Source: Acetobacter lambici (GTDB taxonomy: Bacteria > Pseudomonadota > Alphaproteobacteria > Acetobacterales > Acetobacteraceae). From it: a DNA stretch of 64,000 nucleotides. This document shows positions 1 to 64,000 of the stretch, piece after piece (position 1 is the first letter of the stretch; each line of letters begins with the position of its first letter). The translations under genes were made by a program, and so were the position numbers. The stretch is taken from contig NZ_WOTD01000008.1 in the NCBI RefSeq assembly GCF_011516885.1, forward strand, positions 1 to 64,000, written 5' to 3'. The notes below the pieces were generated by a model. It was not told the DNA's origin, did not search any database, and worked only from the letters and a program-made list of their open reading frames with translations.

Positions 1-60
1 TGCCAAGGCAATGAGGTTCAATCAGCGCCCATTGGGCGTCTGTCAGCACAAAGCGTTCCA
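1..60 (-). CDS. IS5-family transposase, N-terminal fragment cut by window edge
   Basis: An ATG at position 60 reading left gives MERFVLTDAQWALIEPHCLG with no stop before the window edge. This opening is the conserved start of IS5-family DDE transposases: the FxLTDxQWxxIEP motif precedes the DUF4096-type N-terminal domain. The catalytic DDE residues lie outside the window, so intactness cannot be judged. It is transcribed away from the lipoprotein gene that follows. Confidence 0.7.
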
Positions 61-89
61 TCAGATGCTTGAATCATAACCTAACCCTC
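1..89 (-). mobile_element. IS5-family insertion sequence, one end only
   Basis: The window opens inside an insertion sequence. The minus strand encodes the first 20 residues of a transposase with the typical IS5-family opening (MERFVLTDAQW, then EPHCLG). The outer end is probably near position 89, where a GAGGGTTAGG-like terminal sequence begins on the minus strand. That boundary is a guess, because the other end and the target duplication lie outside the window. Related elements (the IS1031/IS12528 group) are common in acetic acid bacteria. Confidence 0.6.
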
Positions 90-180
90 ATGTGAATCCC
101 CACAAACCCTAATTGCCTTGCCCATGGCAGGCGGGAATGAGATAGAGACACTCATACCCATTTGTGGAGAAAGACACACA

Positions 181-324
181 ATGAAACGTGCGGTTCTGTT
201 GCTGGCATGCGCGCTTGGGCTTTCCGCCTGTGGAATGTTCCATCACCCTCCGCGCCAACTGACCAAACCCGCACAGTGGGAACCCTTGGGTTACCATGAC
301 CACCTGAACAGCAGCGACGACTGA
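181..324 (+). CDS. Small lipoprotein (47 aa), function unknown
   Basis: A GGAGAAAG ribosome-binding site about 8 bases upstream selects the ATG at 181. The product has a two-residue basic start (K2, R3), a short hydrophobic segment and a lipobox LSAC with the acylated cysteine at residue 17. About 30 polar residues follow, rich in His, Pro and Asp. A mature lipoprotein this short resembles LptM-type or entericidin-type peptides in size only; I see no sequence motif that assigns it. A longer in-frame start at 118 would bury the signal peptide and is rejected. A weak GC stem (GCCGC/GCGGC, 336-355) follows the stop codon. It is a stand-alone gene next to the insertion sequence. Confidence 0.6.
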   Translation: MKRAVLLLACALGLSACGMFHHPPRQLTKPAQWEPLGYHDHLNSSDD

Positions 325-727
325 TCACGACTACTGCCGCTCTGCTCGCTGCGGCGGGTTTATGGTGACTGGGGCATATTCCTTCGCCCGGCTCAGGCTG
401 GTGGTTATACACCATAGGCCGGCAACGTCGGGCATATTGCTTTATCGGGGCAATACCGAGGAGGGGGAGCGGACATACTGCTCCCCAAATTTTTGTGCTT
501 CAAACCAGAAATGCACTGTGTAAAACGCTCCTGTACGCCGCTATTGCAGGTCTTCTTTTAAAGTGCCCGGCCGACAACAATACAGTTTAAAAAAACGATA
601 ATCTTTTCTCGTTTTATATCACCATGATATAAAACGCACCGGCTTTGCACCACGGTGGCATGCAACCTGTTATCCGCCCTGATCGTTCCAAGCTGTAATG
701 TCTTCTCCCACGGCGCAAGGTTGCCTG
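325..727. other. Intergenic stretch, about 400 bases, no gene recognised
   Basis: No convincing coding frame is visible. The left part carries a weak GC-rich hairpin after the lipoprotein gene. The right part becomes AT-rich and holds a perfect palindrome at 611-635. The promoter of the downstream mechanosensitive channel gene most likely lies in the AT-rich stretch 555-640, but no clear -35/-10 pair can be named. Confidence 0.5.
611..635. repeat. Perfect 11-bp inverted repeat with 3-base spacer upstream of the MscS gene
   Basis: The arms GTTTTATATCA and TGATATAAAAC are exact reverse complements separated by CCA. The palindrome is AT-rich in a GC-rich neighbourhood and sits about 93 bases before the channel start codon. 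An AT-rich stem like this is a weak terminator but a plausible dimeric-regulator operator. No family can be named from the sequence. Confidence 0.6.
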
Positions 728-3178
728 ATGCTTCGTATGCCTGTCCGCGTATTGTTTTTACTCTCGCTCTTCCTCTTTTCCATTCCATCCCTGTCTGGCC
801 CGGCCGGAGCGCAAAGTGCGGAGCAGCCCGCAGCCGCCCTGACCGCAGGCAACGTGCCCTCCCCCCTGATCATGAGCGCGCAGGACATTGTTTCTGACAA
901 AACGCTTGATGAGATCGGGGCGGAAATACGCTCCATTTACACAAGCGGCGTAACGGAACAGCATGCCGGGCATAGCGCTCTGGACCTGAGCGCACTGCTC
1001 CAGCGCGCCACCGCTGTTTCTACCCGGACAGACAGGCTAATGGCGCGCATCCGCCCGTATCAGGATGTGTACCAGAACTTTGTGGACATTCTGGGCAAGC
1101 CTCCCGCCAAGGACGACCCGCCCGAGGCGTCCTCCCTGACCGAACAGCGCGAAAGCCTGAACAGACGGCAGAAAGATATTTCCGCCCGTATGACAAGGCT
1201 GAAGCTTTATCAGGTCGAAGCGCAACAACTGGTCAATGAACTGCGCCAGCATGACAGCGCCATCCAGCAGGCAACGCTGTGGCAGCAAATGCCCTCCCCG
1301 CTGGGTGTCAACTTCTGGTCGCAGTTCATACAAAGCGCCCCACAGGACGGGCGCAGGCTGAACGCACTGGGGGCGGAAACGCTGGCCATGCTGGCAACGG
1401 CCCTTACCGGTAAACGCTTTTTTATAACGCTGGCCGGTCTGAGCGCCTCCCTGCTGCTACTGGCCGGGTGGCTATACGCGCGCAAACCCATACGCCTGCT
1501 CACAACCCGCTTTTTGCCACAAGGGCGCGTGCGCCCCATTGCCGCAACCGTATTGTGCGGTGTTGTGAGTGTTCTGGCCTGCGCCATTTCTTTTCAGGTG
1601 TTCTGGAACACGCTGGCGTTTGATAACCCCGCCGTGGGGGATGATCTGGACCAGCTTGCCAGCATGGTGGCAACGCAGGCTCCCCTGTGCGGGCTGGTGC
1701 TCGAACTTGGGTTCTGCTTCCTGAGCTCCAAGGCGGACTGGCGTGTTTTTGCCATGTCGGACGATCTGGCCCGCAGCCTGCGGCTATTCCCCGCGTGGCT
1801 GGCCATTGCCATGATCGTGCGTGGTATGCTGCGCTATGTGGATACTCAGAGCGGGCTTTCCCTGCTGAGTGTGCAATTGGTGGACGGGCTTTATACGCTG
1901 ACGGTCAGCCCGCTTCTGTTTGCCATACCGCGCAAACTGCGCCTGACAGCCGCACAGGACCAGGATGCGGATACAGCCGCAGAACCAGCCGGAACGACCG
2001 AGCAGACCCCACCACTGGCACAGTTCCTGCGCAGCATGGCCATGGGTATTTCCATCATCTGCTGGATTGCGGTCCTAACCGGGTATATCCCCCTCGCCTA
2101 CACGCTGATCTCGTGGGTGAGTGTGATGGCCCTGAGCATGACCACCCTTTTGCTGCTGTCCATGCTGACAACCGCCCTTGGGGGCGCACTGTTTGCCTCC
2201 CGCGCGCCTTTGGGCCGCCACCTGGTAGAACTGGGGTTGCCACCACGGCTGATTAATCAGGCCAGTATTCTTGTTCCCGGCCTGATCAATGTGCTGCTGC
2301 TGGCCGTGGCCTACGCCGTGGCAAGCTCTGGCGCCAATTTTGACCCACCGCAGATATGGCAGCAGCTTTACTCCCTGTTCCACGGCACGGAAGACAGCAA
2401 TACATCCTCTGTCTCGCTTGATGCCATTCTGCTGTGCATTGCCCTGCCACTTGTGGGCTATCAGGCCATAAAAATTGTTAAATCATGGTTCCAGCAAAGG
2501 TTTTTTCCGGCTACCAATCTGGATATCGGGGCGCAGGCGTCCATCCTGAGCATATTGGGCTATGCCGCGTGGATCCTGATCGGGCTGGCCATGTTTGCAG
2601 CCCTTGGGGTTACGGTCAAAAGCATGACATGGGTTGTCAGCGCCCTGTCTGTGGGGATTGGTTTTGGCCTGCAATCCATTGTGCAGAACTTTGTGTCGGG
2701 CATTATCCTTATGGCCGAACGCCCTGTATCGGTGGGGGATGTGGTGACCATTGCGGGTGTTACCGGCAAAGTGGAACGCATTAGCGTCCGCTCGACCGAC
2801 ATCCGGCTCGATGACAAATCCACCATGATCGTCCCGAACTCGCAGTTCATTACCTCGGCGGTCAAAAACGCCACACGGGCGCAAAAACCCGGTGTGTTTA
2901 CCGTGGAACTGGACCTGCCCTTTGCCTCGGACCTGAACAAGGCCAGTGCCGTGGTTATTGCCACACTCAGCGCCTGTGCCGACACAGACCCCGACAGCGC
3001 GCCCACAGTCAGCATGACATCGGTCGCCGATGGCTCGGCCGTGCTGACCGGGTCGGCCAAGGCGCGCGATGGGGTGGAAATAAAAACTGCACGCAGCAGC
3101 GCGTTGTTTGCAATCTGGCAGGCTTTTCAGGAAAACGAAATTCCCGTCACATTCCGCCAGACCGTGCGCGCACCATAA
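728..3178 (+). CDS. MscS-family mechanosensitive ion channel with long N-terminal region (DUF3772 type)
   Basis: This is an 816-residue inner-membrane protein. A cleavable signal peptide (residues 1 to about 28, ending PAGAQ) is followed by a periplasmic helical region rich in charged residues. A series of about ten membrane segments then leads to a C-terminal MscS core. The pore helix, around residues 620-665, contains the Gly/Ala-rich SVGIGFGLQSIVQNFVSG motif, followed by the beta domain (RPVSVGDVV, then VPNSQ). Such large MscS proteins release solutes on hypo-osmotic shock. The ATG at 728 has a CAAGG site seven bases upstream and starts directly with the signal peptide; an in-frame ATG at 698 lacks a site. 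It is monocistronic and ends at a bidirectional terminator facing dnaB. Confidence 0.88.
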   Translation: MLRMPVRVLFLLSLFLFSIPSLSGPAGAQSAEQPAAALTAGNVPSPLIMSAQDIVSDKTLDEIGAEIRSIYTSGVTEQHAGHSALDLSALLQRATAVSTRTDRLMARIRPYQDVYQNFVDILGKPPAKDDPPEASSLTEQRESLNRRQKDISARMTRLKLYQVEAQQLVNELRQHDSAIQQATLWQQMPSPLGVNFWSQFIQSAPQDGRRLNALGAETLAMLATALTGKRFFITLAGLSASLLLLAGWLYARKPIRLLTTRFLPQGRVRPIAATVLCGVVSVLACAISFQVFWNTLAFDNPAVGDDLDQLASMVATQAPLCGLVLELGFCFLSSKADWRVFAMSDDLARSLRLFPAWLAIAMIVRGMLRYVDTQSGLSLLSVQLVDGLYTLTVSPLLFAIPRKLRLTAAQDQDADTAAEPAGTTEQTPPLAQFLRSMAMGISIICWIAVLTGYIPLAYTLISWVSVMALSMTTLLLLSMLTTALGGALFASRAPLGRHLVELGLPPRLINQASILVPGLINVLLLAVAYAVASSGANFDPPQIWQQLYSLFHGTEDSNTSSVSLDAILLCIALPLVGYQAIKIVKSWFQQRFFPATNLDIGAQASILSILGYAAWILIGLAMFAALGVTVKSMTWVVSALSVGIGFGLQSIVQNFVSGIILMAERPVSVGDVVTIAGVTGKVERISVRSTDIRLDDKSTMIVPNSQFITSAVKNATRAQKPGVFTVELDLPFASDLNKASAVVIATLSACADTDPDSAPTVSMTSVADGSAVLTGSAKARDGVEIKTARSSALFAIWQAFQENEIPVTFRQTVRAP

Positions 3179-3246
3179 GCGCACGGCCACAACGGCTGGG
3201 GTTGCGCAGGCCAGAGCAAAGCCTGCCCCCCACTACGCACCTCCAA

Positions 3247-3288
3247 CAAAAAGCCCGGCTCCCACACTCTGGGGAGCCGGGCTTTTTT
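3247..3288. terminator. Bidirectional intrinsic terminator between mscS-type gene and dnaB
   Basis: A GC-rich stem (AAGCCCGGCTCCC pairing with GGGAGCCGGGCTT) around a short loop is flanked by an A-run on the left and a T-run on the right. It can therefore stop transcription from both converging genes. Confidence 0.9.
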
Positions 3289-3322
3289 ACGTGCCGACCG
3301 AACCTGCCAGAAGTGGCCCGCA

Positions 3323-4819
3323 TTAATGTTCGTGAATATTATCCAGATCGGCAAAGCGTGTGTATTCGCCTTCGAAAAACAGATTGATGGTGCCTGTTGG
3401 CCCATGCCGCTGCTTTTCCAGAATAAGCTCGGCCTTGTTGTGGACCAGCCCCATCTTGCGCTGCCATTCGTCCATGGCCACTGAGTATTTGTCCATGGAA
3501 TCGTAAGCTGTTTCCTTGGGCATGCGCTGTTGCAGGTAATATTCGTCACGATAGACAAACATCACCGCATCCGCGTCCTGCTCAATGGAACCGGATTCAC
3601 GCAAGTCCGACAGCATCGGGCGTTTGTCCTCGCGGCTTTCCACCTGACGGGAGAGCTGGGAGAGGGCAATAACCGGCACCTCCAGTTCCTTGGCAATGGC
3701 CTTGAGACCCTGCGTGATCATGGAAATTTCGAGCACGCGGCTTTCTGGTCGGGTACCAACGGAGGGGCGCATGAGCTGGAGGTAATCCACCACAATCAAA
3801 CTCAGCCCCTGTGTGCGCTTGAGGCGGCGGCAGCGCGTGCGCATGGCGGAGAGCGAGATTGCGGGTGTATCATCAATCAACAGCGGCAGGCGGGCGAGTT
3901 CGTGGCTGACCCGCACAAACCGGTCAAACTCCTTTTGCCCGATATCCCCCCGGCGGATGCGCTCGCCAGACACTTCAGCCTGTTCGGACAAAATACGGGT
4001 GGCCAACTGCTCGGCCGACATTTCGAGCGAGAAAATGGCGACAGACCCTTTGGGTTTTTCCCCTTTTTCCTCTGCCTCGTCCATCAGTGAGCGGGCAGCG
4101 GAAAATGCAACTTTGGTCGCCAGCGCCGTTTTGCCCATAGCCGGACGCCCTGCCAGAATAAGCAGATCGGATGGGTGCAGCCCGCCTGTTTTTTTATCCA
4201 GATCACGCAAACCCGATGTCAGGCCCGTAACATGGCCTTCGCTCTGGAAGGCAAGGGCTGCAACATTGATCGCCCCAGTAAGGGCTTTGTTAAAGGCGAC
4301 AAAATCGCCCTCCTTGCCTTTTTCGGTCGCCAGTTTGAACAGGGCTTCTTCCCCCGCCTCAATCTGGTCCGGGCCGGACAGGTCCCCTGTGGCGCCAAAG
4401 GCGTTGTTGACAACATTTTCGCCAATATCAATCAACTGGCGACGGATCCATGCATCATGGATAGTGCGCCCGTAATCCCCGGCGTTAATAATCCCGACCA
4501 TGGAGGTCAGCAGTTTGGCCAGATAGGCAATGCCGCCAACGCTATCGAGCATACCGGAGTTTTCCAGCTCCGCGCGCATGGTGACCGGGTCGGCCAACTG
4601 GCCGTTCTCTATCCTGCGGGCAATGGCTGCGTACAACTGCCCGTTCACACGGTTGGCAAAGTGCTCGCCCGCCAAAAAGTCGGACACCCGGTCATAGGCC
4701 CGATTATTGGTCAGCAACGCGCCCAGCAGCGCCTGCTCGGCCTCTATGTTGGCCGGGGGCTGGCGCAGGGTCAGCCCCAGCAGGCCATCTTCCTTTGGTT
4801 TGTCAGTCTGTGTTGTCAT
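3323..4819 (-). CDS. dnaB: Replicative DNA helicase DnaB
   Basis: The 498-residue hexameric helicase unwinds DNA at the replication fork. The N-terminal helical domain (about residues 25-125, NIEAEQALLGALL) is followed by a RecA-like domain. Walker A is GRPAMGKTA near residue 225 and Walker B is LIVVDYLQLM near 340, followed by the QLSR and arginine-finger region. No intein is present, and the length is normal. The ATG at 4819 (MTTQTD) is preferred; an in-frame GTG two codons upstream is possible. It lies 62 bases downstream of gmk on the same strand, so co-transcription is likely. Confidence 0.95.
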   Translation of the reverse strand: MTTQTDKPKEDGLLGLTLRQPPANIEAEQALLGALLTNNRAYDRVSDFLAGEHFANRVNGQLYAAIARRIENGQLADPVTMRAELENSGMLDSVGGIAYLAKLLTSMVGIINAGDYGRTIHDAWIRRQLIDIGENVVNNAFGATGDLSGPDQIEAGEEALFKLATEKGKEGDFVAFNKALTGAINVAALAFQSEGHVTGLTSGLRDLDKKTGGLHPSDLLILAGRPAMGKTALATKVAFSAARSLMDEAEEKGEKPKGSVAIFSLEMSAEQLATRILSEQAEVSGERIRRGDIGQKEFDRFVRVSHELARLPLLIDDTPAISLSAMRTRCRRLKRTQGLSLIVVDYLQLMRPSVGTRPESRVLEISMITQGLKAIAKELEVPVIALSQLSRQVESREDKRPMLSDLRESGSIEQDADAVMFVYRDEYYLQQRMPKETAYDSMDKYSVAMDEWQRKMGLVHNKAELILEKQRHGPTGTINLFFEGEYTRFADLDNIHEH

Positions 4820-4881
4820 GCTCACATTAATGGCCTGTTATGGGTGCGGGGCGGGCGTAGGGTGCTGGAAGGACCTGTCTG

Positions 4882-5532
4882 TCAGGCATCAAACGTTGCG
4901 ACAAAATCGGCAAGGCCGATCTGCCTGCGGGTGAGCAGGCGGCCCGCCACCAGCACGGCGCGGGCCTCGGCCACGGCCCGGTCCAGCTCGGTGTTGATGA
5001 TAACGGTATCAAACTCCTGCCAGTGCGAAATTTCGTCCCTTGCCGCAGCCATGCGGCGGGCAATTTCGTCCGGGTGGTCAGAGCCACGGCCGGTCAGGCG
5101 GCGTTCGAGTTCCTCCAAGGAGGGGGGGAGCACAAACAGGCCGACCACATCGCCCGGCAGGGTTTCGCGTATCTGCCTGTGTCCCTGCCAGTCTATATCG
5201 AACACCATGTCATGCCCGGCGGCAAGGGCCTGTTCCACCGGCGCGCGCGGTGTGCCGTAACCGCGACCGAACACAATAGCCCATTCCAGCAGTTCGCCCG
5301 CCTGCGCCATGGCCTCAAACTGCTCCATGGTGCGGAAGTAGTAATGCACGCCCTCTTTTTCCCCCGGTCGGGGCTGGCGTGTGGTGACGGAAACAGAATG
5401 TTTCAGTTTTGTGTCCGACGCACGCAGCGCATTGGCAATAGTTGATTTGCCAGCGCCCGAAGGGGCAGAAATAACAAGGCATACACCCCGCCGCGTTGCA
5501 TGACCCGGATGAGCCGTTCCATTGTGTGCCAT
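4882..5532 (-). CDS. gmk: Guanylate kinase
   Basis: This 216-residue kinase converts GMP and ATP to GDP and ADP. The P-loop SAPSGAGKST is near residues 22-31. The GMP-binding segment (SVTTRQPRPGEKEGVHYYF) and the lid region (RLTGRGSDHPDEIARRM) are present. A short extension of about 16 residues precedes the P-loop strand. It is divergent from the dehydrogenase gene (109-base gap) and upstream of dnaB. The yicC gene that often precedes gmk in proteobacteria is not here. Confidence 0.95.
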   Translation of the reverse strand: MAHNGTAHPGHATRRGVCLVISAPSGAGKSTIANALRASDTKLKHSVSVTTRQPRPGEKEGVHYYFRTMEQFEAMAQAGELLEWAIVFGRGYGTPRAPVEQALAAGHDMVFDIDWQGHRQIRETLPGDVVGLFVLPPSLEELERRLTGRGSDHPDEIARRMAAARDEISHWQEFDTVIINTELDRAVAEARAVLVAGRLLTRRQIGLADFVATFDA

Positions 5533-5641
5533 ACTGCTCTTTCACACCCTGTCTGTTCAAACTTACGCTCTTGCCCCTTCATGCCAGAAGCGGCCACGCT
5601 GCGCCACCGCGCTCTATGCCACAAGGAAGGCGGACCCCACC

Positions 5642-6460
5642 ATGATGCACAACACCATTCTCATAACAGGTGCCTCCTCCGGTCTGGGCCGCGCGCTGGC
5701 CCAGACCCTTGCACGCCCCGGCCGCAGGCTATGGCTTGGGGGGCGCAACACGGCACGGCTGGAAGATACGGCACGCAACTGCATTAGCCGGGGCGCCGCC
5801 GTTCACCTGAACACCTGCGATGTAACAGACCGTGCGGCCATGGCGCAGTGGGTGCAGGGCACGGGTGGGCTGGACATGGTTCTGGCCTGTGCTGGCATTA
5901 CCGGGGGCACGCGCAAACCCCTGGCCCCGGATGCCCCGGCGATAGAACCAGAAGCCCAGATCCGCCGGATTTTTGAGACCGACCTGACCGGTGTGCTCAA
6001 CACCGTGCTCCCGGCACTGGAGATGATGCAGAACCAGCCCCGCGCGGCAGATGGCATGCGCGGGCGTATCTGCGCCATTTCCTCCGTGGCGGGGCTTGTC
6101 TCTTTTCCCGGCACACCGGCCTATAGTGCCGCCAAGGCGGCGGTAGACCGATTTATGGTGGCCACCGGGGGCAACGCCAAAAAAGCGGGTATTCTGCTCA
6201 GTTCGGTTGTCTGCGGTTTTTTGGACACGCCCATGGTGGCGCGCAATACCTTTCCCATGCCCGGACTTACGGATGTCAACAGCGCGTGCCGCCGCATTCT
6301 GCGCGGGCTTGCGCGCAATGAGCGGCGCATTACCTTCCCGCTCTGGCTGGCCGCTGGCTCCCGCCTGATGGACCTGTTGCCCATAGCGCTAGCCGAGGCC
6401 TACTATAACAACCAGCCTGCCGGGGCTGCTGGCAGCATGCCTGCACCGGACCTGAGCTAA
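5642..6460 (+). CDS. Short-chain dehydrogenase/reductase (SDR), substrate unknown
   Basis: A 272-residue classical SDR: NAD(P)-binding TGASSGLG at residues 9-16, ACAG near 80, catalytic serine in ISSVAG near 145, and the YxxxK pair at about Y161/K165. The C-terminal half (DTPM, ITFPLWLA, DLLPIALAEAYY) resembles the membrane-peripheral SDRs related to sorbitol-6-phosphate or serine dehydrogenase families, but the substrate cannot be told. The ATG at 5642 has a strong AAGGAAGG site; the open frame upstream (from 5522) has no start signal. The permease gene follows after 42 bases, so the two may be one transcript. Confidence 0.85.
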   Translation: MMHNTILITGASSGLGRALAQTLARPGRRLWLGGRNTARLEDTARNCISRGAAVHLNTCDVTDRAAMAQWVQGTGGLDMVLACAGITGGTRKPLAPDAPAIEPEAQIRRIFETDLTGVLNTVLPALEMMQNQPRAADGMRGRICAISSVAGLVSFPGTPAYSAAKAAVDRFMVATGGNAKKAGILLSSVVCGFLDTPMVARNTFPMPGLTDVNSACRRILRGLARNERRITFPLWLAAGSRLMDLLPIALAEAYYNNQPAGAAGSMPAPDLS

Positions 6461-6502
6461 CCCGCCCCCTTCCCCCGCCCCTAACAGAAAGCCCCCAACG
6501 AC

Positions 6503-7852
6503 ATGACGCAGGACACACGCCCCCGCGCGCATGCCATAATGGAAGACATGTCCGCCGCCGCCGTGCGCGAACCCGTGCCAGAACACCTGAAAACCATGAA
6601 GATGGACCGTGTGTTCTGGAGCCACTTTGCCCCCAATCTGGGGCCGGGGGGCTGGGTTACCGGCGCGCTGCTGATCAGCATGGGGCTGGACTTTAAAACA
6701 GGCGTTGCCGCTGTTGTGCTGGGCAACCTGATTGGCGCATTGCCCGTAGCCCTTGCCGCAGCCATTGGCCCTTCCACCGGGCTGACACAAATGGAGGCCT
6801 CCCGCCGGGCACTGGGCCAGATCGGCCTGCGCCTGCCCGCGTTCCTGAACTGGATTTACTGTGTGGGGTGGGATGCGGTGAACAACGTGCCCGCAGCCAC
6901 AGCCCTGATCGCGCTGCTGCTTGCCGGGGGCATGCATACCCCCTTCTGGGCTGCACTTGGCGTTCTGGCCGGGGTGCAGATGGTGGCCTCAATCTATGGC
7001 CATCATGTTGTGCAGGCGTTGCAGAAATACCTTGGCGCGTTCCTGCTGCTTGCCTTTGCGCTGATCGGCATTGTGTTTGCCATCCGTGGGCAGGCTCCAC
7101 TTGCCAGCCATCACCCCGTGAGCGTAACCACGTTTTTGCTGGCTGTGGGGGTTCTGGTCAGCTTCAACCTCTCATGGGCGTCCTACTCATCGGACTACAC
7201 CCGCTACCTGCCTGCCAGTTCCAGCCCTAAAAAAGTCGTGCTGCTCGCACTGGCCGGGCTGCTGGCATCGGCTATTCCATTCCAGATTCTGGGCCTTATC
7301 TCGGCGGGGAGCGTGGTGGATGCCTCACCTACAGCGGTTATTGCATCGCTCCAGCACACATTGGGGCCACTGGGCACATTTGCACTGGCCGCCATTGCGC
7401 TGTCCTCCATTACCGGCAACTCGTTCAACGACAACACGGCGAGTTACAGCCTTATTTCCGCCGGGCTGCATGTGCCCCGCGTAGCGGCTGCGGTGCTGAC
7501 TGCGGCTCTGGGCTATGTACTAGCGGTTGCCGGGGCGGGGCAATACGCAACGTTTTATACGGACTACCTTATGGTCACCATGTACTGGATTGCCCCATGG
7601 ACGGGCATTGTGCTGGCGGACTGGTACTGCACAAAGGACCACACAGCCCGGCCTACCCCCAAGGGGTGGACGCGCGGTGCAAGCATATTCACCATAACCG
7701 CGGCCCTGACCATTGGTCTGTTTTCCACCAGCAGTCTGTATACCGGCCCCATCGCCCGCTGGTTGGGTGGGGCGGATATCGGGTATTACGTTGGTTTTTT
7801 TGGTGCCGCAGTCTGCTACGCTGCGGGCATGCCGCGCCGCACCAGTTCGTAA
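6503..7852 (+). CDS. NCS1-family purine/cytosine permease
   Basis: A 449-residue inner-membrane transporter with about twelve hydrophobic segments. The NCS1 signatures are seen near the N-terminus (PEHLKTMKMDRVFWSHFAPN, then LGNLIGALPVALAAAIGPSTGL) and in the middle (FNLSWASYSSDYTRYLP). These place it with the CodB-type cytosine/purine/allantoin/thiamine permeases, usually proton or sodium symporters. The specificity is not predictable, and no linked catabolic gene gives a clue. Its last 37 bases overlap the convergent rlmB gene. Confidence 0.85.
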   Translation: MTQDTRPRAHAIMEDMSAAAVREPVPEHLKTMKMDRVFWSHFAPNLGPGGWVTGALLISMGLDFKTGVAAVVLGNLIGALPVALAAAIGPSTGLTQMEASRRALGQIGLRLPAFLNWIYCVGWDAVNNVPAATALIALLLAGGMHTPFWAALGVLAGVQMVASIYGHHVVQALQKYLGAFLLLAFALIGIVFAIRGQAPLASHHPVSVTTFLLAVGVLVSFNLSWASYSSDYTRYLPASSSPKKVVLLALAGLLASAIPFQILGLISAGSVVDASPTAVIASLQHTLGPLGTFALAAIALSSITGNSFNDNTASYSLISAGLHVPRVAAAVLTAALGYVLAVAGAGQYATFYTDYLMVTMYWIAPWTGIVLADWYCTKDHTARPTPKGWTRGASIFTITAALTIGLFSTSSLYTGPIARWLGGADIGYYVGFFGAAVCYAAGMPRRTSS

Positions 7853-8640
7853 AGCCCTAATGCTGCCGCCACGGACACGTTCAGGCTTTCCATCTCACCG
7901 GGCATGTACAGGCCCGCAATTTCATCACAGCTTTCACGCGTCATGCGGCGCAGGCCGCGCCCTTCGGCACCCAGCACAAGGGCCACGCGCCGCCCGTCAA
8001 ACCCGGCACCGTTCAGGATTGTGCCGCCCGCATCCAGCCCTACGGTCCAGCATCCGGCCTTCTGAAGCATTTCTATGGCGCGGGACAGATTGACCTCACG
8101 CACAAAAGGCACTGTTTCCAACGCACCAGAGGCCGCCTTGGCCAGCACGGCGGTTTCTTCGGGGGCGTTACGGTCCTGCACCACAATGCAGGCCGCGCCA
8201 AAAGCCGCCGCAGAGCGCAAAATAGCCCCCACATTGCGCGGGTCAGTTACCTGATCAAGCACCAGCACGGGGCCGGGGCGTTCCAGCGCCTCCTCCAGCG
8301 TAAGCGAGGGTAGAATATGCGCCAGCATGGCCACACCCTGATGTACGGCCTCTGGCCCCAGCAGATCATCCAGCCGAGCACGCTGCACAAGCTCTGGCGC
8401 CACCTGCAAACCACCTCCGCCAGAACGGGCGGCTTCTTCCAGTGCGGGGTGTTCGGCCTCGGTCACCAGCAGGCGTTCGTACACCCTGCGCGGATTGGCC
8501 AGAGCCGCCGCCACGGCATGCGTGCCAAACAGCCAGCACTTGCCCGCCGGGGCCGTGGACATGCCATCGCGCCCACCGCCACCATGGCCAGATGAGCGGG
8601 AGCGGCGTGCGGGACGTGCGGCTTTGCGGGGGTTCTGCAT
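7816..8640 (-). CDS. rlmB: 23S rRNA 2'-O-ribose methyltransferase, TrmH/RlmB type
   Basis: A 274-residue SPOUT enzyme that methylates a ribose in 23S rRNA (G2251 in E. coli) with SAM. An N-terminal substrate-binding domain (GTHAVAAALANPRR onward) is followed by the knotted domain. The three TrmH motifs are LVLDQVTDPRNVGAILRSA, the VLGAEGRGLRR loop and the ESLNVSVAAALGLYE motif at the C-terminus. A basic, Gly/Ser-rich extension of about 30 residues precedes the domain. Start choice is uncertain between the ATG at 8640 and a TTG two codons upstream. A tRNA-specific TrmH paralogue cannot be excluded, but the N-terminal domain favours RlmB. Confidence 0.85.
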   Translation of the reverse strand: MQNPRKAARPARRSRSSGHGGGGRDGMSTAPAGKCWLFGTHAVAAALANPRRVYERLLVTEAEHPALEEAARSGGGGLQVAPELVQRARLDDLLGPEAVHQGVAMLAHILPSLTLEEALERPGPVLVLDQVTDPRNVGAILRSAAAFGAACIVVQDRNAPEETAVLAKAASGALETVPFVREVNLSRAIEMLQKAGCWTVGLDAGGTILNGAGFDGRRVALVLGAEGRGLRRMTRESCDEIAGLYMPGEMESLNVSVAAALGLYELVRRGMPAA

Positions 8641-8848
8641 GGACAATATGGTTCCAGGTTGGAGTCACTATGTCTCTCCCCTAGCGCATGAGCGGGGTAT
8701 CCGCCTATCCCTGCAACGGCGCATGGCCTTATCTTTGTCTGCTCATAAGGGTGCCGCACCCATGCCGGGGAATGGACATTCCCCCCATGCGGCGGTAATC
8801 CGTCTGATGCAAAGCAGCCTAGACGCAACAGCAGAACAGGAGCGCCTC

Positions 8849-9508
8849 ATGTCCGCAGCTCAGGGCCCATGTGCTGGCGCCATTACCCTGTACAAAAATG
8901 ACCTGCCCGACCACCTGCGCTTTACTGGCTCTGTTGCCGTGGACACGGAGACAATGGGCCTGAACCCCCACAGGGACCGGCTGTGCCTTGTCCAGCTTTC
9001 TGGCGGGGATGGCACAGCCCATCTGGTCCAGTTGATTCCCTCCTCCCTTGGTGGCACCGGGTATGACTGCCCCAACCTCAAACGTGTGCTGGCAGACCCG
9101 ACGCTGACCAAAATCATGCATTATGCCCGCTTTGACGTTCGTATTTTGCAACACGCGCTGGGTATTACGGTCAGTCCTGTTGTGTGCACCAAAATAGCAG
9201 CCCGACTGGTGCGCACCTTTACGGACCGCCACGGGCTGGCCGCCCTGTGCCGTGATCTGCTGGGCGTGGACCTGAGCAAACAGCAGCAGAGTTCGGACTG
9301 GGGCGCGCCGGAACTCAAACCCGAGCAACTGGCCTATGCCGCGTCGGACGTGCTTTACCTGCATGCCCTGTGGCACAAGCTTTCCGCCCTGCTGGAGCGC
9401 GAAAACAGGCACGATCTGGCACAGGCATGCTATGATTTTCTGCCCACGCGCGCACGGCTGGATATGATGGGCTACGAAGACCCTGATATTTTCTCCCATC
9501 GCGCCTGA
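8849..9508 (+). CDS. rnd: Ribonuclease D-like 3'-5' exonuclease (DEDDy)
   Basis: A 219-residue protein with only the exonuclease domain of RNase D; the HRDC domains of the E. coli enzyme are missing, as in many alphaproteobacterial homologues. ExoI is VDTETMGL (D32, E34), ExoII is NLKRVLADPTLTKIMHYARFD (D about 96) and ExoIII is YAASD (Y about 163, D about 167), so all metal ligands of the DEDDy class are present. The ATG at 8849 has an AGGAG site; the open frame extends upstream without another start signal. The probable role is trimming 3' ends of tRNA or other small RNAs. It opens a plus-strand run into the kdsD-lpt genes (45-base gap). Confidence 0.85.
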   Translation: MSAAQGPCAGAITLYKNDLPDHLRFTGSVAVDTETMGLNPHRDRLCLVQLSGGDGTAHLVQLIPSSLGGTGYDCPNLKRVLADPTLTKIMHYARFDVRILQHALGITVSPVVCTKIAARLVRTFTDRHGLAALCRDLLGVDLSKQQQSSDWGAPELKPEQLAYAASDVLYLHALWHKLSALLERENRHDLAQACYDFLPTRARLDMMGYEDPDIFSHRA

Positions 9509-9553
9509 GCAAGGCACATCTGACACTTTCTGACCATCGGACCGACCTCACGC

Positions 9554-10558
9554 ATGACCAGTCCCGCCCTCACCGCTTCGACCACCCCCGGCATGGACGC
9601 AGCCGCCACAGTGCGTGTTGAACAAAGCGGGCTGGAAGCTCTGGCCCACGCGTTGGAGGACCCGGCCGGACTGGGCGGTGCGTTTGCGCAGGCCGTGACT
9701 GTTCTGCTTGGCATTTCTGGTCGGGTGGTGGTCACGGGTATTGGCAAGTCCGGTCATGTTGCGCGCAAGATACAGGCCACGCTGGCGTCCACCGGCACAC
9801 CCTCGCTCTACGTGCATCCTGCCGAGGCCTCACACGGGGATCTGGGCATGGTGCAGCCCGGTGATGCCATTCTGGCTTTTTCCAACTCGGGTGAGACCAC
9901 GGAACTGGCTGATATTGCGGCCCATACCCTGCGCACCGGCCAGCCCCTGCTGGCCGTAACCAGCAGGGCCACCTCCACCCTGGCGACCACGGCAACACTG
10001 GCCCTGACCCTACCTACCATGCCAGAGGCCTGCCCCATGGGGCTGGCCCCTACCACCAGCACACTCATGCAACTGGCTTTTGGTGATGCGCTGGCCGTGG
10101 CCCTGTTGCGCCACAGGGGCTTTACCGCTTCCGACTTTAGCACTTTTCATCCCGGTGGCAGGCTTGGCGCGCGCCTGCGCACGGTGCGTGAGGTCATGCA
10201 CAAGGGCAACGCCATGCCCCTGACCACCCCCGACACACCCATGCGTGAGGTCATTATGGAAATGACGCACAAGGCGCTAGGCTGCGTTGGCATTGTGGGG
10301 CAGAATGGGGAACTGGCAGGGCTGATCACGGATGGCGACCTGCGCCGCGCGCTGGACCAAGACCTTACAACCACACTGGCAAAAAATGTCATGAACCCAA
10401 GGCCGCTCACCATAAACCCGGACGCTCTTGCCTCCGAGGCGTTGCAGGTCATGAACGCGCGCAAGCAGCCCGTTACAGCTCTTTTTGTCCTTGATTCCGC
10501 AGGTCTGCCCGTGGGCGTTGTGCACCTGCATGATCTGGTCCGAGCAGGCGTTGGATGA
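9554..10558 (+). CDS. kdsD: Arabinose-5-phosphate isomerase (KdsD/KpsF/GutQ family)
   Basis: The 334-residue enzyme interconverts ribulose-5-phosphate and arabinose-5-phosphate, the first step toward Kdo of the LPS core. A SIS domain (about 45-185) contains VVTGIGKSGHVARK and the AFSNSGET phosphosugar loop. It is followed by two CBS domains (about 213-270 and 280-332). The stop overlaps the lptC start (ATGA), so isomerase and LPS-export genes are translationally coupled, a conserved arrangement with lptC-lptA-lptB. Confidence 0.93.
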   Translation: MTSPALTASTTPGMDAAATVRVEQSGLEALAHALEDPAGLGGAFAQAVTVLLGISGRVVVTGIGKSGHVARKIQATLASTGTPSLYVHPAEASHGDLGMVQPGDAILAFSNSGETTELADIAAHTLRTGQPLLAVTSRATSTLATTATLALTLPTMPEACPMGLAPTTSTLMQLAFGDALAVALLRHRGFTASDFSTFHPGGRLGARLRTVREVMHKGNAMPLTTPDTPMREVIMEMTHKALGCVGIVGQNGELAGLITDGDLRRALDQDLTTTLAKNVMNPRPLTINPDALASEALQVMNARKQPVTALFVLDSAGLPVGVVHLHDLVRAGVG

Positions 10559-11292
10559 CAGACACCCCCGATAAACGCCCCCAGCGCGAGGACTACGCCC
10601 GCTCCGGGGCGGACATCAAACAGCAGCGCGAACGCCTTGCGGCCTCGTCCGTCAGGCGCAAAGTGCCCGATGCCGCCAATCTGGCACGCAGGCGTACCAT
10701 GCTGCGCTGGGCCAAATGGCTGCTGCCCTCAACAGCCCTGCTGCTTTTGTCCGCCATTGCCATCTGGCCGGAAGTGGAACACCTGATCAGTGCCAACCAG
10801 ACCACCATGCGCGAGTTAAGCAAGGTCAAAATAGAAAGCGGCAATCTGGTCGGGGCAACCTACCGTGGGGTAGATGAACACAACCGTCCGTTCACCATTA
10901 CAGCGGATACGGTGCACCAGGCCACAGGCAACAGGCTGGACCTGACCGACCCCATGGCTGATATTCTGACACAGGCCGGAGACTGGCTTATGGTCCGATC
11001 GGAAAAAGGCGTTTACATGCAACACGCACAGATTCTTGACCTGACCGGAGAAGTAACCCTGTACCGCGATGATGGCCTGATGATGCACACCCCCGTTGCC
11101 GATATTGACATCAAGGGCGGTATTATCACCTCCGATTCATGGGTGCGGGTGGAAGGGCCATTTGGCTCACTGGACGCGCAGGGCTTCCTGCTGAGCCAGC
11201 ATGACGGTCTTGCCCAGTTCCGCGGCCCCGGCCGCCTGATCCTTAATGACGACGCCCAGAATGATGCCAGCACTGGCAAAAAGGCATCCTGA
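10555..11292 (+). CDS. lptC: LPS export protein LptC
   Basis: A 245-residue bitopic protein. A basic cytoplasmic tail of about 55 residues is followed by one membrane helix (WLLPSTALLLLSAIAIWP) and a periplasmic beta-jellyroll domain. LptC links the LptB2FG transporter to LptA. The periplasmic part shows the repeated short strands of the family (YRGVDEHNRPFTITAD, then GVYMQHAQILDLTGEVTLYRDDGLMMHT). It starts within the kdsD stop and is followed after three bases by lptA. Confidence 0.9.
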   Translation: MTDTPDKRPQREDYARSGADIKQQRERLAASSVRRKVPDAANLARRRTMLRWAKWLLPSTALLLLSAIAIWPEVEHLISANQTTMRELSKVKIESGNLVGATYRGVDEHNRPFTITADTVHQATGNRLDLTDPMADILTQAGDWLMVRSEKGVYMQHAQILDLTGEVTLYRDDGLMMHTPVADIDIKGGIITSDSWVRVEGPFGSLDAQGFLLSQHDGLAQFRGPGRLILNDDAQNDASTGKKAS

Positions 11293-11295
11293 AGC

Positions 11296-12384
11296 ATGAC
11301 CACAAGAACACTGCCCTGCACATACGCCACCCTGCGCTCCTTTGCCCGCCGCCTGTCCCTGCTGGCCTGCCTGCCTGCCGCCAGTATGCTCTGCCACGCC
11401 AGCGCACACGCACAGGCGATCGACCTGTCCCATGGCGGGCAGATTGCGGTAACCGCTCTGGGCGGATTTGACTGGGACCAGAACCTGAAAAAAGTGGTCG
11501 CCTACGATCAGGCCAAGGCCGTGCGGAACAACGCCACGGTGACCGCCGATAAACTTATTGCCTACTACCGCAAAAAACTACCCGCAGGCACCACGGCCAC
11601 CCCACAGCCCGAACAGACAAACCCGGCCCCTGCCGTCCAGCCCGACCATCCGACCCCCGACCCGGCGCCCTCAGCACCGGCAACCGCACCGGGCGGCACA
11701 GCCAGTGCGCCCAGCACCACAGCCGAGACCAAGGGCACGGATGACCAGGATTCCGGCGCAAACGAAATTTACCGGCTCGAAGCCATAGGCCACGTCCACA
11801 TCTTTACCGATACCGATCAGGCATGGGGGGACAAGGCGGTCTATGATATGGACAAGGCCGTGCTGGTCATGACCGGCAAAAACCTCCGGCTGACAACTCC
11901 GCAGGACGTGCTGACCGCGCGCGATTCCATGGAATATTACTCGCAGCAGCATATTTCCATCGGGCGGGGAGATGCGACCGTTACAACCGATGACCACAGG
12001 CAGATTCGCGCTGATGTGCTGGTCGGCTACAGCACCCCGGATGCCCCGGCCAAACCGGCCACAACCAGCCAGAACAAAACCGACAACTCGGACACCCCCC
12101 TTGCCTCCCGCTCGAACAAGCTGGAAAAGGTCAATGCGTTCGGTCACGTCTGGGTCCGGACCCAGACCGAAATTGTAACGGGTGAGCGCGGCGTGTATGT
12201 GCCAGATACGGGTATTGCCCGCATTGTTGGCAATGTTCACATTACACGTGGGCCAAACCAGATTCAGGGGGCTGCGGCCATTATTAACATGCACACGGGT
12301 ATTGCCACCATGACAGAACGTCCGGGCAGCCGGGTAAGCGGGCTGGTTGTTCCCAATAATGGCGATACATCGGACAGGAAGTAA
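11296..12384 (+). CDS. lptA: LPS transport periplasmic protein LptA (OstA-like), with Pro/Thr-rich insert
   Basis: A 362-residue exported protein. After a signal peptide (to about residue 38, SAHAQA), OstA-type jellyroll sequence starts (VTALGGFDWDQNLKKVVAYDQAKAVRNN). An insert of about 50 residues, rich in Pro, Ala and Thr (roughly residues 97-150), interrupts the domain before it resumes with YRLEAIGHVHIFTDTDQAWGD. LptA oligomers form the LPS bridge across the periplasm. Family members are usually 180-250 residues, so the insert and a further low-complexity stretch near residue 255 explain the excess. It lies between lptC and lptB. Confidence 0.88.
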   Translation: MTTRTLPCTYATLRSFARRLSLLACLPAASMLCHASAHAQAIDLSHGGQIAVTALGGFDWDQNLKKVVAYDQAKAVRNNATVTADKLIAYYRKKLPAGTTATPQPEQTNPAPAVQPDHPTPDPAPSAPATAPGGTASAPSTTAETKGTDDQDSGANEIYRLEAIGHVHIFTDTDQAWGDKAVYDMDKAVLVMTGKNLRLTTPQDVLTARDSMEYYSQQHISIGRGDATVTTDDHRQIRADVLVGYSTPDAPAKPATTSQNKTDNSDTPLASRSNKLEKVNAFGHVWVRTQTEIVTGERGVYVPDTGIARIVGNVHITRGPNQIQGAAAIINMHTGIATMTERPGSRVSGLVVPNNGDTSDRK

Positions 12385-12386
12385 CA

Positions 12387-13208
12387 ATGAACCGGGAAGT
12401 AAGCTGGACGTCCGAGGAAACTGTGCGCGAAGAAGTTATTGGTCTTGGCCCAGAACCCATTGACCTGAACGCCCCTCACAAGCCGGGGCACGGGCTGATC
12501 GCCCATAATATTGGCAAAAGTTATAAAAAACGTCAGGTGGTCAAGGATGTCTCGATCGAGGTGCATCGGGGCGAGGCCGTCGGGCTTTTGGGGCCAAACG
12601 GCGCTGGCAAGACCACCAGCTTTTACATGATTGTAGGGCTGGTCCAGCCCGATACCGGCACAATCACGCTGGATGGGGCTAACATTACCCAACTGCCCAT
12701 GTACCGGCGCGCACGGCTGGGTATTGGCTACCTGCCGCAGGAAGCCAGCATTTTTCGTGGCCTGAATGTGGAGCAGAACATTATGGCCGCACTGGAGGTG
12801 GTCGAACCCGACCCCGACCAGCGGCAGGTCATGCTGGATGGGCTCCTGAACGAATTTGGCATTACCCGCCTGCGCCACTCCCCCTCTCTCGCCCTTTCCG
12901 GTGGGGAACGCAGGCGGCTGGAAATTGCACGCGCACTGGCCAGCCAGCCGCACTACATTCTGCTCGATGAACCACTGGCCGGGATTGACCCCATTGCCGT
13001 GGGCGAAATCCGCGACCTTGTCTCCCATCTCAAGGACCGTGGGATCGGGGTGCTGATTACCGACCACAATGTGCGTGAGACGCTGGAAGTTATTGACCGC
13101 GCCTACATCATGCATAGCGGGCAGGTGCTGATGCAGGGCGTGCCTGAAGAAATTGTCGCGCATGAGGACGTACGGCGTGTTTATCTGGGCGACAGTTTCT
13201 CGCTCTAA
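12387..13208 (+). CDS. lptB: LPS export ABC transporter ATPase LptB
   Basis: The 273-residue cytoplasmic ATPase powers LPS extraction by LptFG. Walker A is GPNGAGKTTS, the Q-loop region is LPQEASIF, the signature is LSGGERRRLEIARAL, Walker B is YILLDEPLAGID and the switch histidine is in ITDHNVRET. An extension of about 30 acidic residues precedes the domain. It closes the kdsD-lptCAB run. In many proteobacteria rpoN and hpf follow lptB; here two minus-strand genes intervene, hpf appears at 14804, and rpoN is absent from the window. Confidence 0.95.
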   Translation: MNREVSWTSEETVREEVIGLGPEPIDLNAPHKPGHGLIAHNIGKSYKKRQVVKDVSIEVHRGEAVGLLGPNGAGKTTSFYMIVGLVQPDTGTITLDGANITQLPMYRRARLGIGYLPQEASIFRGLNVEQNIMAALEVVEPDPDQRQVMLDGLLNEFGITRLRHSPSLALSGGERRRLEIARALASQPHYILLDEPLAGIDPIAVGEIRDLVSHLKDRGIGVLITDHNVRETLEVIDRAYIMHSGQVLMQGVPEEIVAHEDVRRVYLGDSFSL

Positions 13209-13307
13209 CCCATGCCCCGATCGGCATCGTTCTGATGCAGACAACCGGAACCGGCCTGTCTGGCCCCCATAGTCCATGCGGATGCCACAGCGGCGGAATC
13301 CGGTTTT

Positions 13308-14162
13308 TCAGGCCTGTTTGCTACGCGTGTCCAGTAGGTTGGAAGGCCCTTCCTCCAGCACGCATGCTGTGTCCCCCACACTGATCAGCCCACCTTTTTC
13401 CACCACTGCATTCTGCGCGAACATGACCCCATCCCGTGTTCGCCTGAAACCGGCCAGTGTAGCCAGCGGCTCCCCCACAGCAGGGACCTGCGCCGTATTC
13501 TGGTCGATGGATGTGACCACGCAGCGCGAGCACGGGGCAAGCACACGCACCACAACCCCACCTCCAATAGACAGACGCCGCCACCCATCCTCAGCCCATG
13601 GCTGTTGGCCAGCAAGCACAATATTGGCCCTGAAGCGCGCCATGGGCACGCCCTGCCCCGCAGGCATGCGCGCGTTCAGGTCCTCCAAAGACGCAGTATT
13701 GGCCAGCAATAGCGGGTACCCATCCGCAAACGAGACAGGCCGCGCCTCCGCCCCCAACTGGCGGATGCGTGCCAGCTCTGGCCGATGCATCCATACCAGA
13801 CGGCAAGGCTGCCCCAGTGCCTGCTCCAGCCATGCAGCAGCCGTCTCCCCCGCGTCCCGCGCCTGAACCTGATCTTTCCAGACCGTCACCAAAGCCATGG
13901 GGCTTTCCTGATCGGGAAAACGCACCGGGCAGGGGCGCATGCGCGCACGGGTGAGTGTCAGCCCCTCTGCTGTGGGAATGGGGGTGACCAGCGCCATGGC
14001 GCGGCAGGTACGCTGGGTTATAAATCGGCCATCGGGGTCCACCACCATCCACCGGCGGTCCCCCTCCAGCCCCCATGGGCTGACCATGGCCGTGGGGGGA
14101 GAGAGCCCATGCAACCCCTTGACCGGGTATATATGCAGGCTGGCAACGCGCAGTTCGCTCAT
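13308..14162 (-). CDS. MOSC domain protein (YcbX-like)
   Basis: A 284-residue protein with the MOSC N-terminal beta-barrel (VASLHIYPVKGLHGLSPPTA, then GDRRWMVVDPDGRFITQR) and a C-terminal MOSC domain. The domain contains the conserved cysteine in VLAPCSRCVVTSID, thought to receive sulfur or handle molybdenum cofactor. Members such as YcbX and mARC-like proteins reduce N-hydroxylated compounds. No partner reductase is adjacent. Convergent to lptB with a 99-base gap without a clear terminator; the small membrane-protein gene lies just upstream on the same strand. Confidence 0.8.
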   Translation of the reverse strand: MSELRVASLHIYPVKGLHGLSPPTAMVSPWGLEGDRRWMVVDPDGRFITQRTCRAMALVTPIPTAEGLTLTRARMRPCPVRFPDQESPMALVTVWKDQVQARDAGETAAAWLEQALGQPCRLVWMHRPELARIRQLGAEARPVSFADGYPLLLANTASLEDLNARMPAGQGVPMARFRANIVLAGQQPWAEDGWRRLSIGGGVVVRVLAPCSRCVVTSIDQNTAQVPAVGEPLATLAGFRRTRDGVMFAQNAVVEKGGLISVGDTACVLEEGPSNLLDTRSKQA

Positions 14163-14183
14163 ACCTTACCTCCGCTGAGCAGC

Positions 14184-14486
14184 TTAGGGGCGGTGCTCCA
14201 CGGAGCCGGGCAGAACTGGCGGCGCGGTTACTGCCAGCGGAGGGGCTGGCTGCATGGCAATGGGGGGCGAAGGGGGGGCTGGCGGTATGGGGGCTGCCAC
14301 AACTGCCACGGGAATATCCACCCGTTCCATAATCGGGCGTATTTTCTGGTGTGCTACGTGCCACATAAAGCCGCCATACAGCGCCACAAGAGCGGCAAGG
14401 CAGCCCAGTTTGATCTGCCAGCCCCAGCCACGCGGCATTTTGGGCATATGCTCAGGTGGGGCGGAACGTAAAAGCATGGCGGGCAA
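14184..14486 (-). CDS. Small single-pass membrane protein, proline-rich tail, unknown function
   Basis: A 100-residue product: a short cytoplasmic start with basic residues, one membrane helix (about residues 26-46, LGCLAALVALYGGFMWHVAH) and a periplasmic tail that is mostly Pro, Ala and Val. The start is uncertain between the ATG at 14486 and the ATG at 14447; neither has a strong ribosome-binding site. I recognise no family. The gene ends 21 bases before the MOSC gene on the same strand, so co-transcription is likely. Confidence 0.5.
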   Translation of the reverse strand: MPAMLLRSAPPEHMPKMPRGWGWQIKLGCLAALVALYGGFMWHVAHQKIRPIMERVDIPVAVVAAPIPPAPPSPPIAMQPAPPLAVTAPPVLPGSVEHRP

Positions 14487-14709
14487 GTATCCGGATTATA
14501 ACGTGTAAGACCTGTTCCCTCCCTGTGTAGGCATAGGGTGGGGCTGGCGACAAGCCTGCCATGCGCCTTTATATTCCGCGCCAACAGGCCAAGCATGCAA
14601 CCACCGGATAAAGCTCTGCATTATATCTGTAACAAAGGCATGGACATAAACACCCCGCCCATGCCCAAATGCAGGATGAAGCATTGCAGACCCTGCCTGC
14701 ATTGTAACA

Positions 14710-14727
14710 CTGGCAAGTCCACTGCCC
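14710..14727 (+). promoter_or_regulatory. Sigma-54-like -24/-12 element upstream of hpf
   Basis: The sequence CTGGCAAGTCCACTGCCC places GG (14712-14713) and GC (14724-14725) with exactly ten bases between them, as in the sigma-54 consensus TGGCAC-N5-TTGC. Transcription would start near 14736, leaving a leader of about 67 bases before hpf. One match of this length can arise by chance, and rpoN is not in the window. Confidence 0.3.
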
Positions 14728-14803
14728 TGCGGTGCCGCCTGAACGGACACCGCGCCGGTAGGGGGTGGTGGGCCTGCCTGCCAGTCGCAAGGAACGATGT
14801 CCT

Positions 14804-15415
14804 ATGCATATTCAGGTTTCCGGTAAACAGATTGATCTTTCCGACGCCTTGAAACATCGGGTCAACACCCATCTGGGCAATCTTGCGGAACGATACTTTG
14901 ATACAGGACTACAGGCGCAGGTGACCTTCGGCAAAGCCCGCTCCTTTTTTACGTGTGACATCAACGTCAAGGCCGGTCGCGGCCTGATCCTGCGCGGAGA
15001 AGGCGAGGCCGCAGACGCCAATGCCGCCTTTGATGACGCAGCCGAACACATTGCCAAGCGCCTGCGCCGTTACCACAAGCGCGTAACCTCCCACGCCCGC
15101 TCCACCACCCGGCAGGAACTGCCCGAGCGCGCACGCTCCTACGTGTTGCAGCCTGTGGAAGAACACGAACAGGACGACACCACCTCCACCACCCCGGTCA
15201 CGGAGGAGGAAACATTTGCGACCATTATTGCCGAGCAGCCTGCGGACATTCCCGTTCTGTCCGTAGGGGAGGCCGTTATGCGGCTCGACCTTGCCGGGCA
15301 GAACTTTCTGCTTTTCCGCAATACGGCCAGCCGCCACATCAGTCTGGTTTACAGGCGCGATGACGGGAACATTGGCTGGCTGGACACAGCACCGCTGGAG
15401 GCCTCTGCTGCTTGA
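14804..15415 (+). CDS. hpf: Ribosome hibernation promoting factor, long form
   Basis: A 203-residue long-type HPF that dimerises 70S ribosomes into inactive 100S particles in starvation. The N-terminal S30AE domain (MHIQVSGKQIDLSDALKHRV, residues 1-100) is followed by a charged linker. The C-terminal dimerisation domain (SVGEAVMRLDLAGQNFLLFRN, then SLVYRRDDGNIGWLD) follows. The ATG at 14804 has an AAGGAA site; the upstream open frame from 14765 is not needed. A strong terminator follows. The usual neighbours rpoN and ptsN are absent. Confidence 0.93.
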   Translation: MHIQVSGKQIDLSDALKHRVNTHLGNLAERYFDTGLQAQVTFGKARSFFTCDINVKAGRGLILRGEGEAADANAAFDDAAEHIAKRLRRYHKRVTSHARSTTRQELPERARSYVLQPVEEHEQDDTTSTTPVTEEETFATIIAEQPADIPVLSVGEAVMRLDLAGQNFLLFRNTASRHISLVYRRDDGNIGWLDTAPLEASAA

Positions 15416-15452
15416 GCAACCACACCCCACCGGGTATTCCTCTACCCTCAAC

Positions 15453-15486
15453 AAAAAAGGACCGGCGCAAACCGGTCCTTTTTTTA
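15453..15486 (+). terminator. Intrinsic terminator after hpf
   Basis: The stem AAGGACCGG / CCGGTCCTT with loop CGCAAA is followed by seven or more T. A run of A on the other side means it can also serve the convergent DUF1150/hsp20 transcript. Confidence 0.9.
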
Positions 15487-15506
15487 TGCTCTGTAAAAAT
15501 TACAGA

Positions 15507-15773
15507 TTACTGGAGAGAGGCCGGAACCATGTCGTTCTGCACAATGGCGCCCCATGCGGTTTCCATGTCATCCACCACGGCCAGTAACGAACCGTCTGCT
15601 GCGTAAATAGCGCAGCCTTCCTCTCCATCCTCCAAGGTGGCCGGGCGCGTATAGGCAACCTTGCTCAGCCCAAGGGAACGGAACTGCATATCGGAAAGTT
15701 GCCGCACATCCGCCACATGTTCGGCCTGTGGCAGACCAGCTGGCATGTAACCACCCTGCATGCTGCTTTTCAT
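15507..15773 (-). CDS. DUF1150 family small protein
   Basis: An 88-residue soluble protein matching the DUF1150 pattern: a variable start, then LGLSKVAYTRPATLEDGEEGCAIYAADGSLLAVVDDMETAWGAIVQNDM. This family typically lies beside small heat-shock protein genes in alphaproteobacteria, as here, 19 bases downstream of hsp20. The molecular function is not known. The shared transcript suggests heat-shock control. Confidence 0.85.
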   Translation of the reverse strand: MKSSMQGGYMPAGLPQAEHVADVRQLSDMQFRSLGLSKVAYTRPATLEDGEEGCAIYAADGSLLAVVDDMETAWGAIVQNDMVPASLQ

Positions 15774-15792
15774 TGCGTCCTCCTTCCGGGTT

Positions 15793-16293
15793 TTAACTAC
15801 CGTCTACATCCATGACCGGATGCAGCATACGTGGCGTGGGCCGGGGCTTAACGCCTGAACCAGCAGCGCCCTGCCCTTTTTGCCCACCCTGCATGATCTC
15901 GATCTGCTTGACCCTCACCTCCGGCTGCGGGCGGAAAAGATCAATATGCAACAACCCGTTATCCAACCATGCACCGCCAATTTCTATTCCTTCGGCCAGC
16001 ACAAAAGCCTTCTGGAACTGGCGGGAGGCAATACCGCGATGCAGATAAACGCGCTCTTCTCCCTCTTCCACCTGCCGACCACGGATCACAAGCTGGTTGT
16101 CCTCTTGTGTGATCTGGAGATCTTCCATCCTAAAACCGGCAACCGCAAGAGTAATACGCAGGCCGTTGGGGGCTATCTGCTCTATGTTGTAAGGGGGGTA
16201 GCCATCACCCGAACCCTTGCTGGCACGTTCCAACATCTGTTCCAGATGATCAAAACCCAAAAACATGGGCGAGCCAAAAAGCCTGCCTGACAT
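15793..16293 (-). CDS. hspA: Small heat-shock protein, Hsp20 (IbpA-like)
   Basis: A 166-residue ATP-independent holdase. The opening RLFGSPMFLGFDHLEQMLER and the alpha-crystallin domain (about 35-130: YPPYNIEQIAPNGLRITLAVAGF, then GRQVEEGEERVYLHRGIASRQFQKAFVL) match alphaproteobacterial IbpA proteins. The C-terminus carries an extra Gly/Pro-rich tail after the domain. The ATG at 16293 has an AGGAGGAGG ribosome-binding site, chosen over an upstream in-frame start. That site lies inside a predicted temperature-sensitive hairpin, and an RpoH-like promoter lies about 70 bases upstream. Confidence 0.93.
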   Translation of the reverse strand: MSGRLFGSPMFLGFDHLEQMLERASKGSGDGYPPYNIEQIAPNGLRITLAVAGFRMEDLQITQEDNQLVIRGRQVEEGEERVYLHRGIASRQFQKAFVLAEGIEIGGAWLDNGLLHIDLFRPQPEVRVKQIEIMQGGQKGQGAAGSGVKPRPTPRMLHPVMDVDGS

Positions 16294-16295
16294 TG

Positions 16296-16354
16296 TACAA
16301 GCCTCCTCCTTTCTGAGCGAGACGTATAAAACCGGACCCGCCTTGGCATCCGGT
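16296..16354 (-). promoter_or_regulatory. Candidate ROSE-type RNA thermometer in hsp20 5' UTR
   Basis: The leader can form two hairpins. The first is a stable stem pairing ACCGGA with UCCGGU (16331-16354). In the second (16296-16328) UCGCU (16316-16320) faces the AGGA of the ribosome-binding site (16304-16307), with an unpaired or G-G position. A stem of seven pairs and one mismatch extends below it. A UYGCU motif opposite the Shine-Dalgarno is the hallmark of ROSE elements, which open on heating and sit before small heat-shock genes in alphaproteobacteria. The fold was done by hand. Confidence 0.65.
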
Positions 16355-16363
16355 CCCTCCACG

Positions 16364-16391
16364 ATATGGGATAGAGGCGGACACACGCAAC
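16364..16391 (-). promoter_or_regulatory. RpoH (sigma-32)-like promoter of hsp20
   Basis: On the minus strand GTTG is followed after 17 bases by CCCATAT, close to the alphaproteobacterial sigma-32 pattern CTTG-N17-CYTAT-T. The predicted start near 16357 leaves a leader of about 63 bases that contains exactly the two hairpins of the candidate thermometer. Confidence 0.55.
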
Positions 16392-16542
16392 CCTGTGTCC
16401 CGCGTCATTATGGTCTGATGGCCCAACACTGTGGTTTGCGCGCCATATTGTGGCGGCAAAGTGACAGATTTTTTGCGCCAGAACAGCTTTTAATGCCGTT
16501 TTATACTGGCATCCGCCACAACACGACGCTAAATCGGGCTGT

Positions 16543-17103
16543 ATGACAAACGCAGCCCTGACAGACGCCGCATTTTCCGCTGCCTCGGATAAAGCGGCCC
16601 CTCTTACCATCCTGACGCCGCCCCACCCCGTGCTGCGCCAGAAAGCAAGACTGGTCAAACCTGAAGATATGGCAGAAATCCAAAAGATTCTGCCCGGCAT
16701 GTTTGCCGCCATGTATCAGGCCCCCGGCATTGGGCTGGCTGCCCCGCAGGTTGGCCTGAGCCAACGCTTTGTTCTGATCGATCTGGGCGAAAAAGAAAAC
16801 CGCGAGCCCATGATCCTGATCAACCCCGAAATTGTGGCCGAAACGGAAGAAATGTCCACGCGGGAGGAAGGCTGCCTTTCCCTGCCCAGCCAGTATGCCG
16901 AAGTGGTCCGCCCCGAAAAAGTGCGCGTGCGCTGGCACACCATCAATGGGGACAAGCAGGAGCGCGATGTGGATGGCCTGCTGGCCACCTGCATACAGCA
17001 TGAGCTTGACCATCTGGATGGTGTTCTGTTCGTGGACCACCTTTCCGCCCTGCGCCGCAACATGATCCTGCGCCGTCTGGCCAAGGACCTGAAGCGCAAC
17101 TAA
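16543..17103 (+). CDS. def: Peptide deformylase
   Basis: The 186-residue metalloenzyme removes the formyl group from nascent proteins. Motif 1 is GIGLAAPQVG (about residue 59), motif 2 is EEGCLSLP with the metal-binding cysteine (about 110), and motif 3 is QHELDHLDG with the HExxH-type pair (H about 151, H about 155). All are intact. It is followed at once by fmt, which adds the same formyl group to initiator tRNA; def-fmt-truA form one operon. Confidence 0.95.
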   Translation: MTNAALTDAAFSAASDKAAPLTILTPPHPVLRQKARLVKPEDMAEIQKILPGMFAAMYQAPGIGLAAPQVGLSQRFVLIDLGEKENREPMILINPEIVAETEEMSTREEGCLSLPSQYAEVVRPEKVRVRWHTINGDKQERDVDGLLATCIQHELDHLDGVLFVDHLSALRRNMILRRLAKDLKRN

Positions 17104-17121
17104 GTGGAAAACCCCCGCCCG

Positions 17122-18150
17122 ATGCGTCTTGTTTTTATGGGTACGCCAGATTTTGCCGTACCCGCCCTAAAGGCTCTCCATGCCGCGGGGCACGATATTG
17201 TTGCCGTGTATTCCCAGCCCCCCCGCCCCGCCGGACGGGGCAAAGCCTTGCGCGCATCCCCCGTGCAGCAAGCCGCGCAGGAGCTTGGCCTGCCAGTGCG
17301 CCACCCCCTCTCGCTCCGCAACAATATGGAGGAATGGGAGGCATTTGCCGCCCTGCGCGCCGATGCCGCCATTGTGGCCGCTTACGGGCTGATCCTGCCC
17401 CAGACCATGCTGGACGCCCCCGCAATGGGCTGCCTGAACATCCATGCCAGCCTGCTGCCCCGCTGGCGGGGAGCATCCCCCATCCAGAGTGCGATCTGGG
17501 CGGGAGATACACAAAGTGGGGTAACCATCATGCAGATGGAAGCAGGGCTGGACACAGGCCCCATGCTCCTGCGTAAGGCCGTGCCCATTACAGCCCACAC
17601 AACCGCCACCACCCTGCACGATGCCCTGAGCGCACTGGGGGGGAGCATGGTGCTACGTGTGTTGCAGGATTTTCCACCACCAACGCAGTCTGTGGCAGAC
17701 ACACAGGCACGCCTTGGTGCAAACCGCCCGGCGCGACAGATACAGCCAGATACGGGGGTCACCTACGCCGCCCGCCTGACACGTGAAGATGGACGCATTG
17801 ACTGGGCACAGGACGCCACCGCAATTGACCGCCAGATTCGGGCCCTTACCCCATGGCCGGGCACGTTTACTACCCTCGCGGATGGCACCGTAATCAAAAT
17901 TGGCGGGGGTCTGCCAATCCCCCCCCCAACAGGACCATCCGGCGGACCTGAACATTCCGCCGCGCAAGCCGCAGCCCCCGGCACAGTCGTGGATGACCAA
18001 TTGAGCGTGGCATGTGGCACGGGCTTCATCCGCCTGACCCGCCTGCAACGGCCCGGTCGCGGCATGATGGAAGCTGATGCCTTCCTGCGCGGGCAACCCC
18101 TGCCTGCGGGCACACGCCTTGGTACCCTCCCCCCCAGCAATACGCCATGA
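17122..18150 (+). CDS. fmt: Methionyl-tRNA formyltransferase
   Basis: A 342-residue enzyme that formylates Met-tRNA(fMet) with 10-formyl-THF. The N-terminal Rossmann domain begins LVFMGTPDFAVPAL. The catalytic segment is NIHASLLPRWRGASPIQSAI, with the AGLDTGPML motif. The C-terminal OB-like tRNA-binding domain is interrupted by a Pro/Gly-rich stretch near residues 265-285. The ATG at 17122 gives the standard start; an in-frame GTG at 17104 directly after def would add six residues. The last four bases overlap truA (ATGA). Confidence 0.94.
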   Translation: MRLVFMGTPDFAVPALKALHAAGHDIVAVYSQPPRPAGRGKALRASPVQQAAQELGLPVRHPLSLRNNMEEWEAFAALRADAAIVAAYGLILPQTMLDAPAMGCLNIHASLLPRWRGASPIQSAIWAGDTQSGVTIMQMEAGLDTGPMLLRKAVPITAHTTATTLHDALSALGGSMVLRVLQDFPPPTQSVADTQARLGANRPARQIQPDTGVTYAARLTREDGRIDWAQDATAIDRQIRALTPWPGTFTTLADGTVIKIGGGLPIPPPTGPSGGPEHSAAQAAAPGTVVDDQLSVACGTGFIRLTRLQRPGRGMMEADAFLRGQPLPAGTRLGTLPPSNTP

Positions 18151-18938
18151 CCGACCCCGCCATCCAGCGTTGGGCTGTTCAACTGGAATATGACGGACGC
18201 GGGCTTGTGGGCTGGCAGCGGCAGGCTTCCGGCCTTTCCGTTCAGGCTTTGCTGGAAGAGGCTGCCTTCCGCCTTGCGGGCGGCAGAACCGTGCCCAGCA
18301 TTACAGCCGGTCGCACGGATTCGGGCGTGCATGCTCTGGCACAGGTCGCGCATCTGGACTTCCCCGCAGATGCCCGTTTTTCCAGCTACTCCGTGCGGGA
18401 GGGGTTGAGCTACCACCTCAAACCCCATGCCGTTGTTGTGCTCAATGCGGCTCCCGTCAGTCTGGACTGGAGTGCACGGTTTTCCGCCACATGGCGGTCT
18501 TACCGCTACCGTATTCTCAACCGGCGCACACGGCCCGCACTGGCCGAGTGCCATGTGTGGCACGTTAAATCCCCACTTGATGTGCAGCGCATGCAAGAAG
18601 CCGCCAACATGCTGCTTGGCCTGCATGACTTTACATCCTTCCGCGCTGTAGCCTGTCAGGCCAACAGCCCCATCCGTACGCTGGACCAACTGGACATCAC
18701 GCGGGAAGGGGACGAGGTGGTGGTCTTTGCCAAGGCCCGCTCGTTTTTGCACCATCAGGTACGCAACATGGTTGGAACACTTAAAAAAGTGGGGACTGGC
18801 GCATGGGAGCCAGAGCGGGTCGCCCATGCTCTGGCCGCGCGCGACCGTAGCGCGGCTGGCCCCACAGCCCCGCCAGATGGATTGTACTTAAACGGTGTTG
18901 GCTACGAGCCCGACCCGTTTGGCAATATGGCAGAATAG
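18147..18938 (+). CDS. truA: tRNA pseudouridine(38-40) synthase TruA
   Basis: A 263-residue pseudouridine synthase acting on the tRNA anticodon arm. The catalytic aspartate is in TAGRTDSGVHALAQ (D about 58). The RNA-binding motifs RYRILNRRTRPAL and SFLHHQVRNMVGTL are present. Translation is coupled to fmt by a four-base overlap. No terminator is obvious in the 83 bases before the convergent membrane-protein gene. Confidence 0.95.
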   Translation: MTDPAIQRWAVQLEYDGRGLVGWQRQASGLSVQALLEEAAFRLAGGRTVPSITAGRTDSGVHALAQVAHLDFPADARFSSYSVREGLSYHLKPHAVVVLNAAPVSLDWSARFSATWRSYRYRILNRRTRPALAECHVWHVKSPLDVQRMQEAANMLLGLHDFTSFRAVACQANSPIRTLDQLDITREGDEVVVFAKARSFLHHQVRNMVGTLKKVGTGAWEPERVAHALAARDRSAAGPTAPPDGLYLNGVGYEPDPFGNMAE

Positions 18939-19021
18939 AACCGCACGCAAAAAATACGCCTGCTGGGCGATAAAGCATCCCCAGACTGTTGCATGGCCAG
19001 CAAGGTTGAAGGCGCGCGCCC

Positions 19022-19645
19022 TCAACCTGCTTTCATGTTCACCATGGGTTGAAGCAGGTCATTGATCACCATGTAATGCGGGGGCAACAGTGCCGCCAAA
19101 GCATACAGCGTGATCGATGCCAGCAGGATGGACACATACAGCAGTGCTGCGCGCCCACCCGAAATACCAAGGCCCACCTTGGCCACAAACCATTGCAGCC
19201 AGAGTTCATACGCCGCCGCACAGAGCGCCAGAGCGCCAATAAAAACCTGCTGGCGGGCGATATCGGGCGTAATCACAGCGGCAATAAGCGCACAGGCGAG
19301 CGAGATCAGCACCACAACCCAGCCACACCAGGTTGCCGCCGTAATATAACGCAGCCACAGCGCGCCGCGCCCCCAGCGGTGTGCATAAAAATGGGAAATA
19401 ACCGCAGGCAGAAACAGCACGCACAAAGAAAGAAGCAGTTTGGTGGCTGACATAACCTTATCTGGCAGCAGGAATATCTGAATCCCCCCCACCAGTATGC
19501 AGGCCATCTGCGGTGCAAGGGCCGCGCCAAAAGCATCTGGCGTCCCTTCAAAACAGGCTAACCCCTCCCGCTTGCCAGCGGCCAACTGCAACATGCCCTG
19601 TAATATGCGACGAACCGCGCCTAACTTGCCAGTATCTGGAATCAC
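19022..19645 (-). CDS. Membrane protein of unknown function (five to six TM segments)
   Basis: The 207-residue product has hydrophobic segments near residues 45-62, 68-85, 98-128, 135-152 and 165-190. The N-terminal 30 residues are polar and the arrangement recalls Yip1-domain proteins, but I cannot confirm that family. The GTG start overlaps the dapE stop (GTGA), so it is translationally coupled to dapE and ends the rpmH-to-dapE run. No catalytic motif is visible. Confidence 0.65.
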   Translation of the reverse strand: MIPDTGKLGAVRRILQGMLQLAAGKREGLACFEGTPDAFGAALAPQMACILVGGIQIFLLPDKVMSATKLLLSLCVLFLPAVISHFYAHRWGRGALWLRYITAATWCGWVVVLISLACALIAAVITPDIARQQVFIGALALCAAAYELWLQWFVAKVGLGISGGRAALLYVSILLASITLYALAALLPPHYMVINDLLQPMVNMKAG

Positions 19646-20817
19646 GCCCCTACCCCTTTAAAGAAGGCTTCATAAATCCGGGTCAGCTTTTCCATGTCAG
19701 CAACGGCTGCATGTTCATCCACCTTATGAATACTCGCCCCGACCAGACCAAACTCCGCCACCGGGCAATACCGGGCAATAAAGCGCGCATCTGACGTGCC
19801 CCCCCCCGTATCCAGTTTGGGAGAAAGCCCCGTAACACTTGTGATGGCCTGTTGCAGCACCGCCATTTCCTCCCCCGGTGGGGCAAAAAAGGACTCGCCG
19901 CTAATATTAATATCAACATGCGACCGGGGCGCATGCTGGGAACACACGGTTTTTATCCAACCGGCAAGGTCTGCACCCGTATGCAGGTCATTGAACCGGA
20001 TGTTCAGCCGAGCCTGCGCCCGCGCGGGAATCAGGTTGGTTGCGGTATTCCCCACGTCCAGACTGGTGACCTGAAGGCCGGAGGGTTCAAAATACTCCGA
20101 GCCATGGTCCAGTGGTGTGGCCCGCAGGGCATCCAGAACAGCGAGCAGCCGATGCACGGGGTTATCGGCCCGGTGTGGATAAGCCACGTGCCCCTGCGTA
20201 CCCTCGACTGTAATATGGGCATTCAGGCTGCCCCGGCGGCCAACCTTGACCATCTCCCCCAAGGTCTGGGGGTTTGTTGGCTCCCCCACAAGGCAGTAGT
20301 CGGGAATGTGGCCGTGTGCGGCCATCCATTCCAGAACCTTTTGGGTGCCGTAGGTGGCTGGGCCTTCCTCATCCCCCGTAATCAGCAGGCTGATGGAACC
20401 ACGGCCCATACCGGCCTGCACATGGCGGGCAATGGCCGCCACACAGGCGGCAATGCCGCCTTTCATGTCGCAAGCACCCCGGCCATAGAGCACGCCGTCC
20501 ACAATATCGGCAGCAAACGGAGGATGCGTCCAATCGGACTCGTTGCCCGCAGGCACTACGTCGGTATGTCCGGCGTAGCAGATATGTGGAGCCCCCTCCC
20601 CCAGTCGGGCAAACAGGTTGGGGGTCCGCTCCGCTCCCTCGCCAAATGGCAGGTGCGTGACCGTAAACCCCAGACTGGCCAGCATGGCACCCAGCAGAAG
20701 CTGGGATTCACCGGGGTCGGGGGAGACCGAAGGCTGACGGATGAGCAACCGGGCCACAGCCACCGGGTCTGTCAGCGCCAGATCAGCGGGAAGTGGGCCT
20801 GATGTGCCTTTTGTCAT
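19642..20817 (-). CDS. dapE: Succinyl-diaminopimelate desuccinylase
   Basis: A 391-residue M20-family di-zinc amidase producing LL-diaminopimelate for lysine and peptidoglycan. Metal and catalytic motifs are visible: GHTDVVPAG, the bridging aspartate in GACDMKGGIAA, and TGDEEGPA. The C-terminal GGGTSDARFIARYCPVAEFG completes the family signature. It stands directly after dapD, the preceding succinylase-pathway gene, with 31 bases between. Confidence 0.95.
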   Translation of the reverse strand: MTKGTSGPLPADLALTDPVAVARLLIRQPSVSPDPGESQLLLGAMLASLGFTVTHLPFGEGAERTPNLFARLGEGAPHICYAGHTDVVPAGNESDWTHPPFAADIVDGVLYGRGACDMKGGIAACVAAIARHVQAGMGRGSISLLITGDEEGPATYGTQKVLEWMAAHGHIPDYCLVGEPTNPQTLGEMVKVGRRGSLNAHITVEGTQGHVAYPHRADNPVHRLLAVLDALRATPLDHGSEYFEPSGLQVTSLDVGNTATNLIPARAQARLNIRFNDLHTGADLAGWIKTVCSQHAPRSHVDINISGESFFAPPGEEMAVLQQAITSVTGLSPKLDTGGGTSDARFIARYCPVAEFGLVGASIHKVDEHAAVADMEKLTRIYEAFFKGVGA

Positions 20818-20848
20818 ACGTCAGTCTCGTCCTTTAGGCATTGGCGGT

Positions 20849-21697
20849 TCAGTCGCGCAGCAGTTCGTTGATAGAGGTCTTGGAGCGGGTCCGCTCATCA
20901 ACACGCTTCACAATAACCGCGCAGGCCAGTGCCGGGTTGGGGCGACCATCCGGGCCAACCGGGTTGGAAGACGGCATGGTGCCGGGAACCACCACGGAAT
21001 AGGCAGGCACGCGGCCCATGTAAATTTCGCCCGTTGCGCGGTCCACAATCTTGGTGGAAGCACCAAGGAACACACCCATGGACAAAACGGAACCCCGTTC
21101 CACAATAACACCCTCGGCCACTTCCGAACGGGCACCAATAAAGCAGTTGTCCTCAATAATGACCGGTGCAGCCTGCAACGGCTCCAGCACGCCACCAATA
21201 CCCGCGCCGCCGCTGATATGGCAGTTTTTGCCAATCTGCGCACAGCTACCAACCGTTGCCCATGTGTCCACCATGGTGCCGCTGTCCACGCGGGCACCCA
21301 CGTTGACAAAGCTGGGCATCAGCACGGCACCGGGAGCAATAAAGGCGGAGCGGCGCACAACAGCGCCCGGCACCACGCGGAACCCGGCCTTGTCAAACCG
21401 CGCCTGATCCCAGCCGGCAAACTTGAGAGGCACCTTGTCATACGCGGGAGCGCCAGCGGCACCACCGGGCTGAACAACACTGTCATTCAGACGGAAGGAG
21501 AGCAGCACGGCCTTTTTCAGCCATTCATGCACAACCCATCCATCTTCCTGCGGGGCGGCCACACGCAGGCGGCCAGAATCCAGCGCTTCAAGCGCTGCTT
21601 CAATGGCGTCACGGTCTTTGCCCACCGTTGCGGAAGAAATGCCGTCACGGCCTTCCCACAGGGTTTCAATATGAGCGCGGAGGGTTTCGTCTGTCAT
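20849..21697 (-). CDS. dapD: Tetrahydrodipicolinate N-succinyltransferase
   Basis: A 282-residue trimeric enzyme that succinylates tetrahydrodipicolinate in the lysine/DAP pathway. The N-terminal helical domain ([17 protein letters not shown]) is followed by left-handed beta-helix hexapeptide repeats. These include [20 protein letters not shown] and the conserved [21 protein letters not shown]. The start at 21697 matches family length; the frame runs 20 codons further upstream without support. Same strand as argB and dapE. Confidence 0.95.
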
Positions 21698-21837
21698 GGC
21701 ATACCAATCAGAAACTAAGGAAAATTCAGCCCGGGCGACAGGCCCGCCCGGCAACAAAAGAGGATAAAGACCATGCGGACAGGGGCCTGTCCTGTCAACG
21801 CGGGTCTTATGCGGCGGCCCCTGCCCCGCGCGGACAT

Positions 21838-22755
21838 TTACTCCGCGCGGATGAGCGTGCCCGAACCAGAGGCCGTGAACAGTTCCAGCAGGCAGGCATG
21901 GGGCATGCGGCCATCAATAATGACCGCCCCACGCGCGCCCCCCTGCACCGCCTCAATGCAGGTTTCCACTTTGGGGATCATACCGCCGGTAATCACTCCG
22001 TCCTCAATAGCCTGACGGGCCTGTGCTGCGGTCAGTTCGGGAATAAGGTTACCCTGCTTGTCCAGCACACCGGGTACATCGGTCAGCATCAGCAGGCGTG
22101 TGGCATGCACAGCACCCGCCACGGCACCGGCTGCGGTATCGGCGTTAATATTATAGGTCTCGCCGTCCTCACCAAGGCCTACGGGCGCTATAACCGGAAT
22201 AAGGCCCGAACCGGACAGGGCGTAGATCACACGCGGGTCAACCTTGACCGGTTCCCCTACAAACCCCAGATCCAGCACGCGTTCGATCTGGCTATCCATA
22301 TCCCGCACGGTACGGCGCATCTTGCGCGCGGTGATCATCTTGCCGTCCTTGCCCGAAATCCCGACAGCAAGAGCCCCGGCCTCGCAGATAAGCTCCGCCA
22401 CCTGCTTGTTGACCGAACCGGCCAGAACCATTTCGATCACATCCACCACGTTGGCGTCTGTAACCCGCAGCCCGTCAATGAAGTGCGAGGGAATGTCCAG
22501 CCGCTTGAGCATCTGGTTGATCTGCGGACCACCCCCATGCACCACAACCGGGTTAATCCCCACCTGTTTGAGCAGGGCAATGTCCCGCCCGAAGGTCTTG
22601 GCCAGACCAATATCCCCCATGGCATGGCCACCATACTTGACCACAATGGTGTCCCCCGCGTAGCGCCGCAGGTATGGCAGGGCGTTAGCCAGAACGGCGG
22701 CCTCATGCACTGCATCATGCTTGGGGCCGGAAGAAGGGAGTCTCGGTTCAGTCAT
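21838..22755 (-). CDS. argB: Acetylglutamate kinase
   Basis: The 305-residue amino-acid kinase phosphorylates N-acetylglutamate in arginine synthesis. [11 protein letters not shown] is the phosphate-binding start, [14 protein letters not shown] is the substrate loop, and the C-terminal part ([30 protein letters not shown]) is typical. The N-terminal helix with YLRRY suggests the arginine-inhibited hexameric type. It lies 40 bases after engB and 140 bases before dapD. Confidence 0.95.
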
Positions 22756-22795
22756 GCTCTGAAAATCCTGCCGTCGTCTGTCCGTTTTTTCCTGA

Positions 22796-23467
22796 TCAGG
22801 TCAGGGCAAATTCTGCCAGTTCCGCCCGCAATGCCTCAATGCCCTGCCCGGTCTGGCTGCTAGTAAGAGAAAGATGCGGAAAAGCCGCCGCATGGCGTGC
22901 GATTTCGGCCTCCACATCGGCCTGCTTGCGTGCAAGGGCCGTGGGTTTAACGTCATCACACTTGGTCAGCACAACCTGAAAGCTGACCGCCGCGCGGTCG
23001 AGCAGTTTCATAACATCCTGATCATGCGTTTTCATTTCCACCCGTGCGTCCAGCAGCAGTACGACCCGGCGCAGGCTGGGCCGGCCTCGCAGGTAGTCGA
23101 ACATCATTTCCTGCCAGTCTTCCTTTACGGACTTGGCTGCGCGGGCAAAGCCATAGCCGGGCATGTCCACCAGCATCAGGCGCTGAGCAAGGTCAAAAAA
23201 GTTCAACTGCTTGGTCCGCCCCGGCTCGGATGAGGCGCGCGCAAGCGTCTTGCGTCCTGTCAGGGCGTTGATCAGGCTGGACTTACCCACGTTGGAGCGC
23301 CCGGCAAACGCAATTTCCGGCAAGGTCTCCGGGGGCAGTTGCCCCAGCTTTTGCGCGCCAAAAACAAAGTCACAAGACCCGGCAAAAAGCCGCCGCCCTT
23401 CTTCCAGAGCGGCGGCGATGTCTGCTTCGTCCTTCAGTTCTCGGAAAGAAGGCTCTTGATACGTCAT
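22796..23467 (-). CDS. engB: Ribosome biogenesis GTPase EngB (YsxC/YihA)
   Basis: A 223-residue GTPase needed for large-subunit assembly. G1 is [11 protein letters not shown]3 is DMPGYGFA and G4 is TKCD. The ATG at 23467 overlaps the yidC stop by four bases, which fixes the start despite a long open frame upstream. The first 35 residues are acidic and lineage-specific. The order yidC-engB-argB is familiar in acetic acid bacteria. Confidence 0.94.
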
Positions 23468-25239
23468 TTTTTGGCAACCAGTTGGGGCTTGGCGTCCGCC
23501 GCTTTGAGGCGACCCATGATGATAATCTGCTGGATGGCGGTCAGCACGTTGCTCCAGCAGTAATAAATGACCAGACCAACAGGCTGCCGCGCCATGAAGA
23601 ACGTGAACAGCAGCGGAATGAACATCATCACCTTCTGCTGTGCGGGGTCCATGCTGGTGGAGCTTGCGCTGACCTTCTGCATGACAAACATGGTGGCACC
23701 ATAAATGATCGGCCATGCGCCAAGCGTCAGCAACGGCAGGATCTGCGTGGGGTCAAACGGGATCAGACCGAACAGATTGAAAATATTGGTCGGGTCCTGC
23801 GCCGAAAGATCCTTCACCCAGCCCACAAAGGGAGCGTGACGCATTTCGATCGTGACGTACAGGTCCTTGTAGAGACACCAGAACACGGGGGCCTGAATGA
23901 ACAGGGGCAGGAACCCGCCAAACAGGCTGACGTTCTCTTTGCGATACAGCATCATGATCTGCTGCTGCATCACCACCGGGTCATCCTTGTGGCGCGCACG
24001 GATCAGATCAACCTGCGGCTTCAGGCGGGAGGTCTTCCACGTCATACGCATCTGTTTGATGGTCAGAGGCAGGAAGGCCACCTTAACAATAACTGTAAAG
24101 GTCAGCAGGGCCAGACCAAAACTGCCCAGATGGCTGTTCAGCCAGTCCAGCACAAAAAACACAGGGCGGGTCAGGAAGGAGAGCCACCCAAAGTCCACGG
24201 CTTTCCAGAACATGGGAATGTGCAGGTCGTGTTCATACTGCTCAAGCAGCCGCACTTCCTTTGCACCAGCAAACACATGCGCCTGCGTGGAGACTGTCTG
24301 CCCAGCACCCACCTGCATGGGAGCCGTGGCGGTAAAGCCGACCTGATACTGCGTCTGCGCTGCCTGCCACGCATACGTGCCAACCACGCTGGACGCCTGA
24401 TCGGGCACAATAGCCATCAGCCAGTATTTATCGGTAATCCCGGCCCAGCCGCCTGTGCCCTGATGGCTCCACGCCACGTTTTCGGGCGGAACGCCGTCGT
24501 TACGGACCGACTTGTAGGACCCTTCGTTCAGACGGCCATCAATGACCGAAATCGGGCCTTCATGCACCAGCATGCCGCCGGTTTCTTCGGGGGTGTAACC
24601 ACGATTCACACGGTAGTAAGGGAAAAGAGCAACACTCTGGCCCGTTGCGTTGTGCACGCGCTGGGTCACGGTGAACATATAGTCCTTGTCCACCCCAAGG
24701 GCGACTTCGAACGTCAGCCCCTGCCCGTTATCCCAACTCAGCGTGATCGGGTGTTCCCCGTCCAACTGGGTGCCGGAGGCTTTCCACAATGTGCGGGCGT
24801 TGGGCAGTGCTACCGGCACGTCGGATGTTGCCGCACGCCAGCCGAAATCCACATAGTCCGCCCGTTTGGTGTCCACGGGGCTAAGAACACGCACATCCGG
24901 GCTGTTGGGCTTTACGGTCTCGCGGTACTGCTTGAGCACCAGATCATCCAGCCGGGCACCACGCAGGTTGATACTGCCCTGAACCGAGGGAGCATTGATG
25001 GCAATGCGGGTATCTGGCCCATCGGCCACATCCGCTGCTGGTGTGGCCGATGCAGGCTGCGCCGTGACCGCCTGCCCCGCAGACGCAGAGGAAGCCGCTG
25101 CCGGAGCCGCCTTAGAGGCCTCGGTCTGCGTGACCTGCTGTGCGGGCTGGTGAGCCGGAGCCTGGGGAAAGAAATAATCAAACCCGATAAGAACCAGAGC
25201 TGACAACAGTGTTGCCAGTATGAGACGTTTTGAATCCAT
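23464..25239 (-). CDS. yidC: Membrane protein insertase YidC
   Basis: A 591-residue inner-membrane insertase of the Gram-negative type. TM1 (residues 5-22, LILATLLSALVLIGFDYFF) is followed by an Ala-rich linker and the large periplasmic beta domain (about 85-345). The conserved core follows (FVLDWLNSHLGSFGLALLTFTVIVKVAFLPLT, FGGFLPLFIQAPVFWCLY), with five TM segments and a basic tail. The ATG at 25239 begins at TM1. It follows rnpA by 129 bases; that gap is too short for the yidD gene usually found between them. Confidence 0.96.
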   Translation of the reverse strand: MDSKRLILATLLSALVLIGFDYFFPQAPAHQPAQQVTQTEASKAAPAAASSASAGQAVTAQPASATPAADVADGPDTRIAINAPSVQGSINLRGARLDDLVLKQYRETVKPNSPDVRVLSPVDTKRADYVDFGWRAATSDVPVALPNARTLWKASGTQLDGEHPITLSWDNGQGLTFEVALGVDKDYMFTVTQRVHNATGQSVALFPYYRVNRGYTPEETGGMLVHEGPISVIDGRLNEGSYKSVRNDGVPPENVAWSHQGTGGWAGITDKYWLMAIVPDQASSVVGTYAWQAAQTQYQVGFTATAPMQVGAGQTVSTQAHVFAGAKEVRLLEQYEHDLHIPMFWKAVDFGWLSFLTRPVFFVLDWLNSHLGSFGLALLTFTVIVKVAFLPLTIKQMRMTWKTSRLKPQVDLIRARHKDDPVVMQQQIMMLYRKENVSLFGGFLPLFIQAPVFWCLYKDLYVTIEMRHAPFVGWVKDLSAQDPTNIFNLFGLIPFDPTQILPLLTLGAWPIIYGATMFVMQKVSASSTSMDPAQQKVMMFIPLLFTFFMARQPVGLVIYYCWSNVLTAIQQIIIMGRLKAADAKPQLVAKK

Positions 25240-25368
25240 GAGCTCTGGCCTACAGGCCCCCTGCACATAACAAAAATGGAAAACTCAACAACCACCCATA
25301 ACGGCGGTCTTGAACGGCACAACCGTGTTCCAGCGCAGGATCGACAGGAATGCAAGACGGGACATTCA

Positions 25369-25746
25369 CTAATCCCGCATACAGAGTTTCAACGCTTTCC
25401 GAAAATCGGCCACCAGCGCATCAAAAGGGCGCTCACGCGTAGCCCCCCGTCCGATCAGCACCAGATCCAGCCCATTCAGCGGTGTATCGGCTTCCACTCT
25501 GCGCACAACCTCACGCAACCTGCGGCGTACCCGGTTACGCACCACGGCATTACCGACTTTTTTGGTCACCGTGAAGCCAACACGAGCAGGGTCCGAATCG
25601 GGCCGCCTGAAAAACTGAAGGACAAGACCAGACACCGGAGCCTTACGCCCATTGGCTGCCATGAAGAGAAATTCTTTTCTCTTTTTAAGCCGCAAGGACG
25701 CATGCGCCCCTGCCGCCGGCTGCTCCTGACCTTCAGACCAGTCCAT
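25369..25746 (-). CDS. rnpA: Ribonuclease P protein component
   Basis: A 125-residue basic protein that assists the RNase P RNA in maturing tRNA 5' ends. The family signature is VGNAVVRNRVRRRLREVVRR. The opening LRLKKRKEFLFMAANGRK and the VGFTVTKK strand fit. The ATG at 25746 is taken; a TTG seven codons upstream, immediately after rpmH, is also possible. Conserved rpmH-rnpA-yidC order. Confidence 0.93.
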   Translation of the reverse strand: MDWSEGQEQPAAGAHASLRLKKRKEFLFMAANGRKAPVSGLVLQFFRRPDSDPARVGFTVTKKVGNAVVRNRVRRRLREVVRRVEADTPLNGLDLVLIGRGATRERPFDALVADFRKALKLCMRD

Positions 25747-25770
25747 CAAAACCGGACTGCCGGGCAACGC

Positions 25771-25905
25771 TTACGCGGAAAGACGCTTGCGGCCCTTGGA
25801 ACGGCGGTTTGCCAGAATACGACGGCCGCCAACAGTAGCCGAACGGGTGCGGAACCCGTGACGACGCTTGCGGACCAGCCGGGACGGTTGATAAGTGCGC
25901 TTCAT
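25771..25905 (-). CDS. rpmH: Ribosomal protein bL34
   Basis: A 44-residue, Arg/Lys-rich protein beginning [19 protein letters not shown] and ending GRKRLSA, the standard bL34 sequence. The GGGAGTGCAGCC leader supplies the ribosome-binding site. It is the first gene of the rpmH-rnpA-yidC-engB-argB-dapD-dapE run. No dnaA or origin-like DnaA-box cluster is visible upstream; the next gene is a divergent hypothetical. Confidence 0.97.
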
Positions 25906-26051
25906 GGCTGCACTCCCTTCAGTTTGAATATGCTTCGCCAGTGGCCGCAGTACGAGCCACTCTCTCTTGAAGTCGCGGCTTATAAAGTTCAGATAGAAGA
26001 ACGTCAATGTGCGGCGCAGAGTCGCACGACTATTCCCGCTCGATCATCCGC

Positions 26052-26453
26052 ATGATGGAACGCCGCATGCCTGCCTCATCCACCCGGTTTTGGACCATTC
26101 TGGCTATTATTGGCCTGCCTGTTCTGGCCTGCCTGCTGGGCATGGGCATAGGGGCGCATCCCCTGCTCACCACAGCGCTGGTCGGCCTTGCAGGGGGCTG
26201 TGCGGCATGGATAACCACATGCCTGCCCATACCAGCCACTCCCCAGCCCGCCACGCCCCCCAGCCCCACCGCCCCATTAGGGAAAGACGACCCAAAATTA
26301 CGGCATGACATACGCGGTATTATCTCACCCGCCATGCTGGTCGCAGAGCAGCTTTTGCTCAGTCAGGACCCCGCCACAAAAAAAGCCGCTACCACCATTA
26401 ATGATTCGCTGGACCGCCTGACAGCCCGCCTGAAGCAACGCAATACAGGCTAA
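26052..26453 (+). CDS. Two-TM membrane protein with an orphan histidine-kinase-like H-box
   Basis: The 133-residue product has two hydrophobic helices (about residues 13-33 and 38-56), a Pro/Thr-rich linker and a C-terminal helical segment of about 50 residues. The segment begins LRHDIRGIISPAMLVAEQLL. HDxRxxI recalls the phospho-accepting helix of histidine-kinase DHp domains (HDLRNPL-type), with a second helix (ATTINDSLDRLTARLKQ) behind it. No ATP-binding domain follows. The start is uncertain (26052, 26055 or 26067). It is a single gene between rpmH and gloA. A phosphotransfer role is only an idea; it may be a decayed kinase. Confidence 0.5.
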   Translation: MMERRMPASSTRFWTILAIIGLPVLACLLGMGIGAHPLLTTALVGLAGGCAAWITTCLPIPATPQPATPPSPTAPLGKDDPKLRHDIRGIISPAMLVAEQLLLSQDPATKKAATTINDSLDRLTARLKQRNTG

Positions 26454-26460
26454 GGATTTT

Positions 26461-26850
26461 TTACGGGCGTTCGATCAACTCAATCCTGTAACCGTCCGGG
26501 TCTTCCACAAAGGCGATCATGCTGGTGCCGAATTTGACAGGCCCGGCCTCGCGCACAACTTTACCGCCACCTGCGCGAACACGCTCCACTAATGCCGCTA
26601 CGTCCGCCACGCCTATGGCAAAATGCCCAAAGCCCGTGCCCAGGTCATACCCATCGTCCTGCCCCCAATTATAGGTCAGTTCAATTTCCGCCTGTCCGGC
26701 GGCATTATCCGCAAAACCGATAAAAACAAGCGTGTACCTGCCTTCCGGCACATCCCTGCGCCGGAGTTCGCGCATACCAAGCAAGGTATAAAACCCCAAA
26801 CTCTGCTCAAGACTGCGGACACGAACCATGGTGTGTAAAAAACTGGACAT
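26461..26850 (-). CDS. gloA: Lactoylglutathione lyase (glyoxalase I)
   Basis: A 129-residue metal-dependent lyase converting the methylglyoxal-glutathione hemithioacetal to S-lactoylglutathione. Family segments seen are HTMVRVRSLEQSLGFYTLLGM, the ELTYNWG strand with the metal-binding Glu, GFGHFAIGV with the metal-binding His, and FVEDPDGYRIELIER with the last Glu ligand. It lies 38 bases downstream of lpxI on the same strand, where lpxB stands in many bacteria. Confidence 0.93.
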   Translation of the reverse strand: MSSFLHTMVRVRSLEQSLGFYTLLGMRELRRRDVPEGRYTLVFIGFADNAAGQAEIELTYNWGQDDGYDLGTGFGHFAIGVADVAALVERVRAGGGKVVREAGPVKFGTSMIAFVEDPDGYRIELIERP

Positions 26851-26888
26851 TGCCTGCCCTCCCCTTCGTCAACATTTTGCCCTGCCTT

Positions 26889-27740
26889 TTACCCCAGGCA
26901 GGGCATACCGGCCGCCGGGTCTATGGCAATAAGGAACAACCCCAAGCGCTCGGCCTCCGCCACACAGGCGGCTCTGTCGGTCAGCAAAGTGTTCCCCGCT
27001 TCAAACGCAATCCCGCGCAGGCCAGCCGCATGGGCGTTACGCAATGTGACTGGGCCAATGGTGGGCATATCCGCTCTTTTTTCCTGCCCCGGCTTCAGCA
27101 GCTTGACCAGCACACCACCTTCCCCCGGCTGACGACAGGCCCCCGAGCGCGCCAGCATGGCGTCCGTGCCCTCCATGGCCTCCACAGCCAGCACAACGCC
27201 ATTCTGCACCACGCAGCCCTGCCCTATGTCCAGCCTGCCAAGCGTCTGAGCGACAAGCACCCCATGCCGGATGTCCTCCAGAGCCTGCGCATCTGGAGCG
27301 AAGTGACCAAGAACCCCCGGCCCGGCTACGGAGTGGAACAAAAACTCATGAGCGCCACGCACACGAAAACCCTCCTCCCCCAGAATACGCACCAGTGCTG
27401 CCAGCAACCCGTCATCCCCCGCGAACAGGGCCTTGCCAAGGCGCGCCAGAATACGGGCACCTTCGGCATCGGGGCATAGACTACGCAGGGAAGGACGGCG
27501 GATGGGGCCGATCAGCACCAGATCCGAACAGGCATGCTCGCGCAAAAGACTGAGCATACGCCCCGCAGCGCCAAGGCGTACGCACTCATGCGGCCAAGGT
27601 GCGAGGCTTGTGGGATCGGCAAATCCATCGAACCCAATGATAAAAACAGACTGACCTGCGGCATGCGCCGCTTCCGCCACTCTGGCTGGCAGGGGACCAC
27701 CCCCCGCCAGAATGCCAACCGTTGTTGGCATGGCACTCAC
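26889..27740 (-). CDS. lpxI: UDP-2,3-diacylglucosamine diphosphatase LpxI
   Basis: A 283-residue DUF1009 enzyme that hydrolyses UDP-2,3-diacylglucosamine to lipid X, replacing LpxH in most alphaproteobacteria. The N-terminal VGILAGGGPLPARVAEAA and the LVLIGPIRRPSL segment are typical. The C-terminal domain contains GQGCVVQNGVVLAVEAMEGTDAML. The GTG at 27740 overlaps the lpxA stop; an ATG three codons later is an alternative. Confidence 0.93.
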   Translation of the reverse strand: MSAMPTTVGILAGGGPLPARVAEAAHAAGQSVFIIGFDGFADPTSLAPWPHECVRLGAAGRMLSLLREHACSDLVLIGPIRRPSLRSLCPDAEGARILARLGKALFAGDDGLLAALVRILGEEGFRVRGAHEFLFHSVAGPGVLGHFAPDAQALEDIRHGVLVAQTLGRLDIGQGCVVQNGVVLAVEAMEGTDAMLARSGACRQPGEGGVLVKLLKPGQEKRADMPTIGPVTLRNAHAAGLRGIAFEAGNTLLTDRAACVAEAERLGLFLIAIDPAAGMPCLG

Positions 27741-28597
27741 GCGCCTTCGGTTTCGGCCTGATCAGCGGCACCACCACGTGCTGGGCGCACAAGGCCCCTG
27801 CGGCTCGGCGCGTCTATAAAATCCAGAATTTCCTGAATACGGCCATCATCGGCAAATGTCTGACGCACATGCTCCAGACGCGCCTGAAAAGACACATCCG
27901 CGCATACCTTGGGGTACAGGGCAAAAAAGGCTTTGCGCATCCGGTGAATTTCGGCTGACTGCACACCATTGCGCCGCAGCCATATCCAGTGCAGGCCAAT
28001 CAACCGGGCACGATTGCCCAGCACACTCCCATAGGGAATAATATCTGCCTCAACCCCGGCAACACCGCCCACAAGTGCTGCATGCCCGATCCGGACAAAC
28101 TGATGGATGGCGGCAGAACCCATGATGCGCGCATCATTACCAATTGTCACATGGCCACCCATGACCACGTTATTAACAATGATCACGCGGTCGCCCAACA
28201 CGCAGTCATGCGCAACATGGGCATTAGCCATGATGAGCACGTCCTGCCCAACCCGTGTTATACCAGAACCCGTGGCGGTCCCTCTGTGAATGGTCACATG
28301 CTCGCGCACCACAGTGCGGGCACCAACCTCACACCGGGTTGGCTCGCCTTTGTATTTTAGGTCCTGCGGTGCCATGCCCACCGTACAGAACGGGAAGTAG
28401 CGCGAATGCGCGCCCAGATGGGTATGACCATCCACAACAACGTGGGAGATCAGTTCCACCCCGTCATCAAGCACTGCATTCGGCCCCACAGAACACCACG
28501 GACCAATAACCACGCCTTGCCCAAGCTTTGCCCCCGGGGCAACCAGAGCCGTTGGATGAACAAGCGTCTGCCTGGCTTCCTCTACAGCGTGCACCAC
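27737..28597 (-). CDS. lpxA: UDP-N-acetylglucosamine acyltransferase LpxA
   Basis: A 286-residue trimeric enzyme for the first committed lipid A step. Left-handed beta-helix repeats run through residues 10-190 (VHPTALVAPGAKLGQGVVIGP). The catalytic histidine is in MANAHVAHDCVLGD, and the C-terminal helical domain begins near LHWIWLRRNGV. It begins with GTG behind an AAGGA site. A 126-base gap with a large hairpin separates it from fabZ; lpxI is coupled downstream. Confidence 0.95.
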   Translation of the reverse strand: MVHAVEEARQTLVHPTALVAPGAKLGQGVVIGPWCSVGPNAVLDDGVELISHVVVDGHTHLGAHSRYFPFCTVGMAPQDLKYKGEPTRCEVGARTVVREHVTIHRGTATGSGITRVGQDVLIMANAHVAHDCVLGDRVIIVNNVVMGGHVTIGNDARIMGSAAIHQFVRIGHAALVGGVAGVEADIIPYGSVLGNRARLIGLHWIWLRRNGVQSAEIHRMRKAFFALYPKVCADVSFQARLEHVRQTFADDGRIQEILDFIDAPSRRGLVRPARGGAADQAETEGA

Positions 28598-28646
28598 TTC
28601 AGTTCCTTATAATCCGCCTGTCTGCAACACAGTGTCATAGGCTCAC

Positions 28647-28687
28647 GCTTCAGAACGTCGGCTGGCAAAAGCGAACGGTTCTGAAGC
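28647..28687. repeat. Large hairpin between fabZ and lpxA
   Basis: The ten-base arms GCTTCAGAAC and GTTCTGAAGC are perfect reverse complements and enclose 21 bases. The stem can extend inward by two short paired steps with bulges. No T-run follows on the minus strand, so it is not a simple terminator. It lies inside an operon, where it could be an RNA-processing or stabilising element. Confidence 0.65.
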
Positions 28688-28723
28688 ATATCTTGAGCCA
28701 ACTGGCACACCAAGCGCAAAAAA

Positions 28724-29200
28724 TCAGCCCATGATCATGGCGCTAAAGGTCGCTTCTGCCACCACAACGCCATCAACACGCGCCTCACCACGGAACTTCC
28801 ATACATTGGAGCGATGCCGTTCCTTGACCACATGAATGCGCAACTGATCGCCCGGTTCTACCGGACGACGGAACTTTGCCCCTTCGATCGTCATGAAATA
28901 GACGAGCTTACCCTCAAAGGCCTCTCCGAGTGAGAGAACAACAAGCGTTGCCGCAGTCTGCGCCATGGCTTCCACAATAAGGACGCCGGGCATAACGGGC
29001 CGCCCCGGGAAATGCCCCGGAAAAAACGGTTCGTTGACCGAGACATTCTTGATACCGGTTGCCTCTTCCCCCAGGACAATATCTTCCATCCTGTCGATCA
29101 GAAGGAAAGGATACCTGTGAGGAATCGCCTGCATGATACGGTTGACATCAATCCGCGCGATTGTCTTGCCGTCCTGCTGGGATTCTAGTTGTGTCTCCAC
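28724..29200 (-). CDS. fabZ: 3-hydroxyacyl-ACP dehydratase FabZ
   Basis: A 158-residue hotdog-fold dehydratase of fatty-acid elongation. The catalytic His is in FPGHFPGRPVMPGVLIVEAMAQ, in which the Glu of VEAMAQ is also catalytic. The opening IMQAIPHRYPFLLIDR is diagnostic. The GTG start at 29200 has an AGGGG site. It shares the beta-hydroxyacyl-ACP pool with LpxA and LpxD, its neighbours. Confidence 0.96.
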   Translation of the reverse strand: METQLESQQDGKTIARIDVNRIMQAIPHRYPFLLIDRMEDIVLGEEATGIKNVSVNEPFFPGHFPGRPVMPGVLIVEAMAQTAATLVVLSLGEAFEGKLVYFMTIEGAKFRRPVEPGDQLRIHVVKERHRSNVWKFRGEARVDGVVVAEATFSAMIMG

Positions 29201-29244
29201 GTCCCCTAAACCACCCTCTGTACCGGACCATAATCCGGGATAAG

Positions 29245-30330
29245 TTATGCCTTGTCTGAATCGCCCTTGGCCGACCCAGACGCTTTTTTTGCCAACTTGC
29301 GCAGCACCGCCACGTTACGGAAGAACTCCCGGAACGGCATGGCCGGACTGCCTATGACATCTGCGCCACGCTCAACATCCGACATAACACCACATTGCGC
29401 GCCAATGCGCGCCTTGGCGCCAATACGGATATGGCCGATAAGCCCGGCCTGCGCTGCAACCGTTACATAGTCTTCCAGCACCGTTGAGCCGGAAATACCA
29501 GCCTGCGACACAACAATGCAACAACGCCCCAACTGCGCGTTATGCCCGATCTGCACCAGATTATCGAGCCGGGAGCCCGCGCCAATAACCGTATCATTGA
29601 CCGAACCACGATCAATGGTGCTGTTGGCGCCAATCTCCACATCGTGCTCAATAATCACACGACCAAGCTGGGGAACACTCTCAAACCCGTCCGGGCCAAC
29701 TGCAAACCCAAAACCATCCTGCCCGATACGCGCACCGGTCAGAATGGTCACCCGATCCCCCACAAGAGCATGGGACAACGTGACCATGGGACCAATACGA
29801 CACTCCGCCCCAAGCTGCACGCCCTGCCCCACAACGGAATGGGAACCAATAATGCAGCCCGGACCAACCTGCGCGGCTGCACCCACGACCACAAAAGGCC
29901 CCACTTCGGCAGTAGGGTCAATAACAGCGGACGGATCTACCACCGCACAAGGGTGGACACCAGCCTTGCTGAGTGAGCGCGGGTGGAACAGTCGCGCAAT
30001 ACGTGACCAGGCCAGATAGGGCGTTGCAGTCACCAGTGCCGCAGAGTGTGCAGGCACCTTATCCGCAAAGGCGGGGGCAACAATAACCAGCCCAGCCTCG
30101 GTATGTTCCAGCAGATGGGCATACCGCCGATTATCCAGAAAACTAACATCCCGCGCACGGGCCACCTGCAAAGGCGCTATACCAGTATAACCATCACGCG
30201 GAAAACTCCCCTGCCGGGGAGGTCTCAGGTCGGCACCGGCAGCTTCTGCCAGTGCCGACGCATCAAATGGTCCGACACGCGTAAAAAAACGCGGATCAGC
30301 CGGGCCGGAAGAAGCCCTGCAATCCACCAT
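29245..30330 (-). CDS. lpxD: UDP-3-O-acylglucosamine N-acyltransferase LpxD
   Basis: A 361-residue trimeric acyltransferase for the third lipid A step. The uridine-binding N-terminal domain (about 25-120, DVSFLDNRRYAHLLEHTEAG) is followed by hexapeptide repeats. The catalytic region is VQIGHNAQLGRCCIVVSQAGISGS. The C-terminal helix continues about 20 residues beyond the common length (KKASGSAKGDSDKA). The start lies two bases after the skp stop. Confidence 0.95.
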   Translation of the reverse strand: MVDCRASSGPADPRFFTRVGPFDASALAEAAGADLRPPRQGSFPRDGYTGIAPLQVARARDVSFLDNRRYAHLLEHTEAGLVIVAPAFADKVPAHSAALVTATPYLAWSRIARLFHPRSLSKAGVHPCAVVDPSAVIDPTAEVGPFVVVGAAAQVGPGCIIGSHSVVGQGVQLGAECRIGPMVTLSHALVGDRVTILTGARIGQDGFGFAVGPDGFESVPQLGRVIIEHDVEIGANSTIDRGSVNDTVIGAGSRLDNLVQIGHNAQLGRCCIVVSQAGISGSTVLEDYVTVAAQAGLIGHIRIGAKARIGAQCGVMSDVERGADVIGSPAMPFREFFRNVAVLRKLAKKASGSAKGDSDKA

Positions 30331-30332
30331 TC

Positions 30333-31202
30333 TTATTTTTTCCCGGCGGGAGCCGCAGGTGCCGCAGGAGCAGGCCCGGAAGCGGCCATCTGCGGGTCTC
30401 CATCAGCCGTAGTCGGCATTTTGCCTGATTTTGCCAGTTCTTCAGGGTCTACATTCGCTTCGGGAATAAAGACGCTGGGCAGAACCTTGTTCAGGTTTGC
30501 GGCCACTTCATTGGTAATGTCCTGACCATCCACGTGCAGGGCGACCTGCTCGCTATGCAGCACCAGATTCATGCCATGAGCGGAGGCGACTTTCTGGATG
30601 ACCTGCACCAGTTCACGTTCAATCTGCCCCAGAGAAACCTGCGCGGCTTCCTGAATAATGCGGTTACGGTTACGGAAGTCGCGCTGCGCCTTCATAACCT
30701 TGGCCTGCAGGCTGCGCTCACGCGTCTGGATCTGGTCGGATGTCAGGGATTTGGCCTGAGCCTGCAACGTCTGCTGCTCATCGCGCCAGCCGGCCTGCTC
30801 ACGCTGAAGATCCTGCGCCAGCGCATCACGGCGACCACCCAGAACCCGCTCCACCTGCATTGCAGCAGAAGTCTGGCGCATGACGCCAGATACGCTGATC
30901 ACGCCAATAATGGTGGTGGGAGGCGGTGCTTCCTTGGCAACGTCAGGTGCGCTGGGAATGGGGGGGAGAGGCAGAACCGGGGGAGCCTGATCCGCTGCTT
31001 CCTGACTATCAGCAGCGGGAGCGGGCAGAGCAACAGGCGCCGGAGCAGCATTATGCGCAGCAGGATGCGGAGCCTGAGCGGCGGGCTGGGTTTTGGGCAC
31101 AAACCAGCCATTGCCACCTTCCGCCTGAGCGGCTGGCATGAGGGCTGCGGAAAAAGAAAGGCAAACAGCCCCCAGAAGGGCAGCTTTTGAACTGAAACGC
31201 AT
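30333..31202 (-). CDS. skp: OmpH/Skp-family periplasmic chaperone with Pro/Ala-rich N-terminal extension
   Basis: A 289-residue exported protein. The signal peptide (about residues 1-25, ending AAQAEG) is followed by about 55 residues rich in Ala and Pro. The Skp domain follows (VISVSGVMRQTSAAMQVERVL), with the long coiled arms (about residues 110-190: LAQDLQREQAGWRDEQQTLQ). Skp holds unfolded outer-membrane proteins for BamA, which is directly upstream. Typical Skp is 160-190 residues, so the N-terminal linker and the C-terminal Pro/Ala tail are extras. Start 31202 is chosen over 31205 because it gives better spacing to a GAGG site. Confidence 0.88.
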   Translation of the reverse strand: MRFSSKAALLGAVCLSFSAALMPAAQAEGGNGWFVPKTQPAAQAPHPAAHNAAPAPVALPAPAADSQEAADQAPPVLPLPPIPSAPDVAKEAPPPTTIIGVISVSGVMRQTSAAMQVERVLGGRRDALAQDLQREQAGWRDEQQTLQAQAKSLTSDQIQTRERSLQAKVMKAQRDFRNRNRIIQEAAQVSLGQIERELVQVIQKVASAHGMNLVLHSEQVALHVDGQDITNEVAANLNKVLPSVFIPEANVDPEELAKSGKMPTTADGDPQMAASGPAPAAPAAPAGKK

Positions 31203-31209
31203 CATTACC

Positions 31210-33660
31210 TCAGAATTGCTGGCCGAAGCCGAAGCGAAGGAGCTGTGTGCGGTCATTATAACTGCGTCTGACCGGCACACCAAGGTCAATATTCAACAGA
31301 CCAAACGGACTTTTCCACGAAAAGCCTGCACCGGCACTTACACGTGGGCTCAACATATCACCCGACACAGCCGTATAGTTCGCGCCAGCGGTTGCGGGGT
31401 TGGTGTACAGGTGTTTGACACGCAGGCCCGCCACGGTCCCCATATCCACAAAGGCACGACCACCCACACCCATTTCCGTCAGGAAGGGGATCGGGAAGTT
31501 CAACTGGGCCGATGCATTGTACATAAACCGGCCACCAATCAGATCTTCGGACTGATGGGTCGCGTTACCAACACTTCGTGGACCAGCACCACCATCAAGG
31601 AAGCCGCGCAGGTTGTTACCACCCAGATAGAAGTTATCGATAATATCGTGGCGACCGTTGCTGCCCCAGTCTGCAAGGTAACCAGCGCCACCACGGAAGG
31701 CGACTGTCCAGTTATGGCTGTTGGTCAGGTCATCAAGCGGGATGTAATAACCACCGTTGATTTTGCCACGAACGTAATCTTCGTCCCCGCCAATCCCGGC
31801 AAAGTCTCCACCGACAGACACAAAGTAACCACTATGCGGCTGCATGCGGTTATCGCGCCGGTCATACATGATCGTTGTGCTGATCTGGGAGAGCAGCGAC
31901 TTGCCCTTCTGGTCCTGAACATATGGAGAGGATTCACTCCACATATCCCCAACCCAACGGCGGATCAGACTGTAGTTCCAAGACTGGGACAGGTAGCGGT
32001 TATAGGAATACCCCATACGCAGGGTAATACCGTACCGTCCTTCCGAGTAGTTCTGATACGTCTGGTAATTATTTTCGATGAAGAAGATATCTGCACCAAC
32101 GACCAGATTACGCCCAAGGAAGACCGGGTCCGTAACAGAAAGATCGGCCTGCTTCTGGTAGTACGAAACAGTGCCCGAGAACCCGGCATCCACGCCTGTG
32201 CCCAGCAGGTTATGCTGCTTGAGCCCAACGTTACCAATAATACCCACGTCGGTTGAGTAACCACCACCAAGCGAGAATTCGCCCGTTGGTTTTTCCACAA
32301 CATTGACAGACACGTTCGCACGATCCGGGGAGGAACCAGGCGCGTCCTTAACATCAACCGTTTTGAAGTAGCCCAGATCCTGGACCCCTTCCTTGGCGTA
32401 TTTTTTGTAACTGGACGTGTAGGGGTCCCCTTCGGCAAACGGAAGCTGCCGACGGATCACGTTATCCTGCGTAATGGTGTTGCCGTTAATATCAATCCGC
32501 TCGATATAACGCCGCGGACCTTCGCTCACGTCAAAGAGTAGATTAACAATCCGCTTTTCAGGATTGCGGGCAATGGTCGGGCGCACCACGGCAAAAGGAT
32601 GCCCTTCCGACTGGAGTACTTCCTCCATATCGGTCGCATTATCCTGCACGGCCTTGCCATCGTACCACTGGTGCGGGAACAACTCGACATACTTACGCAA
32701 GGACTTGGCGGGCACGTGCCGCAGGCTGGAGCGGATATCCACCTTACCCAAGCGGTAACGTATCCCCTCATCCATGGTAATGGTAATGTAGAAGGATTTG
32801 CGGTCAGGCGAGAGTTCGCCCTTTATGTCCTTGATCTGGAAATCGACATAGCCGTTGTGCAGATAAAAACGCCGCAGCAGTTCGCCGTCGTACTTCACGC
32901 GTTCAGGGTTATATTCGTCCGACGAACCCAAAAAGTGGTACCAGGCCGTTTCCTTGGAGGAAATCGCACCGGCAAGCTCAGCCTCGTTGTAAGCTTTATT
33001 GCCCACAAACGCGATCTTGCGGATTTTGGTATTCGGGCCTTCGTTCACCTGAAAAATCACGTCCACACGATTGTGCGCCAGACGCACGATCTGGGGCGTA
33101 ACAACCGCAGCAAAGCGGGACTTCTGGGCATAGACTTCCAGAATACGCTGCCGGTCATCGGCCGTCGTTTCCGCCGAGAAGACCGCACGCGGACGCAGGG
33201 AGAGAACCTTACGCAGGTCCTCATCCTTGGCGGCGTGGTTGCCCTCGAACACGATCCGGTTGACGATCGGGTTTTCCTTCAGCTTGACGAGCAGCGTGCT
33301 GCCCTCGCGCCGGAGCGTGACATCCTTGAACAGCCCCGTAGCATACAGGGTTTTGAGGGAACGATCGAGATCGTCCTGCGTAAACGGATCACCCGGGCGG
33401 ACAACCATGTAGGACAAGACCGTATTGGTCTCGATACGGGTGTTGCCTGAGACACGGATCTCATCAATCACCCCCACGGGCGCTGGCTGAGCATCCGGCA
33501 GTGGCGCGGGAGGGGTTTCGGAATCGCCCTCGGGCGATGCAACAACAGCTGCTGGTGCCTCTGCATCCGGGTTCTGGGCGGCCATAGCCCCCCGTCCCTC
33601 GATCAGGAAAAAAGGCAACATGCAGACAGAAACGAACAGGGCTGAACGTTTACCCGTCAA
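31210..33660 (-). CDS. bamA: Outer membrane protein assembly factor BamA
   Basis: An 816-residue core subunit of the BAM complex. A signal peptide (to about residue 28) and an Ala/Pro-rich spacer precede five POTRA domains (about 60-480; the first begins VIDEIRVSGNTRIETNTVLSYM). A 16-strand barrel follows. The lid-lock motif VRGF appears as NLRGF within the barrel, and the C-terminus ends in phenylalanine (RFGFGQQF), as needed for BAM recognition. Order rseP-bamA-skp-lpxD is conserved. Confidence 0.95.
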   Translation of the reverse strand: MTGKRSALFVSVCMLPFFLIEGRGAMAAQNPDAEAPAAVVASPEGDSETPPAPLPDAQPAPVGVIDEIRVSGNTRIETNTVLSYMVVRPGDPFTQDDLDRSLKTLYATGLFKDVTLRREGSTLLVKLKENPIVNRIVFEGNHAAKDEDLRKVLSLRPRAVFSAETTADDRQRILEVYAQKSRFAAVVTPQIVRLAHNRVDVIFQVNEGPNTKIRKIAFVGNKAYNEAELAGAISSKETAWYHFLGSSDEYNPERVKYDGELLRRFYLHNGYVDFQIKDIKGELSPDRKSFYITITMDEGIRYRLGKVDIRSSLRHVPAKSLRKYVELFPHQWYDGKAVQDNATDMEEVLQSEGHPFAVVRPTIARNPEKRIVNLLFDVSEGPRRYIERIDINGNTITQDNVIRRQLPFAEGDPYTSSYKKYAKEGVQDLGYFKTVDVKDAPGSSPDRANVSVNVVEKPTGEFSLGGGYSTDVGIIGNVGLKQHNLLGTGVDAGFSGTVSYYQKQADLSVTDPVFLGRNLVVGADIFFIENNYQTYQNYSEGRYGITLRMGYSYNRYLSQSWNYSLIRRWVGDMWSESSPYVQDQKGKSLLSQISTTIMYDRRDNRMQPHSGYFVSVGGDFAGIGGDEDYVRGKINGGYYIPLDDLTNSHNWTVAFRGGAGYLADWGSNGRHDIIDNFYLGGNNLRGFLDGGAGPRSVGNATHQSEDLIGGRFMYNASAQLNFPIPFLTEMGVGGRAFVDMGTVAGLRVKHLYTNPATAGANYTAVSGDMLSPRVSAGAGFSWKSPFGLLNIDLGVPVRRSYNDRTQLLRFGFGQQF

Positions 33661-33786
33661 GATCTGCCTCCCTCCATCCGGGTCGGTTTAGCACGGAAGC
33701 CCATCCTCCGTTCTTGTCTCGCCCGCAAGGGACGTATCCGAATTTACCCTTGTCACGCAAGCCTTCCCTTTCCGTCCAGTTCACTA

Positions 33787-34896
33787 TCAACCCGCGAGCG
33801 TTGCAACCCACCTGAACAACCCGAAGCTGGACAGATCATTGAACGTCGAAAACAGAAACAGACCCGCCAGCAAGGCAAACCCGGTCTGGAAACTAACCTC
33901 TTGCACCCGCTTGGAAACCGGGCGCCCTCTTATTGCCTCTATGGCATAAAAAACCAGACGTCCACCATCAAGAAGTGGAACGGGAAAGAGATTGATAAGA
34001 CCCAGATTAACAGACAACAGCGCCATGAAGGACAGCAGGCTGGCAAACCCATATTGCGCGACCTGCCCGGAAAGCTGCGCGATCTTGAGCGGACCGCCCA
34101 AATCCCGCGCTGTATGCTGCCCGCTAAAGATCTGCCACACGCCATTGAGCGTCTGCACAGTGGTCCTCCACGTTGCCTGAGCACCTGCTGCAATAGCTTG
34201 TGGCAAAGGCAGCGCCTTGCCCGGCTCAACCGCAAAGACCACACCCAGCAGGCCGTGCGCTGCCCCGCCGTGCGAATCCTGCGTGGACCCTATGGTCAGG
34301 GGAATTTCCAACTGCTGGCCATCACGCCGGACCAGCAGCGTTGTCTTCTGCCCCGGGGTCTGGGCCACCGTGGCCTGTGCATCCGCAACACCCGCCACGT
34401 CATGCGTGCCAATGCGCAGGATCACATCGCCCTTTTGCAGGGCTGCGTTCTGCGCCGCACTACCGGGCATAACGGAGGCAACCTCATTACGCACTTGCGG
34501 CTGCCCGGCCGTGGCAAACAGCAGCACAAACAGAACAAAGGCCAGAATGAAATTGAAAACCGGTCCGGCCAGAATAACGATAGCCCGCGACCAGACGGAT
34601 TTATCATGGAACGTCCGGCCCGGAATCCACGCGGCTTTCTGCTCTTCCGTTGCGTCCTCGGGGTCATCAAACCCGTGCGGCCGCACATACCCGCCCAAGG
34701 GAATCGGGCAGATACGCCATTCCGTGCCACTTTTGTCGCGCCATTTAAACAGGGCCGGACCAAACCCGAGCGAGAAGACCTCCACATGCACACCGCGCCA
34801 GCGGGCCGCAAGGTAATGCCCAAGCTCGTGAAAGGTGACCAGAACGCCCAACACAAAAACGAAGGAAATCAGGGTGCGCAGATATTCGTGTATCAT
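33787..34896 (-). CDS. rseP: RIP-type zinc metalloprotease RseP (site-2 protease)
   Basis: A 369-residue intramembrane protease that cleaves anti-sigma factors such as RseA and residual signal peptides. The HExxH motif is FHELGHYLAARW (H23, H27) in TM1. One PDZ region (about 120-205, PGSAAQNAALQKGDVILRIG) is seen, and the second metal motif is LINLFPVPLLDGG. A GGAGGA site precedes tandem ATG codons at 34899 and 34896. It is downstream of dxr by 34 bases. Confidence 0.94.
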   Translation of the reverse strand: MIHEYLRTLISFVFVLGVLVTFHELGHYLAARWRGVHVEVFSLGFGPALFKWRDKSGTEWRICPIPLGGYVRPHGFDDPEDATEEQKAAWIPGRTFHDKSVWSRAIVILAGPVFNFILAFVLFVLLFATAGQPQVRNEVASVMPGSAAQNAALQKGDVILRIGTHDVAGVADAQATVAQTPGQKTTLLVRRDGQQLEIPLTIGSTQDSHGGAAHGLLGVVFAVEPGKALPLPQAIAAGAQATWRTTVQTLNGVWQIFSGQHTARDLGGPLKIAQLSGQVAQYGFASLLSFMALLSVNLGLINLFPVPLLDGGRLVFYAIEAIRGRPVSKRVQEVSFQTGFALLAGLFLFSTFNDLSSFGLFRWVATLAG

Positions 34897-34930
34897 CATT
34901 CCTCCGATATCGGGACTGAAGCCGGTTTTC

Positions 34931-36088
34931 TCAAGCAACCACGGCGGAAATCAACTGCGTTGCAACGCGCCGGGCCTGTGCATCCCAATGTAGCACGGCG
35001 TCCAGCGTGTCAGCCGGGGGCGCGCCGAGTTCGCCCATGGTTTCCTCAACCACGCGTGCAATGTCCAGAAAACCAATCTGCTCTTTAAGGAACGCCTCAA
35101 CCGCAATCTCGTTGGCGGCAGACAGAATAGCCGGAACGGCCTTGCCAGCCCGCAGGGCCTGCCGCGCCAGACGCAGGGCGGGAAAGCGAACCTCGTCCGG
35201 GGCAATAAACTCCAGCGTGCCAAATGCCGCAAGGTCCAGACGGCTGGAGGTTGTGGCCATACGCCGCGGCCATGCCAGTGTATGCGCAATGGGAATACGC
35301 ATATCGGCCGAACCCATCTGAGCGATCAGGCTGCCATCTGTATACTGCACCATGCCATGCACTACGGACTGGGGGTGGACCAGCACGTCAATCCGATCTT
35401 CGGTCAGGCCAAAGATACGGGCGGCTTCGATAACTTCCAGCCCCTTGTTAAACATGGTGGCGGAATCGATGCTGATTTTAGCGCCCATGCTCCATGTCGG
35501 ATGTTTGAGCGCCTGCGCGGGTGTGGCCGCCCGCATGACATCCAGCGATGCGTTGCGGAAAGGACCGCCTGACGCGGTAAGAATTATTTTTTCAACCTGA
35601 TCGGCCTGCCGGTCCGCCATGGACTGAAAGACGGCATTATGCTCGGAATCGACCGGCAGCAATGTGGCCCCTGCATCCTGCACCGCGCGGAGCATAACAT
35701 CCCCTGCGCAGACCAGCGCCTCCTTGTTAGCCAGAGCTATGCTGTTGCCGTTCTTAACGGCGGCAAGGGTGGGCTCCAGACCAGCGGCGCCGGTAATGGC
35801 CGCCATGGTCCAGTCGGCGGGCAGGCCGGCTGCCTCTATGACCGCCTTGCGGCCACAGGCCACTTCCACACCGCTACCGGCCAGAAGCTCCTTGAGTTCG
35901 GCATATGCGCCCTCATCCGCCAGAACAGCCAGTTCCGCATTCAGGCTCCGGGCCTGTTCGGCCAGCTTGGCGGCATTTTTGCCCCCCACAAGCGCGCGTA
36001 CCCGAAACTGGTCACGCGCCTGCTCAAGCAGATCCACGGTGGAGCAGCCAATGCTGCCGGTAGTCCCCAGAACGGTTACGGTTCTCAT
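34931..36088 (-). CDS. dxr: 1-deoxy-D-xylulose 5-phosphate reductoisomerase
   Basis: A 385-residue enzyme of the MEP isoprenoid pathway. The NADPH-binding motif is VTVLGTTGSIGCST, and the substrate/metal region is PVDSEHNAVFQ and LTASGGPFRNA. The HPTWSMGAKISIDSATMFNKGLE signature is intact. The start at 36088 begins with the nucleotide-binding strand. It supplies isoprenoid for UppS, encoded three genes upstream in the same run. Confidence 0.96.
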   Translation of the reverse strand: MRTVTVLGTTGSIGCSTVDLLEQARDQFRVRALVGGKNAAKLAEQARSLNAELAVLADEGAYAELKELLAGSGVEVACGRKAVIEAAGLPADWTMAAITGAAGLEPTLAAVKNGNSIALANKEALVCAGDVMLRAVQDAGATLLPVDSEHNAVFQSMADRQADQVEKIILTASGGPFRNASLDVMRAATPAQALKHPTWSMGAKISIDSATMFNKGLEVIEAARIFGLTEDRIDVLVHPQSVVHGMVQYTDGSLIAQMGSADMRIPIAHTLAWPRRMATTSSRLDLAAFGTLEFIAPDEVRFPALRLARQALRAGKAVPAILSAANEIAVEAFLKEQIGFLDIARVVEETMGELGAPPADTLDAVLHWDAQARRVATQLISAVVA

Positions 36089-36156
36089 GCTTTGTCTTTC
36101 CACACCCGAAAAATAACATACCCCCCGACCACACAGGCCAGAAGGCAACAACTGGA

Positions 36157-36987
36157 CTAACCCGGCATTCCAGCAACAAGACTATGAACAAGGTCGTGCA
36201 GACCAGCACTCCAGAACGGCGCACCGGGCACTGCGAGAGAAATGGCGGCCGCTACCGGCGCGGCAATAACCAGACCATCAAACCGATCAAGCAAACCGCC
36301 GTGGCCGGGCAGGAGCGTGCCAGAATCCTTAACACCCAGCGCCCGCTTCATCGCGCTTTCGGCCAGATCACCAATCTGGGCGGACACACCCAGCACACCA
36401 CCCCAGACCAGCGCCATGCCAGCACCACCCAACCCGGACAGAAGGGCCATAGCCCCCCCCATAAGCACCGCGCCCACAAAGCCCCCCGCGGCACCGGAGC
36501 GGGTTTTGCCCGGCGAGATCCGCGGCGCAAGCTTTGGCCCACCAATCAGACGCCCTGCCACGTAGGCTGATGTATCGCTCGCAACCACTACGGCAACAAC
36601 GAACAGAACAGGCCAGATGCTCTCCTGCCTCAGCCACAGCAGGGCTGTGCCAGCCATAATGATCACGCTCATGACCGCGCAGAGCGACGCACCAAACACG
36701 CACGCGCTTATACAGAACAGAATGAAGTAACCCCAATGCCCACTGGCAGCAGACAGCCCGGCGCATACCGCCCAGAGCACATAACGCCCACCCCGCCAGC
36801 TCCGCACCGGGAGCCTGAAGAGCCCGGCAGCCTCGGCCGCCATACCGCCCATGGCCAGAAGCACCATCAGCGTAAAGGCCATACCGCCCAAGCCAATGCA
36901 GCCCCCGGCCACAACCACCATAACCATGGCGGACAGAACACGCGGCCTCAGGTCACGCCATGCGGAAGATTGCCCCGCAGCACTCAT
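36157..36987 (-). CDS. cdsA: Phosphatidate cytidylyltransferase
   Basis: A 276-residue polytopic enzyme making CDP-diacylglycerol. About seven TM segments are visible. The signature near the C-terminus is SAMKRALGVKDSGTLLPGHGGLLDRFDGL, with all metal-binding acidic residues. The start overlaps the uppS stop by four bases, so the two are translationally coupled. Confidence 0.94.
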   Translation of the reverse strand: MSAAGQSSAWRDLRPRVLSAMVMVVVAGGCIGLGGMAFTLMVLLAMGGMAAEAAGLFRLPVRSWRGGRYVLWAVCAGLSAASGHWGYFILFCISACVFGASLCAVMSVIIMAGTALLWLRQESIWPVLFVVAVVVASDTSAYVAGRLIGGPKLAPRISPGKTRSGAAGGFVGAVLMGGAMALLSGLGGAGMALVWGGVLGVSAQIGDLAESAMKRALGVKDSGTLLPGHGGLLDRFDGLVIAAPVAAAISLAVPGAPFWSAGLHDLVHSLVAGMPG

Positions 36988-37724
36988 GCCGATGCCGCCG
37001 GTCGGGCACCAAATCGCCGCTCTCTGCGGGCATAAAGATCCAGCACCGTTGCAAAATGTCCTTCATTAAAATCAGGCCAGAACACATCCAGAAAAACAAG
37101 TTCGGCATATGCACTCTGCCAGAGCAGGAAATTGGAAAGCCTATATTCCCCACTTGTGCGCACCACCACATCCGGGTCAGGCACGCCTGCGGTCCACAGA
37201 TGGTTGGCAAACAGACTTTCATCAATCTGGTCGGGAGTTAGCCAGCCATCGCGCACTTCCTGCGCAACACGCCGCACCGCCTGCATAATATCCCCCCGTC
37301 CGCCATAGGACAGAGCGAGCAGAAGGACCAGACGGCCATTATTGCGGGTCATGGCCTCGGCACGGGCCAGTTCCTCACGCATGGATGTGTCAAACCGGCT
37401 CAGATCGCCAATAAACCGAAGGCATACGCCCTCGCTATGCAGTTCCTTGACCTTATGCCGCAGATAATAGCGCAAAAGGCCTGTCAGATCCGATACTTCC
37501 TTGGGACCACGCGACCAGTTTTCGGATGAAAAGGCATAAAGCGTCAGGTAGGGCACACCGCGCTGAATAGCTGCCTTGATACACCGCGCCACAGCATCCG
37601 CCCCGGCACGGTGCCCTGCCAGACGGGGCAGTCCCCGCTCACACGCCCAGCGCCCGTTACCGTCCATGATAATGGCAACATGCGAAGGAACGACCGCTTT
37701 TCTGTCGGCTGGCAAGGAAGACAT
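36984..37724 (-). CDS. uppS: Isoprenyl transferase (undecaprenyl diphosphate synthase)
   Basis: A 246-residue cis-prenyltransferase producing the lipid carrier for peptidoglycan and LPS. The catalytic Asp is in AIIMDGNGRWA, followed by LTLYAFSSENW and the C-terminal VVRTSGEYRLSNFLLWQSAYAELVF motif. Normal length. It lies 63 bases downstream of frr. Confidence 0.95.
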   Translation of the reverse strand: MSSLPADRKAVVPSHVAIIMDGNGRWACERGLPRLAGHRAGADAVARCIKAAIQRGVPYLTLYAFSSENWSRGPKEVSDLTGLLRYYLRHKVKELHSEGVCLRFIGDLSRFDTSMREELARAEAMTRNNGRLVLLLALSYGGRGDIMQAVRRVAQEVRDGWLTPDQIDESLFANHLWTAGVPDPDVVVRTSGEYRLSNFLLWQSAYAELVFLDVFWPDFNEGHFATVLDLYARRERRFGARPAASA

Positions 37725-37787
37725 AGCAGGAAAAAATCCACCGTTTCAGTTTAGCGGGAATACAAGGCACCCCACCCTGGCAGGCCG

Positions 37788-38351
37788 TCAGACCTGCTTG
37801 ATTTCCTTCTCTTTTTCGGCAAGCATGTCATCAACTTTTTTGACATACTGATCAGTTGTTTTCTGAATGGCGTCAGACCATGTCTTAACGTCATCCTGAC
37901 TGATATCCCCTTTCTTTTCAAAGCCTTTGGCCTTGTCCATGCCATCCCGGCGCACGCCGCGCACTGCAATCTTGGCCCCTTCCGCATAACGTGCGGCAGC
38001 TTTTGCCAGCTCGTTACGCCGTTCTTCGGTCAACTGCGGAATGGGTACACGAATGGTCTGGCCTTCGCCTGCGGGATTCAGCCCCAGACCCGCATCACGG
38101 ATGGCGCGTTCCACCGCACTGGCCAGAACACGGTCCCAGACCTGCACGGTGATCATACGCGCTTCTGGCACAGCAATGGAGGCAACCTGCGTCAGCGGCA
38201 CTTCGCCGCCATAGGCTTCCACGCGCACGGGTTCGAGCAGCGCCGGACTCGCGCGCCCGGAGCGCAAGCCCGAAAAATCGCGGCGCAGGCTTTCCAGTGC
38301 GCTATCCATACGGCGCTTGATGTCATCAAGCAGATCATTCAAGTCAGACAC
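37788..38351 (-). CDS. frr: Ribosome recycling factor
   Basis: A 187-residue factor that, with EF-G, splits post-termination ribosomes. The family features DIKRRMDSALESLRRDFSGLRSGRASPALLEPVRVEAYG and LTEERRNELAKAAARYAEGAKIAVRGVRRDGMDK are present. A GTG at 38351, with GGAG eight bases upstream, gives the standard length. The longer in-frame ATG at 38393 adds 14 residues unlike the family. Confidence 0.94.
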   Translation of the reverse strand: MSDLNDLLDDIKRRMDSALESLRRDFSGLRSGRASPALLEPVRVEAYGGEVPLTQVASIAVPEARMITVQVWDRVLASAVERAIRDAGLGLNPAGEGQTIRVPIPQLTEERRNELAKAAARYAEGAKIAVRGVRRDGMDKAKGFEKKGDISQDDVKTWSDAIQKTTDQYVKKVDDMLAEKEKEIKQV

Positions 38352-38450
38352 GGCGGTTTCTCCCGTTTTGTCGCGGAGGCGATGTGTCGTCATGCCTCCG
38401 ACCTAGTTCATTCCGCGTGCTGCCTTAACGGGCAGCGGGTTGCATGGTGT

Positions 38451-39188
38451 TCAGGCCGCTTCAATAATGCGCGTAAAAGCACCCTCGCCGCGCATAACGC
38501 GACCAAAAGAGCCTTCCTCGCCAATATTGAACACGATAATCGGCAGCTTGTTCTCACGCGCAAGGCTGATGGCGGCTGCGTCCATGACGTTCAACTGGTT
38601 GGACAGAACCGTCATGTATGTCAGCTCATCATAACGGGTGGCGCTGGCGTCCTGCTTGGGGTCGGCCGAATAGACACCATCGACCTGCGTACCTTTGAGC
38701 AGGATGTCGCATTCCATTTCCGCGGCCCGCAGGGCAGCAGCCGTATCCGTGGTAAAGAAGGGGTTGCCGGTACCGGCGGCAAAAATAACCACCCGGCCTT
38801 TTTCCATATGCCGCACCGCCCGGCGCCGGATATACGGCTCTGCCACGGACGACATATGGATAGCGGACATAACCCGCGTTGTTATCAGTTCACGTTCAAG
38901 CGCATTCTGGAGCAGCAGCGCGTTGATCACTGTTGCCAGCATTCCGGCATAGTCACCCTGTGCGCGGTCCATGCCTTTGGCGGCAGCCGCCACTCCACGA
39001 AAAATGTTACCGCCGCCCACAACAAGGCACACTTCCGTACCGCCGCGAACGACCTCGGCAACATCCTTGGCAATCCGCTCAACCGTCTTCTGTTCCACCC
39101 CAAAGGCACCCTCGCCCATCAGGGCTTCACCAGACACCTTGAGCAATACACGTTTACGCCTTGGCGTTTCAGCGACAGAAGCAGTCAT
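38451..39188 (-). CDS. pyrH: UMP kinase
   Basis: A 245-residue hexameric nucleotide kinase making UDP. Motifs are [47 protein letters not shown] and [10 protein letters not shown]. An extension of about 12 residues precedes the first strand. frr follows after 99 bases. The usual upstream genes rpsB and tsf are not here; era is upstream instead. Confidence 0.96.
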
Positions 39189-39306
39189 AGGCCCTCAATC
39201 ATGCAAAAGTCCGAAAAAAGCAGACCTCCGCCACGCAGGCGCGCAGCGTGTAAGATCGCTCTCTCTTATCCTCCAAGGCGCATGGCCACAAGCGCCAAGC
39301 CACGCT

Positions 39307-40206
39307 TTATGGCACGTCATCCAGCCCGATGGCGCGCAGGCGGGCCCGTTCTTCATCCCAACCCGAACGTTCCTTGACGTTCAAAAACAGGTGGCACGGG
39401 CGCTCCAGCAGGCTGGCAAGCTGCTTACGCGCACGCTCGCCAATCATTTTGATCTTCTGCCCGCCATTCCCGATAAGAATGGCTTTGTGGCCGGTACGCC
39501 CGACGTAAATGGTGACCTCGATCCGCACCGAGCCATCGGGACGTTCCTGAAAGCTCTCTGTCTCGGCCGTGGTGCCATACGGCACTTCCTCATGCGTCTG
39601 CATAAAAATCTGCTCGCGCACCAGTTCGGCCGCCAGCAGGCGGTCCGGCAGGTCGGTCAGGTCGTCCTCTGGATATAGGTAAGGACCTTCGGGCAGGCTG
39701 GCTGCCAGTTTGTCCAGCAGATCCTCTACCCCGCCACCCGTGCGTGCACTAACCATAAATACATGTTCGACAGGCAGCTTTTCGGTAATAGCGGCCGTCA
39801 GCGGCAGCAGGGCCGATGCGGGCACAAGATCCGTCTTGTTCAGCACCAGCCATGTGGTGCGGCCGGTCTGCGCCAGACGGGTTATAATCTCCTGCACCGC
39901 TTCGGTCAGGCCCGAACGGGCATCCACCAATAAAAGGGTAATGTCGGCATCATCCGAACCATTCCAGGCGGCTGCGACCATGGCGCGGTCGAGTTTGCGG
40001 CGCGGTTTGAAAATTCCCGGCGTATCCACCAGCAGAATCTGACTGGTTCCGCGCATGAGAATGCCCAGAACCCGAAAGCGCGTTGTCTGCGCCTTGGGGG
40101 AGACAATGGAGAGTTTGGCACCCGCCATACGGTTAAGAAGTGTTGACTTGCCTGCGTTTGGTGCACCCACCAGCGCAGCAAAGCCACAACGTGTTGTTTG
40201 TGTCAT
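39307..40206 (-). CDS. era: GTPase Era
   Basis: A 299-residue GTPase for 16S rRNA maturation and 30S assembly. G1 is GAPNAGKSTL, G3 is DTPGIF and G4 is NKTD. The KH domain near the C-terminus contains GNGGQKIKMIGERARKQLASLL. The ATG at 40206 lies 10 bases after the rnc stop, the classical rnc-era pairing. The open frame upstream is rnc in another phase. Confidence 0.96.
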   Translation of the reverse strand: MTQTTRCGFAALVGAPNAGKSTLLNRMAGAKLSIVSPKAQTTRFRVLGILMRGTSQILLVDTPGIFKPRRKLDRAMVAAAWNGSDDADITLLLVDARSGLTEAVQEIITRLAQTGRTTWLVLNKTDLVPASALLPLTAAITEKLPVEHVFMVSARTGGGVEDLLDKLAASLPEGPYLYPEDDLTDLPDRLLAAELVREQIFMQTHEEVPYGTTAETESFQERPDGSVRIEVTIYVGRTGHKAILIGNGGQKIKMIGERARKQLASLLERPCHLFLNVKERSGWDEERARLRAIGLDDVP

Positions 40207-40216
40207 GCCTATTGCT

Positions 40217-40957
40217 TCAGCCCTGATGGCTGCCTCCAAGTTTTTCCAGCAGGGTTGCCGCGGCAGAACTTTCCGCTGCCCGCTTGCTCCCTGCGCATCC
40301 TTCCGCTGAATGACCGCCCGCACTCACCCGCACCACAAACAGTGGTGCGTGAGATGGGCCATCAGCCCCTATTGTTTCGTAAACCGGTAGCCCCTGCCCG
40401 CGCCCCAGCACCCATTCCTGCAAGGCCGTTTTGGGGTCCTTGGGGGGGAGTGCCTGTGCATCGAGTATCCGCTTCCAGCATGCCCGCACAATCTTGCGGG
40501 CCGGGGCCAGTCCACCATCCAGAAAAACCGCGCCAAGCACGGCTTCCAGCCCATCGGCCACGACGTTGGCTGCGGTCTGCACACCCGCGCGGGCCTCATG
40601 CTCGGCCACAGACAGAGCCTCCGCCATACCCAGTTGCTCCGCAATATCCGCCAGCGTTGCACGTGAAACGAGATGCGCAAGCCGCGACCCCAAAGCCCCC
40701 TCCTGCTCCCCCGGATACCGCTCCAGCAGCAACTCCGCCATAAGCAGGCCCAGCACACGGTCGCCAATAAACTCCAGCCGTTCGTTGGAGCCTGCGCCCT
40801 TGGTCTTGTTACGTCTGCGCCCGCCCGCCTTCTGATGCGCGGCCGAACGATGGGTCAGCGCTTCCTGCAACAGGGCCGGGTTGGCAAACCGGTAGTCCAA
40901 ACGCTCCTGCAACGCCATGGACGCCAGATATTGCGGCGTGGGATGGCCTGCGTTCAT
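40217..40957 (-). CDS. rnc: Ribonuclease III
   Basis: A 246-residue double-strand-specific endoribonuclease. The RNase III signature is NERLEFIGDRVLGLLMAELL, with further metal ligands in the DGLEAVLGAVFLDGG motif. A C-terminal dsRNA-binding domain begins DPKTALQEWVLGRGQGLPVYE. A small Lys/Arg-rich insert (AGGRRRNKTKGAG) precedes the signature. The start shares one base with the lepB stop. Confidence 0.95.
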   Translation of the reverse strand: MNAGHPTPQYLASMALQERLDYRFANPALLQEALTHRSAAHQKAGGRRRNKTKGAGSNERLEFIGDRVLGLLMAELLLERYPGEQEGALGSRLAHLVSRATLADIAEQLGMAEALSVAEHEARAGVQTAANVVADGLEAVLGAVFLDGGLAPARKIVRACWKRILDAQALPPKDPKTALQEWVLGRGQGLPVYETIGADGPSHAPLFVVRVSAGGHSAEGCAGSKRAAESSAAATLLEKLGGSHQG

Positions 40958-41772
40958 TACATCACGCCCTTAAGCAGACGGGCCCAGCGGATTTCGGTCG
41001 GCCAGTACCAGACCTGCCATATGGGATGAGCCGCCTCGACAGAGAAGAAAATGCGCTGCGCCCTGCCCACAAGGTTTTCCATGGGCACAAAACCGAGGTC
41101 CTTGGGACCATCGCCCATAAAACGACTGTCCGCGCTGTCATCACGGTTGTCACCCATGGCAAAAAAGTAGCCCGGCGGCACCACATATTCGGGGGTGTCA
41201 TTCTGCGGGCCGTCATTGGTCAGCTTGAGAATGGCGTGGTTGACCGTCCCCCTGTCATCACGCAGGGGCAGTTCCTCGGTGCAGGTTTCCCCCTCCATGG
41301 GCATGCGTGTTTCGTCCTGCGCCACATAAGGGTGCGGCTGCGTGCACGGAACCCGTGTGCCATTGAGGTACAGTTGCCCGCCAATAACCTGAATATGGTC
41401 CCCCGGCAGGCCAATAACCCGTTTGATGTAGTCTATGGACGTGTCCTTGGTAAAACGGAAAACGGCCACATCGCCCCGGTGCGGCTGGCCGCCCCAGACC
41501 CGCCCATTGAACAGATCTGGCGAGAACGGCAGGGAAAAGCGCGAGTACCCATAGCTGTATTTGGACACCCATATGTAATCCCCCACCTGTAGGGTCGGGA
41601 TCATGGAACCTGATGGGATCACAAAGGATTCAAACAGAAAGGTGCGCACAAAAACAACGACGATCACCACCGTCAGAATTGTTCGTACGTATTCCACCAC
41701 AGCGTGCCTGACGGTAACAGCGTGCTGCGCTCCAGTTGGAGAAGTCTCCGGTTTACTCATGCGCTGCCCCAT
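40957..41772 (-). CDS. lepB: Signal peptidase I
   Basis: A 271-residue inner-membrane protease with one N-terminal TM helix (about 30-48). The catalytic serine is S56 in PSGSMIPTL, and the lysine is K117 in DYIKRVIGLPGD. The C-terminal motif GDNRDDSADSRFMG is also present. The ATG at 41772 is preceded by GGGAG; an ATG four codons later is possible. Order acpS-lepB-rnc-era is typical. Confidence 0.95.
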   Translation of the reverse strand: MGQRMSKPETSPTGAQHAVTVRHAVVEYVRTILTVVIVVVFVRTFLFESFVIPSGSMIPTLQVGDYIWVSKYSYGYSRFSLPFSPDLFNGRVWGGQPHRGDVAVFRFTKDTSIDYIKRVIGLPGDHIQVIGGQLYLNGTRVPCTQPHPYVAQDETRMPMEGETCTEELPLRDDRGTVNHAILKLTNDGPQNDTPEYVVPPGYFFAMGDNRDDSADSRFMGDGPKDLGFVPMENLVGRAQRIFFSVEAAHPIWQVWYWPTEIRWARLLKGVM

Positions 41773-41836
41773 CTGCTCCCATAATCATGCCAGAAAAGTA
41801 AAATCCGCTGGATCAAGCCGTGCGCTTGGTGTGATG

Positions 41837-42244
41837 TCAACCCGCACTGACCGAGATAAACACCTGTGCAAACGCATAAGGGGGCTCATCGGTCATGCTC
41901 AGCATCAGTTCTGGCTTATGGCCCGCAGGCACAAGCTCGGCCAGCTTTTGTGCGGCAGCCCCCGTCAGCACCAGCACAGGCTGGCCCGATGCAAGGTTTT
42001 CCACCCCGATCTGACTTTGCGCAACCCCTTGGGCAAAACCTGTACCCAGCGCTTTTGCGCAGGCCTCCTTGGCTGCCCAGCGTTTGGCGTAGGTGCCTAT
42101 TCTGGCTGCCCCAACGCGGCGCTCCGCCTTGGCCCGCTCGTACGGTGTGAACACACGGTCAAGAAAACGATCGCCAAACCGTTCCATAACCCGTTCAATC
42201 CGCCGCATGTCGCACAGGTCCACACCTGTTGCCAGCAGGGTCAT
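41837..42244 (-). CDS. acpS: Holo-[acyl-carrier-protein] synthase
   Basis: A 135-residue trimeric phosphopantetheinyl transferase that activates ACP. The metal/CoA motifs are GVDLCDMRRIERVMERFGDRF and KRWAAKEACAKALGTG. The start overlaps the rsh stop (ATGA). In many alphaproteobacteria pdxJ precedes acpS; here rsh is directly fused in the reading order and pdxJ is absent. Confidence 0.94.
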   Translation of the reverse strand: MTLLATGVDLCDMRRIERVMERFGDRFLDRVFTPYERAKAERRVGAARIGTYAKRWAAKEACAKALGTGFAQGVAQSQIGVENLASGQPVLVLTGAAAQKLAELVPAGHKPELMLSMTDEPPYAFAQVFISVSAG

Positions 42245-44580
42245 GACTTGGCCCGATCCGCCTGCGTAATACCGGAGACCGCGCGCAACCCGGCAATAAC
42301 GGAGGATAGGTGGCGCAGGTCGCGCACCTCCACATCCAGCAGAATTTCCGTAAAGTCGAGCTGGCGATGCACGATCTTGAGGTTGACCATGGCCGCATCA
42401 CATTTGGAAATCGTATTGGTAATGGCCGCCAGAACCGAGCCTTCGTTTTCCGCCACAATGGTAATACGGCCAACCCGCATCTGCCCCATGCCCCCTGTCC
42501 GGGCCATGGCGTCATAATCCCAGTCCACATCCAAAAAACGTTCGGGCGTTGCGGCAAAGCTTTCCAGCGTCTGGCAATTGCGTGTATGTACGGTCACACC
42601 TTTGCCGGTTGCCACCACCCCCACAATGCGGTCCCCCGGCAAGGGGTGGCAGCACGCTGCGTAATGTACGGCAACACCAGCACCAAGCCCGACCAGCGGC
42701 ACAGCGCCCCCAGAGGGGCGGCGCATGGTGGATGCTCCCCTTGGCCGTGGCCCCGCGGTCCCCAGCACTCCGGGCAGACCCGCCAGCATGCGCGGCACAC
42801 GTTGCACACGCCGCAATTCGGGGTAGGCCGCATGCACCACATCACGCGCATTCAGATTACTGGTGCCAACGGCTACATACAGGTCCTGCAAGGAACTCTG
42901 CTTGAGCGCCTTGAGGGTGGTCTCCATAATTTTTTCGGAGCCATCAACCCCTTCCTGCCGGAAGGCCTTGGCCAGAGCGGCCCGTCCATTATCCAGCGAG
43001 ACCTGACGCTGCTGCTGCGCCACATAACGGCGGATACGCGCACGCGCCTTGCCCGTAACGACAAACCGCTCCCACGAGGGTGAAGGCGCGCCACCACGGG
43101 CGGTCATGATCTCGACCTGATCGCCATTTTCCAGCTCGTGGCGCAACGGCATCAGGCGACCGTTTACCTTGGCGCCAACGCAGGTATCCCCGATCTGACT
43201 ATGCACCGCATAGGCAAAATCCACCGGCGTGGCCCCACGGGGGAGCGAGATAAGCTGGCCTTTGGGCGAGAAGCAGAAAACCTGATCCTGATAAAGCTCA
43301 AGCTTGGTGTTTTCCAAAAACTCATCCGGCGCGGATGAGGCTTCCAGAATTTCCAGCAGGTCCTGCACCCAGCGCGGCCGACGTACACCGCCATAACCGC
43401 CTTCTTCTGGATTGGAACTGGTGCCACCTTCCTTGTAAACCCAGTGCGCGGCAACACCGTTTTCGGCCACATCATGCATGGCCTGCGTACGGATCTGTAC
43501 CTCGATCTTCTGGTTACGCGGTGAGCGCAGGGTTACGCCCGTATGCAGGCTCTGATAACCGTTGGCTTTGGGGGTAGAGATATAGTCCTTGAACCGTCCG
43601 GCGATCATGGGATAGGCCGCATGCACGGCCCCCAGCGCCATGTAGCAGTCCTCCCGCGTATCCACGATCATGCGGAAAGCCATGATGTCGGATAACTGTT
43701 CGAACGCCACGTTCCGGCGCTGCATTTTTTCCCAGATGGAATAAGGCGATTTTTCCCGCCCCGAGACCTGAGCGTCTTTCAGCCCTGCCTCATGGCACAG
43801 GCGCAGCAATTCGCGCCGCACGTCCTCAATAACATCCGCCCCCTGCCCGCGCAGATAGTTCAGGCGTGTGCGGATGGTGGTGTCAGCTTCGGGTTCAAGC
43901 TGCGCGAAGGAAAGGTTCTGGAGCTCGGTCTTGACCCGGTCCATACCAATACGCTCGGCAAGAGGCGCGTAAATATCGAGCGTTTCCCGCGCAATGCGAT
44001 GCCTGCGATCCTGCCGCTCCACAAAATGGAGGGTACGCATGTTATGCAGACGGTCGGCCAGCTTGACCAGAAGGACACGGATGTCCTTGGACATGGCCAG
44101 CACAAGCTTACGAAAATTTTCGGCCTGTTTGGTACGATCGGACTGGAGTTCCAGCCGTGTCAGCTTGGTGACCCCATCCACCAGATCAGCCACAACCGGG
44201 CCAAAATCGGTTTTCAGGGTGTCATATGTAACACCGGTATCTTCAATCGTATCATGGAGCAGGGCCGTGCAGATGGACTGCACATCCAGCCTGAAGCGCG
44301 CCAGAATCATGGCGACGGCCAAAGGGTGGGTTATGTAGGGGTCGCCATTATCACGCATCTGGGTCTGATGCGCCCTATTGGCCACATCAAACGCCCGACG
44401 GATGGAATTGACATCCGCCTGCGGTGCATAACTGAGCACCTTGGCAACCAGCCGCTCACAGCCGATCTCCCCCACACGATCAGCGGAGGAAACGGGCGTA
44501 ACAGACGCCTCAACCGGGGCACCCCCTTCCCGCATGGGGGAAGGAGTGTGAACGGGAATATCGCCGCCCGGTTGGTCCAC
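42241..44580 (-). CDS. rsh: Bifunctional (p)ppGpp synthetase/hydrolase (RelA/SpoT homologue)
   Basis: A 779-residue stringent-response enzyme. The order is an HD hydrolase domain (HDTIEDTGVTYD near residue 88; HNMRTLHF), a synthetase domain with RFKDYISTPKANGYQSLHTG, a TGS domain (VFCFSPKGQLISLPRGATPVDFAYAVHSQIG), a Zn-finger/helical segment and a C-terminal ACT domain. Intact HD residues plus the RFKD charge signature indicate a bifunctional Mg/Mn-type enzyme rather than a RelA-only one. It is eight bases after rpoZ and overlaps acpS, making it the only long RSH in the window. Confidence 0.95.
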   Translation of the reverse strand: MDQPGGDIPVHTPSPMREGGAPVEASVTPVSSADRVGEIGCERLVAKVLSYAPQADVNSIRRAFDVANRAHQTQMRDNGDPYITHPLAVAMILARFRLDVQSICTALLHDTIEDTGVTYDTLKTDFGPVVADLVDGVTKLTRLELQSDRTKQAENFRKLVLAMSKDIRVLLVKLADRLHNMRTLHFVERQDRRHRIARETLDIYAPLAERIGMDRVKTELQNLSFAQLEPEADTTIRTRLNYLRGQGADVIEDVRRELLRLCHEAGLKDAQVSGREKSPYSIWEKMQRRNVAFEQLSDIMAFRMIVDTREDCYMALGAVHAAYPMIAGRFKDYISTPKANGYQSLHTGVTLRSPRNQKIEVQIRTQAMHDVAENGVAAHWVYKEGGTSSNPEEGGYGGVRRPRWVQDLLEILEASSAPDEFLENTKLELYQDQVFCFSPKGQLISLPRGATPVDFAYAVHSQIGDTCVGAKVNGRLMPLRHELENGDQVEIMTARGGAPSPSWERFVVTGKARARIRRYVAQQQRQVSLDNGRAALAKAFRQEGVDGSEKIMETTLKALKQSSLQDLYVAVGTSNLNARDVVHAAYPELRRVQRVPRMLAGLPGVLGTAGPRPRGASTMRRPSGGAVPLVGLGAGVAVHYAACCHPLPGDRIVGVVATGKGVTVHTRNCQTLESFAATPERFLDVDWDYDAMARTGGMGQMRVGRITIVAENEGSVLAAITNTISKCDAAMVNLKIVHRQLDFTEILLDVEVRDLRHLSSVIAGLRAVSGITQADRAKS

Positions 44581-44587
44581 GCGCTCT

Positions 44588-44959
44588 TTACCGCCGTGCG
44601 CGACCGGTCAGAGCCGCCTCGATGGCGCGCACGTCATCCGCGGCTTCTTCTTCAGCGGAAACTTCCTGCAGACCGAAAATATTCTGCTCGGTCGGCACCA
44701 GATCCTGCACTTCTTCTTCCACGGGCTCGGGCTCGGGCTCACGGGCCTGAGAACGGATCAGATCGTTCCGCAGAGCGGGCAGTTGCACGGTTTCATCCGC
44801 AATTTCACGCAGGGCAACGACAGGATTCTTGTCATTGTCGCGGTCAATGGTCAGCTCCTCGCCACGGGAGATGTTGCGGGCGCGCTGCGCGGCGTACACC
44901 ACCAGTTCAAAGCGGTTTGGAACCTTTTCAACGCAGTCTTCGACGGTGACGCGGGCCAT
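44588..44959 (-). CDS. rpoZ: RNA polymerase omega subunit
   Basis: A 123-residue protein whose first 70 residues match omega ([49 protein letters not shown]). The C-terminal tail is acidic ([13 protein letters not shown]) and lineage-specific. Omega assists assembly of RNA polymerase and forms part of ppGpp site 1; the rsh gene follows eight bases downstream. Confidence 0.95.
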
Positions 44960-45051
44960 TACGAAGAGCCTCCAGACAGTTCAGCACAGAAATAAGATAA
45001 AAAAGACAGAAAGGACATATTACCGCATCCACCCCCGGCAGGAAAGGTTTA

Positions 45052-45567
45052 TTACCCGATCACCCTGATTTCCTGCCCCTGCACGGCTTTGAGCAACTGC
45101 TCCACGGGCTGGTGCGTGAGCGGGTGCACCCAGTCGGGCCACACGTCGGCTAGGGGATATAGCACAAAAGCGCGTTCATGCGCACGCGGATGAGGCAGAA
45201 CCAGCCACTCCTCATTCTGGCACAGAGCGCCCATGTCGATAATATCCAGATCAAGCGTGCGCGCAGCGTTGGGCACGGAACGCACGCGGCCCTGATGCGT
45301 TTCTATGCTCTGAAGATGATCCAGCAATACCAGAGGAGGCAGACTCGTTACACCCCGCACAACCCCATTCACGTAAGAAGGCTGCCCCGATGGCGGCACA
45401 GGCGCACTTTCATACCAGCGGGAGACGGCCTGTATGGTCAGATCCGGCACGTCGCGCAGGGCGCGCACGGCCTGCTCACAACTTTTCAGTGCGGATTGCT
45501 CCCCCAGAGGAAGATTTGCACCTATTGCTATCAGGACCGATCTGGTATGATTTTGCTCTTCCGCCAT
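45052..45567 (-). CDS. folK: 2-amino-4-hydroxy-6-hydroxymethyldihydropteridine pyrophosphokinase
   Basis: A 171-residue HPPK of folate synthesis. The signature segments are AIGANLPLGEQSAL, YESAPVPPSGQPSYVNGVV and the C-terminal RTLDLDIIDMG plus PHPRAHERAFVLYPLADV. The ATG at 45567 has a GAGGCG site; the frame extends further upstream without support. It stands alone ahead of rpoZ, 92 bases away. Confidence 0.93.
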   Translation of the reverse strand: MAEEQNHTRSVLIAIGANLPLGEQSALKSCEQAVRALRDVPDLTIQAVSRWYESAPVPPSGQPSYVNGVVRGVTSLPPLVLLDHLQSIETHQGRVRSVPNAARTLDLDIIDMGALCQNEEWLVLPHPRAHERAFVLYPLADVWPDWVHPLTHQPVEQLLKAVQGQEIRVIG

Positions 45568-45748
45568 GTAACGCCTCATGCCTGAGTGGATATCTTGTTT
45601 TGAACACAATTGGGGTCTCTTTTATAAGAGCACCCTGCAAACAAACAGCCAGAGGGGCTCTTATTACGAACCGCATGATAAAAATTTCATTTCCACATAA
45701 TCAAAACCCAAAAGAAACAACTTTAAATTTATTTAGAGGACTACGCTC

Positions 45749-46369
45749 ATGAACCTGAAAAAAGATGAAAAAACCTGTCTTTTCATTGATGGATCAAGCC
45801 TGTATTCAACGTCCCGCAGCCTAGGCTTTGACGTTGATTACAAAAAACTGCTCGAATTTTTTGCAGCCAAAACGCATGTGATCCGCGCATACTATTACGC
45901 CGCCATTCTGGACACGGAGGATTACTCCCCCCTTAAGCCACTGACTGACTGGCTGTCCTATAACGGTTATTTTCTGGTGACCAAGCCTGCGCGCGAATTT
46001 ACGGATTCGACCGGCAAACGCCGCGTAAAAGGCAATATGGACATCGAAATCGCGGTGGACATGATGGAAATGGCCCCACACATAGACCACGCCATTCTGT
46101 TCAGCGGGGATTCTGACTTCCGCCGGGTGGTGGAAGCCGTGCAAAGGCAGGGTACGCGCGTATCTGTTGTCTCCTCCATGCGCTCCTCCCCGCCGCTTAT
46201 TGGCGATGACCTGCGCAGGCAGGCCGACCAGTTCCTGGAACTGGCGTCCCTTGGCGCCAACTTTACCCGCCGCCAGACAGAACCCAACCGTCCGCGCGCC
46301 AACAATCTTGCACCAGTCCGCCATCCGGCCGACCAGATGAGTGAACCCGAGGACGATCCGCTAAGCTGA
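45749..46369 (+). CDS. NYN domain protein (DUF88/LabA family), putative ribonuclease
   Basis: A 206-residue PIN-like nuclease-fold protein. The first acidic motif is LFIDGSSLYSTSRSLGF (D14). KGNMDIEIAVDMMEM carries the second acidic pair, and HAILFSGDSDFRRVVEAVQRQG the third, giving the four acidic residues of NYN/PIN RNases. The last 40 residues are polar and probably disordered. A GAGGA site lies seven bases before the ATG. The preceding 140 bases are notably AT-rich. The target RNA is unknown; homologues occur widely in alphaproteobacteria. Confidence 0.85.
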   Translation: MNLKKDEKTCLFIDGSSLYSTSRSLGFDVDYKKLLEFFAAKTHVIRAYYYAAILDTEDYSPLKPLTDWLSYNGYFLVTKPAREFTDSTGKRRVKGNMDIEIAVDMMEMAPHIDHAILFSGDSDFRRVVEAVQRQGTRVSVVSSMRSSPPLIGDDLRRQADQFLELASLGANFTRRQTEPNRPRANNLAPVRHPADQMSEPEDDPLS

Positions 46370-46504
46370 GCGAAATATTACAAAACAGAATTTTGCTCTA
46401 TGCCCTAGAACGTATCTGTTCCTCACACGTTTGGTCTGACACCACCCCATTCCGGGCCAAGTGCCTGCCAAAGGCCAAACGTCAAGGTTTTCTGGAGTTA
46501 ACTG

Positions 46505-47203
46505 ATGCCAACATGTTCCGAAGCCAGAAGCAAACTGCTTTCTCTGCTGCGTGGTGTTGAACACTTCAACACCGAAATTTTCCCCGCGAAGGAAGCCCTG
46601 TTTGCCAGTCTGGCCAAAGGGCAGGCTCCCGGCGCGCTGTTCATTGCCTGCGCCGATAGCCGCATCAACCCCAACCTGATCACCCAGACCGAACCGGGAG
46701 ATCTGTTTATTCTGCGTAACATTGGCAATCTGGTTCCCGCCTATGGGGAAATGCTGGGAGGTGTTTCCTCCGCCATTGAATATGCAGTGCTCGGGCTTGG
46801 TGTGTCCTCCATTATTGTATGCGGCCACTCCGACTGCGGCGCCATGAAAGCATTGCTCGAGCCCGAAAAAAACGGGCTGGATAAAATGCCCACGGTCCAG
46901 AGCTGGTTGCGCAATGCCGAAGCCGCACGGGCAGCAACAGTAAACACACTGCGCTCGGATGATGCAGGGCCAGCCACCGTACGCTGCCTTGCTGAACAGA
47001 ACGTGCTGCTCCAGCTTGCCCACCTACGCACCCACCCTGCCGTGGCTGCCGGTCTGGCGCGGAACACACTCTTCCTGCAAGGTTGGTTCTACGACATTGG
47101 CACTGGTGAAATTTCGGTGCTGGATGAACAAACCCGCACGAGTGTTCCGATCAGTGGTGTTATTCAAAAACTGCAAGAACAGACCGAGCAGGAAACTGCA
47201 TAA
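46505..47203 (+). CDS. Beta-class carbonic anhydrase
   Basis: A 232-residue zinc enzyme for CO2/bicarbonate conversion. The zinc ligands are C49 and D51-R53 (CADSRINPN) and H108 with C111 (CGHSDCGAMKALL), so both halves of the beta-class site are intact. A GGAGTT site precedes the ATG by six bases. It provides bicarbonate for carboxylases; no transporter is attached. The following gene starts 40 bases downstream on the same strand. Confidence 0.94.
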   Translation: MPTCSEARSKLLSLLRGVEHFNTEIFPAKEALFASLAKGQAPGALFIACADSRINPNLITQTEPGDLFILRNIGNLVPAYGEMLGGVSSAIEYAVLGLGVSSIIVCGHSDCGAMKALLEPEKNGLDKMPTVQSWLRNAEAARAATVNTLRSDDAGPATVRCLAEQNVLLQLAHLRTHPAVAAGLARNTLFLQGWFYDIGTGEISVLDEQTRTSVPISGVIQKLQEQTEQETA

Positions 47204-47243
47204 CACGTCTGGCTTCTGCACACCGGCGCTGCACCTTGGCTTT

Positions 47244-48111
47244 ATGGCTTTGGTGGGCGCCGGTTTTTTTTGGGCCAGCGCCAGCTTTGCAGCACCAGTG
47301 CAGACACTAAAAATCAGCACATGGAATATGGACTGGCTTCTGGCTCCCCAGACACAGAACGCTCCCCAGTTACCACCTGATATTCCCCACAGAACAGCGC
47401 CCGATTTTGCCGCCTTAGCCACATATGCCCAACGCCTGCACCCCGACCTGATCGGCTTGCAGGAAGTGGGCGATACAACAACCCTTGCACGCCTGTTTAA
47501 CGCGCAGGACTATCAGCTTTTTTTGTCTGGCGATGATATTGCACAGCATACAGCCCTTGCCGTGCGGCAGGGGCTGCGCATACGGCGCAACCCGGATGTA
47601 GCCGCTCTGGCACTCAGCCCCGGCAGTAACACAGCATCGCTTACGCAGTGGGTTGGATGTGACCATCCTTACGGGGGGAGCGGACTTACGGATTCTGGTT
47701 GTTCATTTCAAAACTGGCTGCTGGGATAACCCTTTATCCGAAAAACACCATGCCTGCCCCATTCTGTTCCAGCAGTTTCGCGCTTTGCAGGAATGGCTGA
47801 CCCAAAGGGTCAATAACGGAGAATCCTTTGCCATTATAGGGGATTTTAACCGCCGCATGACGCGCACGGACCCACTGTTCATAGCCCTTAATCAGATAGC
47901 ACCACTTGACCTTGTAACCGCAGGTTATGCCAATCCATGCCTGAACGGCAGTGCGTTTATTGATCATATTCTACTCGGCGGATCCGCTATCCAGTGGGAA
48001 GAACCGGGCTCGCTACGGGTTATGACCATTCCACAAGACACAGGCAGAACACTCAGCGACCACTGCCCCGTTTCTGTTACCCTGAAAATACCGCAACAAA
48101 AAACACCATAA
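47244..48111 (+). pseudogene. Endonuclease/exonuclease/phosphatase family gene, broken by a 1-base frameshift
   Basis: Two abutting frames together encode one exported EEP-fold protein. The first (47244 onward) has a signal peptide (ASASFAAP), the start motif LKISTWNMDWLL, and PDLIGLQEVGD with the catalytic Glu. The second, from about 47653, has RILVVHFKTGCWDNPL, IIGDFNRRM, FIDHILLG and SDHCPVSVTL, the remaining catalytic Asn, Asp and His motifs. Removing one G from the GGG at 47650-47652 joins them as TQW-LDVTIL. No catalytic motif is lost, so the event is recent or a sequencing error. A terminator follows directly. Confidence 0.8.
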
Positions 48112-48146
48112 AAAAGGGTCGCTACGTTTCCGTAGCAACCCTTTTT
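48111..48146. terminator. Bidirectional intrinsic terminator between the EEP gene and rhlE
   Basis: The long stem AAAAAGGGTCGCTACG / CGTAGCAACCCTTTTT (one C-A mismatch) carries a TTTC loop. A-rich and T-rich flanks allow termination in both directions between convergent genes. Confidence 0.9.
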
Positions 48147-48162
48147 GTAACTTATGGCCCGA

Positions 48163-49476
48163 TCAGGCGTGAGCACCAGACCTGTGCGAAGAACCCGGGC
48201 GCCCACCAGAGCGACGTGGCGGACCACCACGGCCGCCGCCGCCGCCACCACCATTACGCGGCGGACCACCACGGCCACGGCCGCCACCACCGCCACCACC
48301 CAGAACAGGCGGGCGCTGCGTGGAGAACTCGGCTTCTTCCGAATGCCACGGATGATCGCGCACAACGGGAATGGACTTCCCGATTGTTTTTTCAATATCT
48401 TTCAGCCATGCGCGCTGTTCCGCATCGCAGAAGGAAACGGCCCAGCCATCACGCCCGGCACGAGCGGTACGGCCAATACGGTGCACATAGCTTTCTGGCA
48501 CATTTGGCAGATCGTAGTTGAACACGTGGCTGACTTCATCCACGTCAATCCCACGGGCAGCAATATCAGTTGCCACCAGAACCTTGACCGAACCGGCACG
48601 AAAGCCCTTCATGGCCCGCTCACGCGCACCCTGAGACTTGTTGCCGTGAATGGCCTCGGCTGTAACGCTGTTCTTGTTAAGGAACTCGGCAACCTTATTG
48701 GCTTCATGCTTCATCAGCGTGAACACCACGGCGCGAGCAACCTTGTCAGATTCCACCATCGTCAGCAGCGCATCGCGCTTGTCGCTGGTGCCATTCACGA
48801 ACATGATGGCCTGCTGAATGCGGTCAACCGTGCTTGAAGGTGGAGCAACTTCCACCCGAGCAGGGTTGTTCAGCAAGGATGCGGCAAGGTCCTCAATGCT
48901 TTTGGGCATTGTAGCCGAGAACAGCAGGGTCTGCCGCTGCGCGGGAACAAAGCTCATAATCCGGCGGATATCGCGCACAAACCCCATATCAAGCATACGG
49001 TCGGCTTCGTCGAGCACAAGGATTTCCAGCCCGGAAAGGTCAATATAACCCTGACCGATCAGGTCCAGCAGGCGGCCTGGCGCGGCCACAAGCACATCCA
49101 CGCCGCGGCGCATGGCCTCGACCTGCCTGCCCTGCCCCACACCACCGAACACAACGGCCTGTGAAAACTTCATGTACTTCGCATAAGCTTTGAAGCTGTC
49201 ACTGATCTGGGCGACCAGTTCACGCGTGGGAGCCAGCACCAGAGCGCGTGGCTGCTTGGGAGCCGTAGCCTTGGGGTTGTTATGCAGATGTTGCAAGATC
49301 GGCAGCGCAAAAGATGCGGTCTTGCCTGTTCCTGTCTGCGCAAGACCTAACAGATCACGCCCTTCGAGCAGATGCGGAATGGAACCCGCCTGAATGGGAG
49401 TAGGTATTTCGTACCCTTGATCCGTCAGCGCCTGCAACAGGGGTGCAGCTAGTTTCAGATCCGAAAAAGTAGTCAT
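48163..49476 (-). CDS. rhlE: DEAD-box ATP-dependent RNA helicase, RhlE type
   Basis: A 437-residue helicase. The Q motif and motif I read PTPIQAGSIPHLLEGRDLLGLAQTGTGKT (Q motif near residue 22, Walker A AQTGTGKT near 45). DEAD is in VLDEADRMLDMG, motif III is LFSATMP, and motif VI is YVHRIGRTARAG. The last 60 residues are Gly/Arg-rich (RGGPPR repeats), an RNA-binding tail. RhlE-type helicases remodel ribosome precursors and mRNA, often at low temperature. A long spacer lies upstream. Confidence 0.93.
   Translation of the reverse strand: MTTFSDLKLAAPLLQALTDQGYEIPTPIQAGSIPHLLEGRDLLGLAQTGTGKTASFALPILQHLHNNPKATAPKQPRALVLAPTRELVAQISDSFKAYAKYMKFSQAVVFGGVGQGRQVEAMRRGVDVLVAAPGRLLDLIGQGYIDLSGLEILVLDEADRMLDMGFVRDIRRIMSFVPAQRQTLLFSATMPKSIEDLAASLLNNPARVEVAPPSSTVDRIQQAIMFVNGTSDKRDALLTMVESDKVARAVVFTLMKHEANKVAEFLNKNSVTAEAIHGNKSQGARERAMKGFRAGSVKVLVATDIAARGIDVDEVSHVFNYDLPNVPESYVHRIGRTARAGRDGWAVSFCDAEQRAWLKDIEKTIGKSIPVVRDHPWHSEEAEFSTQRPPVLGGGGGGGRGRGGPPRNGGGGGGGRGGPPRRSGGRPGSSHRSGAHA
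48203..48305 (-). repeat. Low-complexity GGC/GGN-rich DNA coding the RhlE glycine tail
   Basis: The stretch consists of runs of GCC/ACC triplets (plus strand) that encode two imperfect copies of a Gly-rich block around RGGPPR. Slippage-prone triplet DNA explains the variable tail length expected among homologues. Confidence 0.55.
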
Positions 49477-49971
49477 TTAGGGGCAACCTCTCCATGCACC
49501 TGAAAACGAGTCACATCCACCTTATTTTCAGTCACGCACTACCAAACCAAAATTGATGACAGAGCAGAACCGTCTCTAAGCCAGACCGGACGGACAGGTC
49601 AGCATGAATTTTATTACATTACAGACAGAATAAGAAATTTTCGGAATCATGCATCCCGCGCATACTGTCTTGGAAGAATTATATAAAAGCAGTCTGAGCG
49701 CCCCGCAAGGGTTCCGTACCATATTGGTCCGAAAATAAGCAGCCCGCAGAACTGTTACAACATCTGCAAATCACGATCATCAGACACCCGATATATACAG
49801 GTTTTTTATCATATAACTAGTATTTTTAATATATTTTTGCACATGCGCTCCATGCAACACGCAATCCAGAGCGCTTGAAAACGGCTTGAATTCTAACTTA
49901 TTTTTTAGTCCGCCGTTAATAATCGCCCATAAATCCAGACATTTGCGCAACACCTGTTACCGGGCACCACC
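49477..49971. other. Intergenic region of 495 bases between metW and rhlE, no gene recognised
   Basis: No frame with a start signal and coding character is visible on either strand. The part near metW (about 49770-49920) is very AT-rich with TATA-like runs. The part near rhlE probably holds that gene's promoter and a leader. DEAD-box genes often have long leaders, but no conserved cold-shock element can be identified by eye. A small RNA cannot be excluded. Confidence 0.5.
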
Positions 49972-50571
49972 CTAGCGCCTGCGCAACAAAAACAGGGCCT
50001 GCTCCCCAAACAGATTGGCCAATCTTATGGAGCGCCGCCATGGAGCACGCTCGCCGTCTTCATCCACTGCCAGCCATTTTTCCACGATATATCCATCCTT
50101 GCGACAAAGTTCGAGAAAATCCCGAATCGTGCAGGGGTGAATATTCGGCGTCTCATACCAAGGTGTATGCCATACGGCGGTCATGGGCATGCACCCGCCC
50201 AGCAGGAGCCGCAACCGGAGTTGCCAATGCCCGAAATTCGGAAACGAGACGATGGCGTACCGACCTATCCGTAACATCTGCCGCAAAACCTCCCTTGGGC
50301 GTTCAACCGCCTGCAAGGTCCGCTGGAGCACAACGTAATCAAACGAATGATCGGGGTAATAGGCCAGATCGTGGTCCGCATCCCCATGCACAACGGGCAG
50401 ACCGTGGGCTACGGAGCGGGTTACCAGTTCCATGTTCAGTTCAATACCGCGGGCATCGCACCCACGCTCGCGGTATAAATGGCCGATCAGTGTGCCATCC
50501 CCACTCCCAATATCGAGCACACGGGTGCGGGGTTCGATCATGTCCGCGATCAGGCGTTGGTCAAGACGCAT
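49972..50571 (-). CDS. metW: Methionine biosynthesis protein MetW
   Basis: A 199-residue SAM-methyltransferase-fold protein that works with MetX in homoserine acylation. The SAM-binding motif is VLDIGSGDGTLIGHL, followed by DLAYYPDHSFDYVVLQRTLQAVERP and ISFPNFGHW-type residues (VSFPNFGHW). The ATG at 50571 shares its A with the metX stop, so the two are coupled. The MetX-MetW pair is standard in alphaproteobacteria. Confidence 0.94.
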   Translation of the reverse strand: MRLDQRLIADMIEPRTRVLDIGSGDGTLIGHLYRERGCDARGIELNMELVTRSVAHGLPVVHGDADHDLAYYPDHSFDYVVLQRTLQAVERPREVLRQMLRIGRYAIVSFPNFGHWQLRLRLLLGGCMPMTAVWHTPWYETPNIHPCTIRDFLELCRKDGYIVEKWLAVDEDGERAPWRRSIRLANLFGEQALFLLRRR

Positions 50572-51746
50572 CAGGACAATCCCGCATGTTCGGCAACACC
50601 ACACAAAAAGCCACGCACCGTCCGGTCAAAATCCGGTTCGTCCAGCAAAAAGGCGTCATGCCCCTTATCTGTTTCAATTTCAACGAACGAGACGTTGGCC
50701 GCAGCTCTGTTAAGTGCGCGTGCCAGGGTGCGCGCCGCCGATGTGGGGAAGAGCCAGTCCGAGGAAAAAGACACAACACAGAACCGCACCGCCGTGCCAG
50801 CAAAGGCTGGCGTCAGCTCGCCATCATGGTCGGCGGCAATATCGAACCAGTCCATAGCCCGTGTGATACTCAGATAGGAGTTGGCATCAAACCGCCGGAC
50901 AAAACTGGACCCCTGATAGCGCAGGTAGGATTCCACCTCAAAAATATCGCCAAAGGTGGAAACCGGGCCTTCCGGCCCCTGCCCGCTCGCAGGTCCACGG
51001 CGCATGCGCCGCCCGAATTTGCGGGTCAGCGCCTCCTCCGACAGGTAGGTAATATGCGCCATCATACGGGCAACGGCCAGCCCGCGCGCGGGCACAACAT
51101 CGGCCTCCCAGTATCGTCCGCCACGCCAGTCCGGGTCGGCTATAATGGCCTGACGCCCGACCTCGTTAAACGCAATGTTCTGGGCAGAGTGGAAGGGAGC
51201 CGTAGCAATGGGCATGACCGCAAGCATCATCTGCGGGTAGGTCACGGCCCATTCGAGCACCTGCATGCCCCCCATGGAGCCACCCACCACAGCAAACAGG
51301 CGCTCAATACCCAGACTGTGCACCAGCTTGTGCTGGGCACGGACCATATCGCGGATGGTAATGGGGGGGAATGCGGTGCCCCATAACTCGCCCGGCGCGC
51401 CCTGCCCATCGGTCCGTGGGGAGCGCGGCCCGGTGCTGCCCATGCAACCGCCCAGAACGTTGGAGCAGATCACAAAAAAACGGTTGGTATCAATCGGCTT
51501 GCCCGGGCCGACCATACGCTCCCACCAACCCGGTTTGCCTGTAAGCGGGTGTTTTTCCGCCACATACTGGTCACCCGTAAAGGCGTGGCAGATCAGAATG
51601 GCATTGTCTTTTTGGGGCGAGAGCTGACCATACGTACAATACGCAATATCAACAGGCGCCAGTGTTACCCCGCAGTCCAGTTCCACCCCTTCGGGAAAAC
51701 TGGCGTGCGGGTGATCACCAACGGTAAGGGGCGTTGTGCTGTTCAT
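50571..51746 (-). CDS. metX: Homoserine O-acyltransferase MetX
   Basis: A 391-residue alpha/beta-hydrolase-fold enzyme that activates homoserine for methionine synthesis. The nucleophile is S157 in [14 protein letters not shown]. The oxyanion/acyl-binding region is [16 protein letters not shown], and the Asp and His of the triad are toward the C-terminus ([18 protein letters not shown]). Whether acetyl- or succinyl-CoA is used cannot be decided by eye. A structured leader lies between lepA and this gene. Confidence 0.93.
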
Positions 51747-51765
51747 AAACCCGCTGCATTCTCCA

Positions 51766-51829
51766 CCCCGGACAGGCCGGGTAAAAAACAGTATCGGCCC
51801 CGGTTACACCAGCATTGCCAGACCGGGGG
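51766..51829 (-). promoter_or_regulatory. metX leader with alternative hairpins, attenuator-like
   Basis: Reading toward metX, four complementary segments occur: ACCCCCGG-type (51822-51829), ACCGGGG (51798-51805), CCCGG (51777-51781) and CCGGGG (51766-51771). Segments 1:2 and 3:4 can pair, and 2:3 or 1:4 can pair instead. A T6 run lies between segments 2 and 3 (51783-51788). This could simply be the lepA terminator, or an attenuator for metX. I could not match it to the SAM-II consensus. Confidence 0.4.
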
Positions 51830-51869
51830 TTTTTCCGGCCACGTTCAGGCAGAAGCCGGTGTTGAATAC

Positions 51870-53675
51870 CTAGTGTTCCATCTTGAGCGCAGCAAGGAAG
51901 GCGCTTTGTGGAATTTCCACCTTACCAAACTGGCGCATGCGCTTTTTGCCCTCTTTCTGCTTTTCCAGCAGTTTGCGCTTACGTGAGATGTCACCACCAT
52001 AACATTTGGCCGTCACATCCTTCGACAGGGCACCAATAGTCTCACGCGCGATAACACGGCTGCCAATAGCGGCCTGAATGGCAATCTTGAACAACTGGCG
52101 AGGGATCAGGTCTTTCAGACGCGCGCAGATGGAGCGCCCCCGTGTTTCGGCTGCGGAGCGGTGCGCAATAAAACACAGCGCATCCACCGGCTCCTGATTG
52201 ACCAGAATGGAGATACGCACAAGGTCACTCTCCTCATACCCATCCATCTGGTAATCAAAGCTTGCGTAACCGCGTGTGAGCGACTTGAGCCGGTCGTAGA
52301 AGTCGAACACCACCTCGTTCAGTGGGAGGCGGTAGACGGCCATGGCCCGGTTGCCCACATAAGTCAGGTCCACCTGAATACCGCGCCGCTCCGTGCACAG
52401 GGTCAGCACCGCGCCCAGATATTCGTCCGGCACCATAATGTTGGCCTTGATCCATGGTTCCTCGATTTTTTCAATCAGAGAGCCATCGGGCATGTCGGCC
52501 GGATTATGGAGTTCTTCCATCTCCCCATTGGTGCGATAGACTTTGTACACAACGGACGGTGCCGTTGCGATCAGGTCCAGATCGAACTCGCGGGAGAGAC
52601 GTTCCTGAATGATTTCCAGATGCAGCAGACCAAGGAAGCCGCAGCGGAACCCAAAGCCAAGGGCTGCCGATGTTTCTGCCTCGTAATGGAAAGACGCATC
52701 ATTCAGGCGCAGCTTGGCAAGGCTGTCGCGCAGCTTTTCAAAATCATCCGAGACAATGGGGTAAAGACCACACCACACGACCGGGATGGAGGGCTTAAAG
52801 CCGGGCAACGGCGTTGCGGCAGGGCGACGGTCATCGGTAATCGTGTCACCCACATTGCAGTCCGCCACGGTTTTGATCGCGGCGTTAATAAAGCCCATCT
52901 CACCCGGACCAAGGCTTTCCACCGCCGTCATACGCGGGGAGAACACACCAACCTGATCCACCTGATGCACTGCACCAGAGGACATCATGCGGACCTTCAT
53001 ACCCCGCTTAAGGCGACCTTCCTTAATACGCACCAGCACGATCACGCCCAGATAGGGGTCGTACCAGCTATCGACCAGCATGGCCTGCAACGGTTTTTCC
53101 GCATCCCCCTTGGGCGGCGGCAGACGGGTGACCACGGCCTCAAGAACACCTTCGATGTTCAGCCCGGTCTTGGCCGAAATCTCAACCGCGTCATCGGCTG
53201 GAATGCCTATGACTTCCTCAATCTGCGCCTTCACCCGCTCGGGCTCCGCCGCGGGCAGATCCACCTTATTGAGCACGGGCACAATATCGTGGTTGGCATC
53301 TATGGCCTGATAGACGTTGGCCAGAGTCTGGGCTTCCACCCCCTGGGACGCGTCCACCACCAGCAGCGAGCCTTCGCACGCGGCCAGGGAGCGGCTGACT
53401 TCGTAGGCAAAGTCAACATGTCCGGGCGTGTCCATGAGATTAAGGACGTAGGTCTTGCCATCCTTGGCAGGATAGGTAAGCCGGACGGTCTGCGCTTTAA
53501 TGGTAATGCCACGCTCCCGCTCCAGATCCATATTATCAAGAACCTGATTGGTCATCTCGCGGGCAGTCAGGGCTCCACACGCCTGAATCAGGCGGTCGGC
53601 CAGAGTGGACTTTCCATGATCGATATGTGCGATGATGGAAAAATTGCGGATGAGCGAAAGGGGTACGTCGGTCAT
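51870..53675 (-). CDS. lepA: Elongation factor 4 (LepA)
   Basis: A 601-residue translational GTPase, paralogue of EF-G, that acts on stalled or initiating ribosomes. G1 is [15 protein letters not shown]3 is DTPGHVDF and G4 is NKVDLP. The LepA-specific C-terminal domain ([25 protein letters not shown]) is complete. A perfect AATGCAC/GTGCATT inverted repeat lies about 80 bases upstream (53752-53767). Confidence 0.96.
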
Positions 53676-53811
53676 GCTGCCCCTTTACGGTAAATAAAGA
53701 GAAAAGTCAGCCTGTTCCTCTGCTCCGGGCACCACTTTCGCGCAATTTTTTAATGCACGGGTGCATTGCCCTGCCAACACCCCAGCAAACAGGTGGGGAA
53801 AATCGCGCGCT

Positions 53812-55851
53812 CTAGAGAACGCAATTGATGGTGATCTGGCCATTTTTAACAATATCCGCCAGCGACGCAGGCCGACCGAGCAAAAACCCCTGTGCCTCAT
53901 CACACCCGGCGGCATTGAGCATGCTCAACTGGTCCGTGGTCTCGATCCCTTCCGCCATAACGGGAATATCGAACGCCTTGCCCAGTGCGAGCACGGCACG
54001 CACAACCGCCTGCGTGTGCTCGCTGGTCTGGCTTGCGCCAAAAAAGGAGCGATCGATTTTTATGCGGTCAAAGGGAAAACGGCGCAGCGTGTCCAGCGAG
54101 GAATAACCCGTGCCAAAATCATCCAGCGCCAGACTGACCCCCATGTCCTTGATCTGGTGGAGCACCTGCAAGGCCCGGGCCTGATCGGCAATAATAGTCG
54201 CTTCTGTCAGTTCCAGTTCCAGCCGCTGGGGCGGTAGCCCCGTTTCCTCCAGCACATTGGCCACAATGCGCGCAATGTCCGTATGGACAAACTGCATACC
54301 CGACAGGTTGACCGCAACCTTGTAAGGCTGACGCCACTGCACGGCCTCGGCACATACGGAGCGGAGCACCCATTCCCCAATTTGCAGAATAAGGTCGCTC
54401 TCTTCAGCCAACGGAATAAAGTCATCTGGCATAATGGTGCCACGCGTGGGGTGCTGCCAGCGCACCAGTGCCTCGTAGCCCCGGATTTCCCCCGTGGCGA
54501 TCACCCTTTGCACTTGGTAGCAGATGGTCAGTTGCCCTGCCTTGACGGCCTGCCGCAGGTCTGCGGCAAGCTTACGCCGGGTGCGCACTTTTTCGTCCAT
54601 TGAGGGCTCATAAAAACACGGATGCCTGCCCGGGTCGGCTTTGGCGCGATACATGGCCAGATCGGCATTGTTGATCAGGGTTTCCTTGTCCGCCGCATGA
54701 TCCGGCCATATGGCAACACCCAGACTGGCACCGGGCAAAACCTCTGACTCTTCAAAACGGATGGGCTTGAACAGAACCTCCTCCAGCCTGAGCAAAAACC
54801 CCTTGATCTGCTCGCGCGAGGCAACGCGGCACAGGGCCAGAAACTCGTCCCCACCGGTGCGGGCAATAAATTCGCCACTGTTATCTTGCAAAAGTCCACG
54901 CAACCGCCGCCCCAGAATGCGCAGAACTTCGTCCCCCGCCCTGTGACCACGCAGGTCGTTAATTTCCTTAAACCTGTTCAGATCGATCCCGATAAGCGCC
55001 AGCCTGCCCTTATTCTCGCGCGCCCAGTCCAGTTCAAGGTCAAAACGCTGGTGGAAGTTCAGGCGGTTGGGCAGGCCTGTCAGTGTGTCGTTCAGGGCCA
55101 TGCGGCGCAGCTTTTCAACCGACTCTGCGCGCGAACTGTCATCAATCATGCCGCTGACCAGCCCCCCTCCAAGAATAAGGAAGGACATAATGGCAATGGC
55201 CAAGGCCAGTACCAGAGAATCATTGGGGCCAGACACAGCACCCGCAACCAGTGGCGTCGCCTGAACATGGTATGCCGCCATGCCAATAAAATGAACGGAC
55301 AGAACGGCAAGTGCTAGCACACCGGCCATACACGCACTTGCACGCCGCCCCGGCCGAACCCCGGCACGCACGGCCAGCACACACAGAACAATCGCCGCCA
55401 GAACCGAAATGACAAGACAGGGCACATTCCATGTCGTATGCCCCTGCACCCGGTAGGCCAGCATGCCCGTATAATGCATGGCCACAATAGACAGCCCGAC
55501 AATAACGCCCCCCGTCTCGGGCAGAAAACGGGCAAAACGACACGTTGCCAGCATAAACCCGATTGTGCTGCCAAACACCGCAATCAGGAGGGATATGCTG
55601 GTCAGCAATGGGTCAAACCGTGCGGATGTATCCCCCGCGTACCCCAGCATGGCCACAAAATGGGTGCACCAGATTGCAACGCCGCTGGAGAGGGCGGTCA
55701 AAAAAAGCCACGCATACCATTGGTTGTTTTTGGCACGCAGGGCATGCCGGAACAAAGACGCGGTAACCGCTGAACCACAGAAGCACAGCAAAGCGGCCAC
55801 ACAGACCAGCCCGAGGTCATGCTGGCCAAGAATGCACCGTACAACCATCAT
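53812..55851 (-). CDS. MHYT-GGDEF-EAL membrane protein (c-di-GMP turnover)
   Basis: A 679-residue protein. Its N-terminal seven-TM MHYT sensor (about 1-230) has three motif copies, WCTHFVAML, MHYTGMLAY and HFIGMAAYH, thought to bind copper or sense gases. A GGDEF domain (about 255-410) has an intact RTGGDEFLAL active site, and an EAL domain (about 425-670) has YEALVRW and DDFGTGYSSL. Both synthesis and hydrolysis sites look complete, so net activity is unpredictable. It is a single gene with an AT-rich upstream region and a palindrome 20 bases before the start. Confidence 0.92.
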   Translation of the reverse strand: MMVVRCILGQHDLGLVCVAALLCFCGSAVTASLFRHALRAKNNQWYAWLFLTALSSGVAIWCTHFVAMLGYAGDTSARFDPLLTSISLLIAVFGSTIGFMLATCRFARFLPETGGVIVGLSIVAMHYTGMLAYRVQGHTTWNVPCLVISVLAAIVLCVLAVRAGVRPGRRASACMAGVLALAVLSVHFIGMAAYHVQATPLVAGAVSGPNDSLVLALAIAIMSFLILGGGLVSGMIDDSSRAESVEKLRRMALNDTLTGLPNRLNFHQRFDLELDWARENKGRLALIGIDLNRFKEINDLRGHRAGDEVLRILGRRLRGLLQDNSGEFIARTGGDEFLALCRVASREQIKGFLLRLEEVLFKPIRFEESEVLPGASLGVAIWPDHAADKETLINNADLAMYRAKADPGRHPCFYEPSMDEKVRTRRKLAADLRQAVKAGQLTICYQVQRVIATGEIRGYEALVRWQHPTRGTIMPDDFIPLAEESDLILQIGEWVLRSVCAEAVQWRQPYKVAVNLSGMQFVHTDIARIVANVLEETGLPPQRLELELTEATIIADQARALQVLHQIKDMGVSLALDDFGTGYSSLDTLRRFPFDRIKIDRSFFGASQTSEHTQAVVRAVLALGKAFDIPVMAEGIETTDQLSMLNAAGCDEAQGFLLGRPASLADIVKNGQITINCVL

Positions 55852-55870
55852 CTGACGCGCGCCCCATTGT

Positions 55871-55882
55871 TCAATATATTGA
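55871..55882. promoter_or_regulatory. 12-bp perfect palindrome just upstream of the MHYT-GGDEF-EAL gene
   Basis: TCAATATATTGA is self-complementary. It lies about 20 bases before the start codon of the cyclic-di-GMP protein and is flanked by partly symmetric TTGT/ACAA. The position suits a repressor site overlapping the transcription start, but AT-rich spacers give such palindromes by chance. Confidence 0.35.
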
Positions 55883-56029
55883 AAACAAGATACATTTTAA
55901 AAATCTACTTCAATAAATCCAAAACCAACCAAAAACGCGCCGTAACAAACACGATAGTATGCAACATTATTCAGAACATTCTTTTTAAAAATCAAACACT
56001 CTATTTCCGCCTTTTGAAAATGATTTTTC

Positions 56030-56683
56030 TCACACCGTCATCATGACAATCCTGTGTAGCCACGCAACCCCTTCCTGCGTGGGAACTGCATGTACTTCCG
56101 CCCCCCGAAAAGAGCAGATGGCCTGCCCGGCCTCCGTATCCAGCATCAGGCCCATAACGGGTTCCCGCCCGGAGCCATGCATCAAAACCCTGTCCCCCAC
56201 ACGCAGGGGGAGCGAGGGCACCACAACAACCGACCCGCCATCACGCGCAACCGGCTCCATGCCATCGGTATCTACCCGCACAATGTAGGCGTCGGGTTCA
56301 GCCCCCCACAGGCCGGGAGAGGCTTCCCTCTCCCACAGCGGGCCGCAGGGCAGACCCTGCGGATCAAACACCCCGTCCTGCTCCAGCATGGAATATGGGA
56401 GAGCACGCAGCATGCCCGCCCCCGCACGCAATGGCGCGTGGCTTATGCCCTCCCCCCCAACATACCCGGCAAAAACCGCCAGTGGCACCTGCAGAACATC
56501 CAGCACGCGCAATAGGGTTGGCAGGGAGGGCCAGCGCATGGCCCCACTTGGCCCCACTCTGCGCGAAGGATTAAGGGCGGTGGCATCCAACCCTGCCGCC
56601 CGCGCAAGAGCCGAGGGGGTAAACCCCCGCTCGCGCGCAAGGCCGTCCAGCGTATGCCAGACCATATGTGCCTGCGGGATCAT
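56030..56683 (-). CDS. XRE-type regulator with S24/LexA-like domain lacking the catalytic pair
   Basis: A 217-residue protein. An N-terminal helix-turn-helix (about 8-72, FTPSALARAAGLDATALNP, then SLPTLLRVLDVL) precedes an S24-type C-terminal domain (about 125-215). In cleavable repressors the domain carries GDSM and a downstream catalytic lysine. Here the serine position is glycine (VDTDGMEP, G141) and the lysine position reads VMGL (M177). It should therefore bind DNA and dimerise without self-cleavage. Its start overlaps the stop of the small upstream gene. Confidence 0.75.
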   Translation of the reverse strand: MIPQAHMVWHTLDGLARERGFTPSALARAAGLDATALNPSRRVGPSGAMRWPSLPTLLRVLDVLQVPLAVFAGYVGGEGISHAPLRAGAGMLRALPYSMLEQDGVFDPQGLPCGPLWEREASPGLWGAEPDAYIVRVDTDGMEPVARDGGSVVVVPSLPLRVGDRVLMHGSGREPVMGLMLDTEAGQAICSFRGAEVHAVPTQEGVAWLHRIVMMTV

Positions 56684-56973
56684 GACCGCGAAGGATGAGG
56701 AGGAAGGACCGACGCGGGTTCACTCGTCTGCTTCAACACTTCATGCGTGTGGCGGGCGAGTCCTACGTCTGTTGCCACAAAACGTTCCTGAGTATTGCGC
56801 CCTGCCAGTCCCATGCGTTCGAGCCGCTCAAGGCAGGGGTCATCCTTCAGGCCACCAGGGCGCCCGCCCGGCCCTGCGAGGTAGAGCCTGTGCAGGGCGG
56901 AGCGGCAGCATGTCTCCAGATAAGGTTCTTTCCACATTCCAAGCAGGATCACCGATCCCGCATGGAACTGCAA
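56680..56973 (-). CDS. Small protein (97 aa) coupled to the S24-like regulator, unknown function
   Basis: The 97-residue frame ends four bases inside the regulator start (ATGA). It contains a Cys pair (ETCCRSALHRLY) and a helical stretch (DPCLERLERMGLAGRNTQERFVATDVGLARHTHEVL). That stretch has the rhythm of a winged helix: helix, GL turn, RF/T strand, then a helix ending RHxxEVL. The start may be the TTG at 56973 (GGGAG six bases upstream) or the ATG at 56937. It begins only 28 bases after the glucose dehydrogenase stop. The family is not recognised. Confidence 0.6.
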   Translation of the reverse strand: MQFHAGSVILLGMWKEPYLETCCRSALHRLYLAGPGGRPGGLKDDPCLERLERMGLAGRNTQERFVATDVGLARHTHEVLKQTSEPASVLPPHPSRS

Positions 56974-57001
56974 GACTTACTCCCGTAGCGCCCACCCGTT
57001 A

Positions 57002-59431
57002 TCAATGGGTGGCTTCGGGCAGGGCGTAAGCCACAATGTAATCCCCCTCCTTGGTACCAAAGGAGTCATGCCCCCCATCCACCGTAACAACATACTGGCG
57101 GCCATTGGCCTCATACGTCATGGGGGTGGACTGGCCACCTGCGGGCAGGCGGTCCTCCCATAGTACCTTGCCGGTCGTTACGTCATACGCACGGATGTAA
57201 TAATCGGCTGTGGAGGTCAGGAACGCCACGCCACCCGCTGTAATAATTGGCCCGCCAAGGGAGGGAATACCAACCTTGAAGCCAAATGGCAGGGGGGAAC
57301 TGTCCCGCGTTGTACCGTTGCGGTGCTGCCAGATAATGCTGTTGGTCTTCAGATCCACCCCAGCCACATACCCCCAACCCGGCTGTTTGCAGGGAATACC
57401 AAGAGGGGAGAGGAACGGATTAAGCTCCACCCCGAATGGCGTGCCATACTGGGGCTGCAACCCGTTCTCCCCCCCCGCAGCGGCGGGGTCATGCGTGTTT
57501 GGCGGCACCACCTGATTCTCGGTCGGGCGCGGCACAAGGCGGGAGACAAACGGAATGGCAATAGGGTTAGCAAACGCCACCTGCCGCACGGGGTCCACGG
57601 CCAGACCGCCCCATTCAAACATGCCCAGATTACCAGGGAACACCAGCGTGCCCTGCACGGAGGGCGGGGTAAACGGCCCTTCGTAACGCAGTTTTTTAAA
57701 CATGATCCGGCACACAAGCTGGTCCAACATGGTGGCGCCCCACATATCCCGATCCGTCAGATTGTTCTTGGGCCGGAAAGTCAGCTGCGAAAACGGCTGG
57801 GTGGGGGAAACATGGTCACCCACCGCAGCACCCTGCGGCACAGCCTGCTCGGGAGCGGGCACCAGAAGCTGACCGTTCCGGCGGTCGAGCACAAAAATAT
57901 TGCCTGTTTTGGCTGGCGCGTACAACGCGGGCACAACCGTGCCATCCTCCTGCCGGAAGTCGATCAGGCTGGGCTGGGCTGGCACATCCATGTCCCACAG
58001 GTCATGGTGTACGGTCTGGTAAAACCAGACTTTATGCCCCGTGTTCGCATCCAGCGCCAGAATGCCCGATGCGTAGCGTTCCTGTATATCCGTGCGCTTG
58101 CCACCCCAGATATCTGGCGTTGCCACACCTGTGGGAATGTAGATCAGACCCAGCTTGGCGTCATAGGACGAGACAATCCATGAGTTGGGCGAATTGGGTG
58201 TGTACTGGTGCGTCTCGGACGGCAACTCGTTAGGGTCCGGGTTCCCCGGATCAAACGCCCAGACCAGTTTGCCGCTATACAGGTCATATGCCCGCGTAAC
58301 GCCTGATGGCTCATGCGTGGAGTAGTTATCCGTCACCGCGCCAGAGATAATCACCAGCCTGCCCGTGACCACCGGGGGCGATGTTGGCTCGTAAAAACCC
58401 AAAGTGCGCATGGGCATGCCATCGGTCAGGTCCACAACGCCCTTGTTGCCAAAAGCCGGACAGGTCAGACCAGTTTTGGCATCCAGCGCTACCAGCCGTC
58501 CATCATTGGTCGGCAAAAAGATGCGTTCCGCGCATGCCGCAGGCACAGCCGTAGGCGTGGCAGTGGCGGGCTCCCCGGCGGCGGCCTCCGCCACAAGCGC
58601 GGGGGTCGCTGCGTAAGATACACCACGGCAGGTCAGGTGCTGGAAAGTCGGATTAACCACCAGTTTGGGGTCAAAGCGCCAGATCTGCCTGCCTGTTGCC
58701 GCATCCAGCGCAAAGACGATCTGATGGGGCGAACACACATACAGCGTGTTGCCAATTTTGATCGGTGTTGCCTCATCCGTGGTTTCCGCCGGATCATCGG
58801 GACCATGCAGATCGTGGGTTCTGAATGTCCAGGCCACTTTGAGCCTATCCACATTCCCTGTCGTAATCTGGTTTAGGGGGGAATAACGATCCCCTGCCTG
58901 TGTGCGCCCATATGCGGGCCAGTCCTGCGCGGGCACAGCGGCGGCATCTCCGGGGAGTTGCATTCCCGCATAAACAGCCTGCGCACGGGGCAGCACACCC
59001 GCTACATCCTGCGGGTCCTGTGTAAGCGCGTAGCCATACAGCCCCACCCCGGCCAGAATAACCGCAGCAAGGGGTGTACGATTCCAAAAGGATACGGGCC
59101 TTAACGCACCAGAAACAAAAGGTAGCAGCAGCCACAGGCCCAGAGGCAGCACCACATCCCCCCGGGGAGCCAGCGCCCAGAAGTCAAACCCTGCCTCGGC
59201 CACGGACCAGACCAGCGTGCCCGCAGCCACAACCGCGTAAAGCCACAAAGCTTCGCGCCGCTGCGCCCAGAGCAGCAGACCCGTGCCCATAAGGCCCAGA
59301 CCGCACACAACATAAAAAACGGAGCCACCCAGTACGGCCAGCCAGCCCCCTCCTCCAGCCAGAACAAAGCCAAGCACGATACAGATCAATGCCGTGATTT
59401 TTGACAGACTATGGGAACGGCCCCCTTGCAT
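57002..59431 (-). CDS. gcd: Membrane-bound PQQ-dependent glucose dehydrogenase
   Basis: The 809-residue quinoprotein oxidises D-glucose to gluconolactone on the periplasmic side and passes electrons to ubiquinone. Five N-terminal TM segments (about 8-145) anchor an eight-bladed PQQ propeller that begins DWPAYGRTQAGDRYSPLNQIT. Typical blade motifs are seen (GRQIWRFDPKLV, PPVVTGRLVIISGAV, GTLVFPGNLGMFEWGG). The ATG at 59431 has an AAGGAG site, and the length matches the family (about 800). A 6-bp GC hairpin overlaps the stop codon (56992-57012). A TATAAT element lies at 59527-59532. PQQ synthesis genes are not in the window. Confidence 0.94.
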   Translation of the reverse strand: MQGGRSHSLSKITALICIVLGFVLAGGGGWLAVLGGSVFYVVCGLGLMGTGLLLWAQRREALWLYAVVAAGTLVWSVAEAGFDFWALAPRGDVVLPLGLWLLLPFVSGALRPVSFWNRTPLAAVILAGVGLYGYALTQDPQDVAGVLPRAQAVYAGMQLPGDAAAVPAQDWPAYGRTQAGDRYSPLNQITTGNVDRLKVAWTFRTHDLHGPDDPAETTDEATPIKIGNTLYVCSPHQIVFALDAATGRQIWRFDPKLVVNPTFQHLTCRGVSYAATPALVAEAAAGEPATATPTAVPAACAERIFLPTNDGRLVALDAKTGLTCPAFGNKGVVDLTDGMPMRTLGFYEPTSPPVVTGRLVIISGAVTDNYSTHEPSGVTRAYDLYSGKLVWAFDPGNPDPNELPSETHQYTPNSPNSWIVSSYDAKLGLIYIPTGVATPDIWGGKRTDIQERYASGILALDANTGHKVWFYQTVHHDLWDMDVPAQPSLIDFRQEDGTVVPALYAPAKTGNIFVLDRRNGQLLVPAPEQAVPQGAAVGDHVSPTQPFSQLTFRPKNNLTDRDMWGATMLDQLVCRIMFKKLRYEGPFTPPSVQGTLVFPGNLGMFEWGGLAVDPVRQVAFANPIAIPFVSRLVPRPTENQVVPPNTHDPAAAGGENGLQPQYGTPFGVELNPFLSPLGIPCKQPGWGYVAGVDLKTNSIIWQHRNGTTRDSSPLPFGFKVGIPSLGGPIITAGGVAFLTSTADYYIRAYDVTTGKVLWEDRLPAGGQSTPMTYEANGRQYVVTVDGGHDSFGTKEGDYIVAYALPEATH

Positions 59432-59571
59432 GACCGGCACTCTCCTTATGTTGCAGAAAGCCATTCTATTGTTTGGGAACGGTCATTCGAGAGTTAATCA
59501 ATGTTATTTACGAACAAATATACCATATTATAATCGAAAAATGAATAAGTTTTCATTTCAGAATATCTCAT

Positions 59572-59602
59572 AAAAAAACGCGGCCCCTAGAAGAGGGCCG
59601 CG
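59572..59602 (-). terminator. Intrinsic terminator after glnA
   Basis: Reading on the minus strand, the stem CGCGGCCC / GGGCCGCG is followed by T7. It lies about 40 bases beyond the glnA stop and separates glnB-glnA from the glucose dehydrogenase gene. Confidence 0.88.
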
Positions 59603-59641
59603 CCTTTATCATCCACATACTCAGCCCCTAGGGGCGGGGTA

Positions 59642-61087
59642 TTAGACGGAGTAGTACATTTCGAACTCAACCGGGTGCGGCGTGTGTTCAAAGCGGTACA
59701 CATCATTCCATTTAAGGGTGATGTAGCTTTCAATCTGGTCTTTGGTGAACACGCCACCAGCAAGCAGGAACTCGTGATCAGCAGTCAGAGCTTCCAGCGC
59801 TTCACGCAGGGAGCCAGCAACTGTCGGGATCTGCTTCAGTTCTTCGGGCGGCAGGTCGTACAGATCCTTGTCCATGGCATCGCCAGGGTGGATCTTGTTC
59901 TTGATACCGTCCAGACCCGCCATCAGCATTGCGGAGAATGCCAGATAGGGGTTTGCCGTGGGGTCGGGGAAGCGCACTTCAACGCGCTTTGCCTTCGGGC
60001 TGGTTGCGTACGGAATACGGCACGAAGCAGAACGGTTGCGGGCGGAATAAGCCAGCAGCACGGGTGCTTCAAAGCCCGGAATCAGACGCTTGTAGGAGTT
60101 GGTGGACGGGTTGGTAAAGGCGTTCAGAGCCTTGGCGTGCTTGATGATCCCGCCGATGTAATACAGCGCCGTATCGGACAGGTCCGCATAACCATTGCCA
60201 GCAAAGGTGGACTTGCCGTCTTTCCAGATGGACTGATGGACATGCATGCCCGAGCCGTTATCGCCAAAAATCGGCTTCGGCATAAACGTGGCGGTCTTGC
60301 CATAGGAGTGCGCCACGTTGTGCACACAGTATTTGTAGATCTGCATGAAGTCAGCGGAGCGGACCAGCGTTTCAAACTTGGTGCCAAGTTCATGCTGGGA
60401 CTGCGCCACTTCATGGTGGTGCTTTTCAATGGCCAGGCCCATTTCGCCCATTGTTGCCAGCATTTCAGCGCGCAGGTCGCTTTCGCTGTCAACTGGCGCC
60501 ACGGGGAAGTAACCACCCTTAACACCCGGACGGTGGCCCATGTTGCCTTCGGGGTAGTCCTTCAGGGACGCGTCGGGGCCTTCAATACTGTCAAGCTGGT
60601 AGGTGCCATAGTTGGGGCCCGTGCCGAACTGGACGTTATCGAAAATGAAGAACTCGGCTTCGGGGCCAAAAAAGGCCGTGTCACCCAGACCGGAGGACTT
60701 CAGATACTGCTCGGCCAGCTTGGCGGTGGAGCGCGGGTCGCGGTTATAGGGCTGCCCGGTGGACGGCTCGATAATATCGCAGAACAGGATAAGCTGCGGA
60801 CGGGCGGAAAACGGGTCCATAACAGCCGACGTGGGGTCGGGCAGCAGAACCATGTCGCTTTCGTTAATGGCTTTCCACCCTGCGATGGAAGACCCGTCGA
60901 ACATAAAGCCGTCGGTAAAGCTGTCTTCCTCAATGGTGCTGACGTGCTGGCACGTGTGCTGCCACTTGCCGTGCGTGTCCGTAAACCGCAGGTCAACCAG
61001 TTCGACCGAATGTTCCTGAATCAGGTCAAAAACCTTGGCAATTGCAGCAGCCTTGCTGTCGCCCGCCGAAGCTGTTTTCTTCACCAT
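59642..61087 (-). CDS. glnA: Glutamine synthetase type I
   Basis: A 481-residue dodecameric enzyme making glutamine from glutamate and ammonia. The N-terminal beta-grasp ([16 protein letters not shown], then [21 protein letters not shown]) and catalytic segments ([29 protein letters not shown]) are intact. The adenylylation tyrosine is in [13 protein letters not shown], indicating GlnE control. The ATG at 61087 matches the family start. It lies 102 bases after glnB, and a terminator ends the pair. Confidence 0.97.
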
Positions 61088-61189
61088 GCTCTCTTCACCT
61101 AAAAAGCCTGTTGTGTTCCGCACCCTGCGGAAACATGCTGTGGAATTGTGGAGCCCGCCTTGCCCGATCCTGCTGGCATGCAGCAAAAA

Positions 61190-61537
<348 letters not shown>

Positions 61538-61769
61538 TCAACACACCGTTGCTGGACCCACATGGGGGCCTGTACTCTCTTGTTCTTTTGCCTGACCCGT
61601 TACAAACCTCAGGCACCAGACCCGAACACACTTGCACGGCTTGACCCGTCGGGCAATCGGGTAGATGCGAATTTGTATCGGTAAAGCATTAAACTCAGGT
61701 TTCACCCCGACCGTTTCGGTTCCGTCTCCTTCTTTCTTCTTTTCCGCCTGCCGGGCAAGGGAATTTGCA

Positions 61770-62930
61770 ATGACAAAAGCATTTAACAGCCAACTTGCCG
61801 CTCTCCCTGTCACAATTTTTACGGTTATGTCCGCACTGGCCCGCCAGCACGACGCTGTTAATCTGGGGCAGGGTTTTCCTGACCAGGAAGGCCCGCAGGA
61901 CATGATTCGCCTTGCCGCCGATGCCCTGCTTGACGGACAGAACCAGTATGCGCCCCTAACAGGACTGCCCGAGCTGCGCACGGCGGTGGCACAGGCCAAT
62001 CTGCGTTTTCAGGGCATTACGGTGGATGCCGATTCGGAAATCGTCGTCACATCCGGCGCGACCGAGGCACTGGCCGCATCCCTTATGGCGCTGATCGAGC
62101 CGGGGGATGAGGTCGTGCTGATGGAACCCCTATACGACACCTATCTGCCCGTTATCCGCCAGTTGGGGGGCATTCCACGCATTGTGCGGCTGGAAGCGCC
62201 GGACTGGGCATTACCAAGGCACGCACTGGCCAATGCCTTTTCCGCCCGCACCAAGGCGATCATCCTCAACTCCCCCATGAACCCGACCGGCAAGGTGTTC
62301 ACAGCCGACGAACTGGCTTTTATCGCCTCACTCGTGCAGCAGCACGACACATTCGCCATCTGCGATGAGGTTTATGAGCATCTGGTGTTCAATACGCCCC
62401 ATATCTCCCTCATGTCCCTGCCCGGCATGCGCGAACGCTGCGTGCGTATTGGCAGCGCAGGCAAAAGCTTTTCCCTGACCGGCTGGAAGGTGGGGTACGT
62501 CACAGCCCCTGCCCCATTGGCTAGCGTTGTGGCCAAGGCCCACCAGAACCTTGTGTTTGCAACCGCTCCCAACCTGCAACGTGCCGTAGCCTTTGGCCTG
62601 AACAAGGATACGGACTATTTTGCCACCCTTGCGCAAAGCATGGCCACGCAGGGCACCATCCTTGCCTCCGGCCTGCAACGGCTGGGCTTTAACGTACTGC
62701 CTTATCAGGGCAGCTACTTTGTTATGGCCGACATTACCCCTCTGGCTAACGGGCTGGACGACGTGGCGTTTACGCGCCTGCTTACGGAACAGGCCCGCGT
62801 AACAGCCATTCCCGCCTCCGCGTTTTATGATACCAACCCGCCACGCAACCTGATCCGCTTTGCCTTTTGCAAACGCCCCGAAGTGTTGATAGAAGCCCTG
62901 AACCGGCTGGAAGCATGGAAAACCCGGTAA
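61770..62930 (+). CDS. PLP-dependent aminotransferase, class I/II (methionine/kynurenine type)
   Basis: A 386-residue fold-type I aminotransferase. Seen are the start region FTVMSALARQHDAVNLGQGFPDQEGP, SGATEALAASLMAL, NSPMNPTGKVF, CDEVYEHLVF, and the PLP lysine in SAGKSFSLTGWKVGY. The C-terminal RFAFCK holds the carboxylate-binding arginine. The NLGQGFPDxEGP opening is shared with YbdL-type methionine and kynurenine aminotransferases; exact substrate unknown. The ATG at 61770 has an AAGGGA site. It is divergent from glnB. Confidence 0.88.
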   Translation: MTKAFNSQLAALPVTIFTVMSALARQHDAVNLGQGFPDQEGPQDMIRLAADALLDGQNQYAPLTGLPELRTAVAQANLRFQGITVDADSEIVVTSGATEALAASLMALIEPGDEVVLMEPLYDTYLPVIRQLGGIPRIVRLEAPDWALPRHALANAFSARTKAIILNSPMNPTGKVFTADELAFIASLVQQHDTFAICDEVYEHLVFNTPHISLMSLPGMRERCVRIGSAGKSFSLTGWKVGYVTAPAPLASVVAKAHQNLVFATAPNLQRAVAFGLNKDTDYFATLAQSMATQGTILASGLQRLGFNVLPYQGSYFVMADITPLANGLDDVAFTRLLTEQARVTAIPASAFYDTNPPRNLIRFAFCKRPEVLIEALNRLEAWKTR

Positions 62931-62964
62931 GACGGTTTTTTCCACCCATTGCGCAATTATCCAA

Positions 62965-62993
62965 TTGACGGACCACACTCTTTTCTCTAAACG
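62965..62993 (+). promoter_or_regulatory. Sigma-70-type promoter of tRNA-His
   Basis: TTGACG and TAAACG are spaced by exactly 17 bases. The first tRNA base follows about 16 bases after the -10 element, leaving only a short leader, as expected for a tRNA gene. Confidence 0.6.
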
Positions 62994-63008
62994 TCCGCTT
63001 GCTGTGCG

Positions 63009-63085
63009 GCGGACGTAGCTCAGCTGGTAGAGCGCCGGTTTGTGGTACCGGTGGTCGCGGGTTCAAGTCCCGTCGTTCGCCCCAG
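63009..63085 (+). tRNA. tRNA-His (anticodon GTG)
   Basis: The cloverleaf is complete. The 7-bp acceptor stem GCGGACG/CGTTCGC (one G-T pair) carries an extra 5' G at 63009 facing discriminator C63082, the histidine identity pair. The D arm is GCTC AGCTGGTA GAGC, the anticodon stem is CCGGT/ACCGG with loop TTGTGGT (GTG), and the T loop is TTCAAGT. CCA is encoded at 63083-63085. Confidence 0.97.
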
Positions 63086-63297
63086 CATATATTCCCAGTA
63101 AAATTAAACCACTCACGCACTCAGGCATCACCTGATGTCTTTTTGCGTCATGTGGGCCAGTTACACCTCAATGGCTCGGCAATGCCCTGCGCAAACACAG
63201 GCGCTTGGGCAAAAAAGCACAGCTAACGCGCTGGCTCAGGCCAGAATCCCTCCATGATGTGTTTTCCAACACGGCGGCAATGGCATAAGACCATATA

Positions 63298-63735
63298 ATG
63301 CAAAGCCCGTTGCCCCCCATAAGCCTGCTCGCGCTGGTCCTGCTCCCCGCCTGTGCAGCCACTGCGCCGCTACCCAACACACCACCGGCGGAATCCGCAT
63401 TATACCATGCCAAACAGGCCTGTCTGGACACCTACCAGACCCGCCCTGGAGAGGTGGCGGAAGATAATATGAGCAAGCTGATGAGCTGCCTTGCCAGAGC
63501 CACGCAAAAATATGGACGGCAGGCTTATGGCCCCTATGCCCCCATTTATATGGAAGGTGCTTCCAAGGGGGTGGAAGCCGCCCAGCACCTGCGCGAAGGG
63601 CTGTATACCCCCGACCAGTTCGGGAGCGAGATCGGGCTGATTCAGGAGCAGGAGAACTCGGCTCTTGTGCAAAAAAAAGCACAGATGACCGCACCCATGG
63701 ACCCTATTTTACAGTCGGTGCCCCCCACACGTTAG
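63298..63735 (+). CDS. Lipoprotein of unknown function (145 aa)
   Basis: A lipobox LPAC with cysteine 19 follows a hydrophobic signal segment (ISLLALVLL). The mature part has a Pro/Thr/Ala linker, then two helical stretches (ESALYHAKQACLDTYQTRPGE, NMSKLMSCLARATQKYG). Two further cysteines (C43 and C64) could form a disulfide. The C-terminus is Gln/Lys-rich. No family is recognised. The upstream 210 bases hold no other gene. Confidence 0.7.
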   Translation: MQSPLPPISLLALVLLPACAATAPLPNTPPAESALYHAKQACLDTYQTRPGEVAEDNMSKLMSCLARATQKYGRQAYGPYAPIYMEGASKGVEAAQHLREGLYTPDQFGSEIGLIQEQENSALVQKKAQMTAPMDPILQSVPPTR

Positions 63736-63907
63736 CGCACGCAACTCCATAAGGGTGTAAGGCGCGACCTCCAGCCCACCATACTCCCTTTGCCCCACCT
63801 GACCGGAATGTGATGGGCAGGGCACGGCCTGCATAAACTGGCCTGTTTCCGCCAGATATCCACACAAAACCGACCATTCCTGTCCCGAATGTGAACTGCC
63901 GGGCTGT

Positions 63908-64000
63908 TTACGGCTGCGGCAAGCTGTTCAATCCATACAGTGCATGACGCTCATACATATTGCGCAGCATTTGTGAGAACAACAAAAAAACCATGTCGGA
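63908..64000 (-). CDS. C-terminal end of an unidentified gene, cut by window edge
   Basis: An open frame enters from the right edge and stops at TAA (63908-63910), giving 30 residues that end MYERHALYGLNSLPQP. The hydrophobic SDMVFLLFSQML part followed by a polar tail looks coding, but there is too little sequence to name the product or to judge whether it is intact. Confidence 0.4.
   Translation of the reverse strand, partial: SDMVFLLFSQMLRNMYERHALYGLNSLPQP

What the first reader, a model, noticed from the sequence alone, without database searches (positions are those of the whole stretch)
16296..16391. ROSE-like RNA thermometer plus RpoH promoter before hsp20-DUF1150
The 5' leader of the small heat-shock gene pairs UCGCU with the AGGA of its ribosome-binding site inside an eight-step lower stem. 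A second stable hairpin lies upstream, and a sigma-32-like promoter sits at the right distance (63-base leader). ROSE elements are known from rhizobia and other alphaproteobacteria; a copy in an acetic acid bacterium would matter because these bacteria grow in heated fermentations.
Basis: partly seen in the sequence, partly recalled or inferred. Interest (0 to 1): 0.6.

Follow-up and report, generated by a model that had tools for sequence, protein, structure and literature searches.

The report
Short ROSE-type RNA thermometer, hsp20 operon
The start of this heat-shock gene's message folds so that the ribosome's landing site is hidden, a known bacterial way of sensing heat, and the same fold is kept in front of the same gene in nearly all close relatives examined, although the standard RNA library does not list it.

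Summary
On the minus strand, an RpoH-like promoter (TTGCG 16390-16386, CCCATAT 16370-16364) precedes a leader of about 64 nt with two hairpins. The second pairs UCGCU, with one bulged G, to the AGGA of the Shine-Dalgarno of hsp20 (ATG 16293).

It is more than chance: 79 of the 80 nearest hsp20 loci carry the motif 22-35 nt before the start. RNAalifold recovers both hairpins from 34 of them. Hairpin I shows many two-sided compensatory changes; hairpin II changes on one side only.

Rfam lists nothing here at gathering score; nearest is ROSE_3, 30.1 against 43 bits.

I read it as a short, two-hairpin ROSE-type thermometer, as known for Pseudomonas ibpA, before an hsp20-DUF1150 operon (DUF1150: family of the Lon activator LarA). 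A like hairpin precedes 21 of 27 homologs outside the family.

Temperature-dependent opening is untested. Computed melting does not show it, but neither does it for E. coli ibpA. ROSE is already annotated before an hsp20 in Gluconobacter oxydans, so the kind is known; I found no description of this subfamily in the papers searched.

The parts
16386..16390 (-). -35 element TTGCG of an RpoH-like promoter (G, not C, before TTG)
   Evidence: such an arrangement before hairpin I in 75 of 79 related loci vs 2.9% of shuffles, with CTTG 71 of 79 vs 1.0%
16364..16370 (-). -10 element CCCATAT
16294..16357 (-). inferred 5' leader, about 64 nt; start site inferred 7 nt after the -10, not mapped
16331..16354 (-). 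hairpin I, stable, bulged G in the AUGCC/GGGU step, close to the inferred 5' end
   Evidence: two-sided compensatory changes
16301..16323 (-). hairpin II, proposed thermosensing hairpin: UCGCU (16320-16316, bulged G 16318) paired to AGGA of the SD
16305..16310 (-). Shine-Dalgarno AGGAGG inside hairpin II
15793..16293 (-). hsp20 (small heat-shock protein, 166 aa; PF00011)
15507..15773 (-). DUF1150 gene (88 aa; PF06620, residues 50-87 match), family of the Caulobacter Lon activator LarA, second gene of the presumed operon
   Evidence: a DUF1150 match downstream of hsp20 in 74 of 80 loci

Best explanation
A short ROSE-type RNA thermometer. RpoH transcribes the hsp20-DUF1150 operon after heat or unfolding stress. 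The 5' leader folds into a stable hairpin near the 5' end (I) and a weaker hairpin (II) that hides the hsp20 Shine-Dalgarno behind UCGCU with one bulged G. At growth temperature the ribosome cannot bind; at heat-shock temperature hairpin II opens and hsp20 is translated. Shown here by sequence: the promoter-like elements, both hairpins, the bulged-G SD pairing, their conservation, the gene order. Inferred: the start site, temperature-dependent opening, translational repression, co-transcription of DUF1150 and any LarA-like function of it in this species.
For: Motif C(T/C)1-2CGCTC 22-35 nt before the start in 79 of 80 loci. Bulged-G stem to the SD (seven or eight pairs tested) complete in 75 of the 79 and short by one pair in 4 (3' arm chosen for best pairing). 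Same rule on real and shuffled leaders: 76 of 80 vs 13.1%. RNAalifold predicts hairpin II with its bulged G and six outer pairs of hairpin I on 34 sequences aligned by sequence only. Pair counts on that alignment: 92.4% of cells paired, slid versions at most 64.3%; 27 cells changed on both sides, shuffles 7.0. RpoH-like promoter before hairpin I in 75 of 79 vs 2.9% of shuffles. SD arm mostly paired at 37 C (under 0.3 unpaired) in 71 of 79 loci, against 39% of 90 other SD sites from the same loci. Hairpin II core energy sd 0.64 kcal/mol against 1.95 for shuffled pair columns, 0 of 300 as low. Same two-hairpin design, U(U/C)GCU motif and 61-62-nt leaders as the tested Pseudomonas ibpA thermometers (PMC3669281, abstract and passages). 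The 30 best of the family model hits all lie directly before a relative of this hsp20.
Against: No temperature experiment. ViennaRNA leaves the SD arm closed from 20 to 60 C (0.13-0.19 unpaired); E. coli ibpA, a tested thermometer, behaves alike, so the computation cannot decide. Hairpin II has no two-sided compensatory change. The number of pairs with two-sided change does not stand out from shuffles (7 vs 6.1, 184 of 500 as high; 6 vs 4.1, 48 of 500); the number of cells does. RNAalifold on the 74-row alignment found hairpin I only. No ROSE family reaches gathering score here or in the 20 of 80 relatives scanned. L060 lacks the motif. With strict filters 5 of 14 genomes of the window's genus gave no model match at E 0.01. 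The energy count ignores relatedness (11 distinct cores, sd 0.8) and used a stand-in loop.
Confidence: 0.85

Rival explanations
1. A permanent low-efficiency leader: the two hairpins set a fixed, low translation rate and protect the 5' end of the mRNA, and heat control comes from RpoH alone.
For: Nearest-neighbour folding shows no opening up to 60 C. Hairpin I starts 8-10 nt after the -10 in 58 of 77 loci with a scored promoter, that is, next to the inferred start, as a 5'-protecting stem would.
Against: The bulged G is present in every one of the 79 motif loci and the stem energy is nearly constant; a mere lock would be expected to drift to a perfect stem. E. coli ibpA, a tested thermometer, looks equally closed by the same computation.
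Confidence: 0.1
2. The conserved leader is a DNA operator bound by a repressor, not an RNA structure.
For: The CGCTC core is nearly invariant, as a binding site would be; ROSE nucleotides were first taken for a transcription-factor site (PMC4166951, passages).
Against: Two-sided compensatory changes (64 cells, shuffles 22.7, nearly all in hairpin I) and a core complementary to the SD across loops of 3-9 nt fit RNA pairing.
Confidence: 0.03
3. Hairpin I followed by UUUU acts as an intrinsic terminator (attenuator) upstream of hsp20.
For: In this window a GC-rich hairpin is followed by TTTT.
Against: TTT directly after hairpin I occurs in 7 of 79 related loci, and the terminator scan did not list hairpin I.
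Confidence: 0.02

Closest known systems
Short ROSE-like RNA thermometers of Pseudomonas ibpA (PMC3669281)
   Same: Two hairpins; U(U/C)GCU paired to the SD in the 3' hairpin; stable hairpin I; 61-62-nt leader; sigma-32 control; small heat-shock gene downstream (abstract and passages).
   Different: Hosts in another class, hsp20-DUF1150 gene pair; the Pseudomonas sequences were not compared here; no experiment here.
Rfam ROSE_3 (RF02523)
   Same: Full-length match over 69 positions with both hairpins and UCGCU facing the SD.
   Different: 30.1 bits against a gathering score of 43; 0 of 200 Acetobacteraceae genomes over the cut-off and 1 of 385 in the class. That one locus (L166) held no relative of this Hsp20 up to E 1; 5 of the 11 ROSE_3 loci looked at did.
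Classical ROSE (RF00435)
   Same: UYGCU opposite the SD before an hsp20; present before another hsp20 of this genome (C75, 65.5 bits) and tabulated in Gluconobacter oxydans (PMC5756330).
   Different: Three-hairpin model of 94 positions that does not match the window leader.
sHSP2-larA operon of Caulobacter crescentus (PMC10665427)
   Same: Small heat-shock gene followed by a DUF1150 gene, predicted operon, sigma-32 controlled (passages).
   Different: The words thermometer, thermosensor and untranslated do not occur in that paper; its leader was not examined here. The window's DUF1150 protein ends in SLQ, without the terminal histidine that matters for Lon activation in Caulobacter.

Membership tests
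ROSE-type RNA thermometers (as a class) | U(U/C)GCU imperfectly paired to the SD in the 3'-proximal hairpin | tested here: met
   definition from PMC3669281
ROSE-type RNA thermometers (as a class) | located in the 5' leader of a small heat-shock gene | tested here: met
ROSE-type RNA thermometers (as a class) | at least one further stable hairpin upstream | tested here: met
ROSE-type RNA thermometers (as a class) | structure kept by compensatory change | tested here: inconclusive
   met for hairpin I; hairpin II changes on one side only
ROSE-type RNA thermometers (as a class) | temperature-dependent opening and translation | not testable with these tools
   computed melting uninformative; the E. 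coli ibpA yardstick also stays closed
Rfam ROSE_3 (RF02523) | score at or above the curated gathering threshold | tested here: not met
   30.1 vs 43 bits
Rfam ROSE (RF00435) | score at or above the curated gathering threshold | tested here: not met
   no match in the window at gathering score, none listed up to E 10 in 16000-16700
RpoH (sigma-32) promoter | CTTG-type -35 and CCAT-type -10 at proper spacing (consensus recalled, from no call) | tested here: inconclusive
   -10 and spacing fit; the window has GTTGCG, so the CTTG form is not met here, though it is in 71 of 79 relatives

The most novel reading that the evidence does not exclude
A short two-hairpin ROSE subfamily, missed by Rfam at its thresholds, is an ancestral control element of the hsp20-DUF1150(larA) gene pair of Alphaproteobacteria. 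It would put a heat-opened RNA switch in front of a holdase chaperone and, by co-transcription or coupling, of a LarA-type Lon activator, with stem stability held nearly constant by balanced substitutions.
Probability: 0.4. Interest if true: 0.6.

Novelty: new member of a known kind. Interest (0 to 1): 0.42.

Why it matters
It adds a family-wide set of short ROSE-type leaders that the standard RNA library misses at its thresholds, with a covariance model that matches in 212 of 397 Acetobacteraceae genomes. It ties a likely thermometer to a gene pair whose second member belongs to the LarA family, and makes testable whether chaperone and protease control share one heat switch. An hsp20 is listed among 24 genes needed for growth at higher temperature in Acetobacter tropicalis (PMC5158111, abstract and passages); which hsp20 that is, is not known.

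Tried and rejected
Computed melting: the SD stays paired to 60 C for the window and to 70 C for the E. coli ibpA yardstick, so it was dropped as a test. The first pair counts and models R1 and R2 used alignments in which the SD arm was out of register for some loop lengths; RNAalifold on the 74-row alignment found hairpin I only, and helix 2 was 73.4 and 68.3% paired. This was mended by aligning sequences with a 4-nt loop. Of the 41 such loci I used 34; L025, L032, L047 and L071 were left out for an insert between the hairpins, L057, L084 and L085 by hand choice. The 74-row alignment (window and 73 of 79 loci) left out L025, L032, L047, L071, L077 and L089; L060 had no motif. A1 held 39 of the 79 loci plus the window, chosen by hand for spread. 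In L045, L050 and L064 the motif pattern hit twice and the hit nearer the gene was used. The hairpin I finder picks the best pairing and is not used as a statistic, but the promoter scan is anchored on it. Set aside: terminator, DNA operator, plain lock (see rivals). The promoter scan found no sigma-70-like site, but shuffles average only 0.6, so this says little. A link to the A. tropicalis hsp20 could not be settled, since the Acetobacter pasteurianus genome looked at has three hsp20 genes. A Gluconobacter genome has two hsp20 genes and RF00435 reached gathering score before neither, so which gene the published G. oxydans element precedes stays open. Model R3 finds neither the two other hsp20 leaders of this genome nor E. 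coli ibpA up to E 1. In one search, 4 of 90 other SD sites had the motif within 55 nt; not looked into. The 2005 survey with more than 40 predicted ROSE elements (cited in PMC4166951) was not read and may already hold some of these leaders.

Full report
What is there. The feature lies on the minus strand, before hsp20 (15793-16293, 166 aa, PF00011 at E 8.7e-16) and a DUF1150 gene (15507-15773, PF06620 at E 5e-7, residues 50-87). Upstream of the hsp20 start are CCCATAT (16370-16364) and TTGCG (16390-16386), 15 nt apart; a start 7 nt after the -10 gives a 64-nt leader. The leader folds into hairpin I (16354-16331) and hairpin II (16323-16301), where GUCUC-G-CUC pairs with GAGGAGGC and one G is bulged. 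Folding energy alone is only moderately low (z -2.34, 7 of 200 shuffles as good; hairpin II alone z -1.74, 13 of 200).

Conservation. A scan of genome contigs with the Hsp20 protein kept the best 80 of 587 loci. By title, 59 of the 80 belong to genera that I know as Acetobacteraceae or bear the family name; 21 are titled more loosely (Proteobacteria, Rhodospirillales, Alphaproteobacteria, bacterium, one Solirubrobacterales). 79 of the 80 hold C(T/C)1-2CGCTC at 22-35 nt before the start; L060 does not. The stem to the SD is complete in 75 of the 79 and short of one pair in 4 (L061, L073, L078, L079, 3' arm chosen for best pairing). With one rule for real and shuffled leaders (last 18 nt kept), 76 of 80 reach six pairs, against 13.1% of shuffles.

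Structure. On 40 sequences (window and 39 loci) aligned by sequence only, hairpin I is paired in 94.7% of cells; 64 cells of the whole structure are changed on both sides against 22.7 in shuffles and at most 18 in slid versions, while the number of pairs with such a change (7) does not exceed shuffles (6.1). On 34 sequences with equal loops, RNAalifold returns hairpin II with its bulged G and the outer six pairs of hairpin I; given the full structure, 92.4% of cells pair (slid versions at most 64.3%), hairpin II 99.3%. Hairpin II pairs vary on one side only, as expected where one arm is the ribosome-binding site. So covariation supports hairpin I strongly, and hairpin II rests on retention.

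Balanced stem. In the hairpin II core of the 79 loci, exactly one of the two pairs next to the outer pair is C-G in 75; in the 4 with two, another pair is broken. With a stand-in loop the core energy is -8.8, sd 0.64 kcal/mol; shuffled pair columns give sd 1.95, 0 of 300 as low. Only 11 distinct cores exist and relatedness is not corrected, so this suggests tuned stability and does not prove it.

Specificity. Model R3, trained on those 34 sequences (none titled Acetobacter), finds the window element at 43.3 bits, E 2.1e-6, in its own genome; the next match has E 1.04. Of the 47 sources left out of training (window and 46 loci), 45 match at the hsp20 leader up to E 1, 36 of them up to E 0.01; L030 and L060 are missed, and three matches lie elsewhere. 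In the family 212 of 397 genomes (77 of 102 genera) match at E 0.01 with strict filters, among them 9 of 14 of the window's genus; in the class 6 of 385, two of which are of the window's family. The 30 best family hits all lie directly before a relative of this hsp20 (L121 is cut by a contig end); of the 5 matches outside the family 4 do, and L130 does not.

Wider range. A protein search of 190 genomes of the class matched in 128; I looked at the 27 best-scoring loci outside the family. 21 of 27 show the bulged-G pairing with six or more pairs, against 5.9% of shuffles; 10 reach seven. Rfam at gathering score lists no ROSE in the 20 of these 27 that I scanned, nor in 20 of the 80 nearer loci.

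Promoter. A TTG -35 and CCAnAT-like -10 at 14-20 nt before hairpin I is found in 75 of 79 loci against 2.9% of shuffles; with CTTG 71 of 79 against 1.0%. The window itself has GTTG. That this is the RpoH consensus is recalled, not from a call.

Comparison with the known. PMC3669281 (abstract and passages) describes two-hairpin ROSE-like thermometers with 61-62-nt leaders in Pseudomonas, where the U(U/C)GCU motif blocks the SD, hairpin II melts and hairpin I stays. The window element has the same anatomy. Rfam ROSE_3 matches it end to end but under threshold. The genome has two further hsp20 genes: one carries classical RF00435 (65.5 bits), the other a UUGCU hairpin, seen by eye, that Rfam does not list. 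The Gluconobacter oxydans element in print is RF00435 (PMC5756330, passages); no start site was detected for it there, and whether it precedes the relative of the window gene was not determined.

Operon. DUF1150 is the family of LarA, an allosteric Lon activator whose gene in Caulobacter is predicted to form a sigma-32 operon with sHSP2 (PMC10665427, passages). A DUF1150 match (tblastn E below 1) lies within 600 nt downstream in 74 of the 80 loci and in 16 of the 27 outside loci. Caulobacter LarA needs its C-terminal end, a histidine included, to activate Lon. 57 of the 74 and 14 of the 16 proteins end in histidine, but the window's and those of the nine Acetobacter loci end in SLQ. A LarA function here, and its dependence on the thermometer, are therefore inferences with one point against them.

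Literature. One held paper has ROSE element, RNA thermometer and Acetobacter together, two have RNA thermometer and acetic acid bacteria, one names DUF1150, one names RF02523; further searches are. No passage that I read describes this leader. The 2005 survey of more than 40 ROSE candidates was not read.

Limits. No temperature data exist here. ViennaRNA keeps the SD closed to 60 C for the window and to 70 C for E. coli ibpA (0.23 unpaired), a tested thermometer, so the computation cannot decide. Verdict: a short ROSE-type thermometer, very likely by anatomy and conservation; function inferred.

Noticed in passing
L001 1381 upstream (own genome, contig C1): A second hsp20 has a leader ending GAACCTTGCTGAACGAGGAGGTTC before ATG, a UUGCU-type hairpin by eye, also seen in four other leaders (L182, L183, L184, L186, from genomes of Acetobacter loci) and not listed by Rfam.
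   Followed up: partly
L002 1914-1997 minus (own genome, contig C75): A third hsp20 carries a classical ROSE element, RF00435, 65.5 bits; in the genus RF00435 matches in 11 of 41 genomes, 9 over the cut-off.
   Followed up: partly
window 15507-15773 and L010-L018: The DUF1150 protein ends in SLQ in the window and the nine Acetobacter loci, and in LLQ in three Gluconobacter loci, while 57 of 74 relatives end in histidine, as Caulobacter LarA does.
   Followed up: partly
L060: The one of the 80 nearest loci without the motif; it has a CTTGCA site but no anti-SD hairpin by eye.
   Followed up: no
L025, L032, L047, L071: A further hairpin-like insert lies between hairpins I and II in these loci, by eye.
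   Followed up: no
window 16302-16285 minus: A weak terminator-like match (5 pairs) overlaps the hsp20 start; shuffles give 1.4 such matches on average in the region.
   Followed up: no
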